Below, piece by piece: positions 1 to 64,000 of a stretch of DNA of 64,000 nt; within the stretch, counting starts at the first letter, position 1, and each line of letters begins with the position of its first letter. Made by a program: the position numbers and the translations under genes. The DNA lies in IMG/VR virus record IMGVR_UViG_3300013104_000001, positions 186,001 to 250,000 of that record; one strand, 5' to 3'. Origin of the DNA: a virus. The notes under the pieces are model-generated. The model did no database searches. It worked only from the letters and a program-made list of their open reading frames with translations, and was not told the DNA's origin.

Positions 1-2
1 AT

Positions 3-137
3 TTCCGTCGTTTCAATGACGAAGGCCATCTGCTGTTTGCTTTCTTCCCTGCCAGTGGCATCCTTGAGATCGCTCACGGTTATGAAGAGACCATCGATCT
101 GACTGTGGTACTTACCCTGCGCGAGCGTCAGCAGTAA
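3..137 (+). CDS. C-terminal fragment of unknown protein, cut by window edge
   Basis: The reading frame is open from base 3 to a TAA at 135-137; its start lies outside the window. The 44 visible residues (LLFAFFPASGILE, then TVVLTLRER) resemble the middle of the next larger gene at 262-825 (MLFAYNTETGIIR, then FEVTLYLSKR), so the two are probably paralogues. The stop overlaps the ATG of the following small gene (TAATG), which indicates translational coupling. The function is unknown. Confidence 0.6.
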   Translation, partial: FRRFNDEGHLLFAFFPASGILEIAHGYEETIDLTVVLTLRERQQ

Positions 138-259
138 TGCCGTGCGCTGGTTTAGATGATCGCAACGTCCGCTTTGAAAGGGCCGTTGCTAAACGTGAGA
201 AGCGTGAAAGGAAGAAAGCTGAATCCTGGGCGCGCCTCGTCGCTCAAAGCAGGAAGTAA
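137..259 (+). CDS. Small basic protein, 40 aa
   Basis: The ATG at 137 overlaps the upstream stop in a TAATG arrangement and the frame ends at TAA 257-259, just before the next gene at 262. The product is very basic, with a Lys/Arg/Glu-rich centre (KREKRERKKAESW), and is probably one charged helix. There is no strong ribosome site, so translation would depend on coupling. The function is unknown, and the tight packing is the main support. Confidence 0.5.
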   Translation: MPCAGLDDRNVRFERAVAKREKRERKKAESWARLVAQSRK

Positions 260-261
260 TC

Positions 262-825
262 ATGATTGTTGAGACTACAGTCAAAACAGATTCGTCTAAA
301 CAACTGCGGTACCCTTTGATCACATTAGCGCTTACTGCGATTACCGAAGAGCAGCGTCAGCAGTATCCTGCTGTGACTTCTAAAGTAGTGCCTGTAATTG
401 ACGGCGTGCAAAAGAAATTCCAGCCATCTCGGTTTGGCAACAAAAATGTTTTATCACTTTACGAAGATGATAAAATGCTCTTTGCGTATAATACCGAAAC
501 TGGCATTATTCGTTTCAGTCCTGATTGTCAGAAAAAGGTGATCTTTGAGGTTACCTTGTATCTGTCTAAGCGGGCTAATGTACCAATGACTGAAGAAGAA
601 CTCGTCAAGGGCGGTGCATACACGCACTATAAAGGCGGATGCTATAAGGTTGTTGGGTTTACGAACCTACATGCAAAAGACAACCCGCAGTTCATCCCGC
701 AGGTCGTGTATCATTCGATCAGCCCTAATGATCCCGATAACTGGTACTCACGCCCTATGGCGGAGTTCCTGGAAAAGTTCAGGCCGATGACGCCTGAAGA
801 TGTACTGACCTCAACAGGTCAATAA
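262..825 (+). CDS. Unknown phage protein, 187 aa
   Basis: The start is preceded by AGGAAG at good spacing. The central part (around residues 72-100) matches the fragment at the window's left edge, suggesting a small tandem paralogue family. No catalytic motif, signal peptide or membrane segment is visible. It looks like a soluble mixed alpha/beta protein with many Pro and Tyr residues near the C-terminus. The function is unknown. Confidence 0.75.
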   Translation: MIVETTVKTDSSKQLRYPLITLALTAITEEQRQQYPAVTSKVVPVIDGVQKKFQPSRFGNKNVLSLYEDDKMLFAYNTETGIIRFSPDCQKKVIFEVTLYLSKRANVPMTEEELVKGGAYTHYKGGCYKVVGFTNLHAKDNPQFIPQVVYHSISPNDPDNWYSRPMAEFLEKFRPMTPEDVLTSTGQ

Positions 826-892
826 CGGGTATACGTACCCACGGTGTTACGACACCACCCAAACTACTACTATCTACTACTAAGGAAATATC

Positions 893-1996
893 ATGACTGT
901 AATTGTTAAGCTTACCTCCGGCGAAAACAAAGCCGATCAAAATGTCAGCAAAGGGTTTGAACTGATCCCTATCGCTGCAGGTATGCGTGTTGTATTTAGC
1001 CGTGATGAAGAAGGCGATGGCTGGTTGAATGTCCATGGTGATAACGGGCATGGCGAACAGCATGTGATGATGGCTATTCCTGTACTGGGTAATGCCTACG
1101 TCATGGACTCTGGTAAGACCATCGCCAGTTTCTCATCGGCAAACATCCCCGATCCTAAACCAATCGACCCGCTTGATTACTATCGTGGTCAAAGTGACAT
1201 CCAGGAACCAAAGGATGAAGACGGTTTTGTCATTCGTGGTGACGGCGCGGTGCACTTACATGGTGATGTTAAAGTCACGGGCAGTTCCGCTAACCAATCA
1301 CAGGTTGACGAATCATACCCGGATGATATCACCGACCCGCAGGACGAGCGTCTGAAGAAAGCCGATAGTTCGCGCGTAAATGAGACGTATAAGACTATCT
1401 GCATGATTCTCGCTGGCGAACCTTCAATACCGGACAATCGCGAAGAACACATGTTTGTGATGGGTTTAGCTGCTGCCATTGAAAGCTTCCGTGCTATGAA
1501 GACAAAACATCGTCCAACCATTGGATTGTCTTATATCGGTAGCGTAGTGTGTCCTCGTGATAAGCTCGACAAGCTACGTAATCATTTCCGTCTGGTCGAC
1601 TCACCGGTGTCGTTAGACATCAGATCAAATGATGATAATTACATCACCGAATATTCTATCCAGACTTACTACAACCGCAACGATGTAGATGAAGCGGAGA
1701 TGTTGCTGTTGCGTAATCTGCGCAGTAAGCAGACTGGTCTGGTGAAGAACGTGATCGACAAGATCATCAAGTATTTCAAAGCCGGCGTGTCAGTCGTGCC
1801 ATTGGAACCTGCAACGTTGATCACCAATACTCAACGTGAGCAGATCAAACGCGAGCTTTACAAAGTGCTGGGTCGTCATTTCAGCTTTATTCTGGCTGAT
1901 GAAAAGGACACTGGTGAAAACCCAAACTCTGACGAGGTGTTTGGTCCTGAATCGGCGCTGTACACGCATGTGGTAATCAGATTTGACCGCGGTTAG
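893..1996 (+). CDS. Unknown phage protein, 367 aa
   Basis: AAGGAAA lies at good spacing before the ATG. The N-terminal 100 residues are beta-rich, followed by an acidic Pro/Asp linker (about 95-150, with DGAVHLHGDVKV) and a mostly helical C-terminal half. The HLHGDVKVTGSS stretch resembles beta-solenoid-like phage decorations, but this is weak. No enzymatic motif was recognised. It is the last gene before the RNA-rich intergenic region. Confidence 0.8.
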   Translation: MTVIVKLTSGENKADQNVSKGFELIPIAAGMRVVFSRDEEGDGWLNVHGDNGHGEQHVMMAIPVLGNAYVMDSGKTIASFSSANIPDPKPIDPLDYYRGQSDIQEPKDEDGFVIRGDGAVHLHGDVKVTGSSANQSQVDESYPDDITDPQDERLKKADSSRVNETYKTICMILAGEPSIPDNREEHMFVMGLAAAIESFRAMKTKHRPTIGLSYIGSVVCPRDKLDKLRNHFRLVDSPVSLDIRSNDDNYITEYSIQTYYNRNDVDEAEMLLLRNLRSKQTGLVKNVIDKIIKYFKAGVSVVPLEPATLITNTQREQIKRELYKVLGRHFSFILADEKDTGENPNSDEVFGPESALYTHVVIRFDRG

Positions 1997-2107
1997 TATT
2001 TTTATACATGTAATAACCTTTATATGTAACTCCCGGATGTCTGTTTATTTCTCTCCGAGATGATGGACTAGTTAGCCACCACTACGTACCTGGAGTTATC
2101 TTGAGTT
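1997..2107. other. Intergenic stretch with TATATG element
   Basis: AT-rich spacer after the 893-1996 gene. It contains TTATATGTAAC at 2020-2030, an 11-base string repeated exactly at 11097-11107 downstream of phuZ. A TATG core within it could act as a late promoter for the RNA that follows. No open reading frame of note is present. Confidence 0.3.
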
Positions 2108-2190
2108 CGGCAGGGTCGTCAGTTATCTGTATGTAGATGCGCTAGACTTCGGTCTGGTATTTCAACAGGTAGCTCCCTGCCGGCTCCTTT
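2108..2190 (+). ncRNA. Structured RNA closed by an 8-bp stem, ending in a T run
   Basis: CGGCAGGG (2108-2115) pairs perfectly with CCCTGCCG (2175-2182). Inside is a UUCG-capped hairpin, CTAGAC-TTCG-GTCTGG (2142-2157). The outer stem is followed by a T-rich run (2188-2193), so the element could be both a small RNA and its own terminator. It does not fit a tRNA: no TTC-type T loop is visible. The gap from 1997 to 2340 otherwise holds nothing I recognise. Confidence 0.45.
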
Positions 2191-2340
2191 TTTCGATTTG
2201 TACGATTCTCTTCTAGGCTGTTTACCTCTGGTAGGAAATAGATTGAAGACGGCCATGCGAATCACTTTTGGAAGTGCCTACTATACACACGAAGTTTGAT
2301 CTACCAGTAACATCGAATAACACCGCAATGAGGAAGTACA

Positions 2341-2523
2341 ATGGATAAGCAAAGAGAAGATTCAATCGTTGAGATGATGACGCTCGCTCAACGGTTAAAC
2401 AATTTAACGGTTGGGATGCAAGTCCGTAAAGCCCAGATGATGTCAGGTGCTACACAAACTGCAGCTGAAGCAATCAGTAAAGCGCAGTGTGCAGCCAAGA
2501 CAGATCCGGGTAGTAAAAAGTGA
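2341..2523 (+). CDS. Small protein, 60 aa
   Basis: GAGGAAG lies just upstream of the ATG. The product is Met/Gln/Lys-rich and probably helical (MTLAQRLNNLTVG, then AAEAISKAQ). No motif is recognised. It sits alone between two structured RNA segments and may be one of the short host-take-over genes such phages carry, which is inference only. Confidence 0.6.
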   Translation: MDKQREDSIVEMMTLAQRLNNLTVGMQVRKAQMMSGATQTAAEAISKAQCAAKTDPGSKK

Positions 2524-2531
2524 TGATGATT

Positions 2532-2661
2532 GGGCGTGGAGAGTGCAGGCTACCGATGATGCCAAACTCTGTTGTTCTACGCCCGATCACATCTAGAACA
2601 CAGGACAGTTCTCGATACGGGGGACACTGTAAACACCTGGGGTAGAAGTCCCAACCGTATC
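2532..2661 (+). ncRNA. Structured RNA with two adjacent long hairpins
   Basis: The first hairpin pairs GGGCGT (2532-2537) with ACGCCC (2579-2584) and has a nested AGAGT/ACTCT stem. The second pairs GATACGG (2614-2620) with CCGTATC (2655-2661) and has a nested GGGAC/GTCCC stem. AGAAC/GTTCT forms a small hairpin between them. There is no good open reading frame. It probably is a small RNA or the leader of the next gene; the class is not recognised. Confidence 0.4.
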
Positions 2662-2711
2662 TTACTCACGCACCTACTCACTTACCACTTACGCACGCAC
2701 TGAGGTTCATC

Positions 2712-2990
2712 ATGCATTACACATTGCAGATCTATAGCCAACAAGGCCTTATTCCAGGGTCTCATGAAAACCAGCGGTTCATTCCGTTGCATGGTCCGTA
2801 CAACATCTACCCAATGGGTGGTGATCGTACTTACGATACGGAAAATCCAATTCCTGCTGACGTTCGCTACGTTGTGCATTACAACGACGATGCCGGTGAA
2901 AACCAGACAGCATGGATTCATGAAACCGATCATGCATTTATTTTAAACAGCGATGGTAAGACGTTCCGAACGATCCACCGCCCTCGCTGA
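2712..2990 (+). CDS. Unknown protein, 92 aa
   Basis: GAGG lies at suitable spacing before the ATG. The product is rich in His, Tyr and Asp (RYVVHYNDDAGENQTAWIHE) and looks like a small beta-sheet protein. The family was not recognised. It is flanked on both sides by structured, apparently non-coding DNA. Confidence 0.65.
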   Translation: MHYTLQIYSQQGLIPGSHENQRFIPLHGPYNIYPMGGDRTYDTENPIPADVRYVVHYNDDAGENQTAWIHETDHAFILNSDGKTFRTIHRPR

Positions 2991-3001
2991 GTAACAAACA
3001 A

Positions 3002-3149
3002 TGACACCTGTCACAGCCGCTTAAGCGCGCAGAAGATGACCAGTGCTTAGTAGCGTTGCTGGGGTTAACACAGACCGAGAGCGGTCGGTTCGTTGATCTC
3101 GGTATTAGCTCGTCGCCTCTTGAGCCACGTGAAACTCGTGGGGGTGTCA
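3002..3149 (+). ncRNA. Structured RNA with 7-bp closing stem
   Basis: TGACACC (3002-3008) pairs with GGTGTCA (3143-3149), enclosing two local hairpins: ACCGAG/CTCGGT (3074-3079 with 3098-3103) and CCACG/CGTGG (3125-3129 with 3137-3141). This multibranched arrangement repeats the style of the other gaps in 1997-6908. The short overlapping reading frames here look like chance. The RNA class is unknown. Confidence 0.4.
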
Positions 3150-3221
3150 CCTTATTAAATCAGGTAATAAAAGGTCATGTACTCATCGTTCTGACACGCT
3201 GTCAATTATACGGAGTTTACC

Positions 3222-3527
3222 ATGAACCTTTATTTAGTTGAAAGAACTGATGCGTTTGCGCTTGAAGAATATCGCAATCTGGTAGTGGCGGCTGAGAATG
3301 AAGACGATGCACGACACATGCATCCGTTTCACTTTGATCGCCGCGATAAATCAGACTTCGGTATAGATCATCTAGCGATGTCTAAAAAGGATATTGCGAA
3401 AGATGACTGGGAAGAGTGGGCTTGGGTCCCCCTGAGCGAACTCTCTACCATGCTGCGAGTGACCTTAATCGGTACTTCGCATCTGACAACACCAACCATC
3501 ATTCTAGTAGACAACTCGTTTACCTGA
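3222..3527 (+). CDS. Unknown protein, 101 aa
   Basis: A GGAG site precedes the ATG. The N-terminus (MNLYLVERTDAFALEEYRN) followed by VVAAENEDDARHMHP resembles small phage proteins that begin with a strand-helix-strand unit and an E-D-A-R segment, a pattern common in uncharacterised phage families. No catalytic residues were recognised. A short GC hairpin (CCGGG/CCCGG, about 3534-3550) follows the stop. Confidence 0.7.
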   Translation: MNLYLVERTDAFALEEYRNLVVAAENEDDARHMHPFHFDRRDKSDFGIDHLAMSKKDIAKDDWEEWAWVPLSELSTMLRVTLIGTSHLTTPTIILVDNSFT

Positions 3528-3642
3528 TTTAAGTCCGGGGTAACACCCGGACACCTTCTTTAGTTTTTAATAACAAGAATGACGTAGTATATTGAGAGCA
3601 GCCTCTCAACTTTAAATTATAAAAATGTAAAAGGAATAAGTT

Positions 3643-4302
3643 ATGTCTACCGAATTATCAATCACTCGTGCGCTGGCGACTATCAAGTCACTGAACGTGC
3701 GTATTAAGAACCTGACCGTTAAACAAGTCGTGACACTGCCAACGGCAGGTACCGGTCGTGATTTGACCATTATCAATAACCCAGATGTCACTGCTGATCG
3801 CGCAGAAGAGATGATCAAGTCTAACTGGCAGGCGCTGCAGGACATCATTGAGGCACGTGACGCTATCCGTGCTGCGGTAATCCAGGCCAATGCTACCACC
3901 ATCGTTAAGTTGGGTGGTAAAGAATACACCATCGTTCAACTGCTGGATAAGAAAGCCGGTCTGAACGATCAGAAAGAGCTGGTTAAAGTTCTGAAGAAGA
4001 ACCAGGCCAACACCAACTCTGTGTACAAGCAGCAGGATGAGATCTATCAGCGCCATCTGGGCAATGTTCGCTCAGAAGCTCTCTCTGGTAATAAGAAGCA
4101 GGATGATGAATCACTGCGTCCGTATACCGCGCCAATTGAGATGCGTATGAAGCCTGGGATCATTGATCCACTGAAAGCATCAGATCTCATCGACGCACTC
4201 GAAACAGAAATCTCTGACTTCGAACTGAACGTCGATTACGCGTTGTCTGAAGCTAACGCGATCACTAAGATCACGGTAGAGCTTGGCAACGTAAAGCTCT
4301 AA
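3643..4302 (+). CDS. Unknown helical protein, 219 aa
   Basis: AAAAGGAATA gives a strong ribosome site. The product is mainly helical with probable coiled coil across residues 5-60 and 100-140 (for example KKAGLNDQKELVKVLKKNQ). The C-terminus (ALSEANAITKITVEL) is strand-like. The layout recalls the DIP1984/septicolysin-type small helical proteins, but the match is only in general pattern. It is the last gene before the permuted tRNA region, and its high-frequency codons suggest good expression. Confidence 0.8.
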   Translation: MSTELSITRALATIKSLNVRIKNLTVKQVVTLPTAGTGRDLTIINNPDVTADRAEEMIKSNWQALQDIIEARDAIRAAVIQANATTIVKLGGKEYTIVQLLDKKAGLNDQKELVKVLKKNQANTNSVYKQQDEIYQRHLGNVRSEALSGNKKQDDESLRPYTAPIEMRMKPGIIDPLKASDLIDALETEISDFELNVDYALSEANAITKITVELGNVKL

Positions 4303-4365
4303 TGGTATAACCCCGAATAAAAAATCTTGTCTTCGTTTGACGAAAGATCAAACACCGCCTTCTGA

Positions 4366-4394
4366 TGGCCAGATGGAAGTAAAATAACTGGCCA
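4366..4394 (+). repeat. Perfect 7-bp hairpin before the tRNA 3' half
   Basis: TGGCCAG (4366-4372) pairs with CTGGCCA (4388-4394). It ends three bases before TTTAACA, which would enter the anticodon loop of the permuted tRNA. A second hairpin, CACCAA/TTGGTG (4473-4496), lies just after the tRNA 5' half, so the two open ends of the permuted tRNA are each capped by a hairpin. Confidence 0.5.
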
Positions 4395-4397
4395 ACC

Positions 4398-4472
4398 TTT
4401 AACATCTGTGTGTCGCAGGTTCGATTCCTGTTAGCCTGAAAAGGCTATAGCTCAGTTGGTAGAGCAACAGAA
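4398..4472 (+). tRNA. Circularly permuted tRNA gene (3' half upstream of 5' half)
   Basis: Read in the order 4441-4471 then 4405-4440, the sequence gives an almost textbook class I tRNA. The acceptor is AAGGCTA/TAGCCTG (6 of 7 pairs), then T8 A9, D stem GCTC/GAGC with loop AGTTGGTA, A26 and anticodon stem ACAGA/TCTGT (5 of 5). The variable loop is GTGTC, the T stem GCAGG/CCTGT and the T loop TTCGATT. In the DNA the 3' half (4405-4438) comes first and is joined by only AA to the 5' half (4441-4471), so the break lies in the anticodon loop. No other 5' or 3' partner half exists nearby. No CCA is encoded. TTTAACA before the 3' half would supply most of the loop, but base 37 would then be C, so I do not assign an anticodon. 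The sequence facts are direct; function is inference. Confidence 0.68.
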
Positions 4473-4840
4473 CACCAAACAATGCTGATCTTGGTGATCA
4501 TAGAGCGAGTGCCATAGGCTCCTCAAAACTATGGGCTAAAGCTTAACGTTGTAACGTGTAAAGATTAAAGGTATAAAGCTTTAAAGTTATAAACTTCTAA
4601 AGATGTAGTGTCCGGTAGCCCTGTGTGGCACGGACTATAAAGTTTAAACCTTTAAGCAAATCCCGGTCAAACGGTAATGTGGGTTGTGGTCGCCACGATC
4701 GCCGCCGGGCTGTCTTGCGGAGACAAGATTTTCCCTTTTAGTAGTAAACCTGACGGATGACTCGTATATCCTCCGGCCCCGTCTAAGGTAAAGCGAGTGT
4801 CATACGACGCTAGCGAGGAGCTTGTATCAAGGTACACTCC
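4473..4840 (+). other. Non-coding tail after the permuted tRNA
   Basis: This gap has no convincing gene. It holds a CACCAA/TTGGTG hairpin (4473-4496), CCATAG/CTATGG, a TCCG/CGGA hairpin around 4605-4635 and CTTG/CAAG followed by ATTTT near 4713-4730. An AT-rich stretch (4560-4600) carries repeated TAAAG words. I looked for group I intron core elements and found only partial resemblances. It could be the remainder of the precursor of the permuted tRNA. Confidence 0.35.
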
Positions 4841-4987
4841 ATGAGAATTGAATATTTCCAACGTAATGGCTCTTCTGTATACATGCTCAATGGTAAACCG
4901 ATGAGCGTTGAAGAAAGTCGTAAGTATCGTAAACTATGTGAAGCGGCTTACATACGTTGGCAACAGAATCAGACCGTACGCACTTAA
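4841..4987 (+). CDS. Small protein, 48 aa
   Basis: Open frame from the ATG at 4841 to the TAA at 4985-4987, with AAGG a little far upstream. The product (MRIEYFQRNGSSVYMLNG, then SRKYRKLCEAAYIRW) has an N-terminal strand region and a basic helix, a composition unlike random sequence. It may be complete, or the first part of an interrupted gene whose remainder lies around 5226-5330. The function is unknown. Confidence 0.5.
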   Translation: MRIEYFQRNGSSVYMLNGKPMSVEESRKYRKLCEAAYIRWQQNQTVRT

Positions 4988-5001
4988 CCTAAGGAAACCT
5001 T

Positions 5002-5152
5002 GCGACTGTGTCTACACAACTTGATCCAAGATGATGACGGTAAACACTAGCATTATCTTGGCAATGGGTGAACGCTGAATCTTCAGCACGACCATTTGAT
5101 GGGGCTGATTCCCCCATTGACGTAATTGCTTTATGCAGCTTAGACACATCGC
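5002..5152 (+). ncRNA. Large multibranched structured RNA
   Basis: GCGACTGTGTCT (5002-5013) pairs with AGACACATCGC (5142-5152) over 11 bp with one bulged C. Inside are CCAAGAT/ATCTTGG, an AATGG/CCATT stem carrying GCTGAA-TC-TTCAGC, and ATGGGG/CCCCAT. This is a compact four-way-junction fold with no competing gene. A further stem, CAAACAC/GTGTTTG (about 5173-5179 with 5208-5214), follows. I do not recognise a known class. Confidence 0.5.
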
Positions 5153-5295
5153 ACACAACTAAGTCGATGCTAGCCAAACACACAAAGAACTATCAGCGAC
5201 TGGGGTAGGTGTTTGATTACGACGCCATGATCAGATTATTCAACTAAAAGGCGGACGTAAGGGCCGTTATTCTTTTGAGCCTAAAGTAGTAAAGA

Positions 5296-5344
5296 AAACC
5301 CCCCTGGTGATTTCTTCCCCGGATTTGCATTAGGGGGTTTTTCT
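5296..5344 (+). terminator. Intrinsic terminator before the P-loop gene
   Basis: AAAACCCCC (around 5296-5304) pairs with GGGGGTTTTT (5333-5342), giving a stem with a T-rich 3' arm. It lies between the structured RNA region and the gene at 5380 and would end transcripts of the RNA island's first part. The loop is long, about 28 bases, and contains a further CCCC/GGGG possibility. Confidence 0.55.
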
Positions 5345-5379
5345 GATAACTGTGTAGTTATTCCTTTAAGGAAACAATC

Positions 5380-5898
5380 ATGACTTCTACGACAACGCCT
5401 CTCAATTGGAAGGCTATTGTGCAAGAGCTTGAACGCGGTATAGATCAGATTAGAAAAAACAAACATCATTTACGCTGCGGTGGCACTAAGCCAATGCAGT
5501 TACGTGAGTTTTTTACCATTGGTGTTAAAGGCCCACGACAATCAGGTAAGTCGGTTTGGATCATGCGTTATATCGCTGAACATCCAGCTGCACTTGTCGT
5601 AATGCCTAACGATTCATTACGTGATGAATTCATCCAACGTGCCTCAACAGGCGAATTTGCTTTCTCTGTCAAATTGGAAGATTATACACCAATGTCAGCA
5701 GAAGCTTTAGATCGCATGGTGATCACTGCCAAAGAACTAAATAAAATGATTAAGGCAGATGAGAAGTTAGCTGCAAAGCCTTCTCGTGTGATTATCGATG
5801 GTGCGTACTGGATCTTTAATAACGTTCGTATTACTAAGTACTATGAATGGCTTGGTAAACAGAGCGATGATTATATCGACTCAATTATGATCGACTGA
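5380..5898 (+). CDS. P-loop NTPase-like protein, 172 aa
   Basis: AAGGAAA precedes the ATG. Residues 51-58, GPRQSGKS, form a Walker A motif, and 137-140 (VIID, after hydrophobic residues) form a Walker B-like strand. At 172 residues it is short for a helicase or terminase and contains only a core nucleotide-binding fold. The GPRQSGKS form recalls P-loops of terminase-like and AAA-type phage ATPases. It lies within the RNA island, between two tRNA-like regions, so a nucleic-acid role is possible but not shown. Confidence 0.75.
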   Translation: MTSTTTPLNWKAIVQELERGIDQIRKNKHHLRCGGTKPMQLREFFTIGVKGPRQSGKSVWIMRYIAEHPAALVVMPNDSLRDEFIQRASTGEFAFSVKLEDYTPMSAEALDRMVITAKELNKMIKADEKLAAKPSRVIIDGAYWIFNNVRITKYYEWLGKQSDDYIDSIMID

Positions 5899-5903
5899 AT
5901 AAC

Positions 5904-5977
5904 GGACAGGTGTTTTGGTTAAGGCGATGCGCCAACCAGGTAATCAGAACTTTGTGAGATAGCCCTCACCCTGTCCA
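5904..5977 (+). ncRNA. tRNA-sized cloverleaf-like element lacking a T loop
   Basis: GGACAGG (5904-5910) pairs with CCTGTCC (5970-5976), seven base pairs at exactly tRNA spacing, followed by A and CC. GTGAG/CTCAC (5954-5958 with 5965-5969) stacks directly on the acceptor as a T stem would, but its loop is ATAGCC, not a TTC loop. The D and anticodon arms are replaced by a GGTT/AACC plus GGCG/CGCC hairpin. It is probably a tRNA-derived or tRNA-mimicking RNA rather than a working tRNA. Confidence 0.4.
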
Positions 5978-5982
5978 CCTAT

Positions 5983-6093
5983 ACCCGAGTCGTCTAACGG
6001 CTAAGATACTACCAACAGCATTTCGGTAAAGGACTAACTTAACCTTTACCCAACACATGGTAGGGATGGGTGGTTCAACTCCACCTCTCGGGC
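5983..6093 (+). tRNA. tRNA-like gene with a 38-base hairpin insertion in the anticodon loop
   Basis: D stem GTCT/AGAT (5992-5995, 6004-6007) with loop AACGGCTA, anticodon stem CTACC/GGTAG (6009-6013, 6059-6063), variable loop GGATG, T stem GGTGG/CCACC and T loop TTCAACT (6074-6080) are all in standard positions. The acceptor pairs CCCGAG with CTCGGG, one base out of register, so it is imperfect. Between the anticodon-stem strands there are 45 bases instead of 7. Within them GGTAAAGG and CCTTTACC form a perfect 8-bp hairpin (about 6025-6050). The insertion has no group I intron size. The D-arm style resembles Glu/Asp tRNAs, but no anticodon can be assigned. Confidence 0.5.
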
Positions 6094-6107
6094 TCTATTC
6101 TCGAATC

Positions 6108-6168
6108 GCCAGTTAGCGTAACTTCGTGACGGCTTCACCCTCATAGAGGCTGTTATACGTTGACTGGC
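6108..6168 (+). ncRNA. Long hairpin with two side hairpins upstream of the hammerhead
   Basis: GCCAGT (6108-6113) pairs with ACTGGC (6163-6168), and the stem continues with G-U pairs to about 14-15 bp. Its end opens into two small hairpins, GTGA/TCAC and CCTC/GAGG, forming a three-way junction. It sits between the interrupted tRNA and the hammerhead motif. The class is unknown. Confidence 0.4.
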
Positions 6169-6190
6169 CCCTGCACCACCTGCTACACGT

Positions 6191-6352
6191 CGTACTCCCT
6201 GATGAGTTGCCCGACGTTAAATGGCACGAAACAGAGAGCGACATCTCCATCGGTGATTGAATATCAACCACGATGAGGATGAACAGATTAACATTGGGGG
6301 TTCTTCCTGCGCACCCGCGTTAATCTTGCGCTCTCTGTTGGAGATTCCTACG
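6191..6352 (+). ncRNA. Hammerhead ribozyme, type I, with long stem III insert
   Basis: CTGATGA at 6199-6205 is followed by stem II (GT-GCC/GGC-AC with one bulged T and the conserved G-C closing pair) and GAAA at 6228-6231. Stem III pairs 6231-6240 with 6329-6338 over ten perfect base pairs (ACAGAGAGCG / CGCTCTCTGT). The predicted cleavage site is GUU at 6337-6339, cutting before 6340. Stem I pairs CTCC (6195-6198) with GGAG (6340-6343) and, beyond a five-base bulge, CGTA (6191-6194) with TACG (6349-6352). All invariant core residues are present. The loop closing stem III is about 88 bases and may hold other RNA structure. Cleavage is predicted, not observed. Confidence 0.75.
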
Positions 6353-6908
6353 CAATCCCGGTAGGATGATTCCATGGGTTGGGATTGATCACCCCAATCA
6401 AGTTGCAGCACGCCGAGGGTGTTTCTTGCAAAGACCACTCACAGCAGACTGCCTCCGGTATTTTGAGACACAGCGCGTTCGCGCGCGAATATGTCCCCGG
6501 ATGGCTCAGGCCTTGTTCTTCAGGAATCGATAGTCGGTAAGCCGATAGGATCGATTGGATAAGGTTGCAATTCTCGGCATAGTCTGCAGCCTATCATTTC
6601 TTTTTGAGTACTGGCGTCTATAGCGTTGGTAGAGGAGCTTAAACGGGAATGATGGGAAGCAGTATTAAAGATTAATTGCTGTAGTATGTGACCGGGCCAA
6701 GGATGGTGTTAACCGGACAGCAAGCATGAATTCGGCGCAGGTGCGTCATCCTCTAGTCTCCGTGTTGTAATAGAATCGCACCTGAACTGGATCATAAGTG
6801 CCGGGGTCAAACCTGGCTCTTATGCCGTCTTAAGTCTTATCATTTTTTACTCCTACATTACCAGGTTGATAGTCCAAACCATCCAATCTAATTACCAGGA
6901 GTTTTGTC
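6353..6908 (+). other. Remainder of RNA island, no gene seen
   Basis: About 550 bases with no supported gene. It contains several short inverted repeats, including ATTAA/TTAAT near 6665-6680, and at its end a hairpin CATAAG (6793-6798) / CTTATG (6819-6824) with inner GCC/GGC pairing. That last hairpin ends in the same TTATG found after many gene-end hairpins of this genome. A promoter for the gene at 6909 may lie here. Confidence 0.35.
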
Positions 6909-7334
6909 ATGAGAAACGTTACTATTGCTATTGGTCGTAATCCGCTGTCCAACCAGAAATGGATCTTACAACAGATTGTCGATTTAGTGAAGTCTGGTCG
7001 ATCTGACATCTTCATTGTCAACACTGATGCTAAGGTATCTCGCGATACACTGAGCGCATTGAAAGAATACACCAAAGACGATACCGTGTATCAGCGTCTG
7101 TTGGTTGAGAACAATGTGATGTTCCATACCACTGAAACTGAAGATCTCGAAACCCTGGATGATGCACGCATCAATCGTTCTCGTTCCGCCATCCTGGTAG
7201 ATCGTCTGTTTGCTTTACCGTTACTTAAACAGTGCCGTGACCTGGCGCACCATGCAGTACCGGTATTTGTGTCAACCACTCCCGAGCTGTCTGGTCGTGT
7301 GCCAACCGGCGTGTACAAAAAATACATTGATTAA
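6909..7334 (+). CDS. Unknown protein, 141 aa
   Basis: CCAGGAG lies at ideal spacing before the ATG. The sequence alternates strands and helices (TIAIGRNPLSNQKWILQQI, then DIFIVNTDAKV and VPVFVSTTPELS), which suggests a small Rossmann-like alpha/beta fold. No P-loop or catalytic motif is visible. It is followed after nine bases by the next gene and probably shares its transcript. Confidence 0.7.
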   Translation: MRNVTIAIGRNPLSNQKWILQQIVDLVKSGRSDIFIVNTDAKVSRDTLSALKEYTKDDTVYQRLLVENNVMFHTTETEDLETLDDARINRSRSAILVDRLFALPLLKQCRDLAHHAVPVFVSTTPELSGRVPTGVYKKYID

Positions 7335-7343
7335 GGAAAGAGA

Positions 7344-7805
7344 ATGGCTACTCACCTGTGGGGTGAATTATCGCCTGCTGCAATCGCTGCAGCGGCAAAT
7401 GACCTGCGGTTGAAGCCTGAGTTTAACCTGCCCGAGATTCGGGCAGAGTTACTCCAGATTTCAGTACGCAATCCACTCAGTCGTTTTGACGTACTGACCC
7501 ATATTGGTAAGTCACCCAATAATGGTTATTTAAAAGTTTTAAGCCAGAATGATATACACTTCGTTGACGTACTGGCTGGAACAACAGACGCACGTTTTCG
7601 TGGTCGTGCCAAAGCCAATGCAGTTTGGTATTACGACAAAGATCGTAAACCCCAACTCTGCTGGTTACACCTGAGTCGTGGTAATCTCGGCCAAGGTGAA
7701 TTTAGTCGTGCTGTGCGTGAAGGTATCAAACGTGTCGCAGGATTACTCCCTGATGACATTAACACCCACTTCATTGATTTATCAGGACTCACACGTGTTA
7801 AGTAA
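7344..7805 (+). CDS. Unknown protein, 153 aa
   Basis: AAGGAAAGAGA gives a strong ribosome site. Residues 1-55 are helical and Ala/Leu-rich; the middle (DARFRGRAKANAVWYYDK) is basic, Trp- and Tyr-containing and could bind nucleic acid, which is only a suggestion. Its last codons overlap the start of a small gene at 7795. The family was not recognised. Confidence 0.7.
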   Translation: MATHLWGELSPAAIAAAANDLRLKPEFNLPEIRAELLQISVRNPLSRFDVLTHIGKSPNNGYLKVLSQNDIHFVDVLAGTTDARFRGRAKANAVWYYDKDRKPQLCWLHLSRGNLGQGEFSRAVREGIKRVAGLLPDDINTHFIDLSGLTRVK

Positions 7806-7923
7806 AAAGATCTTACGTGAACTACGCCGACGCATTAAGCGCGGTGATAAACAACTTAGTGAGACCCAGCGCCTCACTCACTTTCTGATGGATAGCAAAT
7901 CATCAGGTTTTAAAACTCAGTAG
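7795..7923 (+). CDS. Small basic protein, 42 aa, GTG start
   Basis: A GTG at 7795 with CAGGA about seven bases upstream opens a frame that ends at TAG 7921-7923 and overlaps the end of the preceding gene by 11 bases. The product (MLSKKILRELRRRIKRGDK) is a highly basic helix followed by a short helical tail. A longer reading is possible in this frame, but that part would run inside the preceding gene. The function is unknown. Confidence 0.5.
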   Translation: MLSKKILRELRRRIKRGDKQLSETQRLTHFLMDSKSSGFKTQ

Positions 7924-7940
7924 CTACTCGGTGCCTCATA

Positions 7941-8498
7941 ATGGAACTCCCTTCCTATACACTAATTGCTTTTGATGACCTTGCCATCAAAGTAACGAAA
8001 CACGGCAGTGATAACTTCCACTACCAATTCAGTGCTCCTGGTAAAAAATTGTTAGTGGTTCACGAGTTCTTCTCTAAAGAAGAGCTTACAATCGAGAACG
8101 CCTTCAAACGCGCTTACAGCGATTTGGCGCACTGGATTGATGTCAAGTCAGGTTTGGACCGTCTGGCCCGTAATGATGCCGTACGGTTGCTCCTGTCGAC
8201 TGCTCGTGATCTGTTCAACGAGAGCATCTACAAGAACATGGAAGATGCATCGGGTACCTTTGACTATAATGGGATTGCCGTTGAATGGACGCGCCGTGCA
8301 GGCGGTATGATGGACACGACCTTTGAAACGGTTGTGCGTGACGCACGTGAACAGGATATGGAATCTGAAGATTACCGTACTGGTGCTGTGATCAGTTCTA
8401 AGATCACGGTCACTACATCAGGTAATCAAGATAACCTCGGTCCGCGTGAGCAATACGAACTTTACATGAAGGCGTTTGATCATGGTGCAAATAGCTAA
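7941..8498 (+). CDS. Unknown protein, 185 aa
   Basis: The frame starts at ATG 7941 without a strong ribosome site and may be coupled to the small gene ending at 7923. The N-terminal half looks like alternating beta strands (YTLIAFDDLAIKVTKHGSD), the C-terminal half helical and acidic. No motif is recognised. Its final 17 bases overlap the start of the next gene at 8482. Confidence 0.7.
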   Translation: MELPSYTLIAFDDLAIKVTKHGSDNFHYQFSAPGKKLLVVHEFFSKEELTIENAFKRAYSDLAHWIDVKSGLDRLARNDAVRLLLSTARDLFNESIYKNMEDASGTFDYNGIAVEWTRRAGGMMDTTFETVVRDAREQDMESEDYRTGAVISSKITVTTSGNQDNLGPREQYELYMKAFDHGANS

Positions 8499-9114
8499 CT
8501 TTGAACGACCTTGCACTGCAACGACTCAATCTCAACAGATCGGTAATTTCACCGTTGTTACCTTTCAGTTGTATGGCGGTAGTATTTTCCATCAAGTACT
8601 TCTTCCAATTGAGAATCAGCAGCGTGAAGTCGCGTTGTTTGCTGACCAGGTAAAACACTCTCTGGTTGATACATTGCGTATTGTCCATGACCTGGTGTTC
8701 TTATGGATCCCTCCTGTAACTGATCCACGTGGGCTTATCATGAGTCATCGTGACCAGATTCTGGATCAGTGCAAAGAACAAGTGCGATTATTGGTAGGTG
8801 GCGGTAGTTGGTTAGTCCGTCATTTCCAACGGGTAGATGAATCGCCACAAACGACTTTGCACCTCTCTCGTTATCATGATCCGGTATTTGATCGCATTAT
8901 CACCATGGCAGTTGGAACACCGGCTATGGTAATCGATAGTGCTGACTCTGTAGACACTGGTCAGGGCACAGGTATCGTTCGTGTCTCACCGTCCTGGATT
9001 GATCCTGGTCCATTTACACTCAATGATCAGCACTACGGTAAAACTGATTATGATGTTGTAACGGAGCAGCAAGCAATACAGGAAGCATTAGCCGAGAAAA
9101 ATAAACGGGCATAA
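8482..9114 (+). CDS. Unknown protein, 210 aa
   Basis: I chose the ATG at 8482, which has GAAGG nine bases upstream, rather than an in-frame TTG at 8476. The protein is beta-rich in its first 60 residues and helical afterwards, with a lysine-rich C-terminus (EALAEKNKRA). It ends just before a strong terminator hairpin, closing the 6909-9114 operon. The function is unknown. Confidence 0.7.
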   Translation: MVQIANFERPCTATTQSQQIGNFTVVTFQLYGGSIFHQVLLPIENQQREVALFADQVKHSLVDTLRIVHDLVFLWIPPVTDPRGLIMSHRDQILDQCKEQVRLLVGGGSWLVRHFQRVDESPQTTLHLSRYHDPVFDRIITMAVGTPAMVIDSADSVDTGQGTGIVRVSPSWIDPGPFTLNDQHYGKTDYDVVTEQQAIQEALAEKNKRA

Positions 9115-9159
9115 GAGGAGGGGCAAACGCCCCTCCTCTGTTTATGCTGTCTTTTTTTT
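9113..9159 (+). terminator. Terminator hairpin plus TTTATG, between convergent genes
   Basis: AGAGGAGGGGC-AAAC-GCCCCTCCTCT (about 9113-9138) is a perfect 11-bp stem, followed by TTTATG (9141-9146) and a run of ten T (9151-9160). It lies between the forward gene ending at 9114 and the reverse gene ending at 9163, so it could stop transcription from both sides. Confidence 0.85.
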
Positions 9160-9162
9160 TTG

Positions 9163-10011
9163 TTAACGTTTTGGCACACTCATGCGGATAGAACGATGCT
9201 TACGCAGTTTGTCCGACCAGGCAGCTGTTTTCTTCCAGGTGGTTTCCAGATACGTGTCGTAGTTCTCTTTAGCATCGGCGTATCGGTCGATGGTATCTTT
9301 GAATGCACCCAGTGAAACACCCCCGACCAGCATACCCTGGTCAACCGGGATAGACAGACGTTGATAGATATATGCTTTCACCGCATAATCAACTAACCGG
9401 GAAAACTTAGTATAAGCTCGCACCGGGATGTTGGTCATGTCAGGGTCATTAGACACAATGCAACGCAGGGTCAACATGTTGGTGATCATTTGGGTTTCAT
9501 AGATCGCAACCATGTTCTGGCCAATTAACGCAACGTTGGTCATTTGGATTTCTGGCGCAGGCGCATAAGACTGCAGCATCTGCTGAACACCCTGGGTGAG
9601 TGCACCGTTACCACAGTTCAAATTCATAGTCCCGTTATATGCACCAATGCCTTGTCCTGGCGCACCAAATAAAGCATCGGGATAGCCGTACATAACGGAG
9701 AGAATAGACGTGATGATACGACTGTTCGTTTTCTCTTTTGGTACGCGGAATACCGTGGTGAAGTTATCCGGCTGAACATATTCAATATTGGTTAATGGGA
9801 TAATAACTTCCGTACCACCGACCACATCACAGTCACGACGTACTTTAGCATCAATGATCTTTGTGCGAATAGCTTCGTTTAGTGAGGTGTTCAATACTTG
9901 TCTGATCCCAGTGTGATAGTAAGCAAGATCATTGGTCATGAACGCTGCTCGTAAAATACTGGGATCGTGATTCCAAATCACGTCATTAATGGCATGATCA
10001 ATCGCGCTCAT
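9163..10011 (-). CDS. Unknown, possibly virion protein, 282 aa
   Basis: I chose the ATG at 10011, which has AAGGTGAG at good spacing on the reverse strand; a longer reading would add 18 residues without a ribosome site. The protein is a mixed fold with a Gly/Asn-rich centre (GAPGQGIGAYNGTMNLNCG) and a helical, charged C-terminus. The composition resembles jumbo-phage structural or tail-completion proteins, but no specific match was recognised. It is transcribed away from phuZ. Confidence 0.7.
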   Translation of the reverse strand: MSAIDHAINDVIWNHDPSILRAAFMTNDLAYYHTGIRQVLNTSLNEAIRTKIIDAKVRRDCDVVGGTEVIIPLTNIEYVQPDNFTTVFRVPKEKTNSRIITSILSVMYGYPDALFGAPGQGIGAYNGTMNLNCGNGALTQGVQQMLQSYAPAPEIQMTNVALIGQNMVAIYETQMITNMLTLRCIVSNDPDMTNIPVRAYTKFSRLVDYAVKAYIYQRLSIPVDQGMLVGGVSLGAFKDTIDRYADAKENYDTYLETTWKKTAAWSDKLRKHRSIRMSVPKR

Positions 10012-10100
10012 AATCTCACCTTTGTTACATTCTACATGGGTGTATGTATATATGTTAGATAACAAATACCATAGAATTTAGCCAATGGAGAAGTAGTCAC

Positions 10101-11075
10101 ATGACAAAACGTTTAACTCACGTTTATAGCTGCGGTGGTGCGGCTATCAATATTACAGCACAGACAAAAGATCACAAAGACTCTTTGGGCTTTGCTGATT
10201 TATTAGTATCGCGTATCGATACCTCAAACAAAAACATCAAACCTGGCATGGACCCGCAAAGTGTCTACGTGCTGGAGAATGCGGATGGTTCTGGTAAACA
10301 ACGCGCACACAACTATAAAGCGGTTGTTGCAGCGCTGCCACAGATCCTGTCCAAGCACAAGCCGGGTGACTACAACATCGTCGTGTTCTCGGCATCAGGC
10401 GGTTCAGGTTCTATCATCGGGCCGGTTATTATCGGTGAGTTACTGAGTCGTCAGATTCCAGTTATCGCTATCGTTATCGGAACGTCTGGTTCTGAAACTG
10501 AAGTTAATAACTCCATCAACACACTGAAGTCACTGGCCGGTGTTGCACAAACGCAGCAGGCGCCTGTCGTGATGTCCTACTTCCCGGTTAACCAGAACTT
10601 CGACCAACGTGACGTTGATCGCAAAGTAGGTGGAACGATCTCTTTGTTGCTGAACCTGTTCGATTCAAAGAACATCGAAATCGACTACAAAGATATCATC
10701 AACTTCCTGCGTTACACCAACGTGCGCAACACAGCACCTGGTCTGGTCTCACTGGATCTGTACAATAATGAAGAACTGGTAGAGATCGCCGGAACTTCTC
10801 CATTGGCCATGGCGTCGATCTACAAAAATGACGAACGCCCTTATCTGTCGGTGACGCCGGATTACCACGCAACCGGTACCCGTGATAGCAATGTGACTGA
10901 TGAACGTATGCAGTTTACTGCGCACTTCGCCATCACCAGTCAGCCAGTTAAGGCCGCCTTTGAAGAACTGAACACGCGTCAGAAGCAGATCACTGATCAG
11001 CAGCATGCACGTGGCCAGAACTTCAATCTGCTCGGTGACAGCGATCGTACTGACGATAATGGCATGGTTCTGTAA
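10101..11075 (+). CDS. phuZ: PhuZ, phage tubulin/FtsZ-like cytoskeletal protein, 324 aa
   Basis: PhuZ forms GTP-driven filaments that centre the phage nucleus and carry capsids to it. Here residues 97-104, SASGGSGS, are the tubulin signature (G-box) loop, preceded by a hydrophobic strand (YNIVVF), and CGGAAINI (11-18) is the first glycine-rich nucleotide loop. Asn/Thr-rich residues around 170-180 fit the T7-loop region but I do not claim the catalytic residue. The C-terminus is acidic (LLGDSDRTDDNGMVL), as in PhuZ proteins, where it helps polymerisation. The length of 324 aa is close to phiKZ PhuZ. GGAG precedes the ATG. Its position before ChmA matches phiKZ-like gene order. The assignment is from motifs and context. 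Confidence 0.85.
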   Translation: MTKRLTHVYSCGGAAINITAQTKDHKDSLGFADLLVSRIDTSNKNIKPGMDPQSVYVLENADGSGKQRAHNYKAVVAALPQILSKHKPGDYNIVVFSASGGSGSIIGPVIIGELLSRQIPVIAIVIGTSGSETEVNNSINTLKSLAGVAQTQQAPVVMSYFPVNQNFDQRDVDRKVGGTISLLLNLFDSKNIEIDYKDIINFLRYTNVRNTAPGLVSLDLYNNEELVEIAGTSPLAMASIYKNDERPYLSVTPDYHATGTRDSNVTDERMQFTAHFAITSQPVKAAFEELNTRQKQITDQQHARGQNFNLLGDSDRTDDNGMVL

Positions 11076-11234
11076 GATCCGACATACGTTGTACTATTAT
11101 ATGTAACCGCTGCTGCAACACTTTAATGACGTGTGCTTTACTGCTCATTCCTTTTACACACGTTGTTTGAGTGATGCGTTTACATTCTCTGATGCTTGGC
11201 TGCGAATTCAGAGATAGCTGTCAAAAGTGTGAAT

Positions 11235-11264
11235 CCCCTCCACCGTTTGGTGGAGGGGTTTATG
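11235..11264 (+). terminator. Terminator hairpin followed by TTTATG
   Basis: CCCCTCCACC-GTTT-GGTGGAGGGG (11235-11258) is a perfect 10-bp stem and TTTATG follows at 11259-11264. The gap 11076-11389 has no supported gene; besides this hairpin it holds TTATATGTAAC (11097-11107) and a promoter-like motif at 11284. Confidence 0.8.
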
Positions 11265-11283
11265 CCGTCAAAAAATAATCAAA

Positions 11284-11293
11284 CCTACATTAT
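11284..11293 (+). promoter_or_regulatory. CCTACATTAT promoter-like motif
   Basis: CAAACCTACATTATACA (from 11282) lies about 100 bases before the start of the gene at 11390. It matches the motif at 60888 almost base for base and is close to the TATATTAC early-promoter element reported for phiKZ. It is probably recognised by a phage RNA polymerase; which one is not shown. Confidence 0.5.
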
Positions 11294-11389
11294 ACAAGCG
11301 AGTTACAACAATTACTTTCGTACATTATTGCACTATTTATTAGGGCATAGCCCTTTTATAATGGATGTACGATTAGGAGCTTAACTACC

Positions 11390-12865
11390 GTGAACTACAG
11401 CACAGACAGTTTCATTATTGATGCCGGACAACACATTCAAACCATTATGTTTAAAGCACCCACAATGAATGGGACCCCTTTAAGCTATCCTCAAACAATG
11501 CTGATCTTCAACGCCCTGCATGAATCAGTGTTTAATTCGATATTCCCTTGGGCGAATATTAATAACCATCCCATGACTGCCATCGAAGAAGTCTATAAAG
11601 ACTATCGTTTGTGCACTGTGGTTGATGGAGTTGTTTATCAATGCCTTGGTCTGGATGAGCGAGGTATGGCACAATACAGCAAACAGATTCCGTACGACAG
11701 CGAACTACATAAACCTTATATTCGTGATTGCTTCCAATCAGAACACGAGTTACCCGCAGTGTCACAGCCAGGTGCAATGTATTTAGTCGGTGGTGATATC
11801 ACGCATGAACCTTGGGTGACTTACCTTATCCATTCGGTGCTTGAACCTATTGGGTTAGAGCTCACTAAAGTCATCATGCGTCATGCGGGTACACGCCGTA
11901 AGTTTGAATGGCATTTCGATTACGTGAGTAATGGCGTGTTCTATACATTGGCATCCAGTCGACCAGCGATTGTTCAGCAGAAGGTCACACCACTTAGTGA
12001 ACATGAACTGATTAACCGTGCAGTGTTAGCACAGTTGACCAGCCAGTTACCTAAGCGCAATACGTTGCTTAGTGATCTGGAGTATATCCAACGTGCATTC
12101 GATCAACCTGCTGTTGTAACGCGACCTCGACATAACTTCACTGTTGACATCACATCGTATACCAACGATGCGGCGTTCCAGGAAGTTATTCACCACGCAG
12201 TCAGTATCCTGAGTAGCCCGACGTATCATGGCAGCCAGATTAAATTCATCGTGACGTATTCAGTACAGGGATATTTCGATAAACTTGTTAACTTTATTAA
12301 TCAGTTTATTGAAACGAATCGATTGGATATCAGCGCCTCGGTGAAAGGTGAGTGGGTGCGTCCAGCGATTCATGCCGTACCACAAATCGTCGATCATCGT
12401 CTGCAGCAGTTGGCTGTGCAAAATGCATCAGTACAGGAGAAGTTGCAGGAGATCCGTCAGCTGATTGTTAAGGCTAACGCAGTAACTGAGTTACAAGGCC
12501 GTGAGCTGAATGACTTGGCGCCAGAGATCTTCAAGATGGGATTCACACCTAATGACATGGCTGAGCTCATGAATGTGGATGATCCTACTTTGCGGTTCTA
12601 TGGTAAAGACCCGATGTTGCTAGATCAGAATGTACTGATGTTGTGTCTGGCAATTGATCGTTATTTAGAAGGACCTGCATTGCCACAAGTGATCCCTGTG
12701 CACACGCCACCGGCAGAGATTCCTATTGCTTCATTAAACATGAACGGGCTATTGATACAAGAACTTCAGATGCGATTAGCCAAGCTTGATCCTGCTCGTG
12801 ATGATTACGAGAAAGCACGCACTGATATTCTGCAAGCGCTGGCGAAACTGGACGTAATGTCATGA
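11390..12865 (+). CDS. Unknown protein, 491 aa, GTG start
   Basis: TTAGGAG lies 11 bases before a GTG start. The protein has no recognised enzyme motif. Residues 1-250 alternate short strands and helices; residues 330-410 form probable coiled coil (QLAVQNASVQEKLQEIRQL); the C-terminus is a charged helix. It leads a tightly coupled run of genes to 15504, with ATGA overlap to the next. It is probably a phage-specific assembly or host-interaction protein; this cannot be decided from sequence. Confidence 0.75.
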   Translation: MNYSTDSFIIDAGQHIQTIMFKAPTMNGTPLSYPQTMLIFNALHESVFNSIFPWANINNHPMTAIEEVYKDYRLCTVVDGVVYQCLGLDERGMAQYSKQIPYDSELHKPYIRDCFQSEHELPAVSQPGAMYLVGGDITHEPWVTYLIHSVLEPIGLELTKVIMRHAGTRRKFEWHFDYVSNGVFYTLASSRPAIVQQKVTPLSEHELINRAVLAQLTSQLPKRNTLLSDLEYIQRAFDQPAVVTRPRHNFTVDITSYTNDAAFQEVIHHAVSILSSPTYHGSQIKFIVTYSVQGYFDKLVNFINQFIETNRLDISASVKGEWVRPAIHAVPQIVDHRLQQLAVQNASVQEKLQEIRQLIVKANAVTELQGRELNDLAPEIFKMGFTPNDMAELMNVDDPTLRFYGKDPMLLDQNVLMLCLAIDRYLEGPALPQVIPVHTPPAEIPIASLNMNGLLIQELQMRLAKLDPARDDYEKARTDILQALAKLDVMS

Positions 12866-13224
12866 ACGCCAATGTGCTTGTGATTGACACAAAGCCTATT
12901 GTTGGTCGTTGGTTTAACTTCACTGATACCCAAGCGAATGATGAAACCATTCATTTCGCGTTAAAGGATCTCCTGACTCATACTTGCAGTAGCGCGGTTG
13001 ATCAATCATCTGAAGTTGATGTGATAGGCGCATCGCTGTTCCTGCAGAACTCCGGCTGGAACAGTAATGTCTTACAAACCATGATTAATGAAGTAGCAAC
13101 AACAATCCGTGCGATCTATCTGAACAATACAACTCCCGAGTGGCGCAACGGAGGAGTCAAACAAATTCAGATAGATCGACACTATCTGATGACTGTGCGA
13201 CTGGGGATAGATCCGTATGTCTGA
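12862..13224 (+). CDS. Small protein of tandem family, 120 aa
   Basis: The start overlaps the upstream stop (ATGA). The N-terminus NVLVIDTKPIVGRW shares the pattern hydrophobic-I/L-D-x-x-P-V with three other genes in this run (13585, 14139, 14926). The C-terminal part (GVKQIQIDRHYLMTVRLG) is strand-like and also recurs loosely (IKSMSIIPGTYNLQVVYG in 14139-14534). The function is unknown. Confidence 0.65.
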   Translation: MNANVLVIDTKPIVGRWFNFTDTQANDETIHFALKDLLTHTCSSAVDQSSEVDVIGASLFLQNSGWNSNVLQTMINEVATTIRAIYLNNTTPEWRNGGVKQIQIDRHYLMTVRLGIDPYV

Positions 13225-13579
13225 TGCACTGTCCCGTGTCGCTGCACTTGTACCGTGCGGCGAACTTATCGGGAGACTCAAACGATACCCAGGTGTTAAC
13301 AATGATAATGTCGAAGCATTTATCGTTGCTGGGTGTGTTCGTTTATTTCATGATCGTTATGTGCCTCCTCTGCTGTCCGTAGATGATGTTAATGTAATCA
13401 CCGAACGTAATGTCAGTATCTGTGCTGGCATTGCTTACGATTGGATACACGAGCAATACGGCGCACTCCATAAAGAGATCAAACGTGACCACGCCTATTT
13501 TGACGAGTTACGGGTTGATGAGTATGGTTTAGAAGGAGGCTGCGTTAGATTAGACCTATCGCTTTGGGATGAGGAATAA
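13217..13579 (+). CDS. Small protein, 120 aa
   Basis: It overlaps the preceding gene by eight bases and has GGGA upstream of the ATG. It is rich in Cys and Val, with a C-terminal acidic segment (RLDLSLWDEE). It shows the general size and architecture of its neighbours, but the shared N-terminal motif is not clear. It belongs to the 11390-15504 transcription unit by spacing. Confidence 0.65.
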   Translation: MSDALSRVAALVPCGELIGRLKRYPGVNNDNVEAFIVAGCVRLFHDRYVPPLLSVDDVNVITERNVSICAGIAYDWIHEQYGALHKEIKRDHAYFDELRVDEYGLEGGCVRLDLSLWDEE

Positions 13580-13584
13580 CCCAT

Positions 13585-14136
13585 ATGTCCACTATGAGTG
13601 CAGGTACGTTCACGCATGCCGGTGAGCGACAAACAATGTTTACCATCACCGATATCAGCAATGTGCTTCAAATGCCGGTTCAGGTTGATCAACAAAAGAT
13701 CGATCGTGACAAGCACTATGTACCACCTGCTGTTGACGCCAAACCATTAGCTGTGCTGGATATCAACACAATGCAGTGGACAAACTGCAATAACATCTTC
13801 CTGTTGTTCCATCCGGTTGATGTATTGGGTGTCTTCTGTGAAGTGGTTTGGCGTTCTCTCGGTCAGCAACAATACCAGTACACCATTCTGCACGACTGGG
13901 TAGAATGCATGCTGGGGTACGGTGATTACTTTGACCCTGAGACAGGATTGCCTGAGCCTTCTATCGAAGAGGTCACGTATGTCCAGGATTCACTATTCCG
14001 TGAGTTCTGTAGTTGGGCAACCAACAACCATGCGTTCATCACACAGATATTACACCCGCTGCTGTTATCGGGTTTAGATGTATATAACCTGAAGCAGCAA
14101 CGAACTACCAACAGCATTGTTTTTCACGCGGGGTGA
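13585..14136 (+). CDS. Small protein of tandem family, 183 aa
   Basis: TGAGGAATAACCCAT precedes the ATG. Around residue 53 LAVLDINTMQW matches the family motif seen at the N-termini of neighbouring genes, but here it is shifted inward by a 50-residue extension. The rest is helical with several Trp, His and Cys residues. The function is unknown. Confidence 0.65.
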   Translation: MSTMSAGTFTHAGERQTMFTITDISNVLQMPVQVDQQKIDRDKHYVPPAVDAKPLAVLDINTMQWTNCNNIFLLFHPVDVLGVFCEVVWRSLGQQQYQYTILHDWVECMLGYGDYFDPETGLPEPSIEEVTYVQDSLFREFCSWATNNHAFITQILHPLLLSGLDVYNLKQQRTTNSIVFHAG

Positions 14137-14138
14137 TA

Positions 14139-14534
14139 ATGAACCAAATGGATACGTTAGTCATACTGGATTTGCGTCCAGTATGGCAGACGTTACGGGC
14201 CCTCTACGATGGTTGTATGGCCAAGGTGGTTATGATCACCTATGAGACATTTCTTGACACCGCCTTTGAAGCCTATCGTGCAGAAATGAACAAACCAGGT
14301 TCATCAGATGTTATTTTGGAATCAGCCGTTGATCCATCATTCACCCAAGCACCTGATGAAGTATGCGATAGTGTTAAAATGGGATTAGCCAACGCAACCA
14401 ACGTATTGGATATGCAGCTAACCTGGGTGATGTCGTCCTATTTCAACGCAGCGTACTTAGGAGGTATTAAATCGATGTCAATAATTCCTGGTACCTATAA
14501 CCTACAAGTTGTTTATGGTAAGGAGGAAGTGTGA
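14139..14534 (+). CDS. Small protein of tandem family, 131 aa
   Basis: I chose the ATG at 14139 rather than a GTG at 14133; the stop of the previous gene lies immediately before, so initiation is probably coupled. The N-terminus (LVILDLRPVWQTLRALYDG) carries the family motif, followed by long helices and a C-terminal strand pair. The stop overlaps the next gene's GTG. Confidence 0.65.
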   Translation: MNQMDTLVILDLRPVWQTLRALYDGCMAKVVMITYETFLDTAFEAYRAEMNKPGSSDVILESAVDPSFTQAPDEVCDSVKMGLANATNVLDMQLTWVMSSYFNAAYLGGIKSMSIIPGTYNLQVVYGKEEV

Positions 14535-14959
14535 CTACCGCAAACGTTACAATTATCTTTACTATCACCCCTGAAGAAGCAACTCGCATGCAGCAAGCAG
14601 TTGCCACCGTATTAAAAGACGTGGGTGTGATTGATATCAACATCCTCGTCTATTTAGCATTGAACGAATTAACCTTGGGACGGACAATCAGTCATAGTCC
14701 CGAATTGTCGATGGATACAAAGATCCCTACTATCTTTATGCAATATACTCCAGCACAACATCAGACCATCAAGTTAGCGGTTCAGCATGTTGCGTCTTAT
14801 TTGTATAAAGCGTTCTATCACCATCTAGATGCCGCGTTCATTAGCACCCCTGCTCAGATCGTTCAAGCGGGACTGCAACAACAAACAGTGAACGTGGTGT
14901 TTAACAGTCACGAGGAGAAACGCCCGTGGGATTGGCAATACTCGATTTCACCCCAGTGA
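14531..14959 (+). CDS. Small protein of tandem family, 142 aa, GTG start
   Basis: AGGAGGA precedes a GTG start that overlaps the previous stop by four bases. It starts with VTIIFTITPEEATRMQQAV, a variant of the family layout in which the Asp is replaced. Two long helices follow. It overlaps the next gene by 34 bases, the longest overlap in the run. Confidence 0.65.
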   Translation: MTTANVTIIFTITPEEATRMQQAVATVLKDVGVIDINILVYLALNELTLGRTISHSPELSMDTKIPTIFMQYTPAQHQTIKLAVQHVASYLYKAFYHHLDAAFISTPAQIVQAGLQQQTVNVVFNSHEEKRPWDWQYSISPQ

Positions 14960-15504
14960 TGATGGAGATGCAAACCGCACTGACTACGATGGACAATATG
15001 GTGCTCAACCATATCCAGGTAGTGCAGGCGGTTTGTGCTGGGTTTCCTAACCGGATTATGGTGACGCATGAAATTGATGGATTGATCAATAGTGTGTCAA
15101 GGTCTCTTGGCATGCGCGATATTGAGAAGGTCCATGCCTGTGGTGATGTGGCATACGGCTTTATGCTTCAAGTCATACAGCCTTATTCCGCGCCTTGTGC
15201 AATGCGTTATGGTTGCGCTGGGTTTTATCACAATCAGGGTTATGTGCTTTGTCAGCCAGCCAATGATCCTAACTTTATAGCTGAGTTGATTCGTGTTCGA
15301 CAGAATATGGTAACAGCACGGGTTGATCTTGATCGTCTTCATAACCTGACTGTGCAGTCTTCTGCAATCGACGCACAGATGTGTCAACTGTACGGTCAGA
15401 TGAAAGACCATTACAACGAAGAAATACAACGCCAGATCGACCACTATCAGGTAACGTTTAACCAACTAACCCAAGAGATAGACCGGCTTAGATCTGCATT
15501 ATAA
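14926..15504 (+). CDS. Small protein of tandem family, 192 aa, GTG start
   Basis: GAGGAGAAA lies eight bases before the GTG. The N-terminus (LAILDFTPVMMEMQTALTT) carries the family motif. The C-terminal 70 residues are strong coiled coil (HYNEEIQRQIDHYQVTFNQ), an addition the other members lack. It could let this member bind a partner or dimerise. The function is unknown. Confidence 0.7.
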   Translation: MGLAILDFTPVMMEMQTALTTMDNMVLNHIQVVQAVCAGFPNRIMVTHEIDGLINSVSRSLGMRDIEKVHACGDVAYGFMLQVIQPYSAPCAMRYGCAGFYHNQGYVLCQPANDPNFIAELIRVRQNMVTARVDLDRLHNLTVQSSAIDAQMCQLYGQMKDHYNEEIQRQIDHYQVTFNQLTQEIDRLRSAL

Positions 15505-15517
15505 AAGAAGGTCTAGT

Positions 15518-15820
15518 ATGATCGCGATCGACCGCAATCCTCAGTTCGATGCATTGTTCGAACAGATCAAGGGAGTTCTGAGTAGCGACGACTCCCCTGA
15601 ACCAACGTTAAAAGAAATCAATGCTGTAATCAGTGATTTGCATCACCATTACAACATGCGGTCGAATATCGTCGATATGGAACCTCTGATTTCTGAATTA
15701 CACAAGCCATTTTATGAGGCGTTTAATGACCTGCTGATTCGCTTTGATGTCAATGAGCTTGAAGTCATTAATTTTATCATCAGCGATTTGCACGGAACAT
15801 TCGTGTTAATCACTCAGTAA
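15518..15820 (+). CDS. Small acidic protein, 100 aa
   Basis: AGAAGG precedes the ATG. The sequence contains an imperfect internal repeat: EINAVISDLHHHY near residue 35 and EVINFIISDLHGTF near the C-terminus, suggesting two related helical units. No catalytic motif. It is probably co-transcribed with the upstream run. Confidence 0.6.
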   Translation: MIAIDRNPQFDALFEQIKGVLSSDDSPEPTLKEINAVISDLHHHYNMRSNIVDMEPLISELHKPFYEAFNDLLIRFDVNELEVINFIISDLHGTFVLITQ

Positions 15821-15835
15821 TGTCAGGGGCGTTAC

Positions 15836-16255
15836 ATGGCGAAGAGTTACACTGATTTAAAGAAAGGAGCGATTGTTGACTTTAACGTAGTTGCTCCTGA
15901 GATCTTAGGCGAGGGATTTACGTCGTGTAAGATCACCTCTGTACTGGATGAAGATGATGCTAACCGCTTAGGACTCGATGTCAAAGCGATGCACCAGAAC
16001 CTTTACCCGTTAGTAAAGGGGAACGGTATTCCAGATAACCCAAGCGCTTATGATTTCGTCAAGGTGACGAAGCTCAACGGTTCATCTACGATCCTTTGGG
16101 TTCCGTGGATCATTGAGTCGACAATTGCAGTAGTAGCCCGTAACAAGATCCAGGTGATCATTGAAGACGTGGGTACAACTGATATTGCGGTTGTTAAAGC
16201 GGCGTTGGAGTCCAATGGTTATCCAACGGCAGTCGTGACGTTGATTGATGGTTAA
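15836..16255 (+). CDS. Unknown protein, 139 aa
   Basis: GGGG precedes the ATG. The layout (KSYTDLKKGAIVDFNVV at the start, TILWVPWIIESTIAVVARN in the middle) looks like a small beta-barrel or beta-sandwich. The C-terminal half resembles an alpha/beta unit ending TAVVTLIDG. No known family was recognised. A terminator hairpin follows. Confidence 0.65.
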   Translation: MAKSYTDLKKGAIVDFNVVAPEILGEGFTSCKITSVLDEDDANRLGLDVKAMHQNLYPLVKGNGIPDNPSAYDFVKVTKLNGSSTILWVPWIIESTIAVVARNKIQVIIEDVGTTDIAVVKAALESNGYPTAVVTLIDG

Positions 16256-16261
16256 CTGATG

Positions 16262-16286
16262 GCCTGCGGAAACGCAGGCTGTTATG
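16262..16286 (+). terminator. Hairpin with GAAA loop followed by GTTATG
   Basis: GCCTGCG-GAAA-CGCAGGC (16262-16279) is a perfect 7-bp stem with a GNRA-type loop, followed by GTTATG (16281-16286) and T-rich sequence. It closes the transcription unit that starts at 11390. Confidence 0.8.
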
Positions 16287-16368
16287 TCCCTCTTTATTTT
16301 TTTTTATTATTTCCTTACATGAGCAATCTAATCTTCTAGAAGAGTGAATTGCACAAAGGATAACATCG

Positions 16369-18480
16369 ATGGATTTATTCATTAATAGTCCGAGTGAGTA
16401 TAAACGCGATTATCGCATTTATCATCACTACGTAGAAGGTAAGGCATTAGCCTTAACCAAGATTACCGGACGTGATATCGAGGAAACCCGCGAATACGTC
16501 ACGCGTGTCACCAGTGAAGGTGGGAAGTACGAGTTAAAAGATCCACGTGTAAAGATATTGGTCCGTGGTAAGAACGGTGACCGTGAACTTAAATACACCA
16601 CGTTCAATAAGTTCTTAAAAGCGGTAGAAGATCGTAAAGCTATTCTCAGTCCGTCACTGACTGCATATCTGCATCCTAGCGAGAAAGTATCACAGTACTC
16701 AGTATCAACCGATAAGAACATCAAAGCACGTAAAGTCATTAAGAAAGAGATGTTCGTTGCCGAGCAGATGGGCGACAAGGTTACTGAGAACATTAAGAAC
16801 ATTATGCAGACGGGGCGTAAGCTCACTAACAACGGAATGTCAGGGGGATTCTGTACTGCCTCTACACCGTTCTTCTGTCGTTCTGCACACAGCTCGCTGA
16901 CATCATGTTGTCGTAGTGCTACCAGTTCCACGAATGCCTTTAACGAGAAATTCTTGGCGGGTAACCGACATTACTACAACCCTGAGATCACGATAGAGTC
17001 CATCACCACGATTATCCGCTTCTCTGACCTGGAAGCTATCCGTAATGCCATGATCGAATTTAATCTGCAGGCACCAACTGTAGAGCAAACCATGGCGTGT
17101 ATTTACCGGAGTTCTCGTCGTTACTGGACTGATAAGTATCTGATGTCTGTCATCTATAAGCTGGTTATGGGTATGACCGATATTGAACGTGCTGCGTTCA
17201 TGTTCGTATCTGACTTGTACCACTTAAAAGAGGTCAACCCAGACTTCGTGCTCCAGTTCATTACTGACTTGGCTGAACGTAGCGAAGATCAGTTAGCTGA
17301 TGACATTAACATGGGTGATGGCGATTGCCGTATTCTTGCTACCATGAAATGTGCGGATGACATCGCACGTATCGGGACCAAGAACCTTAAAGACTCAGAA
17401 GAGTTCAAAGGCCGGTTGAAAGCCAACTACGCACTCAGCGTAAATAACATTGAGAAATACCGTAACTTCATTCGTGCTTTCTTTGTGACGAAGAACACAC
17501 CGTTAGGCATTGCCATGATGCCAAGCCATGTGCGCGAAGTGGTATTAGCCTCTGATACTGACTCCTCGATCTTTACTGAACAGATTTGGATCGACTGGAT
17601 TCAACCAGACTATAGTAAGCGCGCTCACCGTATCCAGGTGAATGCTGCAGTGACCTTCCTGATCTCTCAGCAGGTTGTGCACTTACTGGCCATTGTTTCT
17701 GGTAACATTGGTGTAGCAGATGAACACTTGTTCCGTCTGACCATGAAGAACGAATACTACTTCGAAACCTTCGTGTTGACGAACATGGGTAAACACTACT
17801 TTGCAACACAGGCTGCTCGTGAAGGGAACTTCTTCCCTAAACCTAAGCTTGAGCTCAAAGGAGTGCACCTGCGTAACTCTAACGTACCGAAAGAGATTCG
17901 AGATCGCGGTAATAAAGTGATCAACGATATCTTGGATAAATCGAATGCGAATGAGCAGTTCTCAGTGGTTGATCTATTAGAACAGATCGGTGACATTGAG
18001 CGCTTCATCATTAACTCGGTGACGAAAGGCGAAACCGTCTTCTTAACCAAGGCAACGATCAAAGATAAAGAAGCCTATGCTAAGCCACTGAGCTCGAACT
18101 ACTACCACTATTGCATGTGGCAGGAAGTCTTTGCTGAGAAGTATGGTCAGGCACCACCGTTACAGTACATTGGTTTGAAAGCAAAACTGGGGTTAGATTC
18201 ACAGACCGCGGTGAACGAATGGCTGGAAGGGTTGGAAGACAGGGCGCTGGCAGAACGTATGCGTAAGTTCTTAGATAAGTACGGTAAGAAAGGTGTGGGT
18301 CTTGTGATCATGCCTGCGGACATTATCATGAACACCGGTGTACCACCTGAGATCATTGCAGGTATTAACTTGCGTGGCTTGATTGTAGAAAACTTGTCAA
18401 TGGTTTACTCTTGTTTAGAATCGCTCGGCCTTTATTACGTAAACGATAACGCGACACGACTGGTATCTGACGAACATTAA
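16369..18480 (+). CDS. Diverged family B DNA polymerase, catalytic part, 703 aa
   Basis: AAAGGATAA precedes the ATG. Residues 395-400 (SDTDSS, after a hydrophobic strand) match motif C, which carries a metal-binding Asp pair in family B polymerases. Residues 154-185 (NNGMSGGF, then HSSLTS-CR) look like a degenerate motif B region. Between B and C lie about 235 residues, far more than the roughly 60 in T4 gp43, which implies a large insertion or a wrong assignment of motif B. No 3'-5' exonuclease motifs and no clear motif A are present, so the exonuclease and possibly the first palm segment should be encoded by another gene. phiKZ-like phages are known to have very diverged polymerases. The C-terminal 150 residues are helical, thumb-like. 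Confidence 0.65.
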   Translation: MDLFINSPSEYKRDYRIYHHYVEGKALALTKITGRDIEETREYVTRVTSEGGKYELKDPRVKILVRGKNGDRELKYTTFNKFLKAVEDRKAILSPSLTAYLHPSEKVSQYSVSTDKNIKARKVIKKEMFVAEQMGDKVTENIKNIMQTGRKLTNNGMSGGFCTASTPFFCRSAHSSLTSCCRSATSSTNAFNEKFLAGNRHYYNPEITIESITTIIRFSDLEAIRNAMIEFNLQAPTVEQTMACIYRSSRRYWTDKYLMSVIYKLVMGMTDIERAAFMFVSDLYHLKEVNPDFVLQFITDLAERSEDQLADDINMGDGDCRILATMKCADDIARIGTKNLKDSEEFKGRLKANYALSVNNIEKYRNFIRAFFVTKNTPLGIAMMPSHVREVVLASDTDSSIFTEQIWIDWIQPDYSKRAHRIQVNAAVTFLISQQVVHLLAIVSGNIGVADEHLFRLTMKNEYYFETFVLTNMGKHYFATQAAREGNFFPKPKLELKGVHLRNSNVPKEIRDRGNKVINDILDKSNANEQFSVVDLLEQIGDIERFIINSVTKGETVFLTKATIKDKEAYAKPLSSNYYHYCMWQEVFAEKYGQAPPLQYIGLKAKLGLDSQTAVNEWLEGLEDRALAERMRKFLDKYGKKGVGLVIMPADIIMNTGVPPEIIAGINLRGLIVENLSMVYSCLESLGLYYVNDNATRLVSDEH

Positions 18481-18499
18481 TCTACGTCGGCATAGAGGC

Positions 18500-18526
18500 C
18501 TCCTGGTGGGTAATCCCCACCAGGAG
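18500..18526. terminator. Hairpin between convergent genes
   Basis: CTCCTGGTGGG (18500-18510) pairs with CCCACCAGGAG (18516-18526) around a 5-base loop. It lies between the polymerase gene and the reverse gene ending at 18533 and has T-rich sequence downstream (18534-18541), so it can serve both strands. Confidence 0.75.
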
Positions 18527-18532
18527 TGCCTA

Positions 18533-19663
18533 CTATTTTTTATCTATGACCTTTATGGAGTCCTGGATGTGATCGATTTCATACGAGACCGTTGTTTTTA
18601 CCTTAGGTGTTAAACCCGTCAGGTAAAAGGTATTGTCTGATTTAATCCGACGTAGGGTTGCAATGACATCATTTAATGCCTCGCCATTCTTACGCTTCTT
18701 AAAGGACGCTTCGTGCTCACACAGAAAGTCGATTACCCAGAGCCTAGCAATATACCAGGCCCAACGGTTCTGACGCACCTCAATATCAATGGGGAGTCGT
18801 ATTGCTTCGTAGCCACTGCGCCACACGGTAGGTAGATGAAGCAGCACTGCATCCCAGAACCGCTCTTGACGTTTGAGTTCAACCACCGTCTTGACAATCA
18901 CCTGATCCAGTAACGCAACCTCATCGGTTAACCAGAAGACTTGACGTACGTCACGGGTTTCACGCAGGTCATTTACATAGCGACCCATGAAACGATTGAC
19001 GATGGCAATGTCATTATGGCTTTTCAACAGATTAGGGATCGGGTACTTCGCCACAAACATGTGTGTTGGTTCTACGTATTCCTGCCCGTTACTATTCTTG
19101 TATTTGGCTTCCTCACGTAACCACATGAGATACTGTAAAGCCAATAGAGGAATGTTAATGCTCAGGACGGCAATACCATTACCACCTAAATCTGTCTTGC
19201 GTGCAAGCAGGCCATAGTAGGTGACGTTATAAGGGTGACGATGCACACGGATAGGTTCAGCATCTCGCCAGTTCTTAATCATCTCTGGATTAAACGGGGT
19301 GGAGTTCGTAATAATAATCTCGTCGACAGAATCGTCGTAGAACTGAGATCTATTAATTGCACCATAACGAGTAGAGGAGGTTAAGTTAAATTTGTTCCCA
19401 TACTGGTAATCTTTGTCACGAATCTCATCATAGTACTTTTGTACTTTATTGAGCGATAATTGTGTAAGGTCACCGCTTGGTACTGGAATCTCCTTTATGA
19501 GCTTCATGATCAAGTTGGTATTCAATATGGAACTTCCGTTTAACCGCCAGTGGTTGAGCGCCTTTTCCATATTGCGCTGTGAAATGTCGACTAGACGGTT
19601 GTGCAATGGCGTCAGCATATTACCGTAATTGGTAGTGACGTCAGAGGTAAATAGATTGAGCAT
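18533..19663 (-). CDS. Unknown protein, 376 aa
   Basis: AGAGG lies before the ATG on the reverse strand. The protein is rich in Asn, Arg, Tyr and Trp, with no recognised catalytic motif. Residues 120-200 contain short strands (VTYYGLLARKTDLGGNGIA) and a hydrophobic helix (SINIPLLALQYLMWLREE). The reverse orientation next to the nucleus and polymerase genes, and the composition, are consistent with a virion component transcribed late, which is inference. Confidence 0.75.
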   Translation of the reverse strand: MLNLFTSDVTTNYGNMLTPLHNRLVDISQRNMEKALNHWRLNGSSILNTNLIMKLIKEIPVPSGDLTQLSLNKVQKYYDEIRDKDYQYGNKFNLTSSTRYGAINRSQFYDDSVDEIIITNSTPFNPEMIKNWRDAEPIRVHRHPYNVTYYGLLARKTDLGGNGIAVLSINIPLLALQYLMWLREEAKYKNSNGQEYVEPTHMFVAKYPIPNLLKSHNDIAIVNRFMGRYVNDLRETRDVRQVFWLTDEVALLDQVIVKTVVELKRQERFWDAVLLHLPTVWRSGYEAIRLPIDIEVRQNRWAWYIARLWVIDFLCEHEASFKKRKNGEALNDVIATLRRIKSDNTFYLTGLTPKVKTTVSYEIDHIQDSIKVIDKK

Positions 19664-19805
19664 ACGACCTCTATTGACAATATGTAAAAGTGTACATGAT
19701 CTCAGTATATATTATGTAAGAGGTCACACTCTTGACTCCTTGTTCACGCAGGGAGTCGAACTGGGGGTAATACGGCCTTATCCGTAAAATCAAAAAAATC
19801 ACAGT

Positions 19806-19836
19806 TCTATATTACCGGTGTGTATAGAGTAATCTA
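19806..19836 (+). promoter_or_regulatory. Promoter of the ChmA gene, TATATTAC element
   Basis: TCTATATTAC (19806-19815) contains the exact phiKZ early-promoter core TATATTAC. It is preceded by AAAATCACAG and followed by TATAGAGTAATCTA (from about 19823). The same arrangement occurs at 29903 (AAAATCTCAG, TCTATATAAC, GATAGAGTAATCTA) and, less exactly, at 30509. The site lies about 70-80 bases before the ChmA start. Confidence 0.65.
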
Positions 19837-19886
19837 TGCTACATTAGCTAATGTAAAACTTGCAAGTTGAATAAAAGGAATGAGTT

Positions 19887-22049
19887 ATGAAGATCCCTGA
19901 AAACGATAACAAGGATCAGCAGCCGCAGCCAGGCGCTGGTCATCAGCCGAATAATGCCATGGGTGAAGCGTTTGCCGCAGCGCAGCAGCAACAGCAGCAA
20001 CAGCAGCCGCAGCAGGGTCAACCGACTCAGCCGCAGCAATCTGTTCAGCAGCCGCAGCAGCCGGCGCCTCAACAGGCACAGCAACAGGCAACACCGCAGT
20101 TCCAGCAGGCTCCACAATTTCAACAGGCACAAGGGTTCAATAACGTGAACAACGATTTCAACAACAACAACGGCCAGCCACAGCAACCTCAGATGCGTCA
20201 GTCTCGCATTTACGGCACTAACGATCGCCGTCCGCGTATCTTTGATGCGACCTCCTATGGCGAAAACTTCAAGCTGGCGCAGGAAGCCTTCAAAGAAGTG
20301 CTGGAAGGTTACGAAGATAAAGGCTACAACAAAAACTTCTTCCTGGTGCCGGTAACCGACGGTTCGCTGCACTGTAACGCCCTGGTCTATGTAAGCGCCT
20401 ATAACTTCGACGGCCGCTACAAAGCAATGGCGTACACCATGATGCTGGAAAATACCGGTAGCCCGCTGAAACCACAGCGCGGTAACGATCCGCAGACTGG
20501 CGAGCAGTTCGAAATCCCACGCATGACAGGGTCGCAGTATGACAATACATACTGGAACCGCGTTTCACAGCTGGTAGCGGCTCGTGTGGGTAACAACGCT
20601 GAAGTTCTGGATGCTGGCGCAACTGTTGTTCACTCAGAAATGAAGTGGGACGATAAGACTGCGATCAAGCAACTGCTGAACAACGCAGAAAACGCCTGCG
20701 TAACTTACGCGAATGCCCTGTCAGGCTACCGTCTGGAAAACCCGTTCAACATCGCGCTGGACATCGACCCGCAGGTTGACCGTATCACCTGTTCATTTAA
20801 CTTCAACCCGCAGCAGATGGTGACCGTTGATGGTCAGCCTATCCGTAACGACGTCGAAGTTAAACTGTCAGCTTACGCTGAAAACGCAGGCCAGGTACAG
20901 ACTACCGAAGCGATCACCACTGTCAACGGTTACGTTGAGCTGATTGCTGCAGCACCGCAGCAGATGCACTACGGTAACATGATGGGCTTCGGCGGTTACA
21001 ACCCGCAGCAGATGCTGGATATGACTCGTCGTTATTATCCGCAGTTCACCATTACCTCTACCGGTACTGGTATCTCCAACGCACAGGGTCCTGAGTTCCA
21101 GCTCCTGGCACTGTTCGGCGCGTCACTGATCGGCGAAAACAACAACTGGCATCACGCGTTCGCACCGAAGATGATTAATGGCGTTGACATCAACGACATC
21201 GGCGCAATCAACTATGAGCTCAAAATGGGCCTGGAAGATGCAAACGATCGTCCGAAGAAAATCATCACCAAAGATCACAGCTTCACCACGCAGTCGCTGC
21301 ATCAGCTGCTGTACACCGCGTGCCACGAATCAATGTCTATCGCACTGGACATCGAAGAGACCGGCATGCGTACGTGGGTGAACTCAATGCTGCTGTTGGC
21401 TGGCGGTACTCCAGGTCTGAACGCACAGGGTCTGTCTGATGGCGGCAAACAAGCGCACCAGGCAATCATCCAGGCTGCGAACAACCTGACCAACGGCGAG
21501 TTCAGCAAGTTCTTCACCGACCAGAACCAGCTGATCGCTGTACGTGATGGTACCCGTATCCAGGGTGGCTACTACGTGTCAAACGATTCCCATCAGAAGA
21601 TGGATATCCGTAACGTCGACCTGTTGGCTGTACTGAACTTCGTAGGCGAAACTGATCCGCGTCTCGTGGAAGAGTGGAAATACATCACCAGCTCTACTTC
21701 TGGTATGTCTACTCCGAAACGTGTTGCGCTGCGTCAGCAGAAACTCCAGCAGCTGCTGGGTGAGTCTTTCGTCCTGAAAGCTTACTACGAACGTGTTGTG
21801 ATCACCTGGCAGTTCATGGACGCGCTGCGTAAAGCATGTGTGGCCGCTGGTCTGGTAGTTCGTCCAGAGAACACCAACACGCAGTACAATGCGCAGTCCT
21901 ACGGCACGCCTCTGGCGCAGCAGTACGGCATGCCTACCAACACCGCGTCTACACTGCAGCAGCAGGCGTTCGCGTACGACAACCAGGGCCGTACTGTCAA
22001 CATGGCTCAGTTCCGTACCGGCGGTGCATTCGGTGTGTTCCAGGGCTAA
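19887..22049 (+). CDS. chmA: Probable chimallin ChmA, phage nucleus shell protein, 720 aa
   Basis: ChmA assembles the single-layer shell that encloses replicating DNA in nucleus-forming phages. I base the call on position (directly before the RNA polymerase beta' N-half, as phiKZ gp54 precedes gp55), on the size of the folded part (about 620 residues after the head) and on the strongest codon bias in the window (CTG, AAC, GGT), as expected for the most abundant early protein. AAAAGGAA precedes the ATG. The first 105 residues are unusually rich in Gln, Pro, Asn and Ala, with a run of eight Gln near residue 34, and are probably disordered. The C-terminus after about 650 is also Gln/Asn/Thr-rich, as expected for the flexible tails by which subunits interlock. 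No homology search was possible. Confidence 0.75.
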   Translation: MKIPENDNKDQQPQPGAGHQPNNAMGEAFAAAQQQQQQQQPQQGQPTQPQQSVQQPQQPAPQQAQQQATPQFQQAPQFQQAQGFNNVNNDFNNNNGQPQQPQMRQSRIYGTNDRRPRIFDATSYGENFKLAQEAFKEVLEGYEDKGYNKNFFLVPVTDGSLHCNALVYVSAYNFDGRYKAMAYTMMLENTGSPLKPQRGNDPQTGEQFEIPRMTGSQYDNTYWNRVSQLVAARVGNNAEVLDAGATVVHSEMKWDDKTAIKQLLNNAENACVTYANALSGYRLENPFNIALDIDPQVDRITCSFNFNPQQMVTVDGQPIRNDVEVKLSAYAENAGQVQTTEAITTVNGYVELIAAAPQQMHYGNMMGFGGYNPQQMLDMTRRYYPQFTITSTGTGISNAQGPEFQLLALFGASLIGENNNWHHAFAPKMINGVDINDIGAINYELKMGLEDANDRPKKIITKDHSFTTQSLHQLLYTACHESMSIALDIEETGMRTWVNSMLLLAGGTPGLNAQGLSDGGKQAHQAIIQAANNLTNGEFSKFFTDQNQLIAVRDGTRIQGGYYVSNDSHQKMDIRNVDLLAVLNFVGETDPRLVEEWKYITSSTSGMSTPKRVALRQQKLQQLLGESFVLKAYYERVVITWQFMDALRKACVAAGLVVRPENTNTQYNAQSYGTPLAQQYGMPTNTASTLQQQAFAYDNQGRTVNMAQFRTGGAFGVFQG

Positions 22050-22084
22050 TAGCCGCTGAGCATAACGAAGTTGTAACATGAGAG

Positions 22085-22115
22085 GGTAGGCGGGTGACCG
22101 CCTACCTTTCTTATG
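22085..22115 (+). terminator. Hairpin followed by TTATG
   Basis: GGTAGGCGG-GTGA-CCGCCTACC (22085-22106) is a perfect 9-bp stem with a GNRA-type loop; TTATG follows at 22111-22115. It separates the ChmA gene from the polymerase gene and could set ChmA apart as a separate strong transcript. Confidence 0.8.
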
Positions 22116-22154
22116 CCCATTAATTTTTTGTGCAGTGCGAAAAGGAAATTGGTG

Positions 22155-23642
22155 ATGATGCAAGAGATGCCAGCAGCACAACCTGCATTAGTGCAGGAAG
22201 GTGGACTGACTGCAACTGTGGGTAACCACGACCAAGCATTTCACATGCTATCACGACCACCTATTATTGCTAACGATTATGACTTATCGATTGAAGCTGA
22301 TCGACAGGCATTAAACAATCATCTGCGTGTGAGTTATGATACGGACATGTTTAGCGTTAAACCTAAATGTGGATGTGGTCACTTACAAGGCGGGGATAAA
22401 GTTGGCAGGGTGTGTACTAAATGCGGCACGAAAGTGACGACAGTAACTGAAGAGGATATTGAATCCCAGCTTTGGTTACGTGTACCGAACAACGTGACAG
22501 CATTTATTAATCCACAGTTGTGGTTGCTGTTCTTTGAACCGTTTGTTATTAAAGGGTTCAATCCACTGGAATGGTTTGCGGACCGTTCTTATACTCCAGC
22601 CAAGGGAGGTGCGGATTACAAGAACAAAGATATTTATAACGTCTGTGAGCGAATGAAGATAGAGCGTGGGTTGAATTCGTTAATTGCGAACTTTGATCTG
22701 ATCGTGACTACGTTATTGAACTCGCAGGTTGTACGTGAGCAGTCTACTTCGCAAGACGTATTGCGTCAGCGTAATGAACTGTATCAAAAGTACCGCCATA
22801 GTTTCTTCTGTCAACATCTACCCATGCCATCTAAACTGATGTTTGTGGTAGAAGCCAATGCAACCGGTCGATATGCTGCACCGGAAATGAAGTTAGCATT
22901 GGATGCTGCATTGACTGTGTGTTCAGCTAAGCAAGATGTGTCGACCCAACGTGATGTTCGTTTTAATGAAAGCATCGCGATCAAAGTGGTTCGTCAGATC
23001 TCTAAGTTCTATGCAACACACGACAGTGATAACTTTGCTGGTAAGTTAGGTTTACTGCGTAAGAACATTGCTGGGGCAAAACATCCGTGGACAGGTCGTT
23101 GTGTAATCACTTCGCATACCGGTGACCATGACATGGATGAAGTTATTCTACCACGTTGTTTAGCGATCCCGATGTTGAAATATCACATCATCAATAAACT
23201 GCGCCGGCGTAACTATACTCCAACACAATGTCTCAAACTGATCCAGGCGGGTATTAAACAAACTATCCCGGTGATGGATGAGGTTCTGGATGAACTCCTC
23301 GCAGAAAGCCCTACGGCATCTATAAGGGTGTATGTACAACGAAACCCAACCTTGCGTTGGTTATCGAACCGTCGTTTCCATTGTCGTACTATCAACCGTG
23401 ATCCAAACGATATCAGTATCCGTATCAGTACCTTATCCATTAAGTCGTCTAACGCCGACTTTGATGGCGATGAGCTGAACGTCATGCTGCAACTCGATAA
23501 CATCTCTGCGAACTATGCAGAAGCATTTGGTTCACACAACTGTGTACTGGATATGAACACACCACTGAAGATCTCAGCTGATGTTGGTCTGCCTGGTACA
23601 TTGATCTCGACAATGAACCGCTGGATGTACAGCCACGATTAG
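22155..23642 (+). CDS. Non-virion RNA polymerase beta' subunit, N-terminal half, 495 aa
   Basis: The active-site motif NADFDGD, which holds the catalytic Mg, lies at about residues 433-439, close to the C-terminus. CGCGH and CTKCG near residues 70-95 match the N-terminal zinc finger of bacterial beta'. The gene therefore encodes the front of beta' and stops soon after the catalytic loop, as in phiKZ gp55. The rest of beta' is at 43953-45920. I chose the ATG at 22155, which has AAGGAAA seven to eight bases upstream; an ATG at 22113 belongs to the terminator-TTATG element. The RNA polymerase transcribes late phage genes and acts with the products of 36815, 41843 and 43953. Confidence 0.9.
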   Translation: MMQEMPAAQPALVQEGGLTATVGNHDQAFHMLSRPPIIANDYDLSIEADRQALNNHLRVSYDTDMFSVKPKCGCGHLQGGDKVGRVCTKCGTKVTTVTEEDIESQLWLRVPNNVTAFINPQLWLLFFEPFVIKGFNPLEWFADRSYTPAKGGADYKNKDIYNVCERMKIERGLNSLIANFDLIVTTLLNSQVVREQSTSQDVLRQRNELYQKYRHSFFCQHLPMPSKLMFVVEANATGRYAAPEMKLALDAALTVCSAKQDVSTQRDVRFNESIAIKVVRQISKFYATHDSDNFAGKLGLLRKNIAGAKHPWTGRCVITSHTGDHDMDEVILPRCLAIPMLKYHIINKLRRRNYTPTQCLKLIQAGIKQTIPVMDEVLDELLAESPTASIRVYVQRNPTLRWLSNRRFHCRTINRDPNDISIRISTLSIKSSNADFDGDELNVMLQLDNISANYAEAFGSHNCVLDMNTPLKISADVGLPGTLISTMNRWMYSHD

Positions 23643-23650
23643 CATAATCG

Positions 23651-23676
23651 GCAGGAGGGTCGCCTCCTGCCTTATG
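23651..23676 (+). terminator. Hairpin followed by CTTATG
   Basis: GCAGGAGG-GTCG-CCTCCTGC (23651-23670) is a perfect 8-bp stem followed by CTTATG (23671-23676). It ends the beta' N-half transcript and precedes the metalloprotease-like trio. Confidence 0.8.
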
Positions 23677-23695
23677 ACCGACGAGGTATTTTTTT

Positions 23696-24355
23696 ATGGA
23701 CAAAAGGGAGCTCGAATTACTCCAAATCGGCAGGCAGGTTGAAACTGAACAAACGTTGCAAATGGCGCCTTACCCGGTCTGCATTTCATTCATTACCAGT
23801 TATGATGAATGGGATGGTTTGATGAAATACCTTAGCCATCTTGATCCAGACTGTGAATCATTAGAGTATGTTGGCGAACTACAACGTACTGGTCCAACGT
23901 TTGTGTACTTAGAATATAACAACACCTGTTTGTATGTGCTGGGTATGCAGACGTATGACCCGAGCTACACTGTCGACTATTACCCTATGGTTCTTGGGAC
24001 CTTCATTAAGTTGGCCCAGCGTTTGATCATGGACCATTCCGACAGAATAGGACACGAGGTTCAACTATCACCTCAACCATCTGGCGCTATTATTGACTGG
24101 ATCTTACGTGAATGGATGGCGGTGCTAAACAACCGTTATAACACCAGATCAACTATGATGCCGAAAAGTGATTTCATTTTGGGTTGTAATGCACCTGAAT
24201 TAATGACCGCGACTTTTAAGGCATATAGGGTACTTGGTGCTAACGCGATTAACAATGCATTGCAGCGTGAATGTCATGCATTGTTAAATCATGTTGTTAC
24301 ACCTAATGACGTAGGTTGGCAAGCTACCACTTATTTCACCGGGGGTGACAAATGA
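23696..24355 (+). CDS. Inactive-looking paralogue of the HExxH pair downstream, 219 aa
   Basis: GAGG precedes the ATG. It aligns with the two following genes by overall plan: an N-terminal F/Y-rich strand pair, a central helix, a W-containing segment (DWILREWMAVLNN) and a shared end (DVGWQATTYFTGG). At the position of their HExxH helix it has TFIKLAQRLIMDH, so the zinc ligands are missing. It may be a regulatory or structural copy. The stop overlaps the next ATG. Confidence 0.65.
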   Translation: MDKRELELLQIGRQVETEQTLQMAPYPVCISFITSYDEWDGLMKYLSHLDPDCESLEYVGELQRTGPTFVYLEYNNTCLYVLGMQTYDPSYTVDYYPMVLGTFIKLAQRLIMDHSDRIGHEVQLSPQPSGAIIDWILREWMAVLNNRYNTRSTMMPKSDFILGCNAPELMTATFKAYRVLGANAINNALQRECHALLNHVVTPNDVGWQATTYFTGGDK

Positions 24356-25041
24356 CCAGGGATGAAGCATGGAAAACCCTTTCACCGTACATCGTGCATG
24401 GCGGGATCTATCGCTATAACTACATCTTTGTCTTTGACAGTGAAACGTTTGATTTGATAATCAAATGCTTGGCGGCTCTTGACGGATCAGATGATTCCGT
24501 CTGGGCAACTGAGGACCTTCAATTCAGGATGGCCGGTGTTACGGTGCATGGTCGAGTAAGAGGGCGCTTTGAGGGATATTGCGTCATTGGTGCCAGATAC
24601 CACGATGGTATTATTTTCGCCCCTAATTACGCTAAAGAGTTTATCGACACCTTAGCGCATGAAGCCGCCCATGTCGGTCAATTTATTTTACCGATTGAGG
24701 CCCCGCACGATACCTGGGTAGATAGGGAACCTCTTGCGTATCTGACTGGATGGCTAGTGCAACAAGGATTATTCCAGCTGGCTAAACAAAGAGGTGTGAC
24801 AACCGTATTTTCGCCACTAAATAACGACGGTGGCCCTAACGGTCGCTGGAACCTTTTGTTCAAACAGCTCTACGCTTATGGCGGTAATACGCAATTGATG
24901 AGCTACATGGCCGCACTGGGCCCCGCAACCATCAGTAGTGTTATTCGTGACCAAGCACACAAGCAGCTCAACCACACGGTCAATGTTACTGACAAAGGTT
25001 GGTCTTCGGTAACATTCTTTGACGGGAAGAAAAAGAAATGA
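24352..25041 (+). CDS. Putative zinc metalloprotease-like protein, 229 aa
   Basis: Residues 103-107, HEAAH, on a helix after APNYAKEFIDTLA, form an HExxH zinc site. A conserved REPLAYLTGW follows about 20 residues later and offers Glu126 as a third ligand, as in gluzincin-like proteins. No signal peptide. It overlaps both neighbours by ATGA and is clearly homologous to the 25038 gene (YxTxW after the site, and the ending WSSVTFFDG). The substrate is unknown; a virion or host protein would both be plausible. Confidence 0.65.
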   Translation: MTRDEAWKTLSPYIVHGGIYRYNYIFVFDSETFDLIIKCLAALDGSDDSVWATEDLQFRMAGVTVHGRVRGRFEGYCVIGARYHDGIIFAPNYAKEFIDTLAHEAAHVGQFILPIEAPHDTWVDREPLAYLTGWLVQQGLFQLAKQRGVTTVFSPLNNDGGPNGRWNLLFKQLYAYGGNTQLMSYMAALGPATISSVIRDQAHKQLNHTVNVTDKGWSSVTFFDGKKKK

Positions 25042-25658
25042 AGATGCCAGTCGGTTTATATGTCGATCGTTATACCAGACGCCTTGCCCCTTATAATCAG
25101 AGTTTCTTGTTTGTGACGTCTACGAGTGACTTCGATGAGATACTCGTTGAATTAGATCGTCGTGGTAAAACTGATCGGTGGTCTAAATATAAAGGGCGGT
25201 TCAGAAAAGAAGGCGGGTTGTGTCTTTCGGTTGGTGGTGGTCTGACATTGATTTGCGGCACGTATCATCCTGACGTTAGTTATAACTACATGATGGACCA
25301 TAAGTTCCTTTACGTTATGTCGCATGAGATCCAGCACTGTTTGCTTAATCTGGCAAAACGTATTGGGTTTAATCCGATAAATGAAAACGAACCTCACACC
25401 TACATGACTAACTGGGTGATGGAGCAGTTGTTCGCGTATATGCGAGATTATCATCAGGTGGTGTTCACCTCAGTTAAGACTGACCATAACCGGCTTATGT
25501 TCCATATTCGTCAATCAGGTGCACTCCCTGCTCTGGATTTAGTTCCTGCTGGACATATAAGGGATGCGCTAGCAAGGGAAGCTCGGGCAATGGTGAATAA
25601 CGAGGTGACGATCTTGCCATTTGGTAATGCGCAGTCTGTCACGTATTTCGATAAATAA
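25038..25658 (+). CDS. Putative zinc metalloprotease-like protein, 206 aa
   Basis: Residues 96-100, HEIQH, form an HExxH site; NEPHTYMTNW with Glu118 repeats the third-ligand segment of the upstream paralogue. It starts by ATGA overlap. The C-terminus ends in SVTYFDK, shared by the trio. A terminator hairpin with TTTATG follows, so the three genes form one unit. The family was not recognised more closely. Confidence 0.65.
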   Translation: MKMPVGLYVDRYTRRLAPYNQSFLFVTSTSDFDEILVELDRRGKTDRWSKYKGRFRKEGGLCLSVGGGLTLICGTYHPDVSYNYMMDHKFLYVMSHEIQHCLLNLAKRIGFNPINENEPHTYMTNWVMEQLFAYMRDYHQVVFTSVKTDHNRLMFHIRQSGALPALDLVPAGHIRDALAREARAMVNNEVTILPFGNAQSVTYFDK

Positions 25659-25661
25659 TAA

Positions 25662-25799
25662 CTGGCCAGGGATTACCCTGGCCTTTATGCTAATAAAGGT
25701 ATCGTTCCACAGTTCTTGTCAGGGCGAAATGGCACCACGCCATTCCGTAAGCTGGCTACTATGGATGCGGATCAATTCGTTGCTTTGTTAAAAGGATAA
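25662..25799 (+). pseudogene. Coding-like frame without a start codon
   Basis: In this frame the bases from about 25690 to the TAA at 25797-25799 read ANKGIVPQFLSGRNG and then TTPFRKLATMDADQFVALL, which looks like protein rather than chance, but there is no ATG, GTG or TTG with a ribosome site except an ATG 12 codons from the end. It could be a decayed small gene or use an unusual start. Confidence is low. Confidence 0.25.
25664..25689 (+). terminator. Hairpin followed by TTTATG
   Basis: GGCCAGGG-ATTA-CCCTGGCC (25664-25683) is a perfect 8-bp stem and TTTATG follows at 25684-25689. It closes the metalloprotease-like trio. Confidence 0.8.
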
Positions 25800-25803
25800 T
25801 AAC

Positions 25804-26505
25804 ATGGGTATGTACACCGCTATTTCGTTTCGTCTGAAAGTCAGAAAGAATACACCGTTGCCAGTACTGGAATTCATGGACGAGTTCTTCTATGAGGGTA
25901 ATACGCGGGAAGCGTTAGAAAAGCTGCAGAAGGAAACGGGGATCAAAATCCAGTCTACTGCAATTGCACTTACTGGTACCGATTACAACATGAGCGACAT
26001 CGACGATATGGCTTGTATGATTCGTCAGCATTCCTCCAGCTTCGAGTCATGGTACTGGACCGTTAAAGAAGACAAGGGTGATTACTGGTTGTATGAGACC
26101 CGTGCCAGTTGTAAGCGTCCTAAGTTAGAACTGTCAGCGATGTTAATCCAGGCACTGTTACCATGCCTGGTCATCGAAGAAGGTGATGTCGTTTTACGTT
26201 CACTCTACGAAGATGCTGGGTGCGAACGGGTATTGGCGCTGGTTAATGGTAAGATAGTTGAAGAAACCGGTTACGACTATGGGGATGAATGGAACAGCCC
26301 GTGGAACGAAACGGCAAAGATCGATTATGTTAGCGGTGACTTTAGTCTGATTGCACACGAGCGTGTTACCGAGGAAGAAGAGTTTACTCCACCTTGGACA
26401 TTGCAGGAACTCCGTGCCGGTGAAGAAAAAGAACGGTTAGAAAAAGAAGCAGAACACGAACGAATTCGTAAGTCAGGTGGCGGGTTCGGATTTGGCGGCT
26501 GGTAA
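25804..26505 (+). CDS. Unknown protein, 233 aa
   Basis: AAAGGATAA precedes the ATG. The N-terminal GMYTAISFRLKVRKNTP begins a beta-rich domain of about 195 residues with several Trp-Tyr pairs (FESWYWTVKEDKGDYWLYE). It is followed by a charged helix (EEKERLEKEAEHERIRK) and a glycine-rich end (GGGFGFGGW). The layout is typical of phage proteins that interact with others through the C-terminal helix. The function is unknown. Confidence 0.75.
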   Translation: MGMYTAISFRLKVRKNTPLPVLEFMDEFFYEGNTREALEKLQKETGIKIQSTAIALTGTDYNMSDIDDMACMIRQHSSSFESWYWTVKEDKGDYWLYETRASCKRPKLELSAMLIQALLPCLVIEEGDVVLRSLYEDAGCERVLALVNGKIVEETGYDYGDEWNSPWNETAKIDYVSGDFSLIAHERVTEEEEFTPPWTLQELRAGEEKERLEKEAEHERIRKSGGGFGFGGW

Positions 26506-26535
26506 GTAACAATTAAATTTAACTGGGAGTGTGGC

Positions 26536-27576
26536 ATGAAACGTCTTGATGAACCAGAATTCTTAAAAAGAGAATTGAAGAACGTAAACTATATTGCTGA
26601 CCTGAAGGGAGTTAATTGGTTGGCACGGTTGAATCGTGCTCTGACTGAGAAACAAGGTAAGGTTATTCCTTATAAGTTCTTGCTGTCTAGTGATTTAGTC
26701 AATCTGTTCAATGGCATTAAAATTAACAGATCGGATAGCACTCGCAGTGCATTCGCTGACCTTATAGAAGATCGCATTCAGGCAGACTACTATATGTCAG
26801 CCACACTGATCATGTGGATGTGGGGTATTAACCGCGTTGTTCACCGTATACCAGGCGAAGTCTTTAAGGCAGCTAACCAGGACTACAATCTGGAATCAGT
26901 TCCAATTGAGCCGTTGTTGAAACTCCCTCAATGGACGACTTGTATAGCGATGGACTGGAATGGTACAAACCCCGATGACCATAATCAATGCCAACGGTTC
27001 ATGATGTACGCTCTGGTCATGCTTAATGGGAAAGAGTATCTACAAATTGAGGTATACACATCACGCCCTGATGATCAGATAGTGCCAGGCACCCGTGACC
27101 ACGTAACTTTCTCAATTCTTATCGATACCTCCATGAGTAACGTTAAAGCAGGATTTGATCAAGCGTTAATCGATATCCCAAAAGAAGATGGTCGTGAAAT
27201 ATCACAAGGTGTTCGCATCAGTGATAATGACGAACTACTGTATGATCTCATTACCATGATATCGTTAGTCAATGGCGAGCATCGTAAAGCAGAGCTCGGT
27301 AAGACCGATGTCAAATGGCCGGGCTATCAGATTCAGGGTACGTCGGGTTACAAGATCCGCCCGCGTCTGAAAGCCGTGGAATTCATGGTTGGTGATCAAT
27401 ACGTCCCACAATTACGTGCCGCTGGTTTCACCGGTGAGCGTGGTCAACGTAAAAGCCATATCCGTTGTGGACATTGGCACACGTACTGGCTGGGTCCTCG
27501 TAGTGGTCCTCGTACTCAGGAACGGTATTGGCTCTTGCCGATTGTTGTGTCGGGAAGGACTCCAGAAGATCTCTAA
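26536..27576 (+). CDS. Unknown protein, 346 aa
   Basis: CTGGGAG precedes the ATG. Residues 1-130 are helical, the rest beta-rich. The C-terminal 60 residues (VRGQRKSHIRCGHWHTYW is approximated by GERGQRKSHIRCGHWH) are rich in Arg, His and Trp and hold one Cys with several His, which could bind a metal or nucleic acid; this is not established. No known family was recognised. Confidence 0.75.
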   Translation: MKRLDEPEFLKRELKNVNYIADLKGVNWLARLNRALTEKQGKVIPYKFLLSSDLVNLFNGIKINRSDSTRSAFADLIEDRIQADYYMSATLIMWMWGINRVVHRIPGEVFKAANQDYNLESVPIEPLLKLPQWTTCIAMDWNGTNPDDHNQCQRFMMYALVMLNGKEYLQIEVYTSRPDDQIVPGTRDHVTFSILIDTSMSNVKAGFDQALIDIPKEDGREISQGVRISDNDELLYDLITMISLVNGEHRKAELGKTDVKWPGYQIQGTSGYKIRPRLKAVEFMVGDQYVPQLRAAGFTGERGQRKSHIRCGHWHTYWLGPRSGPRTQERYWLLPIVVSGRTPEDL

Positions 27577-27586
27577 CCTACATTAC
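27577..27586 (+). promoter_or_regulatory. CCTACATTAC promoter-like motif
   Basis: CCTACATTAC starts immediately after the stop of the preceding gene and about 40 bases before the ATG at 27626. It is identical to the motif at 36748-36757. Confidence 0.5.
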
Positions 27587-27625
27587 GTAGATGAATAACC
27601 AATCCAAATTACTTTAGGGTGTATT

Positions 27626-28372
27626 ATGCAAATTCTTGGCCTGAGTTCTTTTCCGTTTAGTGATAGTTTAGCCAGCATGATGTCTAGCGGCGATACCGGC
27701 ACGGTATTATTCAATCCGAAAGAATATGTTGCGTGGACTAACCTTAAGTTCATCGGCAGTGGCAATCGTGTTGATCGCGGTATGCTGGCATTGGATGGCA
27801 GTGCTGTGGCGCTGGTTAATAGCCGTCAACTCAGTTATAAGGACGCGCTCTCCTATGAGAACTGTCATCATGGCTGTCATGTCATTATCTTTAAAGGCTG
27901 TGATCAAACACGAGATGGTGTGGTATTCATCACAGTAAGTTCGGTAGACAATCTGGCATTAATCACTGAATCAGAAAATCTACCCGACCAAGTGGTTATC
28001 GCGTCTTCATTCAGTTTTAATGATGGTAAGATCCCAGCCCTTGAGAAAGAACTCAAGCGTTGTGGTTATTCCTTACTGGGTGATGACAATACCTTCCGCC
28101 GTGGTGGTCACAAATGGTCTCATGCTGTTGTCGATATTGAAGCCAGCGTGATCATTGGCTATATCACGGCTAGCGGCAAAAGTCCGGGTAATGAAGATGA
28201 AGATGACACGGTATTATCTATTAGCGATATGATGTCGCGCATGAGTAAACGTACTCCTCGTCCTTCGTCAGTCGATCTGAACATTTCAACCACTGACGTG
28301 GTGTTGATCAAAGCATTGATCGATTTCCATGAGAAAGTGAATGAGTTAGAAACGGTGGATGAAGACGACTGA
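27626..28372 (+). CDS. Unknown protein, 248 aa
   Basis: TTAGGG precedes the ATG, and a promoter-like motif lies just upstream. The protein has an alternating strand pattern with a Cys/His cluster around residues 78-93 (ENCHHGCHVIIFKGC) that could bind a metal. The C-terminus is acidic (NELETVDEDD). The fold loosely recalls Ntn or beta-sandwich proteins, but I cannot name it. Confidence 0.7.
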   Translation: MQILGLSSFPFSDSLASMMSSGDTGTVLFNPKEYVAWTNLKFIGSGNRVDRGMLALDGSAVALVNSRQLSYKDALSYENCHHGCHVIIFKGCDQTRDGVVFITVSSVDNLALITESENLPDQVVIASSFSFNDGKIPALEKELKRCGYSLLGDDNTFRRGGHKWSHAVVDIEASVIIGYITASGKSPGNEDEDDTVLSISDMMSRMSKRTPRPSSVDLNISTTDVVLIKALIDFHEKVNELETVDEDD

Positions 28373-28443
28373 AAGGTCGTTTAACCAACGTAAAAGCTAA
28401 CATAATTAACCGATAGTATACGTAATAAGTAAATGGGGGCGCT

Positions 28444-29097
28444 ATGAGTATGTTAGGTGGTGGCTTCGGTGCAGTGGGTGCATTGATGTCTAGTAATAAT
28501 GGGCGACCGACACCTACGGCAATGGAGTATTTCAATAGCCAATATCAGGGAATGATGCAGGCAGCCCAGAACGTCGGTAGTGTTGCATTGCAGCAAGTAT
28601 ACCAGGTGGCGACAAACATGTATGATAACCTCATGCAGTCTCGTCCGTGGGAACTGGCTGAAGCAGCATTACGTCAGACCGTGCACATGTTCGATCCAAA
28701 CACAGTGCGACAGTTGCTGAACATCGCAGACTTCCAGACAGCCAAGCCCGTCATGCAGCGTTGGGTAATGGCACAGCCGGATATCCGTGAGATGTATCAT
28801 CAGCAGCGTATTGATGGTTATAGTGAAACGTATCTCGATGCGCAGCCAGGGCGCACCGGTATTGATCATTATGATTATCGTCGTGCAACAACTGACATGG
28901 TTCAGTTTAATGGGTCTGAAGAGAATCCGTTAGAGAGCTGGCAGTCTACTACGCATTATGAACGACTGGTTGAGCATGATCGTGATCTGACCTTCTATGA
29001 GAAACGTGATGTCCAGGTGACCTGGGATCGTTGTTTACACCTCATGGCGACTCAGGCATATGACCCAACCTCGATCTTCAATGTGAAGCTGGCTTAA
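28444..29097 (+). CDS. Unknown, possibly virion protein, 217 aa
   Basis: GGGGG lies before the ATG. The N-terminus is Gly/Met-rich (SMLGGGFGAVGALMSSNNG), followed by a Gln-rich amphipathic helical part (residues 25-110) and an acidic, aromatic C-terminal region. The lack of enzyme motifs and the glycine-rich head fit a small structural protein. The function is unknown. Confidence 0.7.
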   Translation: MSMLGGGFGAVGALMSSNNGRPTPTAMEYFNSQYQGMMQAAQNVGSVALQQVYQVATNMYDNLMQSRPWELAEAALRQTVHMFDPNTVRQLLNIADFQTAKPVMQRWVMAQPDIREMYHQQRIDGYSETYLDAQPGRTGIDHYDYRRATTDMVQFNGSEENPLESWQSTTHYERLVEHDRDLTFYEKRDVQVTWDRCLHLMATQAYDPTSIFNVKLA

Positions 29098-29102
29098 TTC
29101 AT

Positions 29103-29129
29103 GAGGAGGGCTTAGGTCCTCCTCTTATG
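29103..29129 (+). terminator. Hairpin followed by TTATG
   Basis: GAGGAGG (29103-29109) pairs with CCTCCTC (29118-29124), followed by TTATG (29125-29129). It lies directly after the 28444-29097 gene. Confidence 0.75.
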
Positions 29130-29146
29130 CTGATCAAGGAGTCAGT

Positions 29147-29362
29147 ATGTCAAATGAAGCAAAACGTCTGCAGATCGATATCACGGCTGAAGGCCATGCA
29201 AAACTGCTGGCACTGAAAGAGAAGATGGATACCGCTTCAATGGGATCTGTTGTGAACCGTGCCCTGACAATCACAGATCGTTTGTTCACGGCTAAAGCAA
29301 TGAACAGTAAAATCCTTATCGTTGACCAAGACGGTAAGACGACTGAAATCGAATTACTGTAG
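29147..29362 (+). CDS. Ribbon-helix-helix-like small protein, 71 aa
   Basis: AAGGAG precedes the ATG. The first 45 residues (RLQIDITAEGHAKLLALKE, then ASMGSVVNRAL) fit the strand-helix-helix layout of Arc/CopG-type DNA-binding proteins, including the Gly/Ser turn between the helices. The C-terminal 20 residues form a short strand pair. It may repress or activate phage or host promoters as a dimer. The assignment is by pattern only. Confidence 0.6.
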   Translation: MSNEAKRLQIDITAEGHAKLLALKEKMDTASMGSVVNRALTITDRLFTAKAMNSKILIVDQDGKTTEIELL

Positions 29363-29370
29363 AGGTTAGC

Positions 29371-29595
29371 ATGGCCTGGTCTAAACGTCGTGCTAAACGT
29401 CGCATCATTCATTTACGTGGTTTTCACTATCGTGTTCAATCACGCAGTATTGCAATCTGGGAACGTTTTCGCGAACAACAACATCACCAATTTGGATCTG
29501 GTATTGATCTGATGATGTTAGTCAATCCAACAACTGGTAACCCAATAGGAGCCGACCGTGGCCTTAAGCAAAACAAAAATAAAGCGTCGTACTAA
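29371..29595 (+). CDS. Small basic protein, 74 aa
   Basis: AGAGG precedes the ATG. The N-terminus is very basic (MAWSKRRAKRRIIHLRGFH), suggesting nucleic-acid or ribosome contact. It overlaps the next gene by 38 bases. The function is unknown. Confidence 0.6.
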   Translation: MAWSKRRAKRRIIHLRGFHYRVQSRSIAIWERFREQQHHQFGSGIDLMMLVNPTTGNPIGADRGLKQNKNKASY

Positions 29596-29842
29596 CGCAT
29601 ACCACAATTACAAAACGCTGGTTGCACGCATTAGCTATAAATGCATGACACTCAGCATGGCTGATCAGGACCTTAAGGCGAAGATCAATCGCTCGGGCGC
29701 CGCCATAGGTAGTGAAGAGTACGCGCACTGCATTGATGGGCGTAAAGGTCTCAAACGCGAGATCTTCCGTCTGCGTCACATTCAAGGGCGCCGTCGCATT
29801 GTTAATGCCGATAAGATCAAATCGGCAATCAGCCAGTATTAA
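29558..29842 (+). CDS. Small basic protein, 94 aa, GTG start
   Basis: AGGAG lies at good spacing before the GTG at 29558. The product is basic and helical (MALSKTKIKRRTNAYHNYK; GRRRIVNADKI), similar in charge to the preceding gene's product. The three small genes 29147-29842 form one unit closed by a terminator. The function is unknown. Confidence 0.6.
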   Translation: MALSKTKIKRRTNAYHNYKTLVARISYKCMTLSMADQDLKAKINRSGAAIGSEEYAHCIDGRKGLKREIFRLRHIQGRRRIVNADKIKSAISQY

Positions 29843-29845
29843 TAG

Positions 29846-29875
29846 AAGGGACTTCGGTCCCTTTATTTTTTTTTA
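29846..29875 (+). terminator. Intrinsic terminator with UUCG loop
   Basis: AAGGGAC-TTCG-GTCCCTT (29846-29863) is a perfect stem with a stable tetraloop, followed by ATTTTTTTTT. This is a classic rho-independent terminator. Confidence 0.85.
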
Positions 29876-29890
29876 ATAAAATGACATACA

Positions 29891-29934
29891 GAAAATCTCA
29901 GGTCTATATAACGGCACTGATAGAGTAATCTAAA
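29891..29934 (+). promoter_or_regulatory. Extended promoter-like element, copy 1
   Basis: CAGAAAATCTCAG (about 29889-29901), TCTATATAAC (29903-29912) and GATAGAGTAATCTA (about 29919-29932) occur in this order. The last block is shared with the ChmA promoter region and the first with copy 2 at 30495-30518. The element lies 20 bases before the ATG at 29953. Confidence 0.6.
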
Positions 29935-29952
29935 TTAACTTGTGAGGCTATA

Positions 29953-30483
29953 ATGAAAAACACCACTTTCTTAATTGAAACGCTTAAACGCACTTTAGAA
30001 GAACTGGATCGGTCAGTGCTGTCAACTGAAGAGAAAGTTCAATTAACTACTATGGTTGAGAAAGAACACTTTATTAAACTGTTTGGTATTTCCGAAGAAG
30101 TGACTACCCAGCTGACCGAACGGGCATTATCCGAATTAACTGATTACCAGTTCAACAGTGTTTACGCCGGGGTAGAGCTAGTCGGTAATTTTGACTGGGT
30201 AATATCCAAGGATGGCTCGGTTGTGGTAAGGCGACCGCCTCACAGTGGTAGTAACCATTGGGTACCGCCGGTTAATCACTTCGTGTTTAGACTGATCGAT
30301 GAAGGCCGCAACATGTTGAGTGAAGAAACTAATTTACTTATTATCAGAATTGAAGACACTCGCACTAAAGAAGTCTTCTCGGTTAATTTTGAAGTTATTG
30401 ATACCTTAACAGGTTACAATGTTTTCAGAATGATCGAACGTTATCTGCCTGGTCATTATAAAGCAAGCACCAAGAAACTGTAA
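29953..30483 (+). CDS. Unknown protein, 176 aa
   Basis: GAGG precedes the ATG and a strong promoter-like element lies just before. The N-terminal half is helical and charged; the centre (NFDWVISKDGSVVVRRPPH) and the rest are strand-rich. It starts a cluster of five very small genes to 31821 that look like early host-interaction genes. The function is unknown. Confidence 0.7.
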   Translation: MKNTTFLIETLKRTLEELDRSVLSTEEKVQLTTMVEKEHFIKLFGISEEVTTQLTERALSELTDYQFNSVYAGVELVGNFDWVISKDGSVVVRRPPHSGSNHWVPPVNHFVFRLIDEGRNMLSEETNLLIIRIEDTRTKEVFSVNFEVIDTLTGYNVFRMIERYLPGHYKASTKKL

Positions 30484-30494
30484 AATATGAGTTG

Positions 30495-30533
30495 CAGAAA
30501 ATCTCAGACCTATATGACTGTGGTGATAAAGAG
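30495..30533 (+). promoter_or_regulatory. Extended promoter-like element, copy 2
   Basis: GCAGAAAATCTCAG, CCTATATGAC (30509-30518) and GATAAAGAGTA follow in the same order and spacing as at 29891. The copy lies about 55 bases before the ATG at 30574. Confidence 0.6.
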
Positions 30534-30573
30534 TAGTAAATACTCTTCACCTTATTCTAACTGGGATTAAAAC

Positions 30574-30816
30574 ATGAGCAAAGAAAAAGTAATTATCGCA
30601 GTTACCTTGATTACTGGCGTTGTCAGTATTGCGCACTCTGCTTTGACGGCAATTCGATCTATCAACCGTATGAAGTATATCGCTAGCAAAACAAACTACT
30701 CAATGGCAATCTGCGCACTGCAGGAAGTCCGTCGGGCTAACGAAGGTAATCCTGAAATTCTTCAGAAGTGCGATCTCGAAATTATTAAACTGACTGCTGC
30801 ATCAGCAGCCCTGTAA
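30574..30816 (+). CDS. Small membrane-anchored protein, 80 aa
   Basis: CTGGGA precedes the ATG. Residues 6-26 (VIIAVTLITGVVSIAHSALT) form one probable membrane or hydrophobic helix, followed by a basic loop and a helical tail. It belongs to a cluster of short proteins behind an early-type promoter. The function is unknown. Confidence 0.6.
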   Translation: MSKEKVIIAVTLITGVVSIAHSALTAIRSINRMKYIASKTNYSMAICALQEVRRANEGNPEILQKCDLEIIKLTAASAAL

Positions 30817-30862
30817 TACAACCCGTAGCAATTCAACTTAACTTAATGTAAGGATCTTTAAA

Positions 30863-31156
30863 ATGGAAATGACTTTCGAACAGCAGACTTCATACCTGGA
30901 CAACGTTGATGCAATGAATGCAAAGGCAGCTGAGCTTGAAAACGAAGCAGCTGAAATGTATGCACGTGTAGAGAGCATGGCAAAAGAACTCCAGCACATC
31001 ACCTGCCAGCGTGCTTTCAACATTAAGTTCCGTGCTTACCAGGCACTGCTTAACGAAGCTGATATCGCTGCAGATGCAGCTAAACTTGCCCGTAGCATGG
31101 CGCGTACCGCCATTGTTAAATTCTGCGAAGAAACGGACATCCAAACTTACCACTAA
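30863..31156 (+). CDS. Small helical coiled-coil protein, 97 aa
   Basis: GTAAGGA precedes the ATG. It is almost wholly alpha-helical and Ala/Glu-rich (MNAKAAELENEAAEMYARV), consistent with a coiled-coil hairpin, with two Cys in the second half. High-frequency codons suggest strong expression. The leader before it resembles the one before 31369. Confidence 0.65.
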   Translation: MEMTFEQQTSYLDNVDAMNAKAAELENEAAEMYARVESMAKELQHITCQRAFNIKFRAYQALLNEADIAADAAKLARSMARTAIVKFCEETDIQTYH

Positions 31157-31189
31157 TAATTACTTACTAATCGCCACTAGGAAAACACC

Positions 31190-31345
31190 ATGAACGAGAT
31201 CATCTCAAACGCAGGCTACATCGTTTTGACAATCTCACTGGTAGTGGCGATTGTTAAAGTAGTTAAATCTGATGACAAGTACATCGCAGAAACTGAGCGT
31301 CTGATCAACGACGCTACTGCAAACTAATCGAACCAATCCAACTTA
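31190..31345 (+). CDS. Single-pass membrane microprotein, 51 aa
   Basis: TAGGAAAACACC precedes the ATG at 31190; the frame ends at TAA 31343-31345. Residues 8-25 (AGYIVLTISLVVAIVKVV) form a membrane helix, followed by a charged helical tail. It is similar in layout to the products of 30574 and 31369. The function is unknown. Confidence 0.6.
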
Positions 31346-31368
31346 ATTCAATTGTAAGGAATACCGCT

Positions 31369-31821
31369 ATGTCAAATTCAATGATCGTAATGTTAACCAT
31401 GCTGGGTGTTATCGCTTCAGTTGGTCTGTTCTCTTTCGCTAAGAGCCTGTCTCCACGTCATGCTCTGATGACCGCTTATGCTTACTTGGATAAGAAGATC
31501 GGTGATAACGCCGGTTCTGAGAAAGGTGTTGAGATCAACTGTCTGCTGAACCTGCAGGAAACCAACTATGCGATGATCGTAGGTAACTACTTCACGCGTG
31601 CTAAAGAGAAACAAGACTGGTTAGTAAAAGAAGCAGTTGAAATTGAACTGACTGCACGTCAGCAACTCATGCTGCTTGATTCATTACTGAATCTGAATAC
31701 CCGTCCTGAACAAGCAAAGAAAATCATTAAAGTGCGTTCAGTAAAAGATATCGTTGAACTGGCTGTTACATATGCACGCGACAATCGTAAGATTGAAGCG
31801 CCGCTGGCCCTGTTCCATTAA
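31369..31821 (+). CDS. Membrane-anchored protein, 150 aa
   Basis: GTAAGGA precedes the ATG. Residues 4-25 (SMIVMLTMLGVIASVGLFSF) form an N-terminal membrane anchor; the remaining 125 residues are helical and soluble-looking, with a strong Leu/Lys/Glu content. It closes the small-gene cluster, and a terminator follows. The function is unknown. Confidence 0.65.
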   Translation: MSNSMIVMLTMLGVIASVGLFSFAKSLSPRHALMTAYAYLDKKIGDNAGSEKGVEINCLLNLQETNYAMIVGNYFTRAKEKQDWLVKEAVEIELTARQQLMLLDSLLNLNTRPEQAKKIIKVRSVKDIVELAVTYARDNRKIEAPLALFH

Positions 31822-31858
31822 TTTAATGCTGTAGTCTTCGGTCTGACCATATGGTCGG

Positions 31859-31892
31859 GGCTCACCTGGAGGGGTGAGCTCTTTTTTTTTTA
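31859..31892 (+). terminator. Intrinsic terminator
   Basis: GCTCACC (31860-31866) pairs with GGTGAGC (31873-31879), followed by TC and about ten T. A palindrome GACCATATGGTC lies just before. This ends the small membrane-protein cluster. Confidence 0.85.
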
Positions 31893-31947
31893 TTCTTTTT
31901 TTTGGTTAAGCGGGATACTATGTAGCTTATATCCTCAAGAGGTCATT

Positions 31948-32358
31948 ATGGCAACTGCACAACCCGTCGTCCCAACAATGTCGGTGGTTGGTTTTGTTAC
32001 GGGTGTAACTGAGACCATCGATCGCCTGTTCGCCTATTGGCTAACTGCGCAGTATTCCCAGTCGTATATTGCCCGCGGTAACATCCATTCCTTTCAGTAT
32101 CTCATTCAGCAACACGATGGCGATCCTGATGCACTGTGTACCGCAGTACAAGGCGATTTAAAGAAATATTTCCTCGGCCTGTTTGATAAGGTCGATGTAG
32201 TGTGTACTCCCCGTTATGCAACAACCAAAGCCCAGGAGAAGTTCTATACTTTGGAAATTGACATAAAGGTTACCAAGGGAGACATCGGTTATGATGTTGG
32301 GCGCCGTCTGTTAGAAATTGAAGACGGTATCTTTAAACGAATCGTGGGGTCATTATAA
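31948..32358 (+). CDS. Unknown protein, 136 aa
   Basis: AGAGG precedes the ATG. The first half has a hydrophobic helical part (SVVGFVTGVTETIDRLFAY), the second half strand segments ending VGRRLLEIEDG. The sequence pattern resembles baseplate-wedge or tail-associated small proteins, but no specific family is recognised. Its stop touches the next gene's start. Confidence 0.65.
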   Translation: MATAQPVVPTMSVVGFVTGVTETIDRLFAYWLTAQYSQSYIARGNIHSFQYLIQQHDGDPDALCTAVQGDLKKYFLGLFDKVDVVCTPRYATTKAQEKFYTLEIDIKVTKGDIGYDVGRRLLEIEDGIFKRIVGSL

Positions 32359-32960
32359 TGTCCGAAGTCAATAAAATCTATCATCAGCGTGCAGGGGCGA
32401 TTGAAGATCGCCTGGCAAAAGCTGCAGCACATGAACGTAATCCACAAATCCAGGAAGCGGTGTTCTGTCGTGACTTCCTGCCAATGTTTGTGGGCGGCGG
32501 TGATTTCATTAATCAGGAAGCCTGGGTTACCGTTGCAGGGTCGGTTAATAACGAAGTCGATGTGTTCCGTGATCGTGAATACCTTTATACCCTACCTGCG
32601 TTGGCAATCCCTATTGTTTCTGAGATCTCATCCCGTAAACAGAACGCACTCGGTATGCAGGGTACGTGGGCGAGCACCGCCGGCAATGCAATGGATGAAC
32701 CAGGCTCTCTGGAAAGCGTTTACAGCATCGCAGAGCACGGACATAAAGTCACACTTGCCTCTTCTCCTGAAGCTCACCTGAAGCGCTGGGAAGAGGTATT
32801 TAAGCGTTACAATCTTGACTATAAAGTCATCCGTGCTCAGATCCACGAACGTAAGACAGGCGAGAAAGTTAATCCTGACATTGTCGGTAAATCCAATAAC
32901 ACAACCACCGATAACCGCAGGATTGAAATCGATGAAGATGGCGAGTTCGAGCCTTTCTAA
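32358..32960 (+). CDS. Unknown protein, 200 aa
   Basis: GGGG precedes the ATG, which overlaps the previous stop. Helical at the N-terminus and mixed afterwards, with an acidic end (IEIDEDGEFEPF). The last 29 bases overlap the start of the phosphoesterase gene, a sign of coupling. The function is unknown. Confidence 0.7.
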   Translation: MSEVNKIYHQRAGAIEDRLAKAAAHERNPQIQEAVFCRDFLPMFVGGGDFINQEAWVTVAGSVNNEVDVFRDREYLYTLPALAIPIVSEISSRKQNALGMQGTWASTAGNAMDEPGSLESVYSIAEHGHKVTLASSPEAHLKRWEEVFKRYNLDYKVIRAQIHERKTGEKVNPDIVGKSNNTTTDNRRIEIDEDGEFEPF

Positions 32961-34092
32961 AACCAAAACGCCGGGTATCGTGCGGATCATCCAAACAGGC
33001 GACTGGCACTTCTGTCAGAATCGTACGCCAACAGCAAACATCATTCGTAGCCTTAATTACATCTTCTATGAGAAGGAGTCGTTAGCGGAAACTGACTTGG
33101 TGATTGTCAATGGTGATGTCTGGGATACCCTGGTTACTTTACCTAATGATGATGCCATTCTGGCACGTGAGTGGATTCGTAAGTTTGTTAATGATTGCGA
33201 AATGCACAACGTTACACTGGATGTGCTGGAAGGAACACCTGATCACGATTGGAAACAATCATCGGAGTTCGTGGCGTTTGAGACAAAGTGTAATGTGCGA
33301 CACATCACCCAACTCTCTATTATCCGTCACGAGCATCTGGATTTAAATATCCTTTATGTTCCCGATGAATGGAAACCAACCATGGAAGGGGTTTGGCAGG
33401 ATGTTTGCCATGTAATGTCTGAGGCGGGATTAGAGCGTGTCGACTTAGCTTGTGTACACGGGGGATTTGATTTTAACTTCCCACCGGAATACGGCATCAA
33501 GTCACACAGCTCTGAGCGTTACAGTAACATCGTTAAATACGCCTGCTTTGCCAATCACATCCATACGGCTAAGCATCATCTAAAAGTACATGGCCCTGGT
33601 TCACCTGATCGTCTAGCACAAGGCGAAGAAGGTGATAAAGGTTACCACCGTGTAGTCATTGACCAGAAAGCTGAAACCATTAACATTCAGTGGATTAAGA
33701 ACCCACATGCCTGGACGCACAAAACCATCGACGTGCAGGGAATGAACTTGGATCAGATTGTGCAGATAACCCGTGAAACTGCAAAACCACTAAGGGCCGG
33801 TAGTTACTTACGCTTAAAGAATGGCGAACCCTTAGTAGTTAAATCAGCGCTTATTACACTTCGTTTAGAGATCAAGCATGTGATCTTTGAATACAAGAAT
33901 AAGAAGCAAAACGGGATCATGCAAAACTCTGGTACTCAAAAGGCTAATGGCGCGCGCTATACCGGCGTCCACATTAATAAGACCAATGCCGTGGATGTCC
34001 TGGTAGGGTGGCTTAATACCAAAGGGCTAGTGAGCGAAGGACAATCCTCATTACTTGAACAGACATTGCGTACTGCCATGTCGTCGAAATAA
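32932..34092 (+). CDS. SbcD/Mre11-like calcineurin-type phosphoesterase, 386 aa
   Basis: The five-motif plan of this metallophosphatase fold is visible: GDWH (24-27), NGDVWD (61-66), EGTPDHD in place of the usual GNHD motif (101-107), a His in VHGGFDF (about 177) and HTAKHH further on, then GPGSPDRL, resembling the Mre11/SbcD end of the core. Such nucleases trim DNA ends with an SbcC/Rad50-type ATPase; no such gene is in this window. I chose the ATG at 32932, which has AGGA nine bases upstream and overlaps the preceding gene; a longer frame to 32815 would run inside it. The C-terminal 130 residues may bind DNA or a partner. It probably acts in recombination-linked replication inside the phage nucleus. 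Confidence 0.8.
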   Translation: MKMASSSLSKTKTPGIVRIIQTGDWHFCQNRTPTANIIRSLNYIFYEKESLAETDLVIVNGDVWDTLVTLPNDDAILAREWIRKFVNDCEMHNVTLDVLEGTPDHDWKQSSEFVAFETKCNVRHITQLSIIRHEHLDLNILYVPDEWKPTMEGVWQDVCHVMSEAGLERVDLACVHGGFDFNFPPEYGIKSHSSERYSNIVKYACFANHIHTAKHHLKVHGPGSPDRLAQGEEGDKGYHRVVIDQKAETINIQWIKNPHAWTHKTIDVQGMNLDQIVQITRETAKPLRAGSYLRLKNGEPLVVKSALITLRLEIKHVIFEYKNKKQNGIMQNSGTQKANGARYTGVHINKTNAVDVLVGWLNTKGLVSEGQSSLLEQTLRTAMSSK

Positions 34093-34101
34093 GAGGCGAG
34101 T

Positions 34102-34914
34102 ATGGTTGATAGAACAATTGGACTATTCCCCATGTCAGTGGGGACATCTCTTGCATTTGAAGCATTGATGTCACGACCGGTGAGAAAGGATGAAACACCT
34201 ATCGAGGTATTGATGTTAAATGTGGGGACGATCTTTCGTAATGCTTACCAAGCGTATGATACTGATGACCGTGACCGAATAGGTGTGGACAAACTCCATG
34301 ACGATGTGATTGCTGATATGTCAGCGATTTATGACATCTTAAAAGACGTGGGGCGTACGGTTGTTCCTGATTATAAGCTGTACTATGGAAAGTACGAAAG
34401 GCTAAGTTCTGCTTTTCCTCTGGCTAAGATCTGGGAACCTACATCAGACATCGCAAAGGGTTATGCGCGATTAGAGCGTAATGTGATTGATAAAGTTACA
34501 AAGACCATGCGAGGCTTAATCCAAGTTGCGGATCATACCTTGCCATCAACTGTGAAGAATACCTATGTAATCACCCATCACGTGGTCGATTTACTTGTGC
34601 CTTCTGGTTATGGTCAGATCACGTTACTGGAGTCACATACTGGCGCGCTTAAGCAGAAAGATCAATGGAATACCAAACTTACAAACGGCAATACGTTAAC
34701 GCGTATTCCGTTTAATCGCATGACGTTGCAGATCTTCGGAGATAAGTCAGTGAACTTCAAAGCCAACAGCTTTAAATACAAAGCCGCGGTGATGAGCCTC
34801 TCTGAAGAGTTCCAGTGGACTCCGCATACGACACGTGACCGTATAATGCTCAGCATTGAAAGTTTGAAAGATCAGCAACTAAAAGCAGACCTCAACAAAA
34901 TGCTTAGTGTTTAA
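34102..34914 (+). CDS. Unknown protein, 270 aa
   Basis: AGAGG precedes the ATG. Mixed helical and strand content, many charged residues and no catalytic motif. It lies between the phosphoesterase and the single-strand DNA-binding protein and may share their replication role, which rests on context only. Confidence 0.7.
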   Translation: MVDRTIGLFPMSVGTSLAFEALMSRPVRKDETPIEVLMLNVGTIFRNAYQAYDTDDRDRIGVDKLHDDVIADMSAIYDILKDVGRTVVPDYKLYYGKYERLSSAFPLAKIWEPTSDIAKGYARLERNVIDKVTKTMRGLIQVADHTLPSTVKNTYVITHHVVDLLVPSGYGQITLLESHTGALKQKDQWNTKLTNGNTLTRIPFNRMTLQIFGDKSVNFKANSFKYKAAVMSLSEEFQWTPHTTRDRIMLSIESLKDQQLKADLNKMLSV

Positions 34915-34977
34915 ATCAACATAATTGCCTTTAATCTATAAGGCAATATAACTAATTCGATCCAAAAGGAGCAACAC

Positions 34978-35742
34978 ATGGCTGGTCCACAGCAACGTAA
35001 CTTTAAAGCTCGCGAGAAGTCTTATTTGAGCGAGTACTCAATGAACATGCAAGGCCCGGTTCAGAACGGCGCGCAGTTCCCGTCTGAATTCCGTATGGCC
35101 TACGCGGCAAATAAAGTTGCGATCCAGGTTGAAACCAAAAACCGTGACAACAAGAACAACGGTCGCTTTGAAGTGGTTGTTCCTTATCTGGGTGCGATTG
35201 GTATTCTGCAGACAATCGATATGCTGCTGAAAGATAAAGCACGCAGCAAGCTGCAGTATAAAGTGAAAGACTTCGTCTACTTCGGTAAAGGCAACAAGTC
35301 TGACAGCCCGATGGTTAAAGCTGCACTGACCGTTGGTCGTGACAACGAAGGTTGCATCTATATCGGTATGTCCGGTAAAGATATCACCCCAATCAAATTC
35401 ATCTTCTCTCTGCCAGCGCATGATGAGCTGTGTGATGACCAGGGTAACAAACTGGGCGATGCAGAGCACTCTGAGTTCGCAGCGAAATGTTTCGTGATTG
35501 GTTACCAGGGTCTGCTGCCGGTTGTTATGGGCCTGCACTATACTCCACCTGAGCCTAAAGGCGATAGTGGTAATGGCAACGGCAATGGTGGTGGCGGTAA
35601 CGGTAATGGCGGTTGGAATGGCGGCAATAACAACCGTGGTAATGGTGGCGGGGGAAACAACCAAAACAACAACGGCGGGGGGAACGGCTCTGGTTCTGGT
35701 AGCTCCGGCGGTGGTGACTTCGCTGATGACTTACCTTTCTGA
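34978..35742 (+). CDS. Single-strand DNA-binding protein, 254 aa
   Basis: AAAAGGAG is an ideal ribosome site. The first 185 residues are strand-rich and basic, consistent with an oligonucleotide-binding fold; a low-complexity Gly/Asn linker of about 55 residues follows. The protein ends in DFADDLPF, the acidic C-terminal hook with terminal Pro-Phe by which bacterial and phage SSBs recruit replication and repair enzymes. Codon bias and position indicate strong expression. It coats exposed single strands during replication and recombination, next to the SbcD-like nuclease. Confidence 0.85.
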   Translation: MAGPQQRNFKAREKSYLSEYSMNMQGPVQNGAQFPSEFRMAYAANKVAIQVETKNRDNKNNGRFEVVVPYLGAIGILQTIDMLLKDKARSKLQYKVKDFVYFGKGNKSDSPMVKAALTVGRDNEGCIYIGMSGKDITPIKFIFSLPAHDELCDDQGNKLGDAEHSEFAAKCFVIGYQGLLPVVMGLHYTPPEPKGDSGNGNGNGGGGNGNGGWNGGNNNRGNGGGGNNQNNNGGGNGSGSGSSGGGDFADDLPF

Positions 35743-35765
35743 TCTGAAAGCGGCGTGATGTAATG

Positions 35766-35790
35766 AGGAGGGCTTCGGCCCTCCTTTATG
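35766..35790 (+). terminator. Hairpin with UUCG loop followed by TTTATG
   Basis: AGGAGGGC-TTCG-GCCCTCCT (35766-35785) is a perfect 8-bp stem, and the last T is part of TTTATG (35785-35790). It follows the ssb gene. Confidence 0.85.
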
Positions 35791-35806
35791 TTGATAAGAG
35801 GGTGTT

Positions 35807-36241
35807 ATGAAAAGACGTATAGCGATCGTGGGTGTTTGCCGTGTTTCAAAACCCGTTAAAGACGAAGACATGATTGTTGAAGTTTATGACGATCTTAATG
35901 AGCTTGTCAGGACAAGACCTACTCGTATGGCGGGCCGGACTTCTTTACGTGCTGAGATTCGTGCTGAACAACTTGCAATCATGAAGGATGGTAAGTACAC
36001 GGGTGAGTTTGAAGCTGGCGCTGCTTTCACAGCGGTAGTCATCAGCTCTAACGAAAACCTTGACGGTACTACGTTTCAGTTAGGTTGCTTCATTCCTACG
36101 GATAGCGGTTATCGTTATTACAATCCACGCTCAATTATTGGCCCAGAACTTAAGAACCGTCGTGTTCTCAATTCTGAAAGTATTGATGTGTTATCAACTA
36201 ACATCGGTAAATGGATGGAAAGATTAACTAACAGTCAGTAA
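35807..36241 (+). CDS. Unknown protein, 144 aa
   Basis: AGAGGG precedes the ATG. Starts with a strand (RRIAIVGVCRVSKPV) and has mixed alpha/beta content; no motif recognised. It forms a two-gene unit with the next gene (spacing eight bases). Confidence 0.65.
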   Translation: MKRRIAIVGVCRVSKPVKDEDMIVEVYDDLNELVRTRPTRMAGRTSLRAEIRAEQLAIMKDGKYTGEFEAGAAFTAVVISSNENLDGTTFQLGCFIPTDSGYRYYNPRSIIGPELKNRRVLNSESIDVLSTNIGKWMERLTNSQ

Positions 36242-36249
36242 GAGGTGCT

Positions 36250-36639
36250 ATGTTCGAAGAACCTACCCATGTACGGTATGCACTGGTGACTCGTCCTCGT
36301 CATGATGAGAAAGTTATTCTAACGCCGTGCGATACTTTGTTAGAAGCAGTACACAAACAAGATCAACATGACTTTATCGCTTCTGTCGTTATGTGCGACA
36401 GTAATAAAGGTAAAGCGGTTGATATCAGTTTGCACTTTATTGGTAACTCATGCAGCTCCTATACAGGGGGTGATGAGATGTTACTTTCTTCGTTTGAGCG
36501 CCGTGACACCGAGTGGATTACTCGACATGTCACAGGTGCCATGATAGATACTTTTGATGACTCTGCATTTACCTTCATCAAAAGTCTACTATCCTTTTTC
36601 GACATGCACAGAAACAGATTAGGTTGTACAATTGTTTGA
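36250..36639 (+). CDS. Unknown protein, 129 aa
   Basis: TAAGAGG precedes the ATG. Contains four Cys and several His (VVMCDSNKGK, FIGNSCSSYTGG) but no ordered metal motif. The C-terminal half is helical (FTFIKSLLSFFDMHRN). It is followed by a terminator hairpin. The function is unknown. Confidence 0.65.
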   Translation: MFEEPTHVRYALVTRPRHDEKVILTPCDTLLEAVHKQDQHDFIASVVMCDSNKGKAVDISLHFIGNSCSSYTGGDEMLLSSFERRDTEWITRHVTGAMIDTFDDSAFTFIKSLLSFFDMHRNRLGCTIV

Positions 36640-36650
36640 TAAATCATAAC

Positions 36651-36683
36651 GCTGGAGTGGTTCATCCCGCTCCAGCCCTTATG
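36651..36683 (+). terminator. Hairpin followed by CTTATG
   Basis: GCTGGAG (36651-36657) pairs with CTCCAGC (36670-36676) around a 12-base loop; CTTATG follows at 36678-36683. Confidence 0.75.
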
Positions 36684-36732
36684 CCGGCTGTAATTTCAAA
36701 CATTTTTTAACTATCTATTAGAGGAACAATTC

Positions 36733-36757
36733 TGAAATAATTTCAAGCCTACATTAC
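36733..36757 (+). promoter_or_regulatory. CCTACATTAC promoter-like motif with AAATAATTTCAAG
   Basis: GAAATAATTTCAAG leads into CCTACATTAC (36748-36757). The same two-part arrangement occurs at 53134-53157 (CAAATAGTTTCAAA, TCTATATCAC). It lies about 60 bases before the RNA polymerase gp68-like gene and may drive the whole polymerase block. Confidence 0.55.
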
Positions 36758-36814
36758 CTACTTGTAGTAGTAATAAGTAAATTAACCATCTGTATAAAAG
36801 GAAAGGACAATCAC

Positions 36815-38359
36815 ATGCATTTCGCATATACAGTGAAAAACACCACTGAGAAAGTCTGGTTAAACACAATCATTGTCGTCAGTCGTCATGGCGAGCAAAT
36901 TGTGTTTAACGAAAACAACTTTTTCAAGTCGGACGAGAAAGATCATAAAGGGACGTTCGATGAGCTGAATGCGTATCTGGCCCGGTGCCTGACTAACGAA
37001 CAACGCGATCGGATGTTTGAGCTGTATAAACAAATTAACCATATCTTAAAAACAGAGGTGTCTAGCACTAAAGTTCTGTTACCGAAGTTGCAGCCTTTGG
37101 TAAAGGGTATTTACGATCTGGTCAATATCTCTGACCTGAACGTGTTCATGTATGAGAACAATCTCACGCATATCCCGAACAGTGTGCTGGATACCATCCC
37201 GTCTTCAAAAGAGTATCCGACCAGTACCACGTATGTAAAAGCAGATTACATCAAACTGGTTAACTTATCTGTTCTGCTGCATCTGATGGCACCGATCATT
37301 GCGGACTATGTCAACAAGGTCAGTGACTCAACCGGCAAGCAGTTTAAAGAACATGCAGCTCTTCCTTTATTAGATCGTACAAACATCATGTACTCTGAAG
37401 AGATGAACAAGCTGCGTAACTTTGTAACTGCAAACTGCAGCAAGAAACCTGTACCGTTATCAGCGACACTTGAAGGGATGTCTGAAGAGTCATTCCCGAA
37501 CTGGATGCTGGCATCGGTTATTGCACGTAAACTCTGTATCAACCATGTACGTCGTGGTGATGAGAACGGGCATCTGGTTGCTGCGGTATTCGCATACATC
37601 AACTACAACATCAAATTGGATGGGAAGTTTGGTGGCGGTGTCATGCCGAAGAAAGAGCGTCGTATGCTCGGGGAAGATGATCGTGAGAAAGCGGTGATCG
37701 ATAACTGGAAGATGAAAGAAGATGTGGATAAGATTGACATCCTGGCTTGTGCAGTAGGCTATGATGATCCAATCGCTGCAGCTTTGATGATCGAACCAAC
37801 CCTGGACACCAACATGTTACTGCAGTGCATGAGTGCGATCCCTAATGCATGGGATTTCAACATGACACCACATCAGAGCATGTTGATCCAGTGGGTAACC
37901 GGTGAAGTCCTGCCGCACATCAATGATACTTATACGCCACCGTTGGCGACTGAGTATTACGATTACGATGTGTGTGTGAAACTGGTTGCTATCACACAGG
38001 CGATTCTCTGGCATCGTGGTTTCCCGTCTCTGGCTGTATTTGCAGCAACATATCCATCTCAGGTTGAAGAGTCTGGTATGCCAAATGCAATCATTCAGCT
38101 TGAACTTAAGATCATGCAAGAGCTCGAAGGTTATTATCAACATATCCGTCTGGGCAAACGCCAAGATAGTTCAGATGGATTAGTGCACAAGACCATCAAC
38201 GAGTTTGTTAAGTCTCTGCTCGAAGATGACTATCAGGTAGTAGGCCCGGATGATCTCCTGGCTGCGTCGAATGTAGTAGATGCCGAGTATCGAATCGTCA
38301 TCCCTGAAAGTCTATATTACGATGTTGCTAGCTATATCCGTTATGTCGCTACCCGTTAA
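36815..38359 (+). CDS. Probable fifth subunit of the non-virion RNA polymerase (gp68-like), 514 aa
   Basis: AAAGGAAAGGA precedes the ATG. No standard RNA polymerase motif is visible. The call rests on size (phiKZ gp68 is about 520 aa, from memory) and on position, two genes before the beta C-half and beta' C-half. The protein is mainly helical with a basic, Lys/Arg-rich section near residues 270-310 (GGGVMPKKERRMLGEDDRE). In phiKZ the fifth subunit is needed for promoter binding. A homology search against gp68 would settle this. Confidence 0.6.
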   Translation: MHFAYTVKNTTEKVWLNTIIVVSRHGEQIVFNENNFFKSDEKDHKGTFDELNAYLARCLTNEQRDRMFELYKQINHILKTEVSSTKVLLPKLQPLVKGIYDLVNISDLNVFMYENNLTHIPNSVLDTIPSSKEYPTSTTYVKADYIKLVNLSVLLHLMAPIIADYVNKVSDSTGKQFKEHAALPLLDRTNIMYSEEMNKLRNFVTANCSKKPVPLSATLEGMSEESFPNWMLASVIARKLCINHVRRGDENGHLVAAVFAYINYNIKLDGKFGGGVMPKKERRMLGEDDREKAVIDNWKMKEDVDKIDILACAVGYDDPIAAALMIEPTLDTNMLLQCMSAIPNAWDFNMTPHQSMLIQWVTGEVLPHINDTYTPPLATEYYDYDVCVKLVAITQAILWHRGFPSLAVFAATYPSQVEESGMPNAIIQLELKIMQELEGYYQHIRLGKRQDSSDGLVHKTINEFVKSLLEDDYQVVGPDDLLAASNVVDAEYRIVIPESLYYDVASYIRYVATR

Positions 38360-38386
38360 TTAATTTACACCGTTAGGAGTTGCACG

Positions 38387-39901
38387 ATGTTACCAAATTA
38401 TACCACTAACAATACAGGTTTCAGTGGGGTCGTAGAGAAAGCAGTTATCTGCCGTACCCCAGGTTATCAGACGATGCAGCGTCGTCCTTATTCCATGAAC
38501 CTCAGTGGTAACACATCCCAAGTCATCGGGAACATGAGCGGAGGCGTGGATTATTCTAAAGAGCGTCTGGCACCAATTGCATCTTCTATTATCATGCCGC
38601 AGACTGCAGCCGAATCAGATGCATTGATTCCGAATGCCTGGGGTAATGAACGTTGTATGTTTATCCTGAAGATCGTGCATCAGGTTGATGCTGCTGGTAA
38701 GACGGTTCAGTATCTCAGTGGCTATACTGATCGCATGGGTATGCACCCGGCTATCAATGACATTCATCTTGACGATGACATGCAATTGTATTTCAACATG
38801 AGCATGGTCTATAAAGAAACCACCACGATCAACGGCTATGGCATGCCGCAGGTTTCTATCATCCCGATGATGGCAAGTCAGTTGGTCATGGGTCAGCAGG
38901 GTGGTGTGTATGGTCAGAACGATCGTACTATGCGTCCTGAGGATATCTATTCATCTATTAACTCTGGTCTGCTTACCGCGCAGAACAATCAGTGGAACAA
39001 TGGCAACGGTCAGGCAACGAACCAACAACGACTGTATGATGGTCGTGTACAGTTCCAGCCAAACCAACCGTATAAAGTCTCGGCCATGCAGAACCTGATT
39101 CCATCTAACTATCTGTCGCGTGTACTTGAAAGTGCTGCAACAGAAGCGATGGTGTATCAGGATGTCGGCAGTCGTCCAAACCCAACCGATACCTCCAACA
39201 GCATTGCAGCTTCTCTGAATGACGGTTATCTTAACAATGACCTGACGTTAGAAATGATCATGCATCGTACTGGTCTGAAAGAGAACTGCTGGATCTCCTG
39301 GCGTGACCTGCGTACGCTGATGCCGAATATCATGTCTCCTGGTATTCTGCATAAAGCGGGCATGGAAGGTATTCAGACAGGTACCGTTGAAGGTGCTGTT
39401 GGCGGTGCGGGTTCAGAGTACATGAATGGTGCTAACTACGAAACAGTTATCGCTAACATGCTGAACAACGTTTGTAACGCACTGATGATGGACATGCTCA
39501 TGGGTGAAGTCATGATCAGTGGCGACAACATGACCGGAACCAGTCACACGATGGGAATGGTCAGTGGTCAGTTTAATCTGAACATTCTGAATGCGACTTC
39601 GTTCGTTGATGGTCGTGATGTTCGTATCATGGGTGAGTCGTTTAAACAACGACTGGTTCGTGAATTCCTGTCAGGCTTTACTGGTCACAACCATGTGCCA
39701 CTTGGCTTTAGCGTCAAAGCAAGCCTGATGGGCGAGAACGTCATCGATATCTCGTACAACGGTCAGCCTCGCACCCGTTTTGTATTCCCGTGCTTTGCAG
39801 CCTCGGCGTATACACCAATTCTGACTGGTAACCAAAACCAGTTATCTGAAATCGCAGTCCATACCCGCGCGCTGGTTGGTCAGTTAACAAACATCTTCTA
39901 A
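38387..39901 (+). CDS. Abundant unknown protein, gp69-position (possible nuclear import factor), 504 aa
   Basis: TTAGGAG precedes the ATG. The codon bias is nearly as strong as in ChmA and SSB, so the product should be abundant. It is Met-, Asn- and Gly-rich with a low-complexity insert around residues 195-225 (QNNQWNNGNGQATNQQR). No enzyme motif. In phiKZ, gp69, which sits between gp68 and the beta C-half, has been described as a protein needed for import into the phage nucleus (Imp1/PicA). The matching position makes this a candidate for the same role; this is inference from synteny and recall, not from sequence similarity I could measure. Confidence 0.5.
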   Translation: MLPNYTTNNTGFSGVVEKAVICRTPGYQTMQRRPYSMNLSGNTSQVIGNMSGGVDYSKERLAPIASSIIMPQTAAESDALIPNAWGNERCMFILKIVHQVDAAGKTVQYLSGYTDRMGMHPAINDIHLDDDMQLYFNMSMVYKETTTINGYGMPQVSIIPMMASQLVMGQQGGVYGQNDRTMRPEDIYSSINSGLLTAQNNQWNNGNGQATNQQRLYDGRVQFQPNQPYKVSAMQNLIPSNYLSRVLESAATEAMVYQDVGSRPNPTDTSNSIAASLNDGYLNNDLTLEMIMHRTGLKENCWISWRDLRTLMPNIMSPGILHKAGMEGIQTGTVEGAVGGAGSEYMNGANYETVIANMLNNVCNALMMDMLMGEVMISGDNMTGTSHTMGMVSGQFNLNILNATSFVDGRDVRIMGESFKQRLVREFLSGFTGHNHVPLGFSVKASLMGENVIDISYNGQPRTRFVFPCFAASAYTPILTGNQNQLSEIAVHTRALVGQLTNIF

Positions 39902-39913
39902 GGGAAGAATATC

Positions 39914-41383
39914 ATGTCTGATGTACTCGATTATTACAATGGTTTCCTGGACTCCACTAACAACCCGCGTGATGAGCATGGCGTGGTGTTGTACGAAAGC
40001 AACACCGGTGATTTAAAGCCGGTGATGATTGACGGTAAGAAACTGATCGTTCCAACCAAGGAATTCCAAAAGAAACCTGACTGGACTCAGTTCGTGGCAT
40101 TCCATCCGTTGTCTGAGTCAATCGCTCGTGGTGAATCTGAAGTACTGCAGAAGGCACGTACACTGATTGGCCTGCGTCTGTTCTACAAATACATCGAACT
40201 GTCTGAAGCGTTACTGATGCTGGCGGTAGATAGCAACGCACAGGCGAAGCTGACACCAAGCACCATGAAACTGCTGGAAGGCCTGGGTGATGCTGATGCG
40301 AAGACTGTTGAGAACTTCTCAAAGATCATTGCAAAAGCGAAAGTCAACTTTGATGGCGGTGAAAACCGCTGTCTCATCTCTCTGTTCTTAAAACGCGGCG
40401 GTACCATGAACGGTACGAAGTTTGCCCGTTTGTGTGTAGCAAGCTTCCCGTATTACGAAGCGCTGCAGAAGATCGAAGATGAAGCGGCTGATAAGCGTCA
40501 GGTGTTTGGTGTGCCATTGCGTGCTAAAGACATCAAAGTGCTGAAACGCCTGCATGAAGTGATTCTGCCAAACAGCGATGACGGCGTGTATTCAATCGGT
40601 ACCAACTCACAGATCGCTCCTTACTGGGGTGCGCTGATGATGACGTATGTCAATCTGTTGAATCAGTTCAACAGCCTGGTGAAGCCGTTCTCTAAAGTGA
40701 TCAAATCACTGAAGACCGTCAACACTGACTGGGATGTGGGTGACGAACTGCAGAAGTTCCGTAACCAGATTCCACCGATGCCGTATAACGAAGGTGCGGA
40801 TGCAACAACTCCACCACCTGAAGCGCAGCAGCAGCCGGCAGTACAGCAGCAGGTTCCTCAGGCACAACCGCAACAGCTAACGCAGCAACCAGTTGCTGTT
40901 CAACAACCGCAGGCACAGCCACAGTACGCACCGCAGTATACGCCAGCGGCAGCGGTACATCCGACACCTGCTCCGGTAAACCACACTAAGACCAGCAATT
41001 CAAATGGTATTAGCTTTGGTGATGCGCTGAGTAAGTCGCCGGTAGCTATGGCGGTACCGCAGATGTATCCACAGATGCAACAAATGCCGCAGATGGCACA
41101 GATGTATCCACAGATGCAAATGCCACTGCAGATGGCAATGCCGCCAGTAGCAGGCCAACAGATGTATCCGCAAATGATGCTTCCACAAGGTCACATGCCG
41201 ATGCCTCCTGTCGGTGGTCAGCCACAGCAGCCGATGTATCAGCAACCACAAATGCCAATGTACCAACAGCCGCAGATGCAAATGTATCCGCAGCAGATGC
41301 CAGGGATGCAGCAGATGTATCCTCAGCAGCAAATGATGCAACAGCCAATGATGCAACCTGGGATGTTCCAGTTCCAGCGTTAA
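39914..41383 (+). CDS. Abundant protein with Gln/Pro/Met-rich tail, gp70-position, 489 aa
   Basis: AAGGGAAGAA precedes the ATG. Residues 1-290 form a helical, folded-looking domain. Residues 295-489 are low-complexity: first Gln/Pro/Ala, then repeated MYPQM-like units (for example MYPQMQQMPQMAQMYPQMQ), ending MQPGMFQFQR. The tail is probably disordered and sticky, reminiscent of the Gln-rich head of ChmA. It could be a shell-associated or condensate-forming protein; this is speculation. It ends before a terminator shared with a reverse gene. Confidence 0.65.
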   Translation: MSDVLDYYNGFLDSTNNPRDEHGVVLYESNTGDLKPVMIDGKKLIVPTKEFQKKPDWTQFVAFHPLSESIARGESEVLQKARTLIGLRLFYKYIELSEALLMLAVDSNAQAKLTPSTMKLLEGLGDADAKTVENFSKIIAKAKVNFDGGENRCLISLFLKRGGTMNGTKFARLCVASFPYYEALQKIEDEAADKRQVFGVPLRAKDIKVLKRLHEVILPNSDDGVYSIGTNSQIAPYWGALMMTYVNLLNQFNSLVKPFSKVIKSLKTVNTDWDVGDELQKFRNQIPPMPYNEGADATTPPPEAQQQPAVQQQVPQAQPQQLTQQPVAVQQPQAQPQYAPQYTPAAAVHPTPAPVNHTKTSNSNGISFGDALSKSPVAMAVPQMYPQMQQMPQMAQMYPQMQMPLQMAMPPVAGQQMYPQMMLPQGHMPMPPVGGQPQQPMYQQPQMPMYQQPQMQMYPQQMPGMQQMYPQQQMMQQPMMQPGMFQFQR

Positions 41384-41403
41384 TCTAAACTGATCGGCAT
41401 AAC

Positions 41404-41425
41404 GGGAGGGACTTCGGTCCCTCCC
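41404..41425. terminator. Bidirectional hairpin with UUCG loop
   Basis: GGGAGGGAC-TTCG-GTCCCTCCC (41404-41425) is a perfect 9-bp stem between a forward gene and the end of the reverse gene at 41439. Unlike most others it lacks an exact TTATG (ATTTATCGATG follows). Confidence 0.8.
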
Positions 41426-41438
41426 ATTTATCGATGCA

Positions 41439-41774
41439 TCATTTTTTATTTAAGTTGTAAAGATCACGAATACTCGAGAGCATGCTATCGTTTTCATCGA
41501 TGAGTTTGATTTTATCAACTATCATATCCCACTTAAAGGGATTTACGATACCATTCAATCGCATAATTAACCAATGCATGTGATACGCAACCCTTGCGTT
41601 CAATAACACCATGCGAAAGTCACCGCGTTCTTCATACTGCGCAAGAGCAGTAGGCGGAGTATAATCAGTTGCCCGTGCTCTTAATAAATCAAGATGGTGA
41701 ATTAACACCTTACGAAAGCCAGGGTCTTGATAGATGGCAATTGTAGGATGCACGATCTCGTTGGATACTTGCAT
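41439..41774 (-). CDS. Unknown protein, 111 aa
   Basis: TAGG lies upstream of the ATG on the reverse strand. The product is helical with many Arg, His and Leu residues (ARVAYHMHWLIMRLNGIVN). It is a lone reverse gene inside the polymerase block, between the gp70-position gene and the beta C-half. Reverse genes in this window otherwise look virion-related, so a small structural or assembly role is possible. Confidence 0.65.
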   Translation of the reverse strand: MQVSNEIVHPTIAIYQDPGFRKVLIHHLDLLRARATDYTPPTALAQYEERGDFRMVLLNARVAYHMHWLIMRLNGIVNPFKWDMIVDKIKLIDENDSMLSSIRDLYNLNKK

Positions 41775-41799
41775 GGAAATATACCTATACTTGTTTAAG

Positions 41800-41809
41800 C
41801 CTATATTAT
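41800..41809 (+). promoter_or_regulatory. CCTATATTAT promoter-like motif
   Basis: TTAAGCCTATATTATC lies in the divergent gap between the reverse gene and the beta C-half gene, 34 bases before the ATG at 41843. It is one T-to-C change from the TATATTAC core. Confidence 0.5.
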
Positions 41810-41842
41810 CATTGTGCAGTTAGGTTGATAAAAGGAACAGCA

Positions 41843-43942
41843 ATGAATCACATTACCGAAGCAAGTGAATTATCTCCCGATATCTTAGGCGGTATTCTTT
41901 GTTTGAACCCTACCTTACATGGTGATAGCAGCCCACGATCTGCTATGTTTGGTGGTCACGCAGGACAAGCGGTTACCATTGAAGGTAGTACACCGCGAAT
42001 GTTGAAGACCGGCATGGAGTACGTGTATGGTCGTCCAACATTTAAGATTGAAGCTCCGTGTCAGATGTTGGTCATTGGGGTTATCAATCGCTTTGCGACT
42101 AATCACGTAGGTGCAGGCGGTATTCGTGAGAACCCCGAACGTTATGTGATCTATCAGAACGTAGAGCGCAGTAATGTCCCGACCTTTGGCATTATGTGTA
42201 TTCCAACTTACCATACGCGTAATCACGCATTAGGTTTTAAGTACAAGCCTCATGCGCGTAATATCCAGCGTCTGTATAATGAGAAAGAGTATTTCCAGAA
42301 AGGCGATATCTTTGCAATCTCACCAAACTTAACGGAAGGTGGTGATTATAAGTACGGTCGTGAAACGAACGTTGCTTTCATGTCACTACCAGAGGTCGAG
42401 CAGGACGGCATGGTGGTCACCGAATCGTTTGCCAAGGCGATGGCGTGTACCAAGATTGAAAACCGCATTGTACAATGGGGTGATGATTATGTGTTGTTGA
42501 ACCTTTATGGTGATGACACCACGTATAAAGCATATCCAGATATCGGTGAAAAGATTCGTGATGATGGCATGCTGTATGCCATGCGTCGAATCATACCGGG
42601 CACGGGTATTGTGAACATGACGCCAAAAGCATTGCGTATCTTCGATCCAGAGTTTGACAAACCTGTTTATGCAGAAGCAGGCGCTACCGTTATTAACGTA
42701 GCAGTGAACTCTGACCGTATGCGTACAGGTCGTGCTGAAGTTCAGTTCTATGATAAACAGACTGAACGCTATGAACGTGCTGCTCGTGAGTTCTCCAAAC
42801 AACTGCGTAACCTGTATGACAATCTGTATCGTCAGTATGGTGCGGGTATGGTGCTGGAACCAGAACTCAACCGAATGATCACTGATGCGATCTCTGACAC
42901 AGGTGGTATGGATCGTAAGATCAATAACCAAGGTCAGATCATGTCTGTCGATAAAGGTACCCAGGTTTATAACAAGGTACCGATTGGCGACTGGCGTGTG
43001 AAGATCACCTTTGTTAAGCGTATCGAAGCCGGTGTACGTTTCAAGATCACTGATACCCATGGCGGTAAAGGTGTTATTGTAAATGTGATCAAGGATGAAG
43101 ATGCACCAACGGATGACTTCGGTAACCGTGCTGATGTAATCATGGATGATGTGTCGATCACCAAACGTATGAACTTAGGCAAACCAGTTGAGCAGTATAT
43201 CAACGGGGCATCTGTCTATGCGACTAAGGTTGCGCGTGAGCTGGTTGCGAAGGGTGACACAGATGGTGCATGGAATCACCTGATGAGTTATTACGAAGCC
43301 GCAGCTTTTGAACAGTACGAGCTGATGCAGAATGGCATGTATAATGACAAGCCTACTCGTGACATGCATGTTGCTCATGTCTGTGCGAATGGCGTGCAGT
43401 TGTTTGCACCAACCAATCGTCGCTTCTATGGTGCTGAGCAATGTCGTCGTATCATGAAGAAGCATGACTTCCCGATCAGTCCAGTGCGGTATCGTGCACC
43501 TAATGGTGAAATGGTTCGTACGCGTGACCCGGTGATGATTGCACCAATCTACATCATCCTGCTGGAGAAGATGGGCGAGTATTGGGCGTCGTGTGCAATT
43601 CCAAAGCTCACGCACTTTGGTACACTCTCATCTCTGACGCAAGCAGACAAATACGCACTGCCATGGCGTAATACACCGACTCGTTTCGGTGAGTCTGAAT
43701 TGCGACTGTTCCTGGCGGCCTGTCGTGGTGTTTATGCTAACCGTCTACAGAGCATGGCGAACACGCCTGCAATGCAACGTGAAGCAGCATTGATGATGTT
43801 ACGTCATCAGACACCAATGAACATGGATAACGTGATTGACGAACGTAAAACACCATTGGGTCGTGCACGTCCGCTACAAATGTATAAGCACAACCAAAGC
43901 TGTCGTGGTATCGAGTTTGAAACCACTACACTTGCGAGCTAA
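41843..43942 (+). CDS. Non-virion RNA polymerase beta subunit, C-terminal half, 699 aa
   Basis: I chose the ATG at 41843, which has AAAAGGAACAGCA upstream; a TTG six codons earlier is in frame but has no site. Residues 404-410 (DTHGGKG, then VIVNVIKDED) match the GRHGNKGVIS region of bacterial beta, and the following DDFGNRADVIMD matches the segment that contacts the nascent RNA and alpha-phosphate side. QDGMVVTESFA near residue 190 fits the conserved E-D-x-hydrophobic region before it. The N-half of beta is not in this window. The gene forms an operon with the beta' C-half, 10 bases downstream, and acts with 22155 and 36815 in late transcription. Confidence 0.9.
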   Translation: MNHITEASELSPDILGGILCLNPTLHGDSSPRSAMFGGHAGQAVTIEGSTPRMLKTGMEYVYGRPTFKIEAPCQMLVIGVINRFATNHVGAGGIRENPERYVIYQNVERSNVPTFGIMCIPTYHTRNHALGFKYKPHARNIQRLYNEKEYFQKGDIFAISPNLTEGGDYKYGRETNVAFMSLPEVEQDGMVVTESFAKAMACTKIENRIVQWGDDYVLLNLYGDDTTYKAYPDIGEKIRDDGMLYAMRRIIPGTGIVNMTPKALRIFDPEFDKPVYAEAGATVINVAVNSDRMRTGRAEVQFYDKQTERYERAAREFSKQLRNLYDNLYRQYGAGMVLEPELNRMITDAISDTGGMDRKINNQGQIMSVDKGTQVYNKVPIGDWRVKITFVKRIEAGVRFKITDTHGGKGVIVNVIKDEDAPTDDFGNRADVIMDDVSITKRMNLGKPVEQYINGASVYATKVARELVAKGDTDGAWNHLMSYYEAAAFEQYELMQNGMYNDKPTRDMHVAHVCANGVQLFAPTNRRFYGAEQCRRIMKKHDFPISPVRYRAPNGEMVRTRDPVMIAPIYIILLEKMGEYWASCAIPKLTHFGTLSSLTQADKYALPWRNTPTRFGESELRLFLAACRGVYANRLQSMANTPAMQREAALMMLRHQTPMNMDNVIDERKTPLGRARPLQMYKHNQSCRGIEFETTTLAS

Positions 43943-43952
43943 GGGGAATTAA

Positions 43953-45920
43953 ATGCAACAATATCATTGGCGCGAACTGATAGCCATGTCTGAAGAACAG
44001 ATCTGGCAATTAGATCCTGCAATTAATAACCCAACCGTTCAGGTAACCGCCGAAGACATGGTTATCAAGATCCCCGTTCGACAAGTTATTGCCAGTTGGT
44101 ATTGCTGGCCATTCCAGAAACTCTATAAGGACATGGTTCTGGAGAAACGTCACTTCATCACGGCGTTTCGTTTGTCGAACAAATCAATCCTGGGTGTAAT
44201 GACCCAGGGTTATCGGGATTACGATAAGCTTATCAACGGTCAGCCGTTTGATGTGGTAGCAATGAACAGTCTGATCGCGAAGACAGTTAACCGCATCAAT
44301 AATGCATTCGTTGTAAAGATCCCGCAGTATGTCACGACGTCATCGATCAAGCAGTATATCCAGATCGTTGATGATCCTGACTTCAAAGCGATTCGTTCTG
44401 CCATGGAACCTAATCAGAACTCCATTCGTGAAGGCTATGATCAGTCTTACTCGATGCTGATGGATCCAAATAAGTTTGTGGGTAACCAGGTCGCTGAGTA
44501 TGTCAAGCAAGGTTCTGCCTCTGCTGGACAGGCACTGCAATGTCTGGTTGTCCGCGGCTATCTGACCGACCATAACTCCCGTATCTTCGTACGACCGGTT
44601 ATGGGTAACTATGTGGAAGGTCTGGGCAAGTTCTACGAATCGTTTGTGGAATCACGTTCTGCAACCAAAGCATCGCTGTTTACCAAGAAACCGCTTGAGG
44701 ACTCAGAGTGGTTTAACCGTAAGATGCAGTTGGTTGCACAAGCCATCCAGAAGATCCATCTGGGTCAGGATTGTGGATCTACTCAAACGGTACCAATTGT
44801 CATGCGTCGTGGTTGGGCTTCCGGCATGGCCGGTAAGTATTATCTCGACGAAGACGGTTCGTTTAAAATGATCAACGAAGATGACAAGCATCTGGAGAAC
44901 CGCCTGTTACATGTGCGCTCTCCAATGTATTGTAATCATCCTGACCGTACCGGCGTCTGTGAGCGTTGTTATGGTAAGCTTGCGGTAAGTATCCCGTATT
45001 TCAACGTACTGGGTAAGATCGGGGATAATGAAGTTATTGCAGGTCATGTGTCAGCAACAGAAATCGGTGAGGATCTCTCGCAGAAGATGTTGTCAACTAA
45101 ACACCTCGATACCTCCTCGACTGTTGATCCCTTTATTGTCCGCCGTTCAGATATGTTATACGTGAAGCCAGGTCAGCGCGAGAACGCCATTCGCCTGAAC
45201 CCACGTTTACGTAATGAGAAAGTGGTGATGAAGGTAAGTTTCGACAAAACTACCGCATTATCTGATATCGCAGTTGCCGAGAACTTAGATGAGGTCGCAA
45301 CGCGTGTTTCTGGGTTCAATGAAATCGTGCTGGAGTTTGAACGTGAAGATGGGGGTAAAGAAGCAATCCCTATTAACACAACGCAGGGTTCTCGTCAGGG
45401 TCAATTCACTGTCGAGTTCTTACGTTATCTGCAGCGCGTAAGCTGGACGAGTGCTGATAAAGATTATATCGCAATCAGACTGGATCAGTTTGACTATGAA
45501 TGTGACGTCGTGGAACTGCCGTTAGTGCATGAAGACATGATGGCCTATCAGAAGCAAATCGAATCCTACATTCGTTTTAGCAAGGAGTCAGCGAACTGGA
45601 AAAACAAGTTTGTTACGCCTGATGAAGTCGGTGTGGTACTGGATGAATTCTATTCCCTGTTGCGTCAGCGTTTAGGTGTGAACATTATTCATGCCGAGAT
45701 GATGTTGTATGCAGTGATGACCATGAATCCAGGTCAAGGCGATTATCGTCTGCCACGGGCATATGAACCACGGCAGTTTAGTTCTTATCACGAATGTATC
45801 GAGTATCGTTCTCTCTCTGTACAGCTCGTGTATCAGGAACAAGCAGCAGTGATGCTCAAGCCATCGACCTTCTTGAATGACAAGCGACAACCGCACCCGA
45901 TGGATGAGATCTTCAAATAA
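43953..45920 (+). CDS. Non-virion RNA polymerase beta' subunit, C-terminal half, 655 aa
   Basis: TAAGGGGAA precedes the ATG. Residues 327 onward (CNHPDRTGVCERCYG) give a Cys-rich zinc region like the second zinc finger of bacterial beta'. Residues 372-384 (GEDLSQKMLSTKH) align with the trigger-loop segment GEPGTQLTMRTFH. The C-terminal 250 residues are diverged. It completes the beta' protein begun at 22155. Position after the beta C-half matches phiKZ gp74. Confidence 0.88.
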   Translation: MQQYHWRELIAMSEEQIWQLDPAINNPTVQVTAEDMVIKIPVRQVIASWYCWPFQKLYKDMVLEKRHFITAFRLSNKSILGVMTQGYRDYDKLINGQPFDVVAMNSLIAKTVNRINNAFVVKIPQYVTTSSIKQYIQIVDDPDFKAIRSAMEPNQNSIREGYDQSYSMLMDPNKFVGNQVAEYVKQGSASAGQALQCLVVRGYLTDHNSRIFVRPVMGNYVEGLGKFYESFVESRSATKASLFTKKPLEDSEWFNRKMQLVAQAIQKIHLGQDCGSTQTVPIVMRRGWASGMAGKYYLDEDGSFKMINEDDKHLENRLLHVRSPMYCNHPDRTGVCERCYGKLAVSIPYFNVLGKIGDNEVIAGHVSATEIGEDLSQKMLSTKHLDTSSTVDPFIVRRSDMLYVKPGQRENAIRLNPRLRNEKVVMKVSFDKTTALSDIAVAENLDEVATRVSGFNEIVLEFEREDGGKEAIPINTTQGSRQGQFTVEFLRYLQRVSWTSADKDYIAIRLDQFDYECDVVELPLVHEDMMAYQKQIESYIRFSKESANWKNKFVTPDEVGVVLDEFYSLLRQRLGVNIIHAEMMLYAVMTMNPGQGDYRLPRAYEPRQFSSYHECIEYRSLSVQLVYQEQAAVMLKPSTFLNDKRQPHPMDEIFK

Positions 45921-45933
45921 GTAAGAGGTAGCG

Positions 45934-47481
45934 ATGCGCAATACGGCGACCATCACTCTTAATAGTCACGGTTTTACAGTCAGTGATTATAATAGTGAGT
46001 TCTATGAAAAGTTGAAAATGTATTGCGCTCGTTTCACCAAATACAAAATGGTTCCTACGATGATTCATGGTCGAAAGATTATGAAGAAGGAACCAGATGT
46101 TCAATTTGGGAGCGCTTTCAAGAATCGACGTGAAGTTCGTCTTCACATGAACTGCTATCAAGAGTTCAGACGTTTCATGGAACAATGGGGTTATAACACT
46201 TCACGCTTCAAAGAAGTCAAAGCCGATATCCCGATTGGCAAGGACGCCAGCTTTGAATTTAAAATGGAAGGGATTGGTCCACGTGATCATCAGGTAGAAT
46301 GGTTGCAATACCAGCTTGAGCGAAACCAGGGTGATATCACAACGAAGATCAATACCTTGCAAACAGGTAAAGGGAAATCGTTCTGTGGTATTTACAACAT
46401 GGTTAAGCTTGGCAAGTTAACGGTGATTGTATTAATGCCGAAATACATCAATGGTTGGCTGATTGCACTAAACGACTTTGTGAAACTGTCTGAGACAGAT
46501 ATCATGGTTGTGCAGGGCTCGGGCGAACTTAATGGGTGTATGAAGCTTGCGAGTGAAGGTAAACTTAAATCTCGCATTATTATCGTGTCGCTTCCAACGT
46601 TCCAGTACTTTATGAAAGAGTACGAAACGCAGGATGGTGTAATGACACATTACGACTATACGCCTGATGACTTCTGGAAATTAGTACAGCCTGGATTTAT
46701 GATTGTCGATGAAGGACATGAATCAATCCACGCTCTGTTTAAATTCGATCTGTATACCAACGTCCGTAATAAACTGGTATTGTCAGCAACACTTGAGGCC
46801 GACGATGCCTTTATTAATGACATGTACTTTGTCATCTACCCGAACAAAATACGGTTCAAGGGTGGTGCGTATGATAAGTACATTGAAGCAGTTGCACTCA
46901 TGTATGGTCTTGTCAATGGCAAGAAAGTAAAATGCAAGGGCTTTGGTGGTTCGTATAACCATGTGAAGTTTGAGCAGTCCATCATGAAAGACAAACAATT
47001 GCTGGCCTCTTACTTAGGGCTGATTGAGCGAACGTTCAATTACTTCTTTAAGAGTAAGATGGAACCAAACCAGCGATGTTTGATTTATTGTGCAACGGTT
47101 GAAATGTGTCTTTACGTAGCGGATTACCTGGACAGGAAAAACCCTGACCTGATCGTTCGCAAGTACACACAGGAAGACCCCAAATCTACCCTGTATGAAT
47201 CTGATGTCAGTGTATCTACATTGAAGTCAGCGGGCACTGGTGTAGACATCCCTGGTCTGAGAACCTGTATCATGACGATTGCCATTGGTTCTCGTCAGGC
47301 AAGTGATCAGGCATTGGGTCGTCTGCGCAGATTGAAAGATTATCCAGATACTACCCCAACCTTTGTGTACTTCTGTTGCACTGGTATTGAACAACATGTT
47401 TCTTATCATCGTAAGAAGCTGGAGCTCTTCCCAGTTAAGACATTAAGTCTCAAAGAGATGAACAGCAACTTCTCGTTGTAA
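45934..47481 (+). CDS. Superfamily 2 DNA/RNA helicase, UvsW-like, 515 aa
   Basis: AAGAGG precedes the ATG. Motif I is TGKGKS (144-149), motif II DEGH (259-262), motif III SAT (284-286, in LVLSATLE), motif V follows VSTLKSAGTGVDIPGL and motif VI is QALGRLRRL near the C-terminus. The N-terminal 110 residues are a separate small domain, as in UvsW-type phage helicases, which unwind branched DNA and R-loops and promote recombination-dependent replication. Position after beta' C-half matches phiKZ gp75. It should act inside the phage nucleus. Confidence 0.88.
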   Translation: MRNTATITLNSHGFTVSDYNSEFYEKLKMYCARFTKYKMVPTMIHGRKIMKKEPDVQFGSAFKNRREVRLHMNCYQEFRRFMEQWGYNTSRFKEVKADIPIGKDASFEFKMEGIGPRDHQVEWLQYQLERNQGDITTKINTLQTGKGKSFCGIYNMVKLGKLTVIVLMPKYINGWLIALNDFVKLSETDIMVVQGSGELNGCMKLASEGKLKSRIIIVSLPTFQYFMKEYETQDGVMTHYDYTPDDFWKLVQPGFMIVDEGHESIHALFKFDLYTNVRNKLVLSATLEADDAFINDMYFVIYPNKIRFKGGAYDKYIEAVALMYGLVNGKKVKCKGFGGSYNHVKFEQSIMKDKQLLASYLGLIERTFNYFFKSKMEPNQRCLIYCATVEMCLYVADYLDRKNPDLIVRKYTQEDPKSTLYESDVSVSTLKSAGTGVDIPGLRTCIMTIAIGSRQASDQALGRLRRLKDYPDTTPTFVYFCCTGIEQHVSYHRKKLELFPVKTLSLKEMNSNFSL

Positions 47482-47491
47482 TCTCGTAAGA

Positions 47492-47522
47492 GGCCGGAGG
47501 GTGATACCTCTGGCCTTTTATG
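47492..47522 (+). terminator. Hairpin followed by TTTTATG
   Basis: GGCCGGAGG (47492-47500) pairs with CCTCTGGCC (47507-47515, one mismatch), followed by TTTTATG (47516-47522). It ends the polymerase/helicase block. Confidence 0.75.
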
Positions 47523-47561
47523 CGGTTTTTTCCTTTTCTTTTTGTTAAGGATTCACAGCTT

Positions 47562-47894
47562 ATGACTACAGAGCCAAGACTTGTTGTTATCGGTGCCGGC
47601 TATCCAATTAGCACTGCATCTCTCATCGAACGTTTGACGGGTTTTTACGAACGCGTAGAATTATGGTCATTGGAAGACTTCCATCGTCGTCACGCAGGGC
47701 CGGGCGGGTACATGCATGAGCTCACCCAGGCATTACTGCAAAAGACCATGCAACGCCAGAACATGGGCAAGACCACAGAGTACTGGTACAACTTCATTGA
47801 GATGCGTGACCGTGAAGTCGAGCGTGGTTTGCATCGCCCACCAAAGAAAGCGCATTGCACTACTCGCCGTCGTGGGAGGAAATGCAAAAAATGA
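47562..47894 (+). CDS. Unknown protein, 110 aa
   Basis: I chose the ATG at 47562 (TTAAGG about eleven bases upstream); the in-frame ATG at 47520 is part of the terminator-TTATG element. It starts with a Rossmann-like strand-loop-helix (RLVVIGAGYPISTASLIERL) and ends basic (TTRRRGRKCKK). No P-loop. It overlaps the next gene by four bases. Confidence 0.6.
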   Translation: MTTEPRLVVIGAGYPISTASLIERLTGFYERVELWSLEDFHRRHAGPGGYMHELTQALLQKTMQRQNMGKTTEYWYNFIEMRDREVERGLHRPPKKAHCTTRRRGRKCKK

Positions 47895-48232
47895 ACATCG
47901 CCGATCGTGATCTCCGGTACTGCTTGATTAAAGTGAGTCGTCGGTTACGTGATGGCGACAGTCGTAATGCATCGCGCTGCATGATGCGCTATGTCGAACA
48001 GAAAGTGGTTGAACATGACCTCCCCGCTATTGATCGTCTTTTAATAGCTTGCTTGGAAAAGCACGTAGCACTAAAAGAGATCAACAAGGTTGTCTTGCTC
48101 AGAACCTGTTGGCGTTTACGTCACAGTTTGGAATGGTATCCTGAAGCTTTGAGTCGTTGGCGGAATGAACTCAAAGAAGCGGGATTAGAGAATCTATTAA
48201 TAGGAATGAGTGATGACCGATTATACCAGTGA
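47891..48232 (+). CDS. Small basic helical protein, 113 aa
   Basis: GGGAGGA lies ten bases before the ATG at 47891; an ATG at 47882 would be too close to it. The product is Arg/Leu-rich and helical (CLIKVSRRLRDGDSRNASR). It overlaps its neighbours on both sides. The function is unknown. Confidence 0.6.
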   Translation: MNIADRDLRYCLIKVSRRLRDGDSRNASRCMMRYVEQKVVEHDLPAIDRLLIACLEKHVALKEINKVVLLRTCWRLRHSLEWYPEALSRWRNELKEAGLENLLIGMSDDRLYQ

Positions 48233-48581
48233 CCTTTATAAGGCGATCAGTTGTAAGACCCCAACCAAAGGCAGTGAGTTTTATGTCGATGACTTCGGTG
48301 ATCTGTGGTTACTGATTCCTCGTCTCAACCGTTTTGGTGAACAGTCGGTATTTCGTCAGTATGCGGGTAATCTGACCATCCAGGGTAAAGCTGGCGGAAT
48401 GTACAGCAATGCGACGTATATCGGCCAGTTCATGCCGACCTACCATTTGTTCCTGCAGCAGCAGACCACAGCGATCGACATAGCCGCTCTACAACGCTAT
48501 GTAATGACGCGTGCAGCAAAAGTGGTAGCGCGTTACCAACGTAAAGCAAAACCTTTCCAGGAGGCTTACAATGGCCGATAA
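48213..48581 (+). CDS. Unknown protein, 122 aa
   Basis: The ATG at 48213 has TAGGAA upstream and overlaps the previous gene by 20 bases. Mixed strands with aromatic residues (YVDDFGDLWLLIPRLNRFG); basic end. The function is unknown. Confidence 0.6.
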   Translation: MTDYTSDLYKAISCKTPTKGSEFYVDDFGDLWLLIPRLNRFGEQSVFRQYAGNLTIQGKAGGMYSNATYIGQFMPTYHLFLQQQTTAIDIAALQRYVMTRAAKVVARYQRKAKPFQEAYNGR

Positions 48582-48942
48582 TCCATTCCTTCTTCCTGAT
48601 GGTACGGTGGATATCCTCGCTGTGACCAATCGTTCTAAAAGGCATAATACACCGATTGAAGGTGAGCTGATCAGTAAGGACCCATGCACTGGTCTGCTGG
48701 AAGATTTTGGTAAAGTAGTTGAGCGTGATCTGACCCAACGGTTAACACCAATAGAGGGCGAGGTCATCACACCGGCGGATGAGGCAAAAGAACGGTCTGA
48801 CAATGCAGCGATGATCGTTGAAGTTGGTCTCGCTGTTCTTGCTACGGGTAACTACGTTGCACTGCCTCCTATCTGGGATGGTAGTGATGTCGAAAAGGAA
48901 GTCAAAGACATCACCGCATTACAAATTGAAAAGAAGGATTGA
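48571..48942 (+). CDS. Unknown protein, 123 aa
   Basis: CCAGGAGG precedes the ATG. It contains two similar short segments, NTPIEGELISKDP and LTPIEGEVITPADE, that look like an internal repeat of about 43 residues. The end is acidic and Lys-rich. The function is unknown. Confidence 0.6.
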   Translation: MADNPFLLPDGTVDILAVTNRSKRHNTPIEGELISKDPCTGLLEDFGKVVERDLTQRLTPIEGEVITPADEAKERSDNAAMIVEVGLAVLATGNYVALPPIWDGSDVEKEVKDITALQIEKKD

Positions 48943-48945
48943 TTG

Positions 48946-49635
48946 ATGAACTGGTTACAGAAACTGGTAAGTAAAGTGTTTGGCGTTAGGCGGTATAAAC
49001 CAGTCACTTTTGATCGTCCGGCTAAATCAGTTGGCTTTGAAGCAGCGGGACAAAAGGTAGTGGATGAAGCGAAAGTCAATACGCCCTGGGAAGATGCTGC
49101 TGAAACAATCCGAAACAATCGAATGTTCGGAACTATACCGCCTGTCGCACAGAAGCCCGCAACTGTACAACTAAGGCCAATCGATGTTATTGGCCGGCTA
49201 CCACCCGGTACCTCTGTTGAGCAGTTCTTGGCGATGTATAAAGATCTTAGCCAATACGATACGGTGTTTATTGCCGACATGATGTGGGCTTGGATAGATG
49301 GTAAATGGGTTAACATGACCGGGTCACCTAAAGGTAATGTGTCAAAGACAGTTAACCGCACCAATCACTGCTCTCGTCCGATGATGTCGCCAGCCCGTCG
49401 TGATGATCGCAATGATCACGATCCCTTGCTTGATACATTGATTATAACGCAGGCTGTTTCAGACAACACGTCTTACCGTAATTCGCATTCTCGTCAGGAT
49501 TCACATCGTTATGAAGATTCATCTCCGACGCATCATCACACGCCGTCACATTCCCATAGTCACGATCACAATCGTCATGACGATAACAGTGGTTATGACA
49601 GCAATGGATCTGATAACGGCGGTTCGTCTGATTGA
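48946..49635 (+). CDS. Protein with His/Asp/Ser-rich tail, 229 aa
   Basis: AAGAAGGA precedes the ATG at 48946. Residues 1-150 include a basic N-terminus and a compact Trp-containing middle (IADMMWAWIDGKWVNMTG). The last 75 residues are dominated by His, Ser, Asp and Asn (for example THHHTPSHSHSHDHNRHDD), a likely disordered, metal-binding tail. Similar tails occur on metal chaperones and some phage proteins, but I cannot name a family. Confidence 0.65.
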   Translation: MNWLQKLVSKVFGVRRYKPVTFDRPAKSVGFEAAGQKVVDEAKVNTPWEDAAETIRNNRMFGTIPPVAQKPATVQLRPIDVIGRLPPGTSVEQFLAMYKDLSQYDTVFIADMMWAWIDGKWVNMTGSPKGNVSKTVNRTNHCSRPMMSPARRDDRNDHDPLLDTLIITQAVSDNTSYRNSHSRQDSHRYEDSSPTHHHTPSHSHSHDHNRHDDNSGYDSNGSDNGGSSD

Positions 49636-49674
49636 TCAACTAAATTAACCCTCTGTTATAAAAGGAAGAGCAAC

Positions 49675-50442
49675 ATGTCACAGAAGAACAGCGCTCCAAA
49701 AATTAACTTAATCGATATTTTAGACGGCGAAGGTAGCTTCTATATTCCGAACGCTAATGGTCGTCGTTACGATCCTACTGCGCTTCGTAATGCACTGGAT
49801 AAGCTTCGGATTGACAGACGTTATTTCAATTCATTCCAGAGTCATCCTTACCCTCGCAAGAGTCTGCTGGTAGAGTACGGCACTCTTTTACGGGAAGAAC
49901 CTGGCTATCGCGGCACGCCTGCATGCCGCCATCCGTTCATGCGCGAGATGGCATTACGATTTGGTGTGGCACTGGAGTCGGCCAGCCTCAGCGCACATCG
50001 TCAGACCGGTAAGTCGAACTTTATGTTTCATCGCATGGCGCAGTACCATACCTGGTATCTGAATGAAGCGGCTGATATAAAGGCAAGCAAGCCGGTCCCT
50101 ATCGACCTTACCTGTTACCTGAAACTAATAACAGGTAAAGATGTCTGGGAGCCGGATTGGTTAAGTGGGACTGGGGTGTCGTGGTCTTATCCAATGGAAT
50201 TACTAAGAGCTGGCGTGGGTAAATCAATGCTCTATTCGATGGCATCTGGAATGAAACTGCATCTGAAAAGTAATCAGCGTAAGCACTGGGCTAGTCCATG
50301 GATCTATCACGATAATGTCAATCGTGGACCTGCGGGTTTCTGGCCAGACACAATAGAGTATGGCATGGCAAGCAACGGTCCAGCTATCACCGCGCAGTTC
50401 AATCGTGAGCGTCAGGGCAAACCTAAGAGAGGGAGAGCGTAA
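49675..50442 (+). CDS. Unknown protein, 255 aa
   Basis: AAAAGGAAGAG precedes the ATG. It is rich in Arg, His and Tyr, with a basic C-terminus (RERQGKPKRGRA), so nucleic-acid contact is possible. No motif is recognised. The stop overlaps the next start (TAATG). Confidence 0.65.
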   Translation: MSQKNSAPKINLIDILDGEGSFYIPNANGRRYDPTALRNALDKLRIDRRYFNSFQSHPYPRKSLLVEYGTLLREEPGYRGTPACRHPFMREMALRFGVALESASLSAHRQTGKSNFMFHRMAQYHTWYLNEAADIKASKPVPIDLTCYLKLITGKDVWEPDWLSGTGVSWSYPMELLRAGVGKSMLYSMASGMKLHLKSNQRKHWASPWIYHDNVNRGPAGFWPDTIEYGMASNGPAITAQFNRERQGKPKRGRA

Positions 50443-51632
50443 TGGCTTTAGATCAAGAGTATTACGAAAAGGCATTAGGGATCTTGACATCTAAAGGTTT
50501 CTCTGATAAAGAAGCTGACCAGATTGCCACGACACTCTCTGTGTATTTGCCGATGCGTTTCATCAAAGCTGATGATTGGGCGACCATGCCTTACGATCAA
50601 CATCCCGCTAATCCACTGGCATTTAAGCACATGCCCTTGCTTGACAAGATACCTGAATTAAAGAAGCCAGTGATCCTTCGGATGCCAACGGATTTCACTT
50701 ACACCACCTACGGGCAGGAGTACTGTCCTGGTCCAGATGCACCTACCTATACTACTGGGCCTGATGGCTACACCCATCATCCGGTTGGCTGGACAAGTGG
50801 GATTGTTGGGCCAACAGGTGTTTCTGGCGAGGCTGGCTTTGAGGAAGTTGATGATCTCGAAGTCAGTGACTTAACCTTTAACTTCACAAACCGACAGCGC
50901 GATGATGCTGGATTCCGTCTGCCTGTTCAATCACTAATCAGTCAGTTCACTATCGTGGTGGCTATTGGCGGTAAGGCAACTGAAATGACATTGGAAAGCT
51001 TCATTCAGAAAATGGGAGGTTATGACAAAATCCCTGCTTCTGCACGAGCCGCTATCGACCACGTCATGGAGCACTATCACAACACCCCTGTGGAATTCGG
51101 CGGCACGCTTGAAGGCGCAATGCCGTCAATGTCGATACGCGAACTACCGGGCGGTGTATCACCAAAGGAAGCTGAGTATCTAAAGCTTAATGACCTCAGT
51201 GATATCGAAGGGATCAAACGTGCTTATCCGAATATAGATGAAGAGACTGCTCAAAGTCTGTCGGATCTGCAACGTAAGATCGATCAGCGTCTGGGCCGTC
51301 ACTGCCATGAGCCAGCTGACGTTGAAATGTTTGGTCTACCTCGGGTCTTACCTGAAGTGGTTCAGCAAGCTCAACGTCAGTATCGTGGCAGTCTGTTTGA
51401 GAAGTTCTTAGCCGATGAACCAATCGAAGAACCTCATGACGCCATCGTGAAGATCCTGAGGCACTCTGTTCGCCACCTGGGTCATGGATTCCAGATTACC
51501 ACCCCGTTGTTTGGCCAGTCCTACAAGAACCCTACCGGGCCACAGACCATGCCAGGTTTGGAGAAAGGCCCGAACGGCAAACCACATCGTCGTAAGAAAG
51601 GAAAGGGGAAACGCTATGAGCGCGGATACTGA
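50442..51632 (+). CDS. Unknown protein with short collagen-like stretch, 396 aa
   Basis: GAGGGAGAG precedes the ATG. Residues 103-128 contain Gly-x-y-like triplets (GIVGPTGVSGEAG), too short for a real collagen helix. Residues 145-230 are mixed fold and the C-terminus is very basic (KPHRRKKGKGKRYERG). It overlaps the next gene by 17 bases. The function is unknown. Confidence 0.65.
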   Translation: MALDQEYYEKALGILTSKGFSDKEADQIATTLSVYLPMRFIKADDWATMPYDQHPANPLAFKHMPLLDKIPELKKPVILRMPTDFTYTTYGQEYCPGPDAPTYTTGPDGYTHHPVGWTSGIVGPTGVSGEAGFEEVDDLEVSDLTFNFTNRQRDDAGFRLPVQSLISQFTIVVAIGGKATEMTLESFIQKMGGYDKIPASARAAIDHVMEHYHNTPVEFGGTLEGAMPSMSIRELPGGVSPKEAEYLKLNDLSDIEGIKRAYPNIDEETAQSLSDLQRKIDQRLGRHCHEPADVEMFGLPRVLPEVVQQAQRQYRGSLFEKFLADEPIEEPHDAIVKILRHSVRHLGHGFQITTPLFGQSYKNPTGPQTMPGLEKGPNGKPHRRKKGKGKRYERGY

Positions 51633-52422
51633 TAAAACTGGACCTATTCCAGATATGCGTACTGTACCATGGGCTGAGCAAAGTGATCAGAACTTGCTTT
51701 GTCGTAACGGCGAACCCATGCACTACGTCATTGTCGATTACGGTATAGGTGGCGAAGCCAAGGCGTATGCCGAGCTGATGGAAATCAATAAACGTTTACC
51801 GACTGTGACGGCGGAGTTGGTTCAGGCACGTGATTTCACACACGCTTATAAGGCACAGCTGTATGCCTCTGAGCGTAATTGGATCCTGGTGCATATTTGT
51901 AATACGTTAGCCTGGCGCGGGCACGGGATGTGGATTACTCGTCATACCGGTGACATCGTGGCTTATCACGGTGGTTCAGGCGACAAGGGCTGGTGCGCAC
52001 CTATGGACCCAGGGATGGTTTACAGTAACGATTACGCCAATCCTCAGCTTAGTAAGCATAGTTTCATAAAGGGACTGGAGGAGACTTTGGAGCATGGTTC
52101 TCCTTTGGATTATCCTAAACAGATCTTTGTGGCGGAGAATACCACCGACGATAAGGATTTCCGTAAGTTTGTTGATCGCATTAAGACATTGGTGAAACAG
52201 TACGATATCAAAGTCATACTGAAGCCGTATGAACAGTTAATCATGCAAGCGCCAGATACCTGGTCTAATGTCTTCCTCGGTTTGGAAAAGGACCGTGCAC
52301 AACACGAGTCTATTTTGCAAATCATGTCCCTGAAAGTAAGAAAGGAAATCAAAAATGGACCTAAGAAACCTCTCGAAGGACTCAAAGGTGATACCGGTTA
52401 CCATGGACGATCACGGCGTTAG
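51616..52422 (+). CDS. Unknown protein, 268 aa
   Basis: I chose the ATG at 51616, which has AGGAAAGGGG upstream; a longer frame to 51484 would lie within the preceding gene. The middle (NWILVHICNTLAWRGHGMW) is aromatic and hydrophobic; the C-terminal half is helical and ends basic. It overlaps the next gene by 68 bases. The function is unknown. Confidence 0.65.
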   Translation: MSADTDKTGPIPDMRTVPWAEQSDQNLLCRNGEPMHYVIVDYGIGGEAKAYAELMEINKRLPTVTAELVQARDFTHAYKAQLYASERNWILVHICNTLAWRGHGMWITRHTGDIVAYHGGSGDKGWCAPMDPGMVYSNDYANPQLSKHSFIKGLEETLEHGSPLDYPKQIFVAENTTDDKDFRKFVDRIKTLVKQYDIKVILKPYEQLIMQAPDTWSNVFLGLEKDRAQHESILQIMSLKVRKEIKNGPKKPLEGLKGDTGYHGRSRR

Positions 52423-52651
52423 TGATCGCGATACCATCGAGCATCAAATTATCGTAGCCAATCGTTATGAGGGGTCAACCGATGATTTGGTTCAGCAAGT
52501 GAAAGATCGTGTAGCACGTGGTGGATTGGTATTTAACACCGGCGACGACATTGATCAAAGCAGCTGGACACCTGAGAAAGTGGCTGAGTTGAAACGCGTC
52601 GTTCAACACATCCGTGACTCAGAACAAAGCGTCAAACATGGCCAGGGGTAA
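52355..52651 (+). CDS. Small acidic protein, 98 aa
   Basis: AAGGAAATCAAAA precedes the ATG, which lies inside the end of the previous gene. Acidic and mostly helical (STDDLVQQVKDRVARGG). The stop lies within the terminator hairpin. The function is unknown. Confidence 0.6.
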   Translation: MDLRNLSKDSKVIPVTMDDHGVSDRDTIEHQIIVANRYEGSTDDLVQQVKDRVARGGLVFNTGDDIDQSSWTPEKVAELKRVVQHIRDSEQSVKHGQG

Positions 52652-52665
52652 TCCCTGGCTTTATG
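52641..52665 (+). terminator. Hairpin followed by TTTATG
   Basis: GCCAGGG (52641-52647) pairs with CCCTGGC (52653-52659), followed by TTTATG (52660-52665). The left arm overlaps the last codons of the preceding gene. Confidence 0.75.
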
Positions 52666-52686
52666 CCATCCATTGGAGATAGTTAA

Positions 52687-53130
52687 ATGGACGCAAGCAA
52701 TATGGTTACGGCAGGGTTATTGTTCCTAGCATTTATCGTTATTGGAGCCTCCTGTCTTTGTCGTTATTTGGTGCATGATAATGACCGGTATGCAATCGGT
52801 TCGCGTAGAGCACTGTGTCGTTTAGCAAAGAAGCTGAACCACGCAATCCATCTGCCCCGCACATCGACTAACTTAGGTCCAGTTGAAATGGCCTTGGGAA
52901 CATCATTGTCTCACTTCGAGGATATCACAGGTAAGATAAAGGATGACGCGGCACGGGCTCAGGTAGAACTTAGCTTCATGGTTGTCCGCGGTGCTATGCC
53001 TGGTCTTCCTCTTCGTATCTGTGTTGATGACACCATTTTCTGTTTCGATGAAGATGGTTATAATCAACAAGCCGTATTGAAGTCACTTAAGGATTTTAAT
53101 AACTCTTTAAGTAAAGTCAGTAAAAGTTAA
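52687..53130 (+). CDS. Membrane-anchored protein, 147 aa
   Basis: TTGGAG precedes the ATG. Residues 6-27 (MVTAGLLFLAFIVIGASCL) form an N-terminal membrane helix; the remaining 120 residues look like a soluble alpha/beta domain. It may be anchored in the host inner membrane. The function is unknown. Confidence 0.65.
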   Translation: MDASNMVTAGLLFLAFIVIGASCLCRYLVHDNDRYAIGSRRALCRLAKKLNHAIHLPRTSTNLGPVEMALGTSLSHFEDITGKIKDDAARAQVELSFMVVRGAMPGLPLRICVDDTIFCFDEDGYNQQAVLKSLKDFNNSLSKVSKS

Positions 53131-53133
53131 TCG

Positions 53134-53157
53134 CAAATAGTTTCAAATCTATATCAC
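53134..53157 (+). promoter_or_regulatory. TCTATATCAC promoter-like motif with CAAATAGTTTCAAA
   Basis: CAAATAGTTTCAAA leads into TCTATATCAC (53148-53157). It matches the arrangement upstream of the polymerase gp68-like gene (36733-36757). It lies about 50 bases before the lipoprotein-like gene. Confidence 0.5.
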
Positions 53158-53208
53158 GTCGGAGAATGACCTCTCACTATTTAACCAAACTGTATTAGGG
53201 AAATAAAG

Positions 53209-53649
53209 ATGAAACTGACTATTTGGGTGGCGATCGTTTTTGGTGTGTTGTTTGCAGGATGTGTGCGAGCAGAAGACAGTACGCGAGAAGTGGGTGGTTG
53301 GTATGCTGAGTACAACACAGCATCGGTGCACTACTCGACCGCAAATAAGAAAGAACAGGAACTCACCATGGAATGCCTGTTGGGTGACTGGACGTTTGCG
53401 TATGCAGATAAGATGGGCGAAGAAACAAATTCCGTGGATGACAAAATGACAATCGTGGTCGACGGTGCAGCTTATGCTGTGCCGAAGACCCAGAAACAAC
53501 GTGATGTCCTTTATGCCGCAATTGCCCATGCGAAGAAAGGTATTCAGTTCCGTACTCACCAGTTTGGTGATTCGGATGTCTTCCCGGTAAAAGGTTTAGC
53601 AGTATTATTCCAGGACTTGCCGTTTGAAGTGAGTCCTTGCATTAGTTAA
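53209..53649 (+). CDS. Probable exported lipoprotein, 146 aa
   Basis: The N-terminus (MKLTIWVAIVFGVLFAGC) has a Lys, a hydrophobic core and a lipobox LFAG-Cys at 14-18, so signal peptidase II processing at Cys18 is likely; cleavage after VRA (residue 21) by signal peptidase I is an alternative. The mature part is acidic at the start and beta-rich. Phage-coded lipoproteins often alter surface receptors to exclude other phages; this role is inference. AGGGAAATAAAG precedes the ATG. Confidence 0.65.
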   Translation: MKLTIWVAIVFGVLFAGCVRAEDSTREVGGWYAEYNTASVHYSTANKKEQELTMECLLGDWTFAYADKMGEETNSVDDKMTIVVDGAAYAVPKTQKQRDVLYAAIAHAKKGIQFRTHQFGDSDVFPVKGLAVLFQDLPFEVSPCIS

Positions 53650-53692
53650 TCTTTCTGTATAACCACTCATTCAGTTTATTAGGAGTATAATC

Positions 53693-54397
53693 ATGATTAC
53701 CGTTACTGATGCTGTAAAGCGTCGTTTTCGTTTAGAGCGTATTATTGCCAACGTTCGACGTGATGGCTGGACAGGCAAGGACATCGAGTTCGTTATTAAG
53801 AGCGATGATAGCGCCTCGATCAATGACACCACCCGTGGCGGCCCCAACCGCATGACAGCGACTTACCTGATCATGGGTAACCGTGCTGAAGTGAGTGTAA
53901 CCGTTCATGCCGAAACGAACAGCCACGACGGTATCAAAGATATCTGCGCGACCATCCGTGATGCTCAGGGTAAAGAGCTCGAAATCAGTGACGTGCGTTT
54001 CGCGGTGACAACTGAACTACAGGAATGCATGCTGCGTGTTGAACAGACACCGGCCTCTGTGCTTGATGGTCTGGTAGGCGGGCCGATGGGCGATCCAACG
54101 CATATGTTCATCATCGACGAAAGCTACAACGTATTTGTCGGTACCGAGAACGATACCCAAGCCGACTATACCTTGGCTGGTTGTCTGATTGCTAATCTCA
54201 GTTCTCACAATGCCGAGGCCAATGGCATGGAAATCATCGGGAGTTATCCTGATGAAGATGGTCACCATCACTATGTTTCAATCTACTGGGATGCACCGTT
54301 TGTTTCTAACGTGACACCTAGTGAGAAAGATGCATGGTTTAAACATCTGGATGCATTAGTCACACTACTGCTGGAAAAGATTAAAGTTTCAGTGTAA
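53693..54397 (+). CDS. Unknown protein, 234 aa
   Basis: TTAGGAG precedes the ATG. Codon bias suggests strong expression. A basic N-terminal helix (DAVKRRFRLERIIANVRRD) is followed by a beta-rich domain. Residues 180-205 are acidic and His-rich (GSYPDEDGHHHYV). No motif is recognised. Confidence 0.7.
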   Translation: MITVTDAVKRRFRLERIIANVRRDGWTGKDIEFVIKSDDSASINDTTRGGPNRMTATYLIMGNRAEVSVTVHAETNSHDGIKDICATIRDAQGKELEISDVRFAVTTELQECMLRVEQTPASVLDGLVGGPMGDPTHMFIIDESYNVFVGTENDTQADYTLAGCLIANLSSHNAEANGMEIIGSYPDEDGHHHYVSIYWDAPFVSNVTPSEKDAWFKHLDALVTLLLEKIKVSV

Positions 54398-54406
54398 GTA
54401 ATATCA

Positions 54407-54436
54407 GGTAGGGGGCATACTCCCTACCTTTATTTT
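54407..54436 (+). terminator. Intrinsic terminator
   Basis: GGTAGGG (54407-54413) pairs with CCCTACC (54422-54428), followed by TTTATTTTTT. It differs from the TTATG-type elements by its T run. Confidence 0.75.
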
Positions 54437-54513
54437 TTGTGGTAATCTGCCACAGAAAAACTGTTGGTAATACTACCGACGGTATTCACTCAATAAACTG
54501 CGAGGAATAAACG

Positions 54514-55119
54514 ATGTCTAAATTTGATGATCGGGTTAAAAGGTTACAGGAGTTCGGCAAGAATGCAAGACCTAGCTTTGTTGAAAAGCTGGATGACGTA
54601 ACCAAGATTAAACACGGGTGTCTCGATATAACGTACAAACGCTATCCGACGCCTGATGCAGAAATAGAGATTTTCTATAAAGAGAAGATTCTCTTAGCGC
54701 GTAAACCCAATCTGACCGAAGCATTAGAGTACGCTTATGTCGGTGTTACCCTATCTAACCCGCTACTGGGCGACTGGTGCTACGGATATGAGAAGGATGA
54801 TGTGTTATCACATATCACCGATATGTTGAAAATGTTGGGGGTAGAGGTACCGCGTCCAAATGTAGACACCCGTCTCATCACAGGTATCCATCGTAGCATT
54901 CAGTTACGCACTGAAGAGGGTTACCTTCATCCTAAAGAAGAAGACATCCGGGTAACAGTGCATCGTTGCATCCCTGCGAACTGGGGCGCACTAGTCACAA
55001 CGATCTCGTTATCTAACTGGAATGTGACTATCAGTCAGAAGTTCAATGAATATGGTCATGACGGTCTGATCAACTTGGATGAATTGGCGCGTAAGTTATA
55101 TGCGAAACACTTTGAATAA
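54514..55119 (+). CDS. Unknown protein, 201 aa
   Basis: CGAGGAATAA precedes the ATG. Mixed alpha/beta protein with several Tyr and Asp residues; no catalytic motif. Its plan (strand-rich centre, final helical ELARKLYAKHFE) resembles the unknown protein encoded at 7941-8498 only in a general way. The function is unknown. Confidence 0.65.
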   Translation: MSKFDDRVKRLQEFGKNARPSFVEKLDDVTKIKHGCLDITYKRYPTPDAEIEIFYKEKILLARKPNLTEALEYAYVGVTLSNPLLGDWCYGYEKDDVLSHITDMLKMLGVEVPRPNVDTRLITGIHRSIQLRTEEGYLHPKEEDIRVTVHRCIPANWGALVTTISLSNWNVTISQKFNEYGHDGLINLDELARKLYAKHFE

Positions 55120-55129
55120 CGAGGTTAAG

Positions 55130-55531
55130 ATGGGCAACGCATATTGTAAAGTCGTAGCGATTCACGGCATCTATGTCCATAGTGCGGCAATGGAAGCAAT
55201 TTCAGCGAAGTATAAAAAGTGCTTTCGTTTGGCATACAACTTCGTCAATGCTACCCAGCTATCGCAGCAACTCAAGTTAGCGTCACGCAACAGCGAGATC
55301 CTGATCGTTGATACCAGCGAATTCACCCGCCGGGCATTGGTCAATTTGGATGAGCAGTTCTATTGCATCTATCCAGGTGGTGAGCAACCCACCGAAGCTT
55401 CACAGAAACACCAACGTGGTTGCCGTATGACGCCTCACTGTATGCATATTGAAATCGGCGATATAAACGATTTTGAGAGCCTTAAGTGGGAAATACGACC
55501 TGATGCTGGTATTCGCATCACACGTCCTTAG
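55130..55531 (+). CDS. Unknown protein, 133 aa
   Basis: CGAGG lies before the ATG at 55130; a longer frame from 55079 would run within the preceding gene. The product is an alpha/beta protein starting YCKVVAIHGIYVHSAAME, with six Cys and a His-rich centre (CRMTPHCMHIE). The function is unknown. Confidence 0.6.
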   Translation: MGNAYCKVVAIHGIYVHSAAMEAISAKYKKCFRLAYNFVNATQLSQQLKLASRNSEILIVDTSEFTRRALVNLDEQFYCIYPGGEQPTEASQKHQRGCRMTPHCMHIEIGDINDFESLKWEIRPDAGIRITRP

Positions 55532-55543
55532 GACGGCATATAA

Positions 55544-55588
55544 CCCCTCCGTAATGGAGGGGCTTTTATGACACTGCTTTTTTTTTTA
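55544..55588. terminator. Hairpin followed by TTTTATG and T run, between convergent genes
   Basis: CCCCTCC (55544-55550) pairs with GGAGGGG (55556-55562), followed by TTTTATG (55564-55570) and a run of ten or more T (55578-55587). It separates the forward gene ending at 55531 from the reverse cluster ending at 55589. Confidence 0.8.
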
Positions 55589-55930
55589 TTACAATACCAA
55601 CCCCTGAGCGAGCTGGGAACTATATTGAGTGACATGATAGTTCGCAGATTTCTCAAGCTGTTCGGTACAGCGATAAACACGCGGTTTCATTAACGGAATT
55701 CCAGCCGCCGTTAATACCCGTTGGTTGTCGGTATTCTCGTCAACTTTGATCGTGACCTCCGTTGTTTGAAAACCGAAGACTTCACGTTTGACCGCACGGT
55801 ACTCTGCATCAAGACAAACAATCTTGTTATTCAGAACCAACCGTACACAAACAGGGTACGTGGTAGTAAAACGACTACCCAACCCAGATAAGGCAACCTT
55901 AAGCAAAGCTTGTTTCATTGTTTGCAGCAT
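55589..55930 (-). CDS. Unknown protein, 113 aa
   Basis: I use the ATG at 55930 with GTGGAAAC upstream; a GTG at 55945 is a possible earlier start. The product is strand-rich and basic (FTTTYPVCVRLVLNNKIVC). It is the last gene of the reverse cluster 58561-55589. A structural or assembly role is suggested by context only. Confidence 0.6.
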   Translation of the reverse strand: MLQTMKQALLKVALSGLGSRFTTTYPVCVRLVLNNKIVCLDAEYRAVKREVFGFQTTEVTIKVDENTDNQRVLTAAGIPLMKPRVYRCTEQLEKSANYHVTQYSSQLAQGLVL

Positions 55931-56004
55931 GTGTGTAGTTTCCACGAATGATGGAAGAAGTAATGTAATGGGGGAAAGTATCCATCTTGTCCCCTCATAA
56001 TAAT

Positions 56005-56475
56005 TTATTTGCCGGCCAACTTTGCAAGTTCTTCATGTAACTTTTTCATTTCTTTCTGACCGTCAGGTAACTCTTTGTTGAAGTCAGCTAATCCGTACAT
56101 AAGTTCTTTACGCTTACAGTACGGGTACTTCATCCATTGCTGGAATGATAAACCGAATTTGCCCAGTATATCACATCTTAGATATTCTAAAACATAATTT
56201 CGGTATCCGACCAGATCCAGACTGTTCTCCTGCTCTGACTGCATCACGAGAGAGAAAGGCGATGTCTCTGCGTCATGATCGACAATACCAAAGGTATCGT
56301 CGTAGAGTTCAGTCATACGGATCAACGGATATTCCCGATGGGCCGTCAGGAACTTGGGATCATCTAATGCCTTATCCCAAGCATCACTGCGATCAGTAAC
56401 GTCTAAACCGAAATCCCAATGGATTAGATGTCGGCTTGTTCGAACGTCTGATTCAACGTATTCACCATGAGGGTA
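56005..56475 (-). CDS. -1 frame extension of the upstream protein, about 156 codons
   Basis: This frame is open from the slippery site at 56475-56482 to a TAA at 56005 and has no ATG with a ribosome site until deep inside (a TTG at 56325 is the first start-like codon). The text before that start already reads like protein (HWDFGLDVTDRSDAWDKAL, then EYPLIRMTELYDD). The frame would be joined to the 532 residues before the slip to give a product of about 688 residues. The end is helical and Lys/Glu-rich. Confidence 0.6.
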   Translation of the reverse strand, partial: YPHGEYVESDVRTSRHLIHWDFGLDVTDRSDAWDKALDDPKFLTAHREYPLIRMTELYDDTFGIVDHDAETSPFSLVMQSEQENSLDLVGYRNYVLEYLRCDILGKFGLSFQQWMKYPYCKRKELMYGLADFNKELPDGQKEMKKLHEELAKLAGK

Positions 56476-58070
56476 AAAAAAACTTTACCGACGTTCAGCG
56501 GCGTGTACGCAGGGAACATGTTGTTCACCATCGGCTGTCTGGTTTCACAGACTGGGCATTTCCAACGCGGCATTGCCATCACGCCAATAGTCACCCGGTT
56601 AATGAATGCACCGACCTGATCGTTGAACGCTTTACGGATATCCTGCACGGCACTGAACTGTTTCAGCAGGCTAGCGATGTCTTCTTCGCTATCAACATAT
56701 TTGCCATCATCAAATTCGATACGTGCAATCCAGTGTGCGTAACCACGCATAGAGGAGAGAGCAGCTTGTTTGTTGATGTACTCCTCACGCTGTTCACGTG
56801 TGAGACTGTTGTTAAACGTTTCAGCAACCGCCTGCTCGATGGTGTTGATCCAGTCCTGACCAGCATCAGTTTTCTGTTCGAGAGATGGCACGCGCAGATA
56901 GTACTTAACGCCAGCGACTTCGAAGGTATTGTCTTTCAGAACTTCGAAGGCGGTTTGGTAAGCAATAACCTGTTCAGCCGTGCGAGCAGAATAATGCGAC
57001 ATGTGTTCGCGCTGTACACTGCTCAGACGTGAGTTGTCGATGATTGTCAGACGAGCGATGTTAACTTTAGCCGCTTCGATGTGGTTACATTTCTTCGGAT
57101 CAACAACGCAACCCTGAGCGATCTGATAACCAGATTTGAAACGTGCACCGAGATAGGCCGCAGCCAGCAGATCCAGATCAGGTTCTTTGATCAGACCACG
57201 CAGGACTTTCTTATCGGTGGTGCCGATAGATGAATCGGTGATCATACCCAACAGGAAGTCAGCCATGTGTTTGCGCACAATGACATCGAGGTTGTTGAAT
57301 ACAATACCGTTAGTACGACGACCGATGGTGACCTTTTCATTCATCAATGAAGTTTGCATATCAACAAACTCATCGTCACCGGCAATCAGGATGGTGACCC
57401 ACAGACCGGAATGCGGCAAAGGCAGATGGACATAGTCACCCATGTTCATAACTGAACGCGCACGCATAACTGCCTGCTGGCCAGTTAAACGACCATCTTC
57501 GCTGACAGATTTCTTAACCGGTGGTTTAGAGATACCCTGGACCGTACCGTTTGGTAACAGGATGCCCTGCAGCCATTCAGCACCGCTGTAAGTAATGGTG
57601 TCGCGTAACCCATCTTTATAAGACAGGTTAGAGATTGCAGCACTGACCAGAGCCAGCCAAATAAAGGCGCGTTCCTGGCCGTGCAGGCTGATGATCTCTT
57701 TCAGTAACTTAGTGTCACCTGAAGCATCATCAAGTTCATTCATCATCGCAACTGCTTCATCGTAGTTGCTGTGAATGATCGACATCACGCCGCCATCAGT
57801 AGCGTCTTTGATATTAGCAAACGCTTTGATGATCGGGTTCTGGTTTCTGTTAGAGATCGGCTGTTCAACACGCAGGTCTTCCTGCTCAGTTACTTCAGCC
57901 TCTGGCAGCACACCCGGCCCGCTTGCAGGTTGGTCTTCATCAACAGGGGTAGGCGCTGGTGCCGGCGCTGACTTTACATCAACACGTGGTGAATCGGGAT
58001 CAACAGCAGGAACAGCATTGACCACTTCTTCGTTCTGCTGTGAAGCAGTGACGTTGTTATCATCGGACAT
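56424..58070 (-). CDS. Virion assembly-like protein with C-terminal CxxC, 548 aa (unshifted form)
   Basis: AAGGATGCTACATA precedes the ATG on the reverse strand. The first 80 residues are Pro/Asp/Glu-rich and disordered-looking; the rest is mainly helical. The end (WKCPVCETRQP, then NVGKVFFTLM) resembles the C-terminal pattern of T4-type baseplate hub assembly proteins (gp26/gp51), where a CxxC is followed by a Phe-Phe strand. The codons coding VFF are a T8 run that forms an in-frame T-TTT-TTT slippery heptamer, and the -1 frame stays open for 156 codons. The layout parallels tail assembly chaperones (lambda G/GT, P2 E/E'). Role in tail assembly is inference. Confidence 0.7.
   Translation of the reverse strand: MSDDNNVTASQQNEEVVNAVPAVDPDSPRVDVKSAPAPAPTPVDEDQPASGPGVLPEAEVTEQEDLRVEQPISNRNQNPIIKAFANIKDATDGGVMSIIHSNYDEAVAMMNELDDASGDTKLLKEIISLHGQERAFIWLALVSAAISNLSYKDGLRDTITYSGAEWLQGILLPNGTVQGISKPPVKKSVSEDGRLTGQQAVMRARSVMNMGDYVHLPLPHSGLWVTILIAGDDEFVDMQTSLMNEKVTIGRRTNGIVFNNLDVIVRKHMADFLLGMITDSSIGTTDKKVLRGLIKEPDLDLLAAAYLGARFKSGYQIAQGCVVDPKKCNHIEAAKVNIARLTIIDNSRLSSVQREHMSHYSARTAEQVIAYQTAFEVLKDNTFEVAGVKYYLRVPSLEQKTDAGQDWINTIEQAVAETFNNSLTREQREEYINKQAALSSMRGYAHWIARIEFDDGKYVDSEEDIASLLKQFSAVQDIRKAFNDQVGAFINRVTIGVMAMPRWKCPVCETRQPMVNNMFPAYTPLNVGKVFFTLMVNTLNQTFEQADI
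56475..56482 (-). promoter_or_regulatory. Probable programmed -1 frameshift slippery site (T8)
   Basis: On the reverse strand the codons GTT-TTT-TTT-ACC contain T-TTT-TTT in the reading frame. The zero frame ends 16 codons later at 56424, while the -1 frame continues to 56005. A downstream stem could exist in the following 60 bases, but I see no strong one. Confidence 0.6.
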
Positions 58071-58087
58071 TATGTAGCATCCTTCCC

Positions 58088-58561
58088 TTATTTAAGCTTC
58101 TTATTGAGATCGACCAGCGTAGGCTCATCGATTTTATCTTTTGCTGCAGCTGCTACGCCGTGAGCGTGTGCTACATCAGACGACGCCAGGATAGGAGCGC
58201 AGTGGTTCTGCATGACGTCCATCAACTTTGCTTGTTGCTGTACATAGAGCTCATGGATGCGCAGGAATTCAGACAGGTTATTAACATCCATGGCATAACC
58301 GGTACGGCCAGCATGTTGCGCTTTGATGTTCGGCAATTCAGCATCGACAGCTTTGGTTGCTTCCAAGGCTTTTTCGATATGCATGCTCAGCGCAGTTGGG
58401 TTTGGATGAAAACGCACGATGTTGTTGTTAACTGCCAACAAACAGGTGTTATTGATTTCATTACGCAAATTAATCGTATAACTTGCGACATCGTTTAGAT
58501 ATTCCCAAAAATGGTCCGGCTGATGTACTTCCGGTGCCGTTGGGGGTTTATGTCCAGACAT
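58088..58561 (-). CDS. Unknown helical protein, 157 aa
   Basis: CAAGGA precedes the ATG on the reverse strand. His- and Pro-rich start (MSGHKPPTAPEVHQPDHFW), then long helices likely to form coiled coil (EFLRIHELYVQQQAKLMDV). It is the first gene of the reverse cluster, 17 bases before the frameshifted gene, and likely works with it in virion assembly. Confidence 0.65.
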   Translation of the reverse strand: MSGHKPPTAPEVHQPDHFWEYLNDVASYTINLRNEINNTCLLAVNNNIVRFHPNPTALSMHIEKALEATKAVDAELPNIKAQHAGRTGYAMDVNNLSEFLRIHELYVQQQAKLMDVMQNHCAPILASSDVAHAHGVAAAAKDKIDEPTLVDLNKKLK

Positions 58562-58650
58562 AAGAGGTCCTTGAGGTGGCTTTACTTGAGGCTTACATAT
58601 ATTGACGCGAAAGATGTCGACAATTACAACGTTTTATAAAAGGAAAGGAC

Positions 58651-59559
58651 ATGAGTCAAATTACCGATTTAACCGCAGAGGATCGTAAACTTACCCCACT
58701 CTCTGCCGATGATAGTCAACCTGACGTAGGTGACTTCAGTGATCTTAATGATTACCTCATGTCAGTGGTTGCCGACGTCCGTCGTGAAAAGATCATTGAG
58801 CTGTGCCAGAACTTAGCAGCATTGCAAAAGCATCAGGTCCAGCCCGACATCGACCGCCTGTTAATGATGGCAAACGATGGTGAAGCACCAGCTGTTCTCG
58901 ATGACATTACCCGGTTGTTATTTGAACACGCTTATGATCTGACAAAAGACATGGGGTTCAACTGGGCAGACGACATCGAGTTTGATCAGCTGTTCTTACT
59001 GGCGGATATCATTGAAGGTGCTATGCTACTTGAAGGCATGGAAGACTACGGTGATATCTCCTCTATCCTTGATGGCGATGATTCTATCGAAGAGAAGGTT
59101 GTCGATATCTGGGGCTTTATCCTGGATAAAGATATGCATCATCTCTTTGATCAGATTGATTCAATTGAGGAAGCGACACTGGATGGTATCAATCGTGTGA
59201 TTACCCGTCCATACGCACCGACCGCTTATGAAGATAACCAAGCACCACTGCCATTCGTGGTAGAACGCTTGATTGCTCATAAGGAAATCATGCGAAAAGA
59301 TTCTATCGCTTATGGGCATGTTTCCAATGGCGGGGCATTAGGCGTCACGTTAGACTCCTTAATCACGCTGTATACCACCGAACTGCAACAGGTTACTGAT
59401 GTCAAATCATTAGTCGATGAACTGGTCTATTTCACGTTGATCAGTGATACCCCTGATGGCTTGTGTAACTCGGCCGCTAAGAAACTCGCTGAAGCGTGGA
59501 TTGATGACATTCAACAGGTTAACGTTGTTGGCTCACAAATTGACAGGATGCTGCCATGA
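58651..59559 (+). CDS. Acidic protein preceding the virion RNA polymerase subunit, 302 aa
   Basis: AAAAGGAAAGGAC precedes the ATG. Strongly acidic and helical (FADLNDYLM-type segments, IEGAMLLEGMEDYGDISSI). No motif. The stop overlaps the next ATG, so it is translated together with the polymerase subunit and may be an assembly partner. The function is unknown. Confidence 0.7.
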   Translation: MSQITDLTAEDRKLTPLSADDSQPDVGDFSDLNDYLMSVVADVRREKIIELCQNLAALQKHQVQPDIDRLLMMANDGEAPAVLDDITRLLFEHAYDLTKDMGFNWADDIEFDQLFLLADIIEGAMLLEGMEDYGDISSILDGDDSIEEKVVDIWGFILDKDMHHLFDQIDSIEEATLDGINRVITRPYAPTAYEDNQAPLPFVVERLIAHKEIMRKDSIAYGHVSNGGALGVTLDSLITLYTTELQQVTDVKSLVDELVYFTLISDTPDGLCNSAAKKLAEAWIDDIQQVNVVGSQIDRMLP

Positions 59560-60866
59560 ATATCCGTGATTACTTACTACTGGCCTTTAAGAATAAAGCA
59601 TATCGACACCGTCAGTGGGTGCTGAGTGTCATGAGTATGGTCGGTACTCCTGATGGCGCAACACAGACCAGAGAGAATGTGCCTTATCAATGCCAACTAA
59701 TCCGCACCGGCGAAATCCTACAATGGTGCTACTGGGATGACTATGAAAAAACCTTTGTTCCAATCGACGACATCGATGTTAACTTCCCCGTCTTCAGACC
59801 AGAAGACGAATTTATTATTAATGCTGGCGAGTTCCCTAATGTCAGTGAAACGCTTGTTACTACTTTCGGGCGTATTCTGGCTAACCATTATTATTTTGTC
59901 GATGTACTTGACGATCGGGTTCCTTACCAGAACGTAGAGTTCAATCGCGGGATGCTGGAAAAGATCTTCAAAGCACGCGTGTTGGAAAACGATGAAGATC
60001 TGCGTCGCTCTGATAGAAGTTTTATCACTGTCGATGAGTTCAAGCGTTGCATCGATAATGGCTATGCATTAGGTGGCCTGTCGAAACTCTGTGTACCAAC
60101 CGCTTGTCCTGAAACTATGTATCCGCCGAAGTTTATTATTGAGATGCGTGATCGCCTGTTTGCTGAGCACGCGGACGAACTCAATAACCCGGTAGTGATG
60201 GGTCGTATTCAGGACCAGCTGTTAACCGAATACCGTAAGTTCTTAATGGCAACTCCGTCTGCGAAGTTCTTCGTTATTAAGAAGACCATCGACCAGGCAT
60301 TCAACGCCATGTTCTTAACCGGTGGTATCGCAGGTGCATTCGGTGGCAACACGGTTATTACCAACTCGCTCTATGAAGGTTGGAACCTGAAGAACTTCCC
60401 GGCGCTGGTTAATGGATCTATCGAAGCTTCATTCGACCGCGGTGCTGCAACAGCTGATGGTGGCGAAAAGGTTAAGATCCTGATTCGTGCAACACAGAAC
60501 ATCAATATCACTCCTGATGACTGTGGTGTGAAGATCGGGGTTCCGTGGGAGATCCCAGAGTCGATGAAGACACGCTTCATTAACTCCTACATTTTCCAAG
60601 GTGACCAAACGGTATTGTTGACACCTGAGAACATCGATCAGTTTGTCGGTAAGCCGTTGATGGTGCGTTCTCCTGACTTCTGCCAACAGTCACATGGTGA
60701 TACCTGTCAGTACTGTGCAGGTGCACACAACGCAACCAACACCCGCGGGATGTCATCCGGTACATCCAAGATCGGTTCTACCCTCATGCTGTTATCGATG
60801 AAGGCAATGCATAAAGGTAGTAAGATCGATCTGATCAAATACGACCTCGATGAAGTCTTCAACTAA
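59556..60866 (+). CDS. Virion RNA polymerase beta' C-terminal subunit (gp80-like), 436 aa
   Basis: The start overlaps the previous stop (ATGA). Cys376, Cys384 and Cys387 (in CQQSHGDTCQYCAG) match the zinc region of beta' C-halves, and GTSKIGSTLMLLSMKAMHKG, near the end, matches the trigger-loop region. It is shorter than and distinct from the 43953 gene, so it belongs to the second, virion-packaged polymerase, which transcribes early genes after injection. Position downstream of the helicase matches phiKZ gp80. The other virion subunits are outside this window. Confidence 0.82.
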   Translation: MNIRDYLLLAFKNKAYRHRQWVLSVMSMVGTPDGATQTRENVPYQCQLIRTGEILQWCYWDDYEKTFVPIDDIDVNFPVFRPEDEFIINAGEFPNVSETLVTTFGRILANHYYFVDVLDDRVPYQNVEFNRGMLEKIFKARVLENDEDLRRSDRSFITVDEFKRCIDNGYALGGLSKLCVPTACPETMYPPKFIIEMRDRLFAEHADELNNPVVMGRIQDQLLTEYRKFLMATPSAKFFVIKKTIDQAFNAMFLTGGIAGAFGGNTVITNSLYEGWNLKNFPALVNGSIEASFDRGAATADGGEKVKILIRATQNINITPDDCGVKIGVPWEIPESMKTRFINSYIFQGDQTVLLTPENIDQFVGKPLMVRSPDFCQQSHGDTCQYCAGAHNATNTRGMSSGTSKIGSTLMLLSMKAMHKGSKIDLIKYDLDEVFN

Positions 60867-60887
60867 CTAAGCGCATACATTTACAAA

Positions 60888-60897
60888 CCTACATTAT
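60888..60897 (+). promoter_or_regulatory. CCTACATTAT promoter-like motif
   Basis: TTACAAACCTACATTATACA repeats the motif at 11284 with flanks. It lies 40 bases before the HD-domain gene at 60937 and suggests that this gene begins an early transcription unit. Confidence 0.5.
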
Positions 60898-60936
60898 ACA
60901 GGGGATAGTATAATCCCTAATTAATTGAGGTGTGTG

Positions 60937-61557
60937 ATGGACATTGTATTAAAAGCTGAGTTAGTGGCAGTGACTGCCCATGATGCGGTTGGACAGAAAC
61001 GCAAGTTCACGGGTGAGCCGTATTGGACTCACCCGCAGAAGGTTGCCGACGTTGTTGCACAGCGCCAAGACGACCATATGTACTTTCAGTACTATGACTG
61101 GGACCTGGTAGCCGCAGCTTGGCTACATGACGTTGTTGAAGACACTCAGATATCCCAGGACTTTATCGTAAAACATTTTGGTCCTGATATTGCTCAGTTT
61201 GTTTTCGATGTGACTGAGCAGAACGTCTACGGTCCTAAATCTCAGAACGCATTACATGAGATCAATCGTTTAAGCAAAGTGTGTGATAAGAGTAAGTTCT
61301 TAAAGCTCTGCGACATCTATTGTAACGTGAGCGATATCTGCGTTGAGAGCGGCGAGCAGTTCATCGGCGCTTGGGTACCAACTAAGATCGCAACCGTATT
61401 GGCGATTGGTAATGAGTCGCCAATGTTCCAAGGATTCGGGAAGGATATTCTGGATGTGATCGAAACAAAGATCAAGTCAGTCTATCCAACTCTCGATTAC
61501 GGTAAGTTGTTCAAGGAAGCAATGAGCCGGTTAGAAAAAGCGAAAGGGCTTTCATAA
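60937..61557 (+). CDS. (p)ppGpp hydrolase-like HD protein (small alarmone hydrolase type), 206 aa
   Basis: I chose the ATG at 60937 (GAGG upstream). KRKFTGEPYWTHPQKVADV (21-39), AAWLHDVVEDTQIS (60-73) and KLCDIYCNV (123-131) match, in order, the His-Pro, His-Asp and K-x-x-D-x-x-x-N motifs of the SpoT/MESH1 HD domain. This domain removes the 3' pyrophosphate of (p)ppGpp using Mn. There is no synthetase domain, so it fits a stand-alone hydrolase. For the phage it would lower the starvation signal of the host; this is inference. It begins an early-type operon with the next two genes. Confidence 0.8.
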   Translation: MDIVLKAELVAVTAHDAVGQKRKFTGEPYWTHPQKVADVVAQRQDDHMYFQYYDWDLVAAAWLHDVVEDTQISQDFIVKHFGPDIAQFVFDVTEQNVYGPKSQNALHEINRLSKVCDKSKFLKLCDIYCNVSDICVESGEQFIGAWVPTKIATVLAIGNESPMFQGFGKDILDVIETKIKSVYPTLDYGKLFKEAMSRLEKAKGLS

Positions 61558-61586
61558 GCAGTACCCTCTCTGTACCCGAGATATGA

Positions 61587-61784
61587 ATGACAACAAACCC
61601 GCAGTTTTCTTTTGCAGCTCAAATTGTTGAAGCCGCACACAGCTCAAGCAAACTGGAAATAGGACGTGAGACCGATACGCAAAAGAACCTGTTCGTTCTG
61701 CGTAAAGGTATTCCGTTCGACTTCTCGTTTATCATGTCTGAAGAAGCGATTTACCAACTTCGACAGGCAGGGCATATCAACTAA
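61587..61784 (+). CDS. Small protein, 65 aa
   Basis: ATG at 61587 with a weak site. Contains FSFAAQIVEAAHSSSKLEI and FDFSFIMSEEAIYQL; the alternating pattern is of a small alpha/beta domain. It lies between the HD protein and the Tad2-like gene. The function is unknown. Confidence 0.55.
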   Translation: MTTNPQFSFAAQIVEAAHSSSKLEIGRETDTQKNLFVLRKGIPFDFSFIMSEEAIYQLRQAGHIN

Positions 61785-61799
61785 ACTGCTGAGGTAAGT

Positions 61800-62228
61800 A
61801 TGACTAATAAATCGGAGATCTCACACGGTGGCGGCGATCAACCAGTCGACAAAGAGCAGAGTCATCTCTCTGTACTGGTGAATTACTCAACTGGCGTGAT
61901 GGAAGGTGATCGTTTCAGTTACTCGGTAGCACTGGCCCTTGTTAAAGACGGGATCAAGGTCAAGCGTGAAGATTGGAATAATGCATTCCTTGTCTTCGTG
62001 CCGGGTACGCAGAATGTAGAACTGCCCAAAGGGTCACCGTATGAAGTCGCACTCCACGGTAAGAAGACGGTTGCCAATATTCGTCCGCACATTGACCTGT
62101 ACACGGAGTACGGTGAGTTCGAGGTCGGCTGGGTTCCTTCTCAGCAAGACCATCATGCACAAGACTGGATGATTGTGCTTGAACCCTCCGTCGATGAAAA
62201 AGACGATAAAGAAAAAGATAAGCCATAA
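61800..62228 (+). CDS. DUF2829/Tad2-like protein, anti-Thoeris candidate, 142 aa
   Basis: GCTGAGG precedes the ATG. The folded part begins FSYSVALALVKDGIKVKRE-DWN (39-60), the typical start F-x-x-A-L-x-x-L-K-x-G-x-x-V-x-R-x-x-W-N of DUF2829, and ends GWVPSQQD-x-x-x-QDW (110-123), the typical W-x-x-S-Q-x-D-x-x-A-x-D-W. DUF2829 proteins include Tad2, which sequesters the gcADPR signal of Thoeris defence. The N-terminal 35 residues and the acidic Lys-rich tail are extra. Function as a sponge is inferred from the family. Confidence 0.78.
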   Translation: MTNKSEISHGGGDQPVDKEQSHLSVLVNYSTGVMEGDRFSYSVALALVKDGIKVKREDWNNAFLVFVPGTQNVELPKGSPYEVALHGKKTVANIRPHIDLYTEYGEFEVGWVPSQQDHHAQDWMIVLEPSVDEKDDKEKDKP

Positions 62229-62232
62229 TCCC

Positions 62233-62259
62233 AGGGTGTCCGAAAGGGCACCCTTTATG
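62233..62259 (+). terminator. Hairpin with GAAA loop followed by TTTATG
   Basis: AGGGTGTCC-GAAA-GGGCACCCT (62233-62254 approximately, with one G-T/mismatch) is followed by TTTATG (62254-62259). It closes the HD/Tad2-like unit. Confidence 0.75.
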
Positions 62260-62277
62260 CCCATTAGGAGTTTTGCC

Positions 62278-62640
62278 ATGTCAGAGAACAAAGTAATTAA
62301 TGTCGTATTCGATACTCGCGAACAGGAAGAAGGTAAAGCCTGGTACTCATTAATCAATCAAGTCAATGCCGTATTGGCAAGCGGTGGTCAGTATCGTGAT
62401 ATCAGCATCACACAGTGGGAAATGTACCGCGAAGGCGCAGTGTTCAAATCTGACAAGGGTGTCAACATCCCGTTCTATCGCCACTTCTATCATAACGCAG
62501 GGAACAACACTCTGGGCGGTGGTTTCCTGCTGTTTGAAGTCATTGAAGATCTGGAGCGTTTTTACAATCCGCTGGCAACACCAGAAGAGGATCTGGATGA
62601 TGTGCATATGTCATTCACTGTCACAGTGACATTGGTCTAA
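62278..62640 (+). CDS. Small-family protein A, 120 aa
   Basis: TTAGGAG precedes the ATG at 62278; a longer frame from 62173 would cross the terminator. It shares the plan of the next two genes: a strand-rich N-terminus, DISITQWEMYREG, a His/Phe-containing segment IPFYRHFY and a final strand TVTVTLV. The function is unknown. Confidence 0.65.
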   Translation: MSENKVINVVFDTREQEEGKAWYSLINQVNAVLASGGQYRDISITQWEMYREGAVFKSDKGVNIPFYRHFYHNAGNNTLGGGFLLFEVIEDLERFYNPLATPEEDLDDVHMSFTVTVTLV

Positions 62641-62650
62641 GAGGCACGTG

Positions 62651-63007
62651 ATGGAAAAAGCATTTGAAGTCACCTTTGACTCCCGTTCTCCAGCAGATGC
62701 GGGCTATCTGTTAAAACAGCGCTTGACCAACTTCACTCACAGTGGTCGGTTGATGCGTGACGCTGCTATTACCAAATGGCAACTCTTCTCAGATGAGAAA
62801 CCGATCGCAGGTGATGACGATGTACACATCTCTATCCTGCAGCACTTCACCTATGACGTTCAGTCAGGCACGGTGAGCTGTGATGTTAATACCCAGTCGG
62901 CATTGCGTGACATCTATCGTTGTTACGGCCCTGACTCCCCATTACCCCCTATCAGTAAAATACCAGGTGCGATTGACCTGGTTGTAACTATTGTTATCTT
63001 CTATTAA
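62651..63007 (+). CDS. Small-family protein B, 118 aa
   Basis: TAAGAGG lies before the ATG at 62651. Contains DAAITKWQLFSDE and ISILQHFTYD, corresponding to the previous gene's segments, and ends LVVTIVIFY. It is a diverged tandem copy. The function is unknown. Confidence 0.65.
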   Translation: MEKAFEVTFDSRSPADAGYLLKQRLTNFTHSGRLMRDAAITKWQLFSDEKPIAGDDDVHISILQHFTYDVQSGTVSCDVNTQSALRDIYRCYGPDSPLPPISKIPGAIDLVVTIVIFY

Positions 63008-63024
63008 CTACAGGTGATTTTATC

Positions 63025-63441
63025 ATGTCGATCAAAGCTAAAGATTTCCGTCTGCCATTACGTTCTAAGAATGGTGCGTTCTCCCTGGATGTTGAACTCA
63101 ATCACAAACACTGGGACCGTGATGTCGCGGATCTGCACGTTGACGTTGCAAACATCGTTAGCTGCAAGCGTCACATTGAAAAGATCGTGATTACCAAATG
63201 GGTGTGCTATGACGAAGAAGGTATTCGTCGCGGTAGTAATAAAAACATCTCTTTGAATATCACCGAGTGGTTCATGAGTCTGAAAGGTCCGATCAATAAC
63301 GACAAGATCAAGCCGATCAGCTTCGCCCATGCAATTAACCAGCTGCCATCGGTACGCACTCCCTGGGTCAAAGATGTTCGCATGGATGTTGAGCTGACCA
63401 TCCACTACAGTGTTAACCCCGCTCAAGACTCACGTCATTAA
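63025..63441 (+). CDS. Small-family protein C, 138 aa
   Basis: CAGGTGA precedes the ATG. Contains KIVITKWVCYDEEG and ISLNITEWFM, again corresponding to its two neighbours, and a strand end MDVELTIHYS. This is the third tandem copy, somewhat longer at the C-terminus. The function is unknown. Confidence 0.65.
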   Translation: MSIKAKDFRLPLRSKNGAFSLDVELNHKHWDRDVADLHVDVANIVSCKRHIEKIVITKWVCYDEEGIRRGSNKNISLNITEWFMSLKGPINNDKIKPISFAHAINQLPSVRTPWVKDVRMDVELTIHYSVNPAQDSRH

Positions 63442-63449
63442 TTAACGTT

Positions 63450-63496
63450 AAGATATAATCGGCATATATCTTGTCTCGTTAGCGTAAGCTCGCTAA
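63450..63496 (+). terminator. Two adjacent hairpins, possible terminator or processing site
   Basis: AAGATATA (63450-63457) pairs with TATATCTT (63465-63472), and TTAGCG (63479-63484) with CGCTAA (63491-63496). Neither is GC-rich and no TTATG follows, so they differ from the usual gene-end element. Confidence 0.45.
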
Positions 63497-63566
63497 AAAC
63501 TCTTTTAAAGTTTTGTATAACAAACTATCAACTTTGTAGAAAGATACTAAAAGGAAATTAACCAAC

Positions 63567-64000
63567 ATGTTACATGAAAACTTCGAAGCCCTGGTAGCGA
63601 ACATCAGTGCTCAGATCAACCTCCTATTACCGGAAGAACTCCCTACCCTGATACTTACTAACAGCGGGCTTTATATTGACGATAAGCGCGTTGAACGCAC
63701 AGGGATGTTGTTGAGTTTGTTGACCCCTCAACCAGGGCATACTTTCGACGTGACCTTTGATAAAGAACTGCAGGATGCGTTTGCTCACAACAACCTGGAA
63801 TTTATCAAAGTAGGTGAGGGGATTGCCTACGGCCTTCTGCGAAAAAGTACTGTGAATAATGATCCAGCGGTGTTCTGGATTCAAGTGACTAATGACGCAG
63901 ACGTGCCACACGTGGTAGAGCAAGCCCGTTCGATTATCAGTGATCTTAAAAAGAATGCAGGTTATCCGCAGGCGTACAACGTAGACCAGCTTGATATAGA
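63567..64000 (+). CDS. Unknown protein, cut by window end (144 codons seen)
   Basis: AAAAGGAAATTAACCAAC precedes the ATG. The frame stays open to the window end. Alternating alpha/beta pattern with a strand-rich middle (PQPGHTFDVTFDKELQDAF) whose FDVTFD segment recalls the starts of the preceding family members. The function is unknown. Confidence 0.6.
   Translation, partial: MLHENFEALVANISAQINLLLPEELPTLILTNSGLYIDDKRVERTGMLLSLLTPQPGHTFDVTFDKELQDAFAHNNLEFIKVGEGIAYGLLRKSTVNNDPAVFWIQVTNDADVPHVVEQARSIISDLKKNAGYPQAYNVDQLDI

Follow-up and report, generated by a model that had tools for sequence, protein, structure and literature searches.

A probable Ro60-less, YrlA-type tRNA mimic with a circularly permuted fold in jumbo phages

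The window analysed here comprises 64,000 nucleotides, bases 186001-250000 of a 287,406-base virus record. In a non-coding stretch 3' of the gene for a conserved 219-aa protein lies a short tRNA-like module whose parts run, 5' to 3', from T arm to capped acceptor to D arm, with an anticodon-type stem as the closing helix. The features of the locus, those of the module being read from the sequence, are as follows.

3643-4302, plus strand: gene for the conserved 219-aa protein, upstream of the module (phrog_1491, 'tail fiber protein'; T5.085 homologue)
4332-4344, plus strand: conserved upstream hairpin TTCGT-TTG-ACGAA, one pair changed on both sides
4359-4394, plus strand: H-type pseudoknot with stems S1 (4359-4363/4375-4379) and S2 (4366-4372/4388-4394)
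4405-4471, plus strand: YrlA-type tRNA-like module, circularly permuted (RF02553, our own covariance model, covariation)
4405-4409, plus strand: 3' strand of the anticodon stem, TCTGT, pairing with 4467-4471
4410-4414, plus strand: variable loop GTGTC
4415-4431, plus strand: T arm GCAGG-TTCGATT-CCTGT, two pairs changed on both sides among relatives
4432-4447, plus strand: acceptor hairpin TAGCCT-GAAA-AGGCTA, stem replaced in relatives
4432-4437, plus strand: acceptor 3' strand TAGCCT
4438-4441, plus strand: GAAA tetraloop
4442-4447, plus strand: acceptor 5' strand AGGCTA
4448-4449, plus strand: T8 and A9
4450-4465, plus strand: D arm GCTC-AGTTGGTA-GAGC, stem invariant in 6/6 phages
between 4465, the end of the D arm, and 4467, plus strand: A26
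4467-4471, plus strand: 5' strand of the anticodon stem, ACAGA

An earlier sequence-only reading had placed the 3' half of a tRNA upstream of its 5' half, and this order can be read directly at 4405-4471. Its count of five out of five anticodon-stem pairs and its correct T8 are likewise borne out, by TCTGT with ACAGA and by the residue at 4448, respectively. Six of the seven acceptor pairs that it examined form a perfect 6-bp hairpin (6/6), while the seventh position is the A/G of the GNRA cap; similarly, the two bases thought to join the halves are actually the middle of the GAAA tetraloop that seals the acceptor stem. The open ends had been described as each capped by a hairpin, of which the upstream one resolves into a covarying hairpin and the H-type pseudoknot. 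The module also carries the tRNA elbow residues G18G19, U8 and C48, and its fold is the minimum-energy structure of its stretch (z -2.46).

Against the Rfam YrlA model (RF02553, 'Y RNA-like') the segment 4407-4471 scores 43.7 bits, at an E of 2e-8 for the window stretch and 2.2e-9 over the 287-kb genome, and the match spans model positions 23-87 of 114, which correspond to the tRNA-like module alone. This score misses the Rfam gathering score of 69 bits, and default settings overlook the module. Our own covariance model, R1, gives the module as its sole match in the phage genome (91.5 bits). As a discriminator this model fails, because tandem tRNA genes reach up to 69 bits with it (68.9 bits for L117), and RF02553 also responds in 7 of 14 control genomes. 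Since tandem-tRNA junctions score as well, a YrlA model score is in itself no proof of Y RNA ancestry, and a local origin of the module by tandem tRNA duplication is possible. ARAGORN finds no tRNA in the 64,000-nt window and no further T-loop or D-arm motif occurs within about 1 kb of the module, so the halves are not parts of tandem tRNAs with their remaining halves present. On the Rfam YrlA E value, the fold z score and the covariation among six phages, the module is more than chance.

The closest named relatives at the locus are Erwinia jumbo phages (Agricanvirus: Ea35-70, AH06 and others), which are about 73% identical. The element is found at the same position, after the same gene, in AH06, Ea35-70, SNUABM_48 (hereafter SNUABM48), Salmonella phage SA002 and a metagenome contig. 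Covariation was counted over six sequences for the tRNA-like module, the upstream hairpin and the first pseudoknot stem (S1). Across these jumbo phages 97.8% of cells are paired and 11 pairs (22 cells) carry two-sided changes, a level of covariation reached by 0 of 500 shuffles; slid controls gave at most four two-sided pairs. The anticodon stem of SA002, for example, is the compensatory ACTTT/AAAGT, and the upstream hairpin reads TTCGC/GCGGG in SNUABM48 and SA002. Furthermore, the sequence of the acceptor stem has been replaced repeatedly while its pairing was retained (CGAGGC/GCCACG, CGGG/CCCG, TAGCCC/GGGCTA and TGTACGGG/CCCGTTCA), which indicates that the halves evolve together; they covary, and independent drift is not seen. 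Judged by these compensatory changes across six phages, the tRNA-like fold is under selection in jumbo phages.

The pseudoknot helices are readable in relatives including the T5-like phage My1, and the pseudoknot is found in T5-like and Vequintavirinae phages that have no module (in My1 by script, in the others by eye). As such it is a separate element, and the module was probably a later addition to this older pseudoknot. In those same groups a conserved non-coding region, corresponding to 4359-4394 and about 4530-4740, also lies 3' of the T5.085 homologue, in the order H-type pseudoknot, TAAAG-rich repeats and a CAAATCCY..GGTCAA..CTG hairpin region; the gene for the T5.085 homologue occurs in 624 phage records. 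A hammerhead ribozyme near the locus was considered and none is present in the window. Weak Hammerhead_3 matches were noted at L005 7490-7542 and L004 9581-9633 (30.5 and 28.4 bits; cut-off 48.5), and in both SA002 and SNUABM48 such matches are equally far from the element, about 3.3 kb downstream.

Y RNAs bind Ro60 through a basal stem formed by the 5' and 3' ends of the RNA. Neither part of this arrangement is found here. No basal helix is common to the six phages, the best flank helices being about as long as those of shuffled flanks (mean 6.8), and the window phage, AH06, Ea35-70, SNUABM48 and SA002 have neither a TROVE gene nor DUF2828; a phage Ro60 profile built from six proteins, which recovers true cases at E 1e-135 and below, gives no match in any of them. 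As both the basal stem and the Ro60 gene were looked for and not found, the module is not classed as a full Y RNA. The RNA ligase RtcB is encoded by the window phage and its Erwinia kin, while SA002 has none.

The tRNA-like domain of YrlA is nevertheless close to the module in design. Its structure superposes on tRNA in a circularly permuted manner (PMC11472068, PDB 6CU1), and YrlA (RF02553) shares with the module the order of T arm, closed acceptor arm and D arm as well as the elbow residues. Unlike YrlA, the module lacks the basal stem that binds Ro60, its phage encodes no Ro60, it scores under the gathering cut-off and it is linked to an upstream pseudoknot. The literature reports Y RNAs in mycobacteriophages and perhaps one in a Listeria phage (PMC12282133); some jumbo phages are reported to encode TROVE proteins (PMC7824862).

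To place the fold more widely, viral and bacterial genomes were scanned for a pattern of T loop, short spacer and D arm, which gave two kinds of loci: tandem tRNAs, and complementary acceptor strands under a cap, mostly GAAA. With capped status scored by a home-made rule and a Ro60-like gene counted on the same few-kilobase locus, such a gene lies nearby among the viral matches listed in 54 of 77 capped against 12 of 99 uncapped loci (p about 1e-15), and among the cellular matches listed in 53 of 74 against 2 of 12 (p 5e-4). TROVE is encoded in 15 of the 22 viral records with the capped fold among the matches listed, and several capped-fold loci match YrlA at 32-47 bits. Because capped loci go with a Ro60-like gene, the capped permuted tRNA fold appears to be mainly the Y RNA fold, including many cases with an anticodon-like hairpin. 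The Y RNA-like loci of TROVE/DUF2828 phages (Enterococcus Schiekvirus L252, jumbo phage L182) have the same capped permuted fold as the module and score 58-62 bits with R1, but they possess Ro60-like genes and frequently show an anticodon-like hairpin and paired flanks, all three of which the module lacks. A reading of the pattern loci as permuted group I intron-exon arrangements was rejected, as no group I intron reached the gathering score at the 13 loci scanned; in L181 one intron lies about 500 bases downstream of a Y-like element.

Several other loci are worth recording. L182, a 280-kb jumbo phage record, holds several YrlA-like matches together with Ro60 and RtcB in one genome. Y RNA-like loci in L141, L151, L153, L161, L181 and L203 bear complete anticodon hairpins (Thr UGU, Glu UUC, Arg UCU, Leu GAG, Ile UAU), several of them in TROVE-encoding phages. 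On the minus strand of L108 there are seven copies of CTTATTTC, and L026 has the repeated element at 1750 and 2813; several copies of this L108/L026 repeat, RUAGAGCYNAUGCUUAUUUCU, stand just 5' of permuted tRNA-like 3' halves, one of which, in L026, has a Lys UUU anticodon hairpin. Neither record encodes TROVE or DUF2828, and these elements are candidates for real permuted tRNAs or for a new Y-like group. In addition, the annotated pseudo-tRNAs tRNA-Pseudo-5 and -4 of phage KVP40 (L254 916-1162), which encodes a DUF2828 protein, are apparently normal-order tRNAs with anticodon inserts of about 40-60 nt that share CTGAYAAG..TTCATNCTGCA.

The locus most probably encodes a non-coding, Ro60-less tRNA mimic of the YrlA type and not a tRNA gene, to which we assign a probability of roughly 0.8. 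The fold class is already known; the variant without Ro60 is unusual. The predicted RNA would fold in cis into an elbow and acceptor arm like those of tRNA, with a GNRA loop sealing the acceptor, and because the acceptor is closed in this way no aminoacylation would be expected and splicing would be unneeded. In such a molecule the effector half of a Y RNA would persist minus the Ro60-binding half, and it may work independently of any phage Ro60, its tRNA-like shape giving elbow-recognising proteins of host or phage a surface to bind. Most plausibly it would serve during infection as a decoy or tether, protecting tRNAs or diverting the enzymes that bind them, beside the RtcB ligase; a function of this kind is a tentative proposal at a little under even odds. 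Among proteins that recognise the tRNA elbow, PNPase, TruB and DusA are known to be engaged by YrlA, whose tRNA-like domain has been described with its partners and modification enzymes (PMC8394870), and YrlA has been proposed to be able to competitively inhibit an anticodon nuclease (PMC7790460). A more specific version, in which a Ro60-independent decoy acts in trans to shield tRNAs from defence nucleases that cleave them or to sequester tRNA-binding enzymes of the host in concert with RtcB repair, is doubtful, as is the accompanying idea that jumbo phages kept just the tRNA-like half of a Y RNA.

The alternative that survives best, though it is unlikely, is that the module works in cis within a longer phage RNA, the 3' UTR of the 219-aa gene, where it could serve stability or processing, for instance as a landmark for RNase P or an exonuclease. 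Its position in a conserved non-coding stretch directly after the pseudoknot would suit such a role, as would the fact that no promoter or terminator consensus near the module rises above shuffles, but the conserved tRNA elbow residues exceed the needs of a stability hairpin.

Slightly less likely still is a true Y RNA that uses the Rsr/Ro60 of the host through a binding site too diverged to be recognised. SA002 infects Salmonella, where an rsr-yrlBA-rtcBA operon has been described (PMC7790460), and the upstream hairpin bears GACGAAAG, which loosely resembles Y RNA strands. The flanks of the six phages, however, share no basal helix, and a Ro60 motif in the upstream hairpin was rejected, as it is not conserved (GCGGG in two relatives) and the element also exists in T5-like phages without the module.

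Very improbable is a relic without function, left behind when a tRNA was duplicated in tandem and formed from the 3' half of copy one and the 5' half of copy two. Such a deletion would yield complementary acceptor strands automatically, and tRNA genes do lie nearby in relatives, yet pairing has been kept through the rewriting of the acceptor in several lineages, and the share of paired cells over the counted structure is as high as given above. Chance or tandem tRNA remnants were likewise rejected on acceptor complementarity, covariation and the lack of neighbouring tRNA halves.

Least credible is a functional permuted tRNA gene, as the sequence-only reading had proposed. Its precursor would have to be cut at both anticodon-side ends and ligated by the phage's RtcB, and would lose the GAAA cap through RNase P and 3' trimming. 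The permuted fold itself stands; a gene whose product must be cut and rejoined is not supported. A permuted tRNA needs an anticodon loop once its ends are joined. The locus has no anticodon loop: the bases adjoining the stem in the six phages are TTTAACA, TTTAATA, TTATACA, TTATACA, GGTTAAA and AGTTAAA, and since rejoining them yields no conserved anticodon, U33 or purine 37, the module is not a functional permuted tRNA. Moreover, the tetraloop, which closes the acceptor in the primary transcript, would be the entire intervening sequence, and the flanks of the six phages share no BHB-like helix between the outer ends that could bring a splice junction together. An encoded CCA is absent from five of the six phages, SA002 alone having a possible G73-CCA inside the cap, which may be coincidence. 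The full set of elbow residues and the intact anticodon stem would fit a tRNA gene, and RtcB, invoked in the sequence-only reading, is indeed encoded by the window phage, but SA002 keeps the element without this enzyme. On the anticodon and junction evidence a real permuted tRNA was rejected. The tRNA-like domain of tmRNA lacks a D stem. The module resembles permuted two-piece tmRNA in its permuted tRNA-like domain, but it has a full D stem and no tmRNA match occurs in the window. Known permuted tRNA genes, from red and green algae and archaea, also have the 3' half before the 5' half and mature via junction cleavage and a circular intermediate (PMC3978253), but in these genes the intervening sequence can be removed, the junctions are of BHB type and the tRNAs produced bear an anticodon, none of which is seen for the module.

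These results urge caution with 'permuted tRNA' patterns in phages, which are often Y RNAs, a class missed here by ARAGORN and by default Rfam cut-offs. Culturable phages of Erwinia and Salmonella would allow the Ro60-less tRNA mimic to be put to the test. The module would separate in nature the two halves of a Y RNA and, if a selected mimic without Ro60 is confirmed, the tRNA-like half would have a job of its own.
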